Below the pieces are notes generated by a model that did not search any database, was not told where the DNA came from, and saw only the letters and a list, made by a program, of their open reading frames with translations. Positions 1 through 15,776 of a stretch of DNA of 15,776 nt are shown piece by piece (the stretch's first letter is position 1; every line of letters starts with the position of its first letter). The stretch is from Streptosporangiaceae bacterium (GTDB taxonomy: Bacteria; Actinomycetota; Actinomycetes; Streptosporangiales; Streptosporangiaceae): NCBI GenBank assembly GCA_030045295.1, contig JASIGD010000336.1, positions 1 through 15,776 of the forward strand, read 5' to 3'. A program made the translations under genes and the position numbers.

Positions 1-282
1 CCGAGCGCAGGCAAGTCGATCTCTTCCGCGGTGCCCAGGGCCTGCCCGGCCCGGCGGAACGCCATCCCGTACAGCGGGCCTGAGGCGCCGCCCACCTTGG
101 AGATCAGCGTAGAGCCGGTCAGGACGAGCACCGCGCCCGGGGTGGCGGCGGGCTTGGCGTCAAGCGCGGCGAGGACGGCGGCGAAGCCGCGGGCCAGGTT
201 GATCCCGTGATCGGCGTCGCCAATCGCCGCGTCCAGCTGGGTCAGGCGGTCACGGTTGGCCTCGATGACCCTGGCGGCCGAC
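1..282 (-). pseudogene. dhaL: dhaL fragment: dihydroxyacetone kinase ADP-binding subunit, N-terminus replaced
   Basis: About 88 in-frame residues read leftwards off the window edge. They match the start of the DhaL domain, the subunit of PTS-dependent dihydroxyacetone kinase that binds ADP/Mg and phosphorylates dihydroxyacetone together with DhaK. The Mg-binding segment LDAAIGDADHGINLARGF is present, followed by the nucleotide-binding region GSTLISKVGGASGPLYG. DhaL proteins normally begin about 15 residues before the segment corresponding to VIEANRDRLTQ. Here the frame upstream of about 280 becomes Cys/His/Gln-rich (PHLCLQ), has no start codon with a ribosome binding site, and lies antisense to another gene fragment. 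The 5' end therefore looks lost at a junction near 270-285. The C-terminal half lies outside the window. Family assignment is confident; calling it broken is an inference from the missing start. Confidence 0.8.
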
Positions 283-284
283 TG

Positions 285-637
285 GAGGCAGAGGTGGGGC
301 CTGTGCTGGCGCTGCTGGACAGCACGAGGCCGAGCGCGAGCGCATCATCGCCCAGGCCCAGCGCGATGCCGGGCAGATCACCGCTGACGCGCGGGCTGAG
401 GCGGCCGTCATTGCCGCCGACGCGGAGTGTCGTGCCGGGGCGGCTCGCGAACGGGCGGCCCGGCAGGTGGTGGCCGTGGCGCTGGATGAGACTGCCAGGG
501 CTGTAGACAACGCGAGGCTACAAGCCGTCCGGGCGAGCGAGCTGGCCCGGCACCGCACGCCGGACCTGGTGGACCGGGCCTATCAGGCCTTTGGTCCCTG
601 CACGGGCATGCCGGGCGAGCGTATCGTGCGTTCATGA
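285..637 (+). pseudogene. Fragment resembling V-type ATPase peripheral-stalk (E/H-like) subunit, frameshifted
   Basis: From 320 one frame reads an uninterrupted Ala/Glu/Arg-rich helix with segments such as EAERERIIAQAQRDAGQI and RAEAAVIAADAECRAGAA. It ends in DLVDRAYQAFG and a stop at 635-637. This is the pattern of the stalk subunits (E/H/G type) of V/A-type ATPases. No start codon precedes it in that frame. The natural N-terminus appears in another frame at 285-329 (EVGPVLALLDSTR), so a small indel near 320-330 seems to have broken the gene. Its left end coincides with the dhaL junction. The stop overlaps an ATG at 634-636 (ATGA), as in translationally coupled ATPase operons, but the following frame (to about 810) is short and Arg-rich and I cannot recognise it. 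Coding character is fairly clear; the ATPase assignment rests on composition and end pattern only and could be another coiled-coil protein. Confidence 0.4.
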
Positions 638-806
638 CGGCAGACAGCGGATGCCGGCTGGCCGACAGGGCGGGTGGTCGCGGAACTCGGGGCGCTGCGT
701 TGGACGGGAAAAGAGGTCCGCCAGTTCTCGGACGTTGGCCTCGCTGGCGTCCCACGGGGCTACGGGCATGCCGCAGCCTGCCGCGGAGTGAAGGGACGTG
801 GATCGG

Positions 807-1766
807 ATGAGCTTCATGCGCCGTCTCGCGACGCTGTTCCGGGCTAAGGCAAACACGGCGCTGGACCGCGCCGAGGATCCCCGCGAGATGCTTGACTACT
901 CCTACGAGCGGCAACTGGAGCTGCTGCAGCAGGTGCGCCGCGGGGTGGCGGACGTGGCGACCAGCCGCAAGCGCGTCGAGCTTCAGATCGCCCAGTTGCA
1001 GCAGTCATCGGACAAGCTGCAGGGCCAGGCACGGCAGGCGCTCGCCGCCGGCCGCGATGATCTGGCCCGCGAGGCGCTGACCCGCCGGGCGGCTGTCACG
1101 TCACAGATCGGCGACCTGCAGGGCCAGGAGGCCTCACTGCAGGCGGAGGAGGATAAGCTCACCGTCGCCTCCCAGCGCCTGCAGGCGAAGGTGGACGCGT
1201 TCCGGACCCGCAAGGAGACCATCAAGGCGACCTATACTGCGGCCGAGGCCGAGACCCGCATCCGCGAGGCCGTCACCGGGATCTCCGAGGAGATGGGCGA
1301 CGTCGGCCTGTCCATTCAGCGCGCGCAGGACAAGACCGAGCAGATGCAGGCGCGGGCCGGCGCGCTGGATGAGCTACTGGCCTCCGGCGCGCTGGATGAC
1401 GCCAGTGTGCCCGGCGGGCGCGATGACCTGCAGTCTCAGCTGGATGCCCTCACCGCGGGCCACGACGTGGACGACGAGCTGGCCCGGATGAAAGCACAAC
1501 TGCCGGCATCGGCTTCCCCGGCGGCCATCGAGGGCACCGAGACGGAACCAGCCAGTCAGCCCGCCCCGCCGGAGGTCTTATGCCCATGCCGGGCATCAGG
1601 ATCGACGGTAGAGATGACCCGGTCCGGGGCGACCCGGCGGGCGATCTTGAACACCCCGGCCTCATCCTGTTCCAGGTCCTGCCCGGTCACTGTGGCCAGC
1701 AACTCCGCTGCCTGCCTCAGCGCCGCGTCCAGCTCCCGCCCATCTAGGGCACCGAGCAGCGCATAG
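807..1766 (+). CDS. pspA: PspA/IM30 family membrane-stress protein with aberrant 3' end
   Basis: The first ~250 residues are a complete PspA/IM30 protein, a peripheral inner-membrane coiled coil of the ESCRT-III superfamily that stabilises stressed membranes. The start MSFMRRLATLFRAKAN (amphipathic helix) and the following ALDRAEDPREMLDYSYERQ are characteristic, followed by long coiled coils to DDELARMKAQL. The family usually ends within about 20-30 residues of that point. I chose ATG 807 because homologues start there and AAGGGA lies 10 nt upstream; a GTG at 798 is in frame but only 2 nt from that site. After about 1555 the frame continues for some 70 Cys/Ser/Arg-rich residues that are exactly antisense to a truncated transposase, stopping at 1764-1766. 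The natural stop was evidently removed when the insertion-sequence remnant became joined here. The core may still function; the tail is accidental. Confidence 0.85.
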   Translation: MSFMRRLATLFRAKANTALDRAEDPREMLDYSYERQLELLQQVRRGVADVATSRKRVELQIAQLQQSSDKLQGQARQALAAGRDDLAREALTRRAAVTSQIGDLQGQEASLQAEEDKLTVASQRLQAKVDAFRTRKETIKATYTAAEAETRIREAVTGISEEMGDVGLSIQRAQDKTEQMQARAGALDELLASGALDDASVPGGRDDLQSQLDALTAGHDVDDELARMKAQLPASASPAAIEGTETEPASQPAPPEVLCPCRASGSTVEMTRSGATRRAILNTPASSCSRSCPVTVASNSAACLSAASSSRPSRAPSSA

Positions 1767-2380
1767 GCGTCTTTGGCCAGCACATCGACCAGTTCCTCCC
1801 GGGCCGCCGGGTCGTCATAGTAACAAGCCGGCTTGCCCGCAGCCGCATAGTCATCATCGCGGGACAGTAGTCCCCGCAACTCCCCGGCCAGGTCGCTGCC
1901 GCACGCCTTCGGCAGCCCGCGGATCGCCAAGCGGACCAGCGTGACCGTGTCCATCGTGGCCACCGCGTCATACAACGGGGTGGAATCCAGCACCCGCCTC
2001 CGGCCCACCAGCCCGGCCGCTCTCGCGGCCTCCACGGTCACCTCGAAGATCCGGTCCGGCTTCGCGGACCGGGCCAGCCACGCCCGCATATCCACCAGCA
2101 CCGTGTGCACGAACCCGGGTAATCGAAGTCCAGCCCCCCGGCCGCGTGCTTTCGCCGCGCATCGAAGGCGAACCGGTCCGCCGCCTCCCGGTCGCTGCAC
2201 CCCTCGATCCGCTGCAGCACCATTACCACCGCGACAATCATCGGCGGCACCGACGGCGGCCAGCATCGTCAAACAGGTCGGCGAACATCCCATCCGGGAA
2301 CAGCTGGAAGCACTCCCGGTGCAAGATCCGTAAATCGAATCCGGCGCTACGCAGTACGCCGCCGTGCTGCCGCCAACCAT
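1556..2380 (-). pseudogene. IS1182-family transposase remnant (3' half missing, several frameshifts)
   Basis: The N-terminal half of an IS1182-type DDE transposase is recognisable, spread over three frames. A start-like segment MVGGSTAAYCVAPDSIY lies at 2380-2330. Next comes ECFQLFPDGMFADLF in a second frame, then VPPMIVAVVMVLQRIEG with DREAADRFAFDAR in a third. The last part (FVHTVLVDMRAWLA, RRVLDSTPLYDAVATMDTV, ISTVDPDARHGHKTS) runs from about 2115 to the stop at 1556. One shift is a likely one-base loss at 2114-2119, where family members read Tyr-Pro-Gly-Phe-Val-His. The first catalytic Asp is probably that in LDSTPLYDAV; the second Asp and the Glu lie in the missing 3' half. The frame breaks off just after HGHKTS, where intact members continue into the central catalytic region, and joins the end of pspA. 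I could not identify terminal inverted repeats. It is non-functional. Confidence 0.85.
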
Positions 2381-2463
2381 GAGTTCCCGACCGCTGCGGT
2401 GCCCACCGACAGCGTGATGGTCAAGACGACGGCCCGGTCGTCCAGATGTAGTAGGCCTCGCCG

Positions 2464-2934
2464 TTAACCACCCGTTGTTGATGGTGTCGCCGTTGAGGTT
2501 CGGCAGGTACGGGCTCTCGGGTCTGAGCCACCAGCAGCGCCGCCACGATGGCAACCTGGCGCGCGTCTCGCCGTCCAATTGGCGATGACCCTGGCCAGGT
2601 CTCGTGCCTTGGCCGCGGTCAGGGCGCGCGGGCCGGCGAAGCTGTCGGCGAACTGCGTGCGGAGCCTGCCCGGGAACACGGTGAGCAGTTGCGGGATGGC
2701 GTATTCGTGCCCGCCGACGACCAGCGGCTCCTGGCCCTCAGCCGGCAGGCTCTGCTCGAGCGCGGCGACGGTATCGCAGTAGTGGCGGCGGGTGAGCTCG
2801 ATGACACGGTCGTTGGTCCGGCAGGACTCCAGGTCGTACCAGCCGCCGAACCCGCTGCTGGGCACGCCCCCGGCTACCTCGTGGGCCAGCTGGTAGATCG
2901 CGGCGTGCGCGACGCGCTGAGCGTCGATCGACAC
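2464..2934 (-). CDS. Hypothetical protein, family not recognised, possibly frameshifted
   Basis: An open frame of 156 codons from GTG 2934. Residues 1-125 look like real protein: GC-ending codons and a mixed soluble composition, for example HEVAGGVPSSGFGGWYDLES and GHEYAIPQLLTVFPGRLRTQ. There are no membrane segments or signal peptide and I recognise no domain. After the segment VIANWTARRA (about 2560) this frame turns Cys/Arg/Thr-rich, while a neighbouring minus-strand frame becomes protein-like (ARQVAIVAALLVAQ). A frameshift near 2560 is therefore likely. The start is uncertain: the frame stays open upstream to a stop near 2985 without an ATG, so the N-terminus may also be damaged. It sits between an IS remnant and a propeller fragment, consistent with a decaying locus. 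Confidence 0.4.
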   Translation of the reverse strand: MSIDAQRVAHAAIYQLAHEVAGGVPSSGFGGWYDLESCRTNDRVIELTRRHYCDTVAALEQSLPAEGQEPLVVGGHEYAIPQLLTVFPGRLRTQFADSFAGPRALTAAKARDLARVIANWTARRAPGCHRGGAAGGSDPRARTCRTSTATPSTTGG

Positions 2935-2983
2935 CTGCAGGTCCGCCAGCGATCGAGCCAGTGGGTGTCGCGACCGTGCTGGC

Positions 2984-3150
2984 TATGAGCGGAGTTTTGG
3001 CAAGGCACAGGCCGGCAAGGCCATCAATGCCGGGCCATTCCCCGGTCCGATCGCGACCACCCCGGACGGCAGGACCGCCTACGTCATCAGCGGCGCTCAG
3101 GGCTATAGCGCGGCTGCTCCGGACAAGGTGACCCCGATCAGCACGCCGGT
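2984..3150 (+). pseudogene. Fragment of a YVTN/YncE-type beta-propeller protein
   Basis: One plus-strand frame reads GKAINAGPFPGPIATTPDGR, then TAYVISG and KVTPISTP. This is the ~40-residue YVTN propeller repeat pattern (GKAI..G..P..IA.TPDG.TAYV..., VTPI.TATNT) of actinobacterial YncE-like secreted propellers. Only about one repeat is present. There is no start codon, signal peptide or neighbouring repeat, and the frame runs on to 3313 as low-complexity Ala/Pro sequence. It is a gene remnant. Its last part overlaps, on the opposite strand, a possible small membrane peptide gene (3103-3240), and both readings cannot be functional. Confidence 0.6.
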
Positions 3151-3240
3151 CATCACCACGACCATACCCAGGCCCGCGCGTGGCGCCGGGTCGGCCGACG
3201 CGGCTGCGGCTGGCGCGGCGGCCCTGCCCGGCCTCACCAT
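3103..3240 (-). CDS. Small single-span membrane peptide downstream of the ABC exporter
   Basis: A 45-codon frame starts at ATG 3240 with AAGGAG six nt upstream, one of the better ribosome binding sites in the window. It lies 47 nt downstream of the permease stop, on the same strand. Residues 1-22 are Ala/Pro/Arg-rich. Residues 23-45 (GLGMVVVMTGVLIGVTLSG and the final AAAL) form one hydrophobic helix ending at the C-terminus, like a tail-anchored or small membrane protein. About 84% of third positions are G or C. I recognise no family. It could be a third, accessory component of the exporter operon. The caution is that 3103-3150 is also the antisense of a YVTN propeller fragment, so the hydrophobic run could be a shadow. 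Confidence 0.45.
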   Translation of the reverse strand: MVRPGRAAAPAAAASADPAPRAGLGMVVVMTGVLIGVTLSGAAAL

Positions 3241-3287
3241 GGCCTGCTCCTTGCTGCCTGACGCCGTGCCACGCGTATGTCCGTGCG

Positions 3288-4154
3288 TTAGTCGGGTTTG
3301 CCGAAGCCGGTGATGGCCAGGGCGACGAATATCAGGGCGAAGGCGCAGGTGATGCCGACGCACGCGGCGTTGGACAGCGTGTGGCCGAACAAAGTGACGG
3401 TGCTGGAGAATTTCGCCGCGGCCGTCGGCGGCATGTGCTGGGCGGCGAAGACGACCGAGCGCAGCGGGGCGACCGCGTAGGTGAGCGGGTTGAGCCGGGT
3501 CAGGACGGTCAGCCAGCCGGGCAGGCCGTTGAGGGGGAACAGCGCGCCGGACAAGAACAGCATCGGGAACAGCAGCAGCTGCATCACCACCGAGAAGCCT
3601 TCCATCCGCCGGATGTGGCTGGCCACGAACACCCCGAACGCGGTCATCGTGACCGCCATCAGCAGCTCAAGCGCGATTACCTCCAGCACCACCAGCGGGG
3701 TCAGGCGGACGCCGATGAGCGGCGCCAGGGCGAGCATGATGGTGCCCTGGACGGTGGCGATGCTGGCCCCGCCGAGGGTCTTGCCGGTCACCAGCGACGT
3801 GCGGCTGACCGGGGCCACCAGCATCTCGCGAAGGAACCCGAACTCCCGGTCCCACACGATCGAAATCGCCGAGGACATAGCGGTGGACATGACCGTCATG
3901 GCCACGATCCCGGGGAACAGGAACTTCTTGAAGTCGAACCCGGCGGTCGAGCCAACCAGCGAGCTCATCCCGTAGCCGAGCACGAACAAGAACAGGACCG
4001 GCTGGATGAAGCTGGACAGGACCCTGGCCCGGGTGCGGAAGAACCGGATCGCCTCCCGTTCCCACACCATGCCGACCGTGCGCAGCTCCTCGGCCGGGCT
4101 CTCCTGCTCATCGGCCAGCGGCCGGCCGGGCAGCTCCAGCGCACCGGTTGTCAT
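3288..4154 (-). CDS. ABC-2 type exporter permease, DrrB-like
   Basis: A 288-residue integral membrane protein of the ABC-2 (daunorubicin-resistance DrrB-like) permease family, expected to form the transmembrane path of a drug, lipid or polyketide exporter. A cytoplasmic N-terminus of ~45 residues precedes about six hydrophobic segments near residues 47-66, 79-100, 127-148, 155-179, 188-208 and 266-284. The cytoplasmic signature DREFGFLREMLVAPVSR (102-118) matches the family's coupling segment. ATG 4154 is preceded by AGGAGG with ideal spacing, and that site overlaps the stop codon of the upstream ATPase gene (9-nt gap), so the two are one translationally coupled operon. Length and motifs are intact. 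The substrate cannot be read from the sequence. Confidence 0.92.
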   Translation of the reverse strand: MTTGALELPGRPLADEQESPAEELRTVGMVWEREAIRFFRTRARVLSSFIQPVLFLFVLGYGMSSLVGSTAGFDFKKFLFPGIVAMTVMSTAMSSAISIVWDREFGFLREMLVAPVSRTSLVTGKTLGGASIATVQGTIMLALAPLIGVRLTPLVVLEVIALELLMAVTMTAFGVFVASHIRRMEGFSVVMQLLLFPMLFLSGALFPLNGLPGWLTVLTRLNPLTYAVAPLRSVVFAAQHMPPTAAAKFSSTVTLFGHTLSNAACVGITCAFALIFVALAITGFGKPD

Positions 4155-4163
4155 GGCTGCCTC

Positions 4164-5192
4164 CTAACGCCGCGCCATGCGCGCTCGGGCGCCGGCGGGC
4201 AGGACGCGCTCGGCGTGCTCGTCGCGGATCTGCCGCCCGGTGTAGTGCAGGAACACGTCATCGAGGGTGGGCCGGTGCACGTCCACGGTGCGGACTCGCA
4301 CCCCGGCGGCCTCGATGAGCCGGGGCACCGCGGCCTCGCCGTCCTCGGCGGATATCACCAGCTGCTCCTCGCCGCGGCGCACCTGGAAGCCAGCCGCCTC
4401 CAGGTGGGCGGCGGCGGCCCCGTCGTCCGCCGTGACCAGCTCGACGGTGTCCGCGCCCACCTGGCGCTTGAGCTCGTCCGGGGTGCCGGTGGCCACGATC
4501 GATCCGTGGTCGATGATCGCGACCCGGTCCGCGTACTCGGCCTCGTCCATGTAGTGGGTGGTCAGGAAGATCGCCATCTGCTCCTCCCGGCGCAGCCGCA
4601 GGACGTCCTCCCACACCAGGACCCGCGTCTGCGGGTCCAGGCCCACGGTCGGCTCGTCCAGGAACAGCACCGCCGGGGTGTGCAGCATCCCGCGCGCGAT
4701 CTCCAGCCGCCGGGCCATGCCGCCGGAGAACGTTGACACCAGGTCGTGTCGGCGGTCCTCCAGCGCCACCAGGCGCAGCACCCGGTCGATCCGCTCCCCT
4801 ACCTGCGCGGCCGGGACGTGGTAGAGCACGGCGTGGAACCGCAGGTTCTGCTCGGCCGTCAGCCGGTCATCCAGGGTCGGCTCCTGGAACACCAGCCCGA
4901 TCCGGCGCCGCACCGCCTTCGGCTGGCGCGCCACGTCGAACCCTGCCACGGCCGCATGGCCGCCGCCCGGCCGGGTCAGCGTGCACAGCATCCTGACGGT
5001 AGTGGTCTTGCCCGCCCCGTTCGGCCCCAGGAACGCGAACACCTCGCCCCGCTCGATACGGAACGACACATCTTTGACCGCCTGCACCGCCCCGTAGTTC
5101 TTGCACAACGACACCACCTCAACCGCCGCACCCGCACCCAAGCCCGGCCCAGTGGCAGCGGGTTCGCGGGGCGCGGTTTTCATGCTGGCCAC
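4164..5192 (-). CDS. ABC exporter ATP-binding protein, DrrA-like
   Basis: The ATPase subunit that powers the adjacent permease. Counting residues from the GTG at 5201, it has Walker A GPNGAGKTT (59-67), Q-loop Gln 106, signature FSGGM (158-162), Walker B VLFLDEP (178-184) and H-loop TTHYMDEAE with His 216. A ~100-residue C-terminal extension, containing RPTLDDVFLHYTGR, is typical of DrrA/NodI-type exporters. The first in-frame start (GTG 5201) sits directly on the ribosome binding site GGAGG, so I prefer GTG 5192 (8 nt spacing); ATG 5183 is also possible. All catalytic motifs are present. It forms an operon with the permease just downstream. No regulator gene adjoins it. A 10-bp palindrome just upstream could be an operator. 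Confidence 0.93.
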   Translation of the reverse strand: MASMKTAPREPAATGPGLGAGAAVEVVSLCKNYGAVQAVKDVSFRIERGEVFAFLGPNGAGKTTTVRMLCTLTRPGGGHAAVAGFDVARQPKAVRRRIGLVFQEPTLDDRLTAEQNLRFHAVLYHVPAAQVGERIDRVLRLVALEDRRHDLVSTFSGGMARRLEIARGMLHTPAVLFLDEPTVGLDPQTRVLVWEDVLRLRREEQMAIFLTTHYMDEAEYADRVAIIDHGSIVATGTPDELKRQVGADTVELVTADDGAAAAHLEAAGFQVRRGEEQLVISAEDGEAAVPRLIEAAGVRVRTVDVHRPTLDDVFLHYTGRQIRDEHAERVLPAGARARMARR

Positions 5193-5213
5193 ACAGCTCA
5201 CCTCCGCGTTTGC

Positions 5214-5223
5214 TCACGCGTGA
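5214..5223. promoter_or_regulatory. Short palindrome upstream of the ABC exporter operon
   Basis: TCACGCGTGA is a perfect 10-bp palindrome about 20 nt upstream of the likely GTG start of the ATPase gene. A second short inverted repeat (TTGCC-4 nt-GGCAA, 5258-5271) lies further upstream. Exporters of this kind are often controlled by TetR or MarR repressors at such sites, but no repressor gene is adjacent. The operator role is a guess from position; ten-base palindromes also arise by chance. Confidence 0.2.
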
Positions 5224-5290
5224 CACAGCCACGCCCGGCAAGCCGATTCCAGACTGGTTGCCTGCCGGCAATCATGGGCAGGGCCGAACG

Positions 5291-5750
5291 TCACCAGCAG
5301 CCAGGACCACCTGCCCGGACCAGGCAGGCGGCACAGGCCGTCGACCCGGTGGCGATCTCGTCATCGACCATGATCACCGTGCGGTCGGCCAGCTGTGCCG
5401 GCGGATGGCCGGCACGCAGCTGGCTCACCCGATGGTCCAGCAGGTTACGCTCGCGGGCCTCCACCTCCGCCACCTGCCGCGCGGTCAGCCCGGTCTGCCG
5501 CACTACGTGGTCATCGATGATCCGGATACCGCCTTCGCCGATCGCCCCGAAGCCGTACTCCGGCTGGAACGGAACGCCGAACTTGCGTACGACGATCACA
5601 TCCAGCGGAGCATGGAGTTCCCCGGCCACCTCCAACGCGACCGGCACGCCGCCGCACGGGAAGGCCGAGTACCGCCAGCTCAGTACTGCGCAGGTACCGC
5701 AGCCGCTGCGCCAGGTGCCGTCCGGCGTCCATGCGATCAACGAACAGCAT
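5291..5750 (-). pseudogene. Phosphoribosyltransferase-domain gene, frameshifted and 3'-truncated
   Basis: The protein would be a PRTase-fold enzyme, known for binding phosphoribosyl pyrophosphate. ATG 5750, with GGAGG 7 nt upstream, starts MLFVDRMDAGRHLAQRLRYL and reads to LGLP. It is then out of frame with the rest, GGVPVALEVAGELHAPLDVI, VRKFGVPFQPEYGFGAIGE and the PRPP loop VIMVDDEIATGSTA. At the break, 5654-5657, four bases stand where relatives have one Arg codon (LGLPRGGVPVA), a one-base insertion. After ATGSTACAACLV the frame ends at 5291, while relatives continue for another 50 or more residues; the 3' end is therefore also lost. The PRPP loop carries Glu where relatives usually have Gly or Asp. 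I consider it a pseudogene unless the frameshift is a sequencing error; even then the C-terminus is missing. Confidence 0.8.
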
Positions 5751-5911
5751 CTCGCCACCTCCAAGGTCCCACCGCGATGAGAGTCGGCCGCGGATGGCGG
5801 CGCCAGGGCCAATGGTCACGAGAACCCGCCAGAACCTCGACTAGCGGCCTGATCCGTCACTACGCTCCGCGGCTGCGCGAGCAGGTACGCGATGTCAGCT
5901 GCTCAGCCCAT

Positions 5912-5946
5912 CGTGACCTCGTCACGGCGATGCCGTCCACGGACGG
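5912..5946 (-). terminator. Tandem short hairpins just downstream of the acyl-CoA ligase gene
   Basis: Two adjacent perfect inverted repeats lie within 45 nt of the ligase stop codon: CGTGAC-ctc-GTCACG (5912-5926) and CCGTCC-ac-GGACGG (5933-5946). Neither has a U-tract, as is common for high-GC actinobacterial terminators. The position at the end of a minus-strand transcript supports a terminator role. The stems are only 6 bp. Confidence 0.35.
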
Positions 5947-5954
5947 GAGCCTGC

Positions 5955-7697
5955 TCAGGCGTAGAGAGCGTCGATGTCGGTGGCGTAGGTCTCCAGCACG
6001 TAGTCCCGGCGGATCTTTTGGGTGGGGGTCAGCTCAGCGCCGACGGTAAAGGCGGCGGGCAGGATTCGGAACCGCCTGATGCTCTCGGCTCTAGATACGG
6101 CGCTGTTCGCGCGGTCCACAGCCTCCTGGACAGCCCGCCGCAGGTCCTGGTTTTCGCATAGGTCACCGATGGTGGCGCTGGATGGTTTGCCTTCGCGCTG
6201 CTTCCACCGGTCGAAGGCGGCCGGATCCAGGGTGACGAGCGCGCCGATGTACGGCCGCTGGTCGCCGACGAGGACGCACTCGCTGACGAGCCAATGTTCG
6301 CGCACAGCGTCTTCCAGGGCCGCGGGCGCGACGTTCTGCCCGGTGGCCGTGACGATCAGCTCTTTCTTCCTTCCGGTGAGGTAGACGAATCCGTCGCCGT
6401 CGATCCGGCCGAGATCGCCGGTACGGAACCAGTTGCCGTCGAACGCGTCGCAGGTCGCCTGGGGGTTGAGCCAGTACCCTTGGAAGACGCCCGGTCCGTG
6501 TACCAGGATCTCGCCGTCGGATGCGATCCGCACGGCGTAGCCGGGGAGTGGCAGGCCCACCGAGCCGATCCGCCGCGCGCCGGGCAGGTTCATGGTCACC
6601 GGGCCCGCCGTCTCGGTCAGGCCCCAGCCTTCCAGGATCGTGATCCCGGCACCGCGGAAGAAATGCCCGAGTCGCGGGATCAACGGCGCCCCGCCGCTGA
6701 TCGCCCAGGCCACGTGACCTCCGATGGCGGCGCGCAGCCGGGCGTAAACCAGGTGGCCGAACACCGCGTGCCGCAGCCGGACCAGCGGTCCCGCCTTGCG
6801 TCCCGCCCGGCTCCAGGTCACAGCGGCGGCCTCCGCCGCGGCGAACAGGCCGCCGCGGCCGGCTGCCTCGGCCTGCTGGCGAGCGCCGTCGGCGAGCTTT
6901 TCGAATACGCGCGGCACCGCGAGCAGGATCGTCGGGCGGAACGTCGCCAGCGCGGAGGGCAGCTCGCTGAGATCGCCGAGATACCCGATCCGCTTGCCGG
7001 CCTGGATCACGCACAGCGCCACCACCCGGGCCAGGATGTGCGACAGCGGCAGGAACAGCAGAATAGAGGCGTCCGGGGTCAGCACCTGCTCACCTATCCC
7101 GGGCGCGCCGGTGATGGCGCGGACCGCCTCGGTCAGGTTGCCGTGGCTGAGCACGCACCCCTTCGGGCGCCCAGTCGTGCCAGAGGTGTAGACGATCGTG
7201 GCGGGCATCGCTGCGGCCACCGCCCGGCGCCGCTCCATGACCTCTCCGGCATGGATCTGCGTTCCTTCCCCGGCCAGCCGGTCAAGGCCGCCGGCTTCCA
7301 GCACCCATATCACCTCGACGGTCGGCACCTGAGCCTGCCGGATCACCTTGGCGCGCTGGGCGTTCTCGGCGAATACCGCGACCGCTCCGGAGTCGGACAA
7401 CACCCAGCGGACCTGCTCCGCTGAGGAGGTCTCATAGACCGGTACCGTCACCGCGCCGGCCGCCCAGATCGCGAAGTCGCACACCGCCCAGTTAAGACTG
7501 GCCGACGACATCAGCGCGACCCGGTCACCGGCCCGGATCCCCGCCGCGACCAGCCCGGCGGCGACCGCGGTAACCCGGGCAGCGAACTCGCCCGCGGTCA
7601 TGGGCAGCCATCTGCCATCAGCCTTCTGGCTGAACAGGGCACGATCCGGGTCACGAGCCGCCCAGTCGAAGACGTAACCGGCCGCACTGGCATTCAT
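5955..7697 (-). CDS. Long-chain fatty acyl-CoA ligase (AMP-forming), FadD15-like
   Basis: A complete 580-residue member of the adenylate-forming (ANL) superfamily that activates fatty acids to acyl-AMP and then acyl-CoA. The ATP loop IVYTSGTTGRPKG is at 168-180, the adenine-site motif EGWGLTE at 356-362, the ribose-binding TGDLG at 426-430 and the hinge TGRKKELIV at 441-449. The catalytic C-terminal lysine is K561 in LTPTQKIRRD. Length and the motif set match bacterial long-chain acyl-CoA ligases close to M. tuberculosis FadD15. ATG 7697 gives the expected N-terminus (YVFDWAARDPDRALFSQK), though its ribosome binding site is weak. The dodecin gene lies 99 nt upstream on the same strand with a hairpin between them. 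The chain-length preference cannot be told from sequence alone. Confidence 0.92.
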   Translation of the reverse strand: MNASAAGYVFDWAARDPDRALFSQKADGRWLPMTAGEFAARVTAVAAGLVAAGIRAGDRVALMSSASLNWAVCDFAIWAAGAVTVPVYETSSAEQVRWVLSDSGAVAVFAENAQRAKVIRQAQVPTVEVIWVLEAGGLDRLAGEGTQIHAGEVMERRRAVAAAMPATIVYTSGTTGRPKGCVLSHGNLTEAVRAITGAPGIGEQVLTPDASILLFLPLSHILARVVALCVIQAGKRIGYLGDLSELPSALATFRPTILLAVPRVFEKLADGARQQAEAAGRGGLFAAAEAAAVTWSRAGRKAGPLVRLRHAVFGHLVYARLRAAIGGHVAWAISGGAPLIPRLGHFFRGAGITILEGWGLTETAGPVTMNLPGARRIGSVGLPLPGYAVRIASDGEILVHGPGVFQGYWLNPQATCDAFDGNWFRTGDLGRIDGDGFVYLTGRKKELIVTATGQNVAPAALEDAVREHWLVSECVLVGDQRPYIGALVTLDPAAFDRWKQREGKPSSATIGDLCENQDLRRAVQEAVDRANSAVSRAESIRRFRILPAAFTVGAELTPTQKIRRDYVLETYATDIDALYA

Positions 7698-7735
7698 CGT
7701 CTGCCCGCCCGCTGTCCGGCGGTCTGCTATCGGCG

Positions 7736-7777
7736 GAGCGGCGGCCCGGCTGACCTGGGGTGGCTGCGCCGCCGCTC
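7736..7777 (-). terminator. Hairpin between dodecin and acyl-CoA ligase genes
   Basis: GAGCGGCGGC (7736-7745) and GCCGCCGCTC (7768-7777) are a perfect 10-bp inverted repeat with a 22-nt loop. It falls wholly in the 99-nt space between the dodecin stop and the ligase start, both on the minus strand. It could be a terminator separating the two genes or an attenuator giving more dodecin than ligase transcript. There is no U-tract. Confidence 0.4.
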
Positions 7778-7796
7778 ACTGTGGCAGGGACCGCGG

Positions 7797-8006
7797 TCAG
7801 TGCTCGTGCTCGTACTTGAACGAGAGCTGTAGCTTGGTCCGGAAGGTGATCGCCCCGCTCTCATCCAGGTGGATGTCCTGCTTGAGCACCTCGGCCACCC
7901 GGAGGTCGTGGAGGGTATCACCCGCAGTCTTCAGTGCGTGCGCTGCCGCGTCTTCCCATGACGTGGTGCTCGTCCCGATAATTTCGATTACCTTGTAGGT
8001 GCTCAT
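7797..8006 (-). CDS. Dodecin-family protein, calcium-dodecin (Rv0379) type
   Basis: A complete 69-residue dodecin, a small beta-alpha-beta-beta protein that assembles into hollow dodecamers. It starts STYKVIEIIGTSTTSWEDAA and ends in KLQLSFKYEHEH. ATG 8006 has GAGGAGG upstream with good spacing. Flavin-binding dodecins carry a Trp in the central strand (about residue 36) that stacks on flavin; here that segment reads DLRVAEVLKQDI, without the Trp. This and the N-terminal pattern resemble M. tuberculosis Rv0379, described as a calcium-binding dodecin rather than a flavin store. Flavin binding by this copy is therefore doubtful. It precedes the acyl-CoA ligase on the same strand, and a functional link is unproven. 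Confidence 0.93.
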   Translation of the reverse strand: MSTYKVIEIIGTSTTSWEDAAAHALKTAGDTLHDLRVAEVLKQDIHLDESGAITFRTKLQLSFKYEHEH

Positions 8007-8679
8007 GGCATCCTCCTCGTGGCGGCCCCTGGCCCTCACACCGCGCCGCGGGTAGCAGGCCGCCGCTGACATGACATCAGTCCTGCTGGCTCGGAGCACC
8101 GCATGCGGCGCCCCTTCTACGCCAGATGATCGGCGAGATGGCGTGTCGGTGAAAGGCCGGAAGTCCCGCCTAGGCAGGCCAAACTGCCCCTCATGGCCAG
8201 TCGCTGGCCAAAGCCCCGCGTCCCCGGTGCTCGGCCGCACCGGCCCCGCGGGCACCGGGCCGGCCCAATGGCCGTGGCAAACCGCAGGACCCGCAGGAAT
8301 CCGGAATCCATCAGGGGTGGGCCGTGCGGTACTGCCGCTCGGGCTGGTGTTCTGGGCCTTTGGCGAGCGCAAGCGGCGCGCCGGCCTGCTGGGCATCGCC
8401 GTGACGGTGCGGGGTCCTTCCGGGGACGAGCCCGCGCGCCGGTGACGCGTCGTGAGGCTTTCGCGGCTGGACGGGCGGTACGGAACGGCCAGTTGTGGGC
8501 CGCATCCCCTTTGGGAGCTCGCTGGGCGGTTCCAGGTCGTGGGAAGGCGGCGCTTGATGCTGGAGGGGCGGACACGTACACTCCGTGGGCCATCCCCGGA
8601 TCTGAGCCCCAGCCAGGACTTGCACTTACCGCTATGAGCCGTAACGTTCACGGAACGGTCCGCGCATAGGGTTCGGTTC
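8007..8679. other. 673-nt gap between dodecin (-) and membrane protein (+), no recognised gene
   Basis: This divergent intergenic region must hold the promoters of both flanking genes, but I see no convincing promoter hexamers. Open frames across it have Pro/Arg/Gly-rich compositions typical of non-coding high-GC DNA. One exception is the end of a plus-strand frame at 8071-8445. There, residues just before the stop read VLPLGLVFWAFGERKRRAG and LLGIAVTV, like one or two membrane helices with a positively charged turn. It has no good start or relatives I recognise and may be a decayed membrane-gene fragment. Confidence 0.4.
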
Positions 8680-9864
8680 ATGAGTGTTCGTCTGGGATCG
8701 GCGAGGACCTGGAGAGTGGTGCTCGGCGTCCTGGTTGTGGCGTCTTTCGCCGCCGCGGTCCCGCTGACCGTGCTGTCGGGTCAGATTTTTAACGCCCTGG
8801 TGGCGGCGGCGATCGGCGTTCCCTGCGCGGTGGTGGGCTGGCTGGTGACCCGGCGCCAGCTGGGGAACCCGATCGGCTGGCTGTTCCTGGGGACCGGCGT
8901 CTTCATGTTCTTGTCCACGGCGGGCGGGGATTACGGGTATTACGTCTACCGGCTCGGGCACCACCTTCCCCTGGGCGCGGCGGGGTCGGCCTTGTCCCAG
9001 TTCTGGGGTCTCAGCCTGGTGCTGTTCGGCGCCGTCGTCCTGCTGTTCCCCGACGGCAGGCTGGCTTCGCGCGGGTGGCGGTGGGCCCTGCGGGTCTACT
9101 GCGTGGCCTTCGCGCTGTTGGTCCTGGCGACCTGCGTGGCGATTGCCGGTGCCCTGGCCGCGCATCCGGTCCGCGTGGACTCCTCGGGGGGCCTGGCCGC
9201 GGTGGATCACGCGGGCGGCTGGTTCGGCGCCGTCCAGGGCCCGCTCGGCGCCGTGACTATCGGGCTGTCGGTGGCCTTCATCGCCCGGCAGGCGCTGAGC
9301 TGGCGGCGCAGTAGCGGGGACCGGCGCCAGCAGCTGAAGTGGCTGGCCAGCGGCGGCGCCGTTACGATCATCTGCCTTTTCCTGGTGGTGTCCTTCAGCA
9401 ATTCAGGCGTCCCCGTGATCGGGCTGGCCTGGTTCGGGGTCGCTGCGCTTCCCGCGTCGATCGGGGTGGGCATCCTGAAGTACCGGCTGTACGAGATCGA
9501 CCGGATCATCTCCCGGACCCTGGCCTACGCGATCGTGACCGGGCTGCTGGTCGGCGTGTACGCTGGGCTGGTCCTACTCGCCACCCAGGTGCTCAAGCTC
9601 CACCACAACACCGTGGCGGTGGCCGCGGCCACCCTGGTGGCGGCCGCGCTGTTCAATCCGGTCCGGCGGCGGGTGCAGCACGCCGTCGATCGCCGGTTCA
9701 ACCGGGCCCGCTATGACGCCGAACGCCTGGTGGCGGCGTTCGCGGCCCGCCTCCAGGACGCGGTGGACCCTGATGTGGTCCGCGCCGATCTGACCGGCAT
9801 GGTCCATACCGCTCTTGAGCCGACTCACGTGTCGATGTGGATCCGCCGTGCCGAACGGCGTTGA
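8680..9864 (+). CDS. Multi-span membrane protein resembling the sensor half of actinobacterial histidine kinases
   Basis: A 394-residue membrane protein with about eight to ten hydrophobic segments in the first ~300 residues. A charged conserved stretch follows, including YRLYEIDRIISRTLAYAIVT, then a helix pair, then RRRVQHAVDRRFNRARYDAE and DLTGMVHTALEPTHVSMW. This arrangement is common in actinobacteria, both as stand-alone proteins and as the N-terminal sensor region of histidine kinases. No kinase, HAMP or GAF domain follows: the frame stops at 9862-9864 soon after the juxtamembrane helix. ATG 8680 gives a plausible signal-anchor N-terminus, but the ribosome binding site is weak. It stands alone on its strand. 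The biochemical role is unknown; a membrane sensor or scaffold is an inference. Confidence 0.8.
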   Translation: MSVRLGSARTWRVVLGVLVVASFAAAVPLTVLSGQIFNALVAAAIGVPCAVVGWLVTRRQLGNPIGWLFLGTGVFMFLSTAGGDYGYYVYRLGHHLPLGAAGSALSQFWGLSLVLFGAVVLLFPDGRLASRGWRWALRVYCVAFALLVLATCVAIAGALAAHPVRVDSSGGLAAVDHAGGWFGAVQGPLGAVTIGLSVAFIARQALSWRRSSGDRRQQLKWLASGGAVTIICLFLVVSFSNSGVPVIGLAWFGVAALPASIGVGILKYRLYEIDRIISRTLAYAIVTGLLVGVYAGLVLLATQVLKLHHNTVAVAAATLVAAALFNPVRRRVQHAVDRRFNRARYDAERLVAAFAARLQDAVDPDVVRADLTGMVHTALEPTHVSMWIRRAERR

Positions 9865-9948
9865 CGCGGTACCGATGACCTGGACGATGGGCACCGGGAC
9901 GACGGTTATCGTGCAGCTCCAGCCGTTGCGGCATTAAGCCGTGCTGAT

Positions 9949-10416
9949 CTATGTCGCCGTGCGGCTGTGGCCCGGGGCGCGCCGGGCGGGCCGCTCACGG
10001 CAGAGCCCGGCGCTGGCGCCGGGCCAGCGACGCCGCGTAGCGGCGGCGCCTTGATCCTTATTACGGCCAATATCGGCAACGCAGAGTTCCTCCGCAGGCA
10101 CGTCGAGGAAGTGCAGTTCGACACCGACGCCAAGGCGACGAGCCGCGGTTCGCATCTCGTCACGTTCGACCCGTGCCCAGAGCCCGAAGTCGAGGACCAC
10201 GCTTAGGCCGAGGCGCAGGACGTCTTGAGCGAGGCGCCAGAGTTCGTGGTCGATCTTGTCCCGGGTTGTCGCGTCCCAGGGACTGGAACCCAGAGCCCAT
10301 AGCCATTCATCCTGCGTCAGGCGCAAGGCGCTCCGGTCCGCGGCTAGTTGCGTCGCGAGGGCGGTCTTACCCGAACCGGGCAGCCCGCAGGTGAGAATCA
10401 GCCGGGCTTCGCTCAC
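9949..10416 (-). CDS. P-loop kinase-like ATPase with degenerate C-terminus
   Basis: Residues 1-111 match the small predicted P-loop kinases (zeta-toxin/AAA-33-like) found across actinobacteria. Walker A GLPGSGKT is at 11-18, followed by LRLTQDEWLWALGSSPWD and VVLDFGLWARVERDEMR with the acidic switch residues, and then VELHFLDVPAEEL. Relatives continue after this point with ELWRRVxxRN and a C-terminal lid of some 50 residues ending near a Phe-Asp-Pro motif. Here, from about 10085, the frame reads CVADIGRNKDQG and then low-complexity Arg/Ala-rich sequence overlapping strong hairpins, so the native C-terminus seems replaced. The start is GTG 10416, after AAGAGG. The ATP site is intact; activity without the lid is doubtful. 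The substrate of this family is not established. Confidence 0.7.
   Translation of the reverse strand: MSEARLILTCGLPGSGKTALATQLAADRSALRLTQDEWLWALGSSPWDATTRDKIDHELWRLAQDVLRLGLSVVLDFGLWARVERDEMRTAARRLGVGVELHFLDVPAEELCVADIGRNKDQGAAATRRRWPGASAGLCRERPARRAPGHSRTAT
10005..10045. repeat. Pair of adjacent GC-rich hairpins inside the kinase C-terminal tail
   Basis: GCCCGGCGC-tg-GCGCCGGGC (10005-10024) is a perfect 9-bp inverted repeat. It is followed by CGCCGC-gta-GCGGCG (10031-10045). They lie in the part of the kinase frame that no longer resembles its family. They look like intergenic terminator or repeat DNA now read as coding. Confidence 0.45.
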
Positions 10417-10469
10417 AACCTCTTAGTCAAGCAGCTCCGCGAGCTGGGTGGGCGACCACGGGTAAGTGG

Positions 10470-10501
10470 CGACGGGCCGCGGCCATGGCCGCGGCCCGTC
10501 G
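10470..10501. repeat. 32-bp perfect palindrome
   Basis: CGACGGGCCGCGGCCA (10470-10485) is followed immediately by its exact reverse complement (10486-10501), with no spacer. The centre is CCATGG. A perfect 32-bp palindrome with no loop is far longer than expected by chance even in GC-rich DNA. It is non-coding and sits between same-strand genes. As RNA it would need to open the central bases into a loop. Confidence 0.8.
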
Positions 10502-10521
10502 GCCTCCCGCCTTGGGAGGCC
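10501..10521. terminator. Hairpin abutting the 32-bp palindrome
   Basis: GGCCTCCC-gcctt-GGGAGGCC is a perfect 8-bp stem with a 5-nt loop, sharing its first base with the end of the neighbouring palindrome. It lies about 250 nt downstream of the MFS stop on the minus strand. Together with the palindrome it could end MFS transcription, but there is no U-tract. Confidence 0.4.
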
Positions 10522-10774
10522 CGGCCGACGCGCGCCGGGCCGACTTGGGCGCAGGTCACCAGCGCTAAGTCCGGCCATTCGGGTACGCAGCCGTGCTGGG
10601 CATCCCGCAGTCCTCCCCCGAACCCGCCGTTGGAGTGTCCACGACAGCCAGAACCTGCCAAGGGCGCCTGCGGCGTCACTTCGTGATCGGCTACGCCGCC
10701 CCTTGACAGAACCCGTCTGCCATCAGGTCGCCGCAGCAGTCGGGTTCGGGTGAGGGGTCTGAGCAGGACAAGGA

Positions 10775-11956
10775 TCAGGGTCGTGCGGCCTTGGGCTCCT
10801 TCATGGTGAGGCCGATGAGGGCGGAAACAACCGGCATGACGGTAAGGGCGCCGATGGCCATCGTCAGGCCGGAGCGGTCGGCGATGATGCCCAGCAGCGG
10901 GGCGGCCAGCCCGCCGATGCTCACCGCCAGGCCGAGGGTGACCCCGCTGGCCGTCCCGACGCGATCAGGCAGGTAGTCCTGCCCCAGAGTGACATGCAGC
11001 GAGAACGGAATGTACAAAGCGACGGCGGTGGCGGCGATGGCGGCGAAGATGGCCGGGCCGGGCATCAGCCAGAGGGAAGCCAGGCAGGGGATGGCGGCCA
11101 GGTAGCTGGCGCGGACGGTCTGGATGCGCCCATGGCGGACGGCAAGACGGCCGCCGAGAATGGTGGCTCCGGCGCCCACCGCGTAAAAGGTGATCAGTGC
11201 TATCTCGCCGGTGCCCGTACCTGCGTGCAGGCGCTGCTCGGTGAACAATCCCAAGAAGGTGCCCAGGCCGAACGTGACGACTGAGCGAGCCACGACGACA
11301 GCTGTCAGCTTGGTGAACCCCTTCCAGTCATCGGTAAGGGACCTGCCCGCCGCGGCGGCCCTGGCGGGGTCATCCGGTGGCGGCGTCCGGTGTAGCGCTA
11401 CGGCAGTCAGCAGCGCGCACGCCACGGCCGGGATGACCAGCGAGACAGTGCCGCCAGGGCCGACCGCGCTGAGAACGAGCCCGACCAGGACCGGGCCGAG
11501 AGCGAACCCGGCGTTACCGCCCATGGCGAACCAGCTCATCGCCACATGGGATCCGTGCGCGGCCCGCCGGGCCAGCCGGGCCGCCTCGGGATGGTAGGCC
11601 GCAACTCCCAGGCCCGACAAGGCGACGGCAAGCCAGGTCAGCGCGTACGAGCGGCTGAGCCCGGACAGCGCGATCCCTGCTCCGGCTATGCTCATGCCCG
11701 CGGGCACCAGCCATGGCATCCGGTGCCGGTCCGTCAGCAGCCCGAACACCGGCTGGGTGACTGAGGACAGCACCGTCGCCGCCACCATGATCCCGCTGGC
11801 GGCCGCGTAATCCCAATGGCGAGCAGCCACGAACACCGGGATCAGCGCGGGCACCGCCCCCTGGTAGATGTCATCGACACCGTGGCCCAGGCTGAGCAAG
11901 GCCCCCATTCGGGCGGACGCGGCTGATGCCTTGACCGCAGAGGTTACCGTAGTCAT
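10775..11956 (-). CDS. MFS transporter, fosmidomycin-resistance (FSR)-like
   Basis: A 12-helix major facilitator, predicted to export small molecules using the proton gradient. The N-terminal segment LLSLGHGVDDIYQGAVPALI and the loop VFGLLTDRHRMPWLVPAG are typical of the FSR-like branch. A central cytoplasmic loop (PPDDPARAAAAGRSLTDDWK) separates the two six-helix halves, and the protein ends with ADRSGLTMAIGAL and TMKEPKAARP. The first ATG in frame is 11983, but I prefer ATG 11956 (MTTVTSAVKASAASARMG). The nine extra residues are unlike family N-termini, and the later start leaves room for a promoter toward the divergent AraC gene. Divergent pairing with an AraC regulator suggests control by it. 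The substrate is unknown. Confidence 0.88.
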   Translation of the reverse strand: MTTVTSAVKASAASARMGALLSLGHGVDDIYQGAVPALIPVFVAARHWDYAAASGIMVAATVLSSVTQPVFGLLTDRHRMPWLVPAGMSIAGAGIALSGLSRSYALTWLAVALSGLGVAAYHPEAARLARRAAHGSHVAMSWFAMGGNAGFALGPVLVGLVLSAVGPGGTVSLVIPAVACALLTAVALHRTPPPDDPARAAAAGRSLTDDWKGFTKLTAVVVARSVVTFGLGTFLGLFTEQRLHAGTGTGEIALITFYAVGAGATILGGRLAVRHGRIQTVRASYLAAIPCLASLWLMPGPAIFAAIAATAVALYIPFSLHVTLGQDYLPDRVGTASGVTLGLAVSIGGLAAPLLGIIADRSGLTMAIGALTVMPVVSALIGLTMKEPKAARP

Positions 11957-12010
11957 GGTTCCATGCTCGGCGGCCAGCGGCATGGCGGGCTACCGTTAAA
12001 CTGACAACCT
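11957..12010. promoter_or_regulatory. Divergent MFS/AraC promoter region
   Basis: Only 54 nt separate the preferred MFS start from the AraC start, so both promoters must overlap here or within the gene ends. It includes an AT-richer stretch CTACCGTTAAACTGACAACC just before the AraC ATG, which has no clear ribosome binding site and may be leaderless or nearly so. Read on the minus strand this stretch contains TTGTCA, a possible -35 for the MFS gene. No clear AraC operator repeats are visible. Confidence 0.4.
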
Positions 12011-12820
12011 ATGCCGGAAAGCCGCCAACCCGCGCTCGCCGGCCCGGCGGCCAGCCGCCGCCTGGCCGCGGGCGAGAATGTCGCCGAACACCACCACGAC
12101 CGCGCCCAGCTGGTCTACCCGGCCAGCGGGCTGCTGGCCGTCACCACCGAGCGTGGCACCTGGATCGCCCCACCACAGCGAGCAGTCTTGATTCCTGCCG
12201 CGGTCCGCCACCAGCACCGCTCCTATGGCCTCACCGACATGCGGACCGTGCTGTTCCAGCAGGCGCCTCCAGCCCGCTCCACCGGGCGGCCCGCGGTCAT
12301 CGCCGTGTCGCCCCTGTTGCGCGAACTGATCCTCACCCTTTCCGCGCCCACCCGCCAGCCCGCCCCGGCCAGGCGCCGCCTGGAGCACGTCGCACTCGAC
12401 CAGCTCGCTGAATCCGCAGAACAGCCATTGCATCTGCCGCAGCCCACCGACCAGCGCCTCCAGGCAGCCACCGCGCTTATCACCGGCGATCTGGCCAGCA
12501 ATGCCACCTTGGCCGAGATCGGCCACCGCGTCGGCGCCAGCGAGCGCACGCTCAGCCGCCTGTTCCGCGACGAATTCGCCATGACCTTCCCCCAGTGGCG
12601 CACCCAGCTCCGCATCCACCACGCCCTAGTGCTCCTCGCTCGCGGAGCCACCGTCACCAGCACCGCCATCGCCTGCGGGTGGGCCAACCCCACCTCCTTT
12701 ATCGACGCCTTCCGCCACGCAGTCGGAACAACGCCAGCCGTATATCAAGCCCAGCTTCGAGGCGGCCGCATCCTTATGCCAGCCATCAGCTCCCCTGGCC
12801 GCAGCAGACAGCAACGGTGA
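12011..12820 (+). CDS. AraC/XylS-family transcriptional regulator with cupin sensor domain
   Basis: A 269-residue regulator. The N-terminal half (to about 140) is a cupin-type ligand pocket with HHHDRAQLVYPASG and the strand set WIAPPQRAVLIPAAVRHQHR. The C-terminal domain has the two AraC helix-turn-helices: the first near 165-186 (LAEIGHRVGASERTLSRLF), the second near 213-237, ending in the family's GWANPTSFIDAFRHAVGTTP. This domain order matches regulators such as E. coli NimR, which controls a divergent MFS exporter; the same gene arrangement is seen here. It most likely regulates the adjacent MFS gene and itself in response to a small toxic compound. The last 15-20 residues (PAISSPGRSRQQR) are an unstructured tail. 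It appears intact. Confidence 0.92.
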   Translation: MPESRQPALAGPAASRRLAAGENVAEHHHDRAQLVYPASGLLAVTTERGTWIAPPQRAVLIPAAVRHQHRSYGLTDMRTVLFQQAPPARSTGRPAVIAVSPLLRELILTLSAPTRQPAPARRRLEHVALDQLAESAEQPLHLPQPTDQRLQAATALITGDLASNATLAEIGHRVGASERTLSRLFRDEFAMTFPQWRTQLRIHHALVLLARGATVTSTAIACGWANPTSFIDAFRHAVGTTPAVYQAQLRGGRILMPAISSPGRSRQQR

Positions 12821-13026
12821 CAGCAACAGCGACGATCGGCGACAGCGCATAATGCTCGCACGATCCGTGCCAACTGGGGATATGTCCGGACTGAAAGCGG
12901 AAGGCCGTTCCACAGCGCCGTACCGCCGAGAACCTGGCCTACGCATCACGGACCCGTGCCCCCGAGATGTCCCCGAACTGCCGTCAACAGCCAACGATCG
13001 TCACCGGCAGCAACCTGCGAACATGA

Positions 13027-13055
13027 AGCTGGCGCGGCCTTCGAGCCCGCCAGCT
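13027..13055. repeat. Inverted repeat next to the tRNA remnant
   Basis: AGCTGGCG (13027-13034) and CGCCAGCT (13048-13055) form a perfect 8-bp stem with a 13-nt loop. It ends 15 nt before the tRNA anticodon-loop sequence. It may terminate AraC transcription or be an arm-binding site of the recombinase that used the tRNA; the sequence does not decide. The rest of 12821-13026 shows nothing recognisable. Confidence 0.35.
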
Positions 13056-13070
13056 GCGCATGAGAACACC

Positions 13071-13115
13071 CTCGTAATGCGTAGGTCATCGGTTCGATTC
13101 CGATAGACGGCTCCA
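13071..13115 (+). other. 3' half of tRNA-Thr (CGT): probable integration (att) site scar
   Basis: The sequence contains the anticodon loop CTCGTAA (13071-13077, anticodon CGT), the 3' anticodon strand TGCGT and a 5-nt variable loop AGGTC. A perfect T arm follows, ATCGG-TTCGATT-CCGAT (13088-13104), then the 3' acceptor strand AGACGGC, discriminator T and CCA (13105-13115). The required 5' half is absent: the bases at the 5' acceptor position (starting about 13040) do not pair with AGACGGC, no D arm is present, and only 3 of 5 anticodon-stem pairs can form. A clean 3' half beginning at the anticodon loop is the product left at one end when an integrative element inserts into a tRNA gene by tyrosine recombinase. 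The full tRNA would then lie beyond the other end of the element. The tRNA identity is firm; the att interpretation is an inference. Confidence 0.75.
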
Positions 13116-13155
13116 TAAAGCGGCAGCTCAGGATGCTTAAATTGCGCGCTTTATG
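13114..13155 (+). terminator. Hairpin immediately after the tRNA CCA
   Basis: CATAAAGCG (13114-13122) and CGCTTTATG (13147-13155) are a perfect 9-bp inverted repeat with a 24-nt loop. It starts within the CCA end and is unusually AT-rich for this DNA. The position fits the native terminator of the original tRNA-Thr gene. Confidence 0.5.
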
Positions 13156-13555
13156 ATCGCTGGCCCTCGGTCCGTGGACCGGGTGACCCGATTCGCGAAA
13201 GCGGCAAGAGCGGCAATTCCGGTCGCCAGGGAGCCGGCCGCCCTGGAACGCAGAGCAGAGGATTCGACGATCATCTGCGCCGGGTGCGGCTCCTCGACAG
13301 CGGGCTGTCAGCCGCGAGATCGTCGGGGTCTCGGCTGCGGGGATGGCCGCGGACCCCGGGCCGCCGGCTGGTTACGGGGGTTGCCCTTGCGGGGGGTGCC
13401 GGGGTTGCGGCGCTCTGGGCCGGGCATCAGCAAGCGGTTCAATGCGCCGGCCTGCAGTGAGGATCTACCTCGCGCCAAGCACACGGGGCTGGGTTCGTCC
13501 CGGATGGCAAGCGGGCATCAGGGGAAGGGAGACCGAATCGAGCGAGGGTGGCGGG
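13156..13555. other. 400-nt region between tRNA scar and aldo/keto reductase, no recognised gene
   Basis: No supported gene. One plus-strand frame (about 13250-13460) ends with a hydrophobic stretch RRLVTGVALAGGAGVAALWA before a TGA near 13460. It has no good start codon or ribosome binding site and I do not recognise it. It may be the end of a lost membrane gene. The region should also contain the promoter for the reductase gene, which I could not locate. Confidence 0.35.
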
Positions 13556-14362
13556 ATGGAGAACCGGAGCCTAGGCCGGGGCCGGGTCGGCGTGCCGGTC
13601 GTCGGGCTGGGCACCTGGCGTCGGCTGGAGGCCGCTGCCGCGGCTGGCCGGGACCACGCGCTCATCGAGGCCGCCCTCGCGGCTGGTATCCGGGTCATCG
13701 ACACCTCCCCCATGTACGGGGCCGCCGAGCGGCTGCTGGCGGACGAGGTGGACGGCCACCGCGGGCAGGTCTTCATCGCGGACAAGATCTGGACCCCGTC
13801 GGCGGCGGAGGGCGCGGCGCAGCTGTCCCGCGCGGCGGGCTGGTACGGCGGCCGGGTCGACCTGATGCAGATCCACAACCTGGTGGCCTGGTCGGCGCAC
13901 CTGCCGATGCTCGAGGCGGCCCGGGACCGGGGGCTGGTCGGCCTGATCGGAGCTACCCACTACTCCCCGGCCGCGTTCGGTGAGCTCGCCGAGGTCATGG
14001 GCACCGGCCGCATCGACACCGTCCAGGTGCCCTACAACCCGGCCCACCGGGAGGTCGAGAGCACCATCTTGCCGCTGGCCGACGACCTCGGACTCGGCGT
14101 CCTGCTCATGCGTCCGCTCGGCGAGGGGCAGCTCATGCGCCGACCGCCCAGCCCGGTCGAGCTCGCGCCGCTGCGTCCCTTCGGCATCACGACCTGGAGC
14201 CAGGCCCTGATCAAGTGGGGCCTGAGCGATCCGCGGGTGCACGTTTCCCTGACCGCCACCGCCCAGCCCGGCCGACTCACCGAGAATGCCGCCGCAGGAT
14301 CGCCGCCGTGGTTCGGGCCGGACGAGCGGGCCTACGTGCTGCGCCTGATCGCAACGCACTAA
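13556..14362 (+). CDS. Aldo/keto reductase family oxidoreductase
   Basis: A 268-residue protein with the aldo/keto reductase barrel, expected to reduce carbonyl compounds with NADPH in the cytoplasm. The catalytic tetrad is visible: Asp 49 and Tyr 54 in VIDTSPMYGAAERLL, Lys 77 in FIADKIW and His 107 in DLMQIHNLV. Strand-loop motifs follow as expected: GLIGATHYSPAAF, DTVQVPYNPAHREVE, GVLLMRPLGEG and, near the end, QALIKWGLSDPRVHVSLTAT. I start it at ATG 13556 with GAGGGTGGCGG upstream, because family members begin with a strand like RSLGRGRVGVPVVGLGTW. The frame is open further upstream, but those residues are Cys/Gly/Pro-rich and unlikely to be translated. It is somewhat short but complete. 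The substrate is unknown. It stands alone, just right of the tRNA scar. Confidence 0.9.
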   Translation: MENRSLGRGRVGVPVVGLGTWRRLEAAAAAGRDHALIEAALAAGIRVIDTSPMYGAAERLLADEVDGHRGQVFIADKIWTPSAAEGAAQLSRAAGWYGGRVDLMQIHNLVAWSAHLPMLEAARDRGLVGLIGATHYSPAAFGELAEVMGTGRIDTVQVPYNPAHREVESTILPLADDLGLGVLLMRPLGEGQLMRRPPSPVELAPLRPFGITTWSQALIKWGLSDPRVHVSLTATAQPGRLTENAAAGSPPWFGPDERAYVLRLIATH

Positions 14363-14741
14363 CCAGCTGGGCCACAGCATGCTCAGATCGCGTTTCTCGC
14401 CGCCGCGTAGCGGCAGGAACGGCACATTGTCATTGGCTCGAACAATTTCTGCCGATTCTGTGCGGACGACGGTCAGCTATCCGTGGGCTACGAGCGCGTA
14501 CAGATCGTCTGGTTCGGTGTCTGCGGTTGCCTCGCAGAACGCTTCAGGCGGCTTGGCTGTTCAGTCCTGTGGATCGGATGGATGGGGGAGCGGTCTGCAA
14601 GACGGTCGGCTTTCAGTTCGGCGTTTTCTGCTTCGGCGCTTGCTTGTAACGTGTCGGTCTGAAGGTTCAGTCGCCGGGGTGGCAGCGCCGAAGCAGTTTC
14701 CGTCGCTGCTTTGTTTTCCTGCAGACGATGTCCGGCGGCCT
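14363..14741. other. 379-nt convergent intergenic region, AT-richer than its surroundings
   Basis: This lies between the ends of two convergent genes. It has visibly more A and T than the neighbouring coding DNA, and its open frames lack coding character. It contains a small hairpin GCCGC-gta-GCGGC about 40 nt after the reductase stop and a 13-bp inverted repeat near 14628-14696. I see no tRNA or recognisable small RNA. Confidence 0.45.
14628..14696. terminator. 13-bp inverted repeat between convergent genes
   Basis: CTGCTTCGGCGCT (14628-14640) and AGCGCCGAAGCAG (14684-14696) are perfect reverse complements, separated by 43 nt. TTTT precedes the left arm and TTT follows the right arm, so a transcript from the left would end in a stem and a few Us. 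It lies 46 nt beyond the hydrolase stop and 266 nt beyond the reductase stop, consistent with a bidirectional terminator. The long loop is unusual. Confidence 0.45.
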
Positions 14742-15776
14742 TCAGTGCGCCGGTGCGGGTGACGCGGGACGGGTGAGGTCGAGGACGTCCTCAAGCCAGT
14801 CGAAGACCCTTTCGTCGCGGAGTCCCGTCGCGGCCGGCTCGCAGTGCCAGTCCGCGCCTTCGGCTCGCGTGAACCGGATGCGCGTCGAGCCGGAAACGCC
14901 GTGGTGGAGCTCGTCGGACTGGCCGGGCCAGAATTGCTCGTGATCGGGGTCGGTGATGAGCAGTGGGCAGGTGATGTGGCTCATCGTGTCGGCGTCGAGG
15001 TGCATCGCTCGTGCCGCGATGAACGCCTCGTACGGGGAATCGGTGCCGTATGGCGCCATCCGCCAGCGCAGCTCGGCGAGCTCGGCCGGCTTGTCCTGAT
15101 AGCCGGCCGCGAGGTACTCGTCGAAGGTGGCCTTGTTCTTGTTATCCAGGAGCTCGACCATGGCATCGGGTAGGTGCGCCTCCCAGGAGTCGGCGACCCG
15201 CACGACGCCCGGGTCGGCCACGGCGGCCGCGATGCGCTTCTCGAACGCGACGGCACGGGGCACCCAGTACCCGGCCTGGCTCACGCCGTGCAGCACGATC
15301 GCATCGGCGTCGACGTCCGTACGCGCCGTGAGCCAGTCCACCACCGGCGTGATCACGGCCTCCCAATCGGGCCGGAAGTACAGCTTCTGGCGGTGCAGCG
15401 CGGCGTTTTGGCCGGGGCCGTCGAACGTGAGAGCGTTCCAGCCTCGTTCGACGGCGGCGGCCGCCCCGTACTTCACCATGTCGGTGACCGGGCCATCGCT
15501 GCCGTTGTTCAAGATGATGGTCGGACGGGGGCCTGCATCTGTCGCGCTGCCGCTTCGGGGGTGGAAGAAGTACCCGTGCAGCACCGTCCCGTCGTAGGGG
15601 ATCTCGATCCGCTCGACCGGCGGATCGAACAGGTCGACGGCGGCGTCCCATGCATCGCGGTGCTTCTCCCACAGCGTGGTGAAGCGACTCGGGTCCTCGG
15701 AGCCGGGTGAGGCCGCAGAGGCGGTGGCAAAGTAGCTGCTGGCACGGAGGTACGCCGACCGCGCGCTCGTGAGGTG
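14742..15776 (-). CDS. Alpha/beta-hydrolase (prolyl-oligopeptidase/esterase-like), 5' partial
   Basis: 344 residues in one frame, open at the right edge, so the N-terminus lies outside. A helical cap (SRFTTLWEKHRDAWDAAVDL) leads into the hydrolase fold: IPYDGTVLHGYFF, then PTIILNNGSDGP (oxyanion region) and WNALTFDGPGQN. The nucleophile elbow is GVSQAGYWVPRA (Gly-x-Ser-x-Gly). The probable acid is an Asp in LLITDPDHEQFWPG and the base is His in GADWHCEPAA, so the triad looks complete. Relatives are actinobacterial serine hydrolases near the dipeptidyl-peptidase and 2,6-dihydropseudooxynicotine-hydrolase groups. The actual substrate is unknown. It converges on the aldo/keto reductase gene with an inverted repeat between them. 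Confidence 0.87.
   Translation of the reverse strand, partial: HLTSARSAYLRASSYFATASAASPGSEDPSRFTTLWEKHRDAWDAAVDLFDPPVERIEIPYDGTVLHGYFFHPRSGSATDAGPRPTIILNNGSDGPVTDMVKYGAAAAVERGWNALTFDGPGQNAALHRQKLYFRPDWEAVITPVVDWLTARTDVDADAIVLHGVSQAGYWVPRAVAFEKRIAAAVADPGVVRVADSWEAHLPDAMVELLDNKNKATFDEYLAAGYQDKPAELAELRWRMAPYGTDSPYEAFIAARAMHLDADTMSHITCPLLITDPDHEQFWPGQSDELHHGVSGSTRIRFTRAEGADWHCEPAATGLRDERVFDWLEDVLDLTRPASPAPAH

Follow-up and report, generated by a model that had tools for sequence, protein, structure and literature searches.

An orphan 3' half of tRNA-Thr(CGT) as a probable integration scar in a Streptosporangiaceae contig

What left the 3' half of a tRNA-Thr(CGT) gene standing alone between two protein-coding genes, and does anything of the element that might have put it there survive beside it? 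We addressed these questions on a stretch of 15,776 nucleotides from a Streptosporangiaceae bacterium, analysed at its full length and referred to here as the window. The half occupies positions 13071-13115 of the + strand and, by direct reading and by comparison with relatives, forms an att-type core that begins with the anticodon loop and ends with an encoded CCA. Its parts can be read directly on that strand: the anticodon loop CTCGTAA (13071-13077, with the CGT anticodon at 13073-13075), the 3' anticodon stem (13078-13082), the variable loop (13083-13087), the T arm ATCGG-TTCGATT-CCGAT (13088-13104), the 3' acceptor strand AGACGGC (13105-13111), the discriminator T (13112) and CCA (13113-13115). 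This 45-mer is identical at 44 of 45 positions to the intact tRNA-Thr(CGT) genes of relatives and is therefore not a chance resemblance; the best similarities in the viral loci that we fetched extend over 47 of 48 and 48 of 50 bases (E 3e-15). ARAGORN called no tRNA anywhere in the window, and Rfam gave no match in it at gathering scores and, with a lax threshold, two matches that both lie far below those scores. The bases immediately 5' of the loop show no agreement with the tRNA, and the 40 bases before 13071, compared with five tRNA 5' halves, score 7.5, which is no better than chance (the same score is reached at 82 of 2000 random window positions, and tRNA-Thr sites called by ARAGORN score 18-32). 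A degenerate 5' half was also considered; a gapped alignment before 13071 can be built, but is equalled at those 82 of 2000 positions and, in a first run with two references, at 106 of 1500, and the candidate was rejected. Direct reading, ARAGORN and the upstream-score control thus bear out the first-pass annotation, which had described an orphan 3' half of tRNA-Thr(CGT) whose 5' half is absent.

The window half is cut exactly at the anticodon loop, and the cuts of comparable halves cluster at the loop or a few bases before it. Among 28 halves in bacterial genomes, the number of bases held in common with the tRNA before the loop was zero in 12, one in 12 and three in four. Many IMG/VR viral contigs bear the same half, and at 53 such sites the number was zero in 16, one in 11, two to seven in 14 and all 11 tested in 12; the 27 sites with zero or one base include L077 and L110, which begin with the core or with the base ahead of it. 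For five sites the proximity of an end prevents a verdict (L061, L064, L077, L094 and L110, of which L064 and L094 show letters of the 5' half). ARAGORN called 10 of the 53 viral sites as tRNA, one of them (L070) as a misfitting tRNA-Ala. A 15-mer of the bases that follow the half was present in 34 stretches of viral contigs. Among the matches listed for the phage collection (20 of 100 records) all lie over the tRNA half, and so do those listed for the plasmid collection (20 of 23 records), except for one row in a coding region. This pattern bears on the simplest alternative, namely that the locus is a tRNA pseudogene whose 5' half was lost through ordinary deletion, with no element involved. 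The acceptor-strand change described below is a sign of decay that would be expected of a pseudogene too, but the cut coincides with the place where the halves of viral contigs and relatives are cut, and a random deletion would rarely end there; we therefore consider a pseudogene of this kind very improbable.

The same half occurs repeatedly in the family. Relatives were chosen via the neighbouring reductase, the closest being two Streptosporangiaceae MAGs and Trebonia kvetii; in these three nearest genomes the 45-mer was not found at up to three mismatches, and across 200 family genomes the same search found it in 26, at 31 sites that comprise 25 intact tRNA-Thr(CGT) genes and six halves. A looser pattern matches 217 of 341 family genomes, 48 of which hold at least two copies, a count made by eye from a table that includes intact genes and in which the decayed halves of G085 and G020 do not appear; by this count tRNA-Thr(CGT) is a frequently used insertion site in the family. 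The geometry was read from 40 sites in 18 genomes among the matches listed, 17 of which have two or three sites, all on one contig. In 15 of these 17 genomes the intact tRNA comes first and is followed on the same strand by one or two halves, with a half lying 1.9-26 kb from the intact tRNA and neighbouring sites about 1.0 to 23 kb apart. The exceptions are G148, where the two sites read are both halves (a third is present on a different contig), and G063, which has two intact genes. The usual order is also found in G010, G085, G152 and G020. In G154 and G225 the T arm differs between the intact gene and the half, as expected if an element brought its own 3' half. Tandem arrays, with two halves after one intact tRNA-Thr(CGT) and in its orientation, were seen in G094, G093, G165, G120 and G099.

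Integrase genes accompany these tRNA genes. For four relatives the tRNA and the half were retrieved as one locus, and in three of them a tyrosine integrase gene follows the tRNA: in G010 (L171) it adjoins the tRNA, and a RepSA replication protein is encoded between the tRNA and the half, while in G085 (L172) and G152 (L173) an integrase adjoins the intact tRNA. No integrase was found in the 0.8 kb that separate tRNA and half in G020, where the two ORFs tested had no Pfam match; in G035 (L175) an ORF beside the intact tRNA matches an integrase domain weakly, without reaching the Pfam cut-off. The G010 element itself (L171:2737-9372), which lies between tRNA-Thr(CGT) and half, is AICE-like and 6.6 kb long. 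L174 and L176 show the attP arrangement, with the integrase 3' of the half. From the geometry in relatives it follows that the element of the window, if there was one, lay on the left (5') side of the half; and since the integrase sits beside the tRNA, at the opposite end of the element from the half, its absence near the window half is to be expected. These observations support the proposal of the first-pass annotation that the half was left by a tyrosine-recombinase element, with the element on the left, and indicate integration in the anticodon loop.

The tandem arrays raise the possibility that 13071-13115 is an internal junction of such an array, so that the DNA on its right would be mobile too, and the right-hand reductase is indeed patchy in the family. 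In the attP arrangement, however, the integrase lies directly 3' of the half, and among ORFs of at least 100 amino acids the 2.66 kb to the right hold no integrase match. We regard an internal junction as highly improbable.

Because the half is cut exactly at CTCGTAA and lacks its 5' half, and because the same geometry recurs in relatives, we read 13071-13115 as an attR-type site, a reading that is well supported. More specifically, we propose that it is an old footprint whose element has been lost or displaced, with a probability of roughly 0.6. An element with a tyrosine integrase would have borne its own tRNA-Thr(CGT) 3' half in attP, and strand exchange within the seven-base anticodon loop or at its edge would have joined this half to the host 5' half, restoring the tRNA at attL and pushing the old 3' half of the host to the far end of the element, where its function would have been lost. 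By analogy with the relatives, we infer that the same event took place here. Since then the element has most likely been deleted or eroded, or a rearrangement has parted it from the scar, with ordinary chromosome-type and accessory genes remaining on the left.

The genes around the half speak to this second part of the proposal. The first gene on its left encodes an AraC-family regulator (12011..12820, + strand, PF12833) and diverges from a gene for a fosmidomycin-resistance-like MFS transporter (10775..11983, - strand, PF07690); the first gene on its right encodes an aldo/keto reductase (13556..14362, + strand, PF00248). Pfam searches of the 52 window ORFs of at least 100 amino acids gave no match to an integrase or replication family, and G+C content, at 0.665-0.730 in 1-kb windows, is flat across the junction, with no shift in composition there. 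Both results favour loss of the element, which in this contig is probably no longer intact. AICEs are defined by a replication protein and an FtsK-like transfer protein, and these were not found among the same 52 ORFs. When 1908 ORFs from 57 mobile loci were compared with the window, they matched it solely at 13049-13123, over the tRNA core. PHROGs searches with ten ORFs matched a truncated kinase to polynucleotide kinase and weakly to other P-loop families including helicase (E 0.006), the AraC gene to regulator families and one junk ORF at E 0.34; defence-gene profiles matched none of the eight window ORFs searched. The kinase-like ORF (AAA_33, 9949-10416) is apparently cut short, and it matches phage polynucleotide kinase profiles as well.

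The chief rival to an old footprint is an element that is still present, as a long island or prophage on the left whose restored tRNA-Thr(CGT) and integrase lie beyond the left contig end. Such an island would obey the same orientation rule as in relatives, and in L171-L173 the integrase is found next to the tRNA and well away from the half. Relatives have several spacings above 13 kb, and since these reach 13-23 kb, an element longer than the 13.07 kb of left-hand DNA is possible. The AraC gene, moreover, is without a close relative in the family, its best match being 57% identical in the 341 relatives and 76% identical in the protein database. Against this stand, besides the even G+C and the lack of a recognisable integrase or replication gene in these 13 kb, two sets of genes that would lie inside the island: a pspA-family gene, whose family is present in 337 of 341 relatives at E<=1e-50 (although the window copy may be a paralogue, some genomes carrying two or three), and a pair of ABC transporter genes that are 80-85% identical at the DNA level to those of G119, G027 and G039. 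On balance a surviving island seems to us possible, though doubtful.

The assignment of particular genes to either side is a separate matter. The first-pass annotation had counted the MFS and AraC genes, or even the whole left tract, as island, and the reductase side as old chromosome. The Pfam results and the flat G+C lend this no support, and neither does gene conservation: the reductase, although 85-86% identical in Trebonia kvetii and the two Streptosporangiaceae MAGs, was found in just four of 341 family genomes at E<=1e-70. With a near-universal pspA family on the left and a patchy reductase on the right, conservation marks neither the left as foreign nor the right as native; if anything it suggests the opposite. 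The AraC gene and the MFS gene could nevertheless be surviving cargo. The best other matches of the MFS protein are 67-73% identical, some of them named FSR family by their source, and the two genes are adjacent in 14 of the 20 AraC loci of relatives that we compared.

No conserved gene order was seen around the window among the relatives compared, and so no empty site was available for comparison. The loci approached via the reductase (L001-L004, L006, L007 and L010) share just the reductase with the window, and ARAGORN called no tRNA-Thr in L001-L025; attempts to establish synteny via the ABC transporter, acyl-CoA ligase, pspA and AraC loci likewise failed. The groupings that stay together are pairs, namely the two transporter genes, the acyl-CoA ligase gene and a phosphoribosyltransferase-like gene (L202), pspA and a release-factor-like gene (L205), and the AraC and MFS genes. 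Two further observations concern the left tract. The frames 2464-2934 and 1556-2578 overlap on the - strand, and perhaps represent one gene with a frameshift; the former has a weak match, below the cut-off, to a bacterial archaeo-eukaryotic release factor family (baeRF_family10), and a homologue of the latter adjoins the release-factor-like gene in L205. A long ORF at 7797-8681 carries a Dodecin domain at its C-terminal end (residues 228-291), is otherwise without Pfam match and probably has its true start further in.

The single base by which the half departs from intact genes is an A in place of G at 13107 (+ strand) in the 3' acceptor strand. AGACGGC occurs at none of 124 other sites, a count that excludes sites close to an end, those with a different T-arm pattern and those with identical surroundings, whereas AGGCGGC is read at 64 of the 65 intact sites and at 55 of the 59 halves. 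The A would break one pair with the usual 5' acceptor strand GCCGCCT, and the change is consistent with decay or loss of function after displacement; an unusual host tRNA is conceivable as another source of the base. The same base bears on the possibility that the contig is chimeric, the assembly having been joined at the tRNA repeat. The window appears to be a complete contig of 15,776 bp and probably comes from a metagenome, and the 45-mer is nearly identical in many actinobacteria, points that would suit such a join; however, a repeat with a base found at 0 of 124 other sites would not, and the AraC sequence recurs on five contigs and the MFS cluster on four (these are gene counts and do not cover the junction itself). 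A chimera appears to us the least probable of the explanations weighed here.

The first-pass annotation had also reported a 9-bp hairpin directly after CCA. The inverted repeat exists (13114-13122 and 13147-13155, + strand; -14.4 kcal/mol, z -2.3), but it starts within CCA rather than after it. The 55 nucleotides past the window acceptor fold at -15.5 kcal/mol, and the corresponding downstream fold is equal or stronger at 57 of the 65 intact tRNAs and at 50 of the 59 halves, so the repeat may have served the former tRNA gene as a terminator, but a weak one at best. An 8-bp perfect inverted repeat left of the junction, after the AraC gene (13027-13055, + strand; -20.1 kcal/mol, z -3.8), forms a stronger hairpin and may terminate the AraC transcript. 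We also considered an inverted second core at 12935-12950, about 120 bases left of the half and complementary to it at 14 of 16 bases. This level of match was reached by none of 120 other 250-base stretches and by 12 of 3000 shuffles, which is rarer than expected and speaks for something real; in gapped scoring against the tRNA, however, other places in the window reach 19 and 17.5 compared to 16 here, and the match is probably due to chance.

Taken together, our results indicate that one contig can suffice to recognise a lone tRNA half as an integration scar with fair confidence, and that such a scar by itself does not say which of the neighbouring genes were mobile. The half might, in addition, still be recognised by integrases and serve as a standing second landing site, which we think improbable; were it so, new tRNA-Thr(CGT) elements would insert away from the tRNA gene and leave the tRNA untouched.

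Scars of this kind are well described in print, and in light of earlier studies the present one is an ordinary finding. Islander (PMC4383910) defines islands by an intact tRNA that lies upstream on the same replicon and in the same orientation, a displaced fragment and an integrase inside the island, and a further study (PMC9897764) describes tRNA-gene fragments at island ends as widespread and reports one case in which an inversion separated fragment and intact gene. Akin to such islands, the window has a displaced 3' fragment that reaches the end of the tRNA gene (13071-13115 extends to CCA) and lies outside any conserved protein domain, the domains found with Pfam and PHROGs (E up to 0.01) sparing the half and the nearest being those of AraC and the reductase. 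It differs in that within the window the fragment is accompanied neither by an intact tRNA nor, among the 52 ORFs of at least 100 amino acids, by an integrase (PF00589), so that no island can be delimited from it. As regards actinomycete elements, Streptomyces tRNA-Thr is reported to host a family 13 AICE and an ICE (PMC9513070), and pSE211-type integrases belong to integrative and conjugative elements in tRNA-Thr (PMC3218068). As opposed to these elements, the window is without an AICE gene; the likeness holds at the level of tRNA-Thr, and a RepSA-bearing element does occupy tRNA-Thr(CGT) in G010. In mycobacteriophage attP and attB sites (PMC10865867), the common core is 30-45 bp long and lies over the tRNA 3' half, with the anticodon loop as a common place; although no phage was identified in the window, its 45-bp core resembles these sites in both length and position at the anticodon loop.
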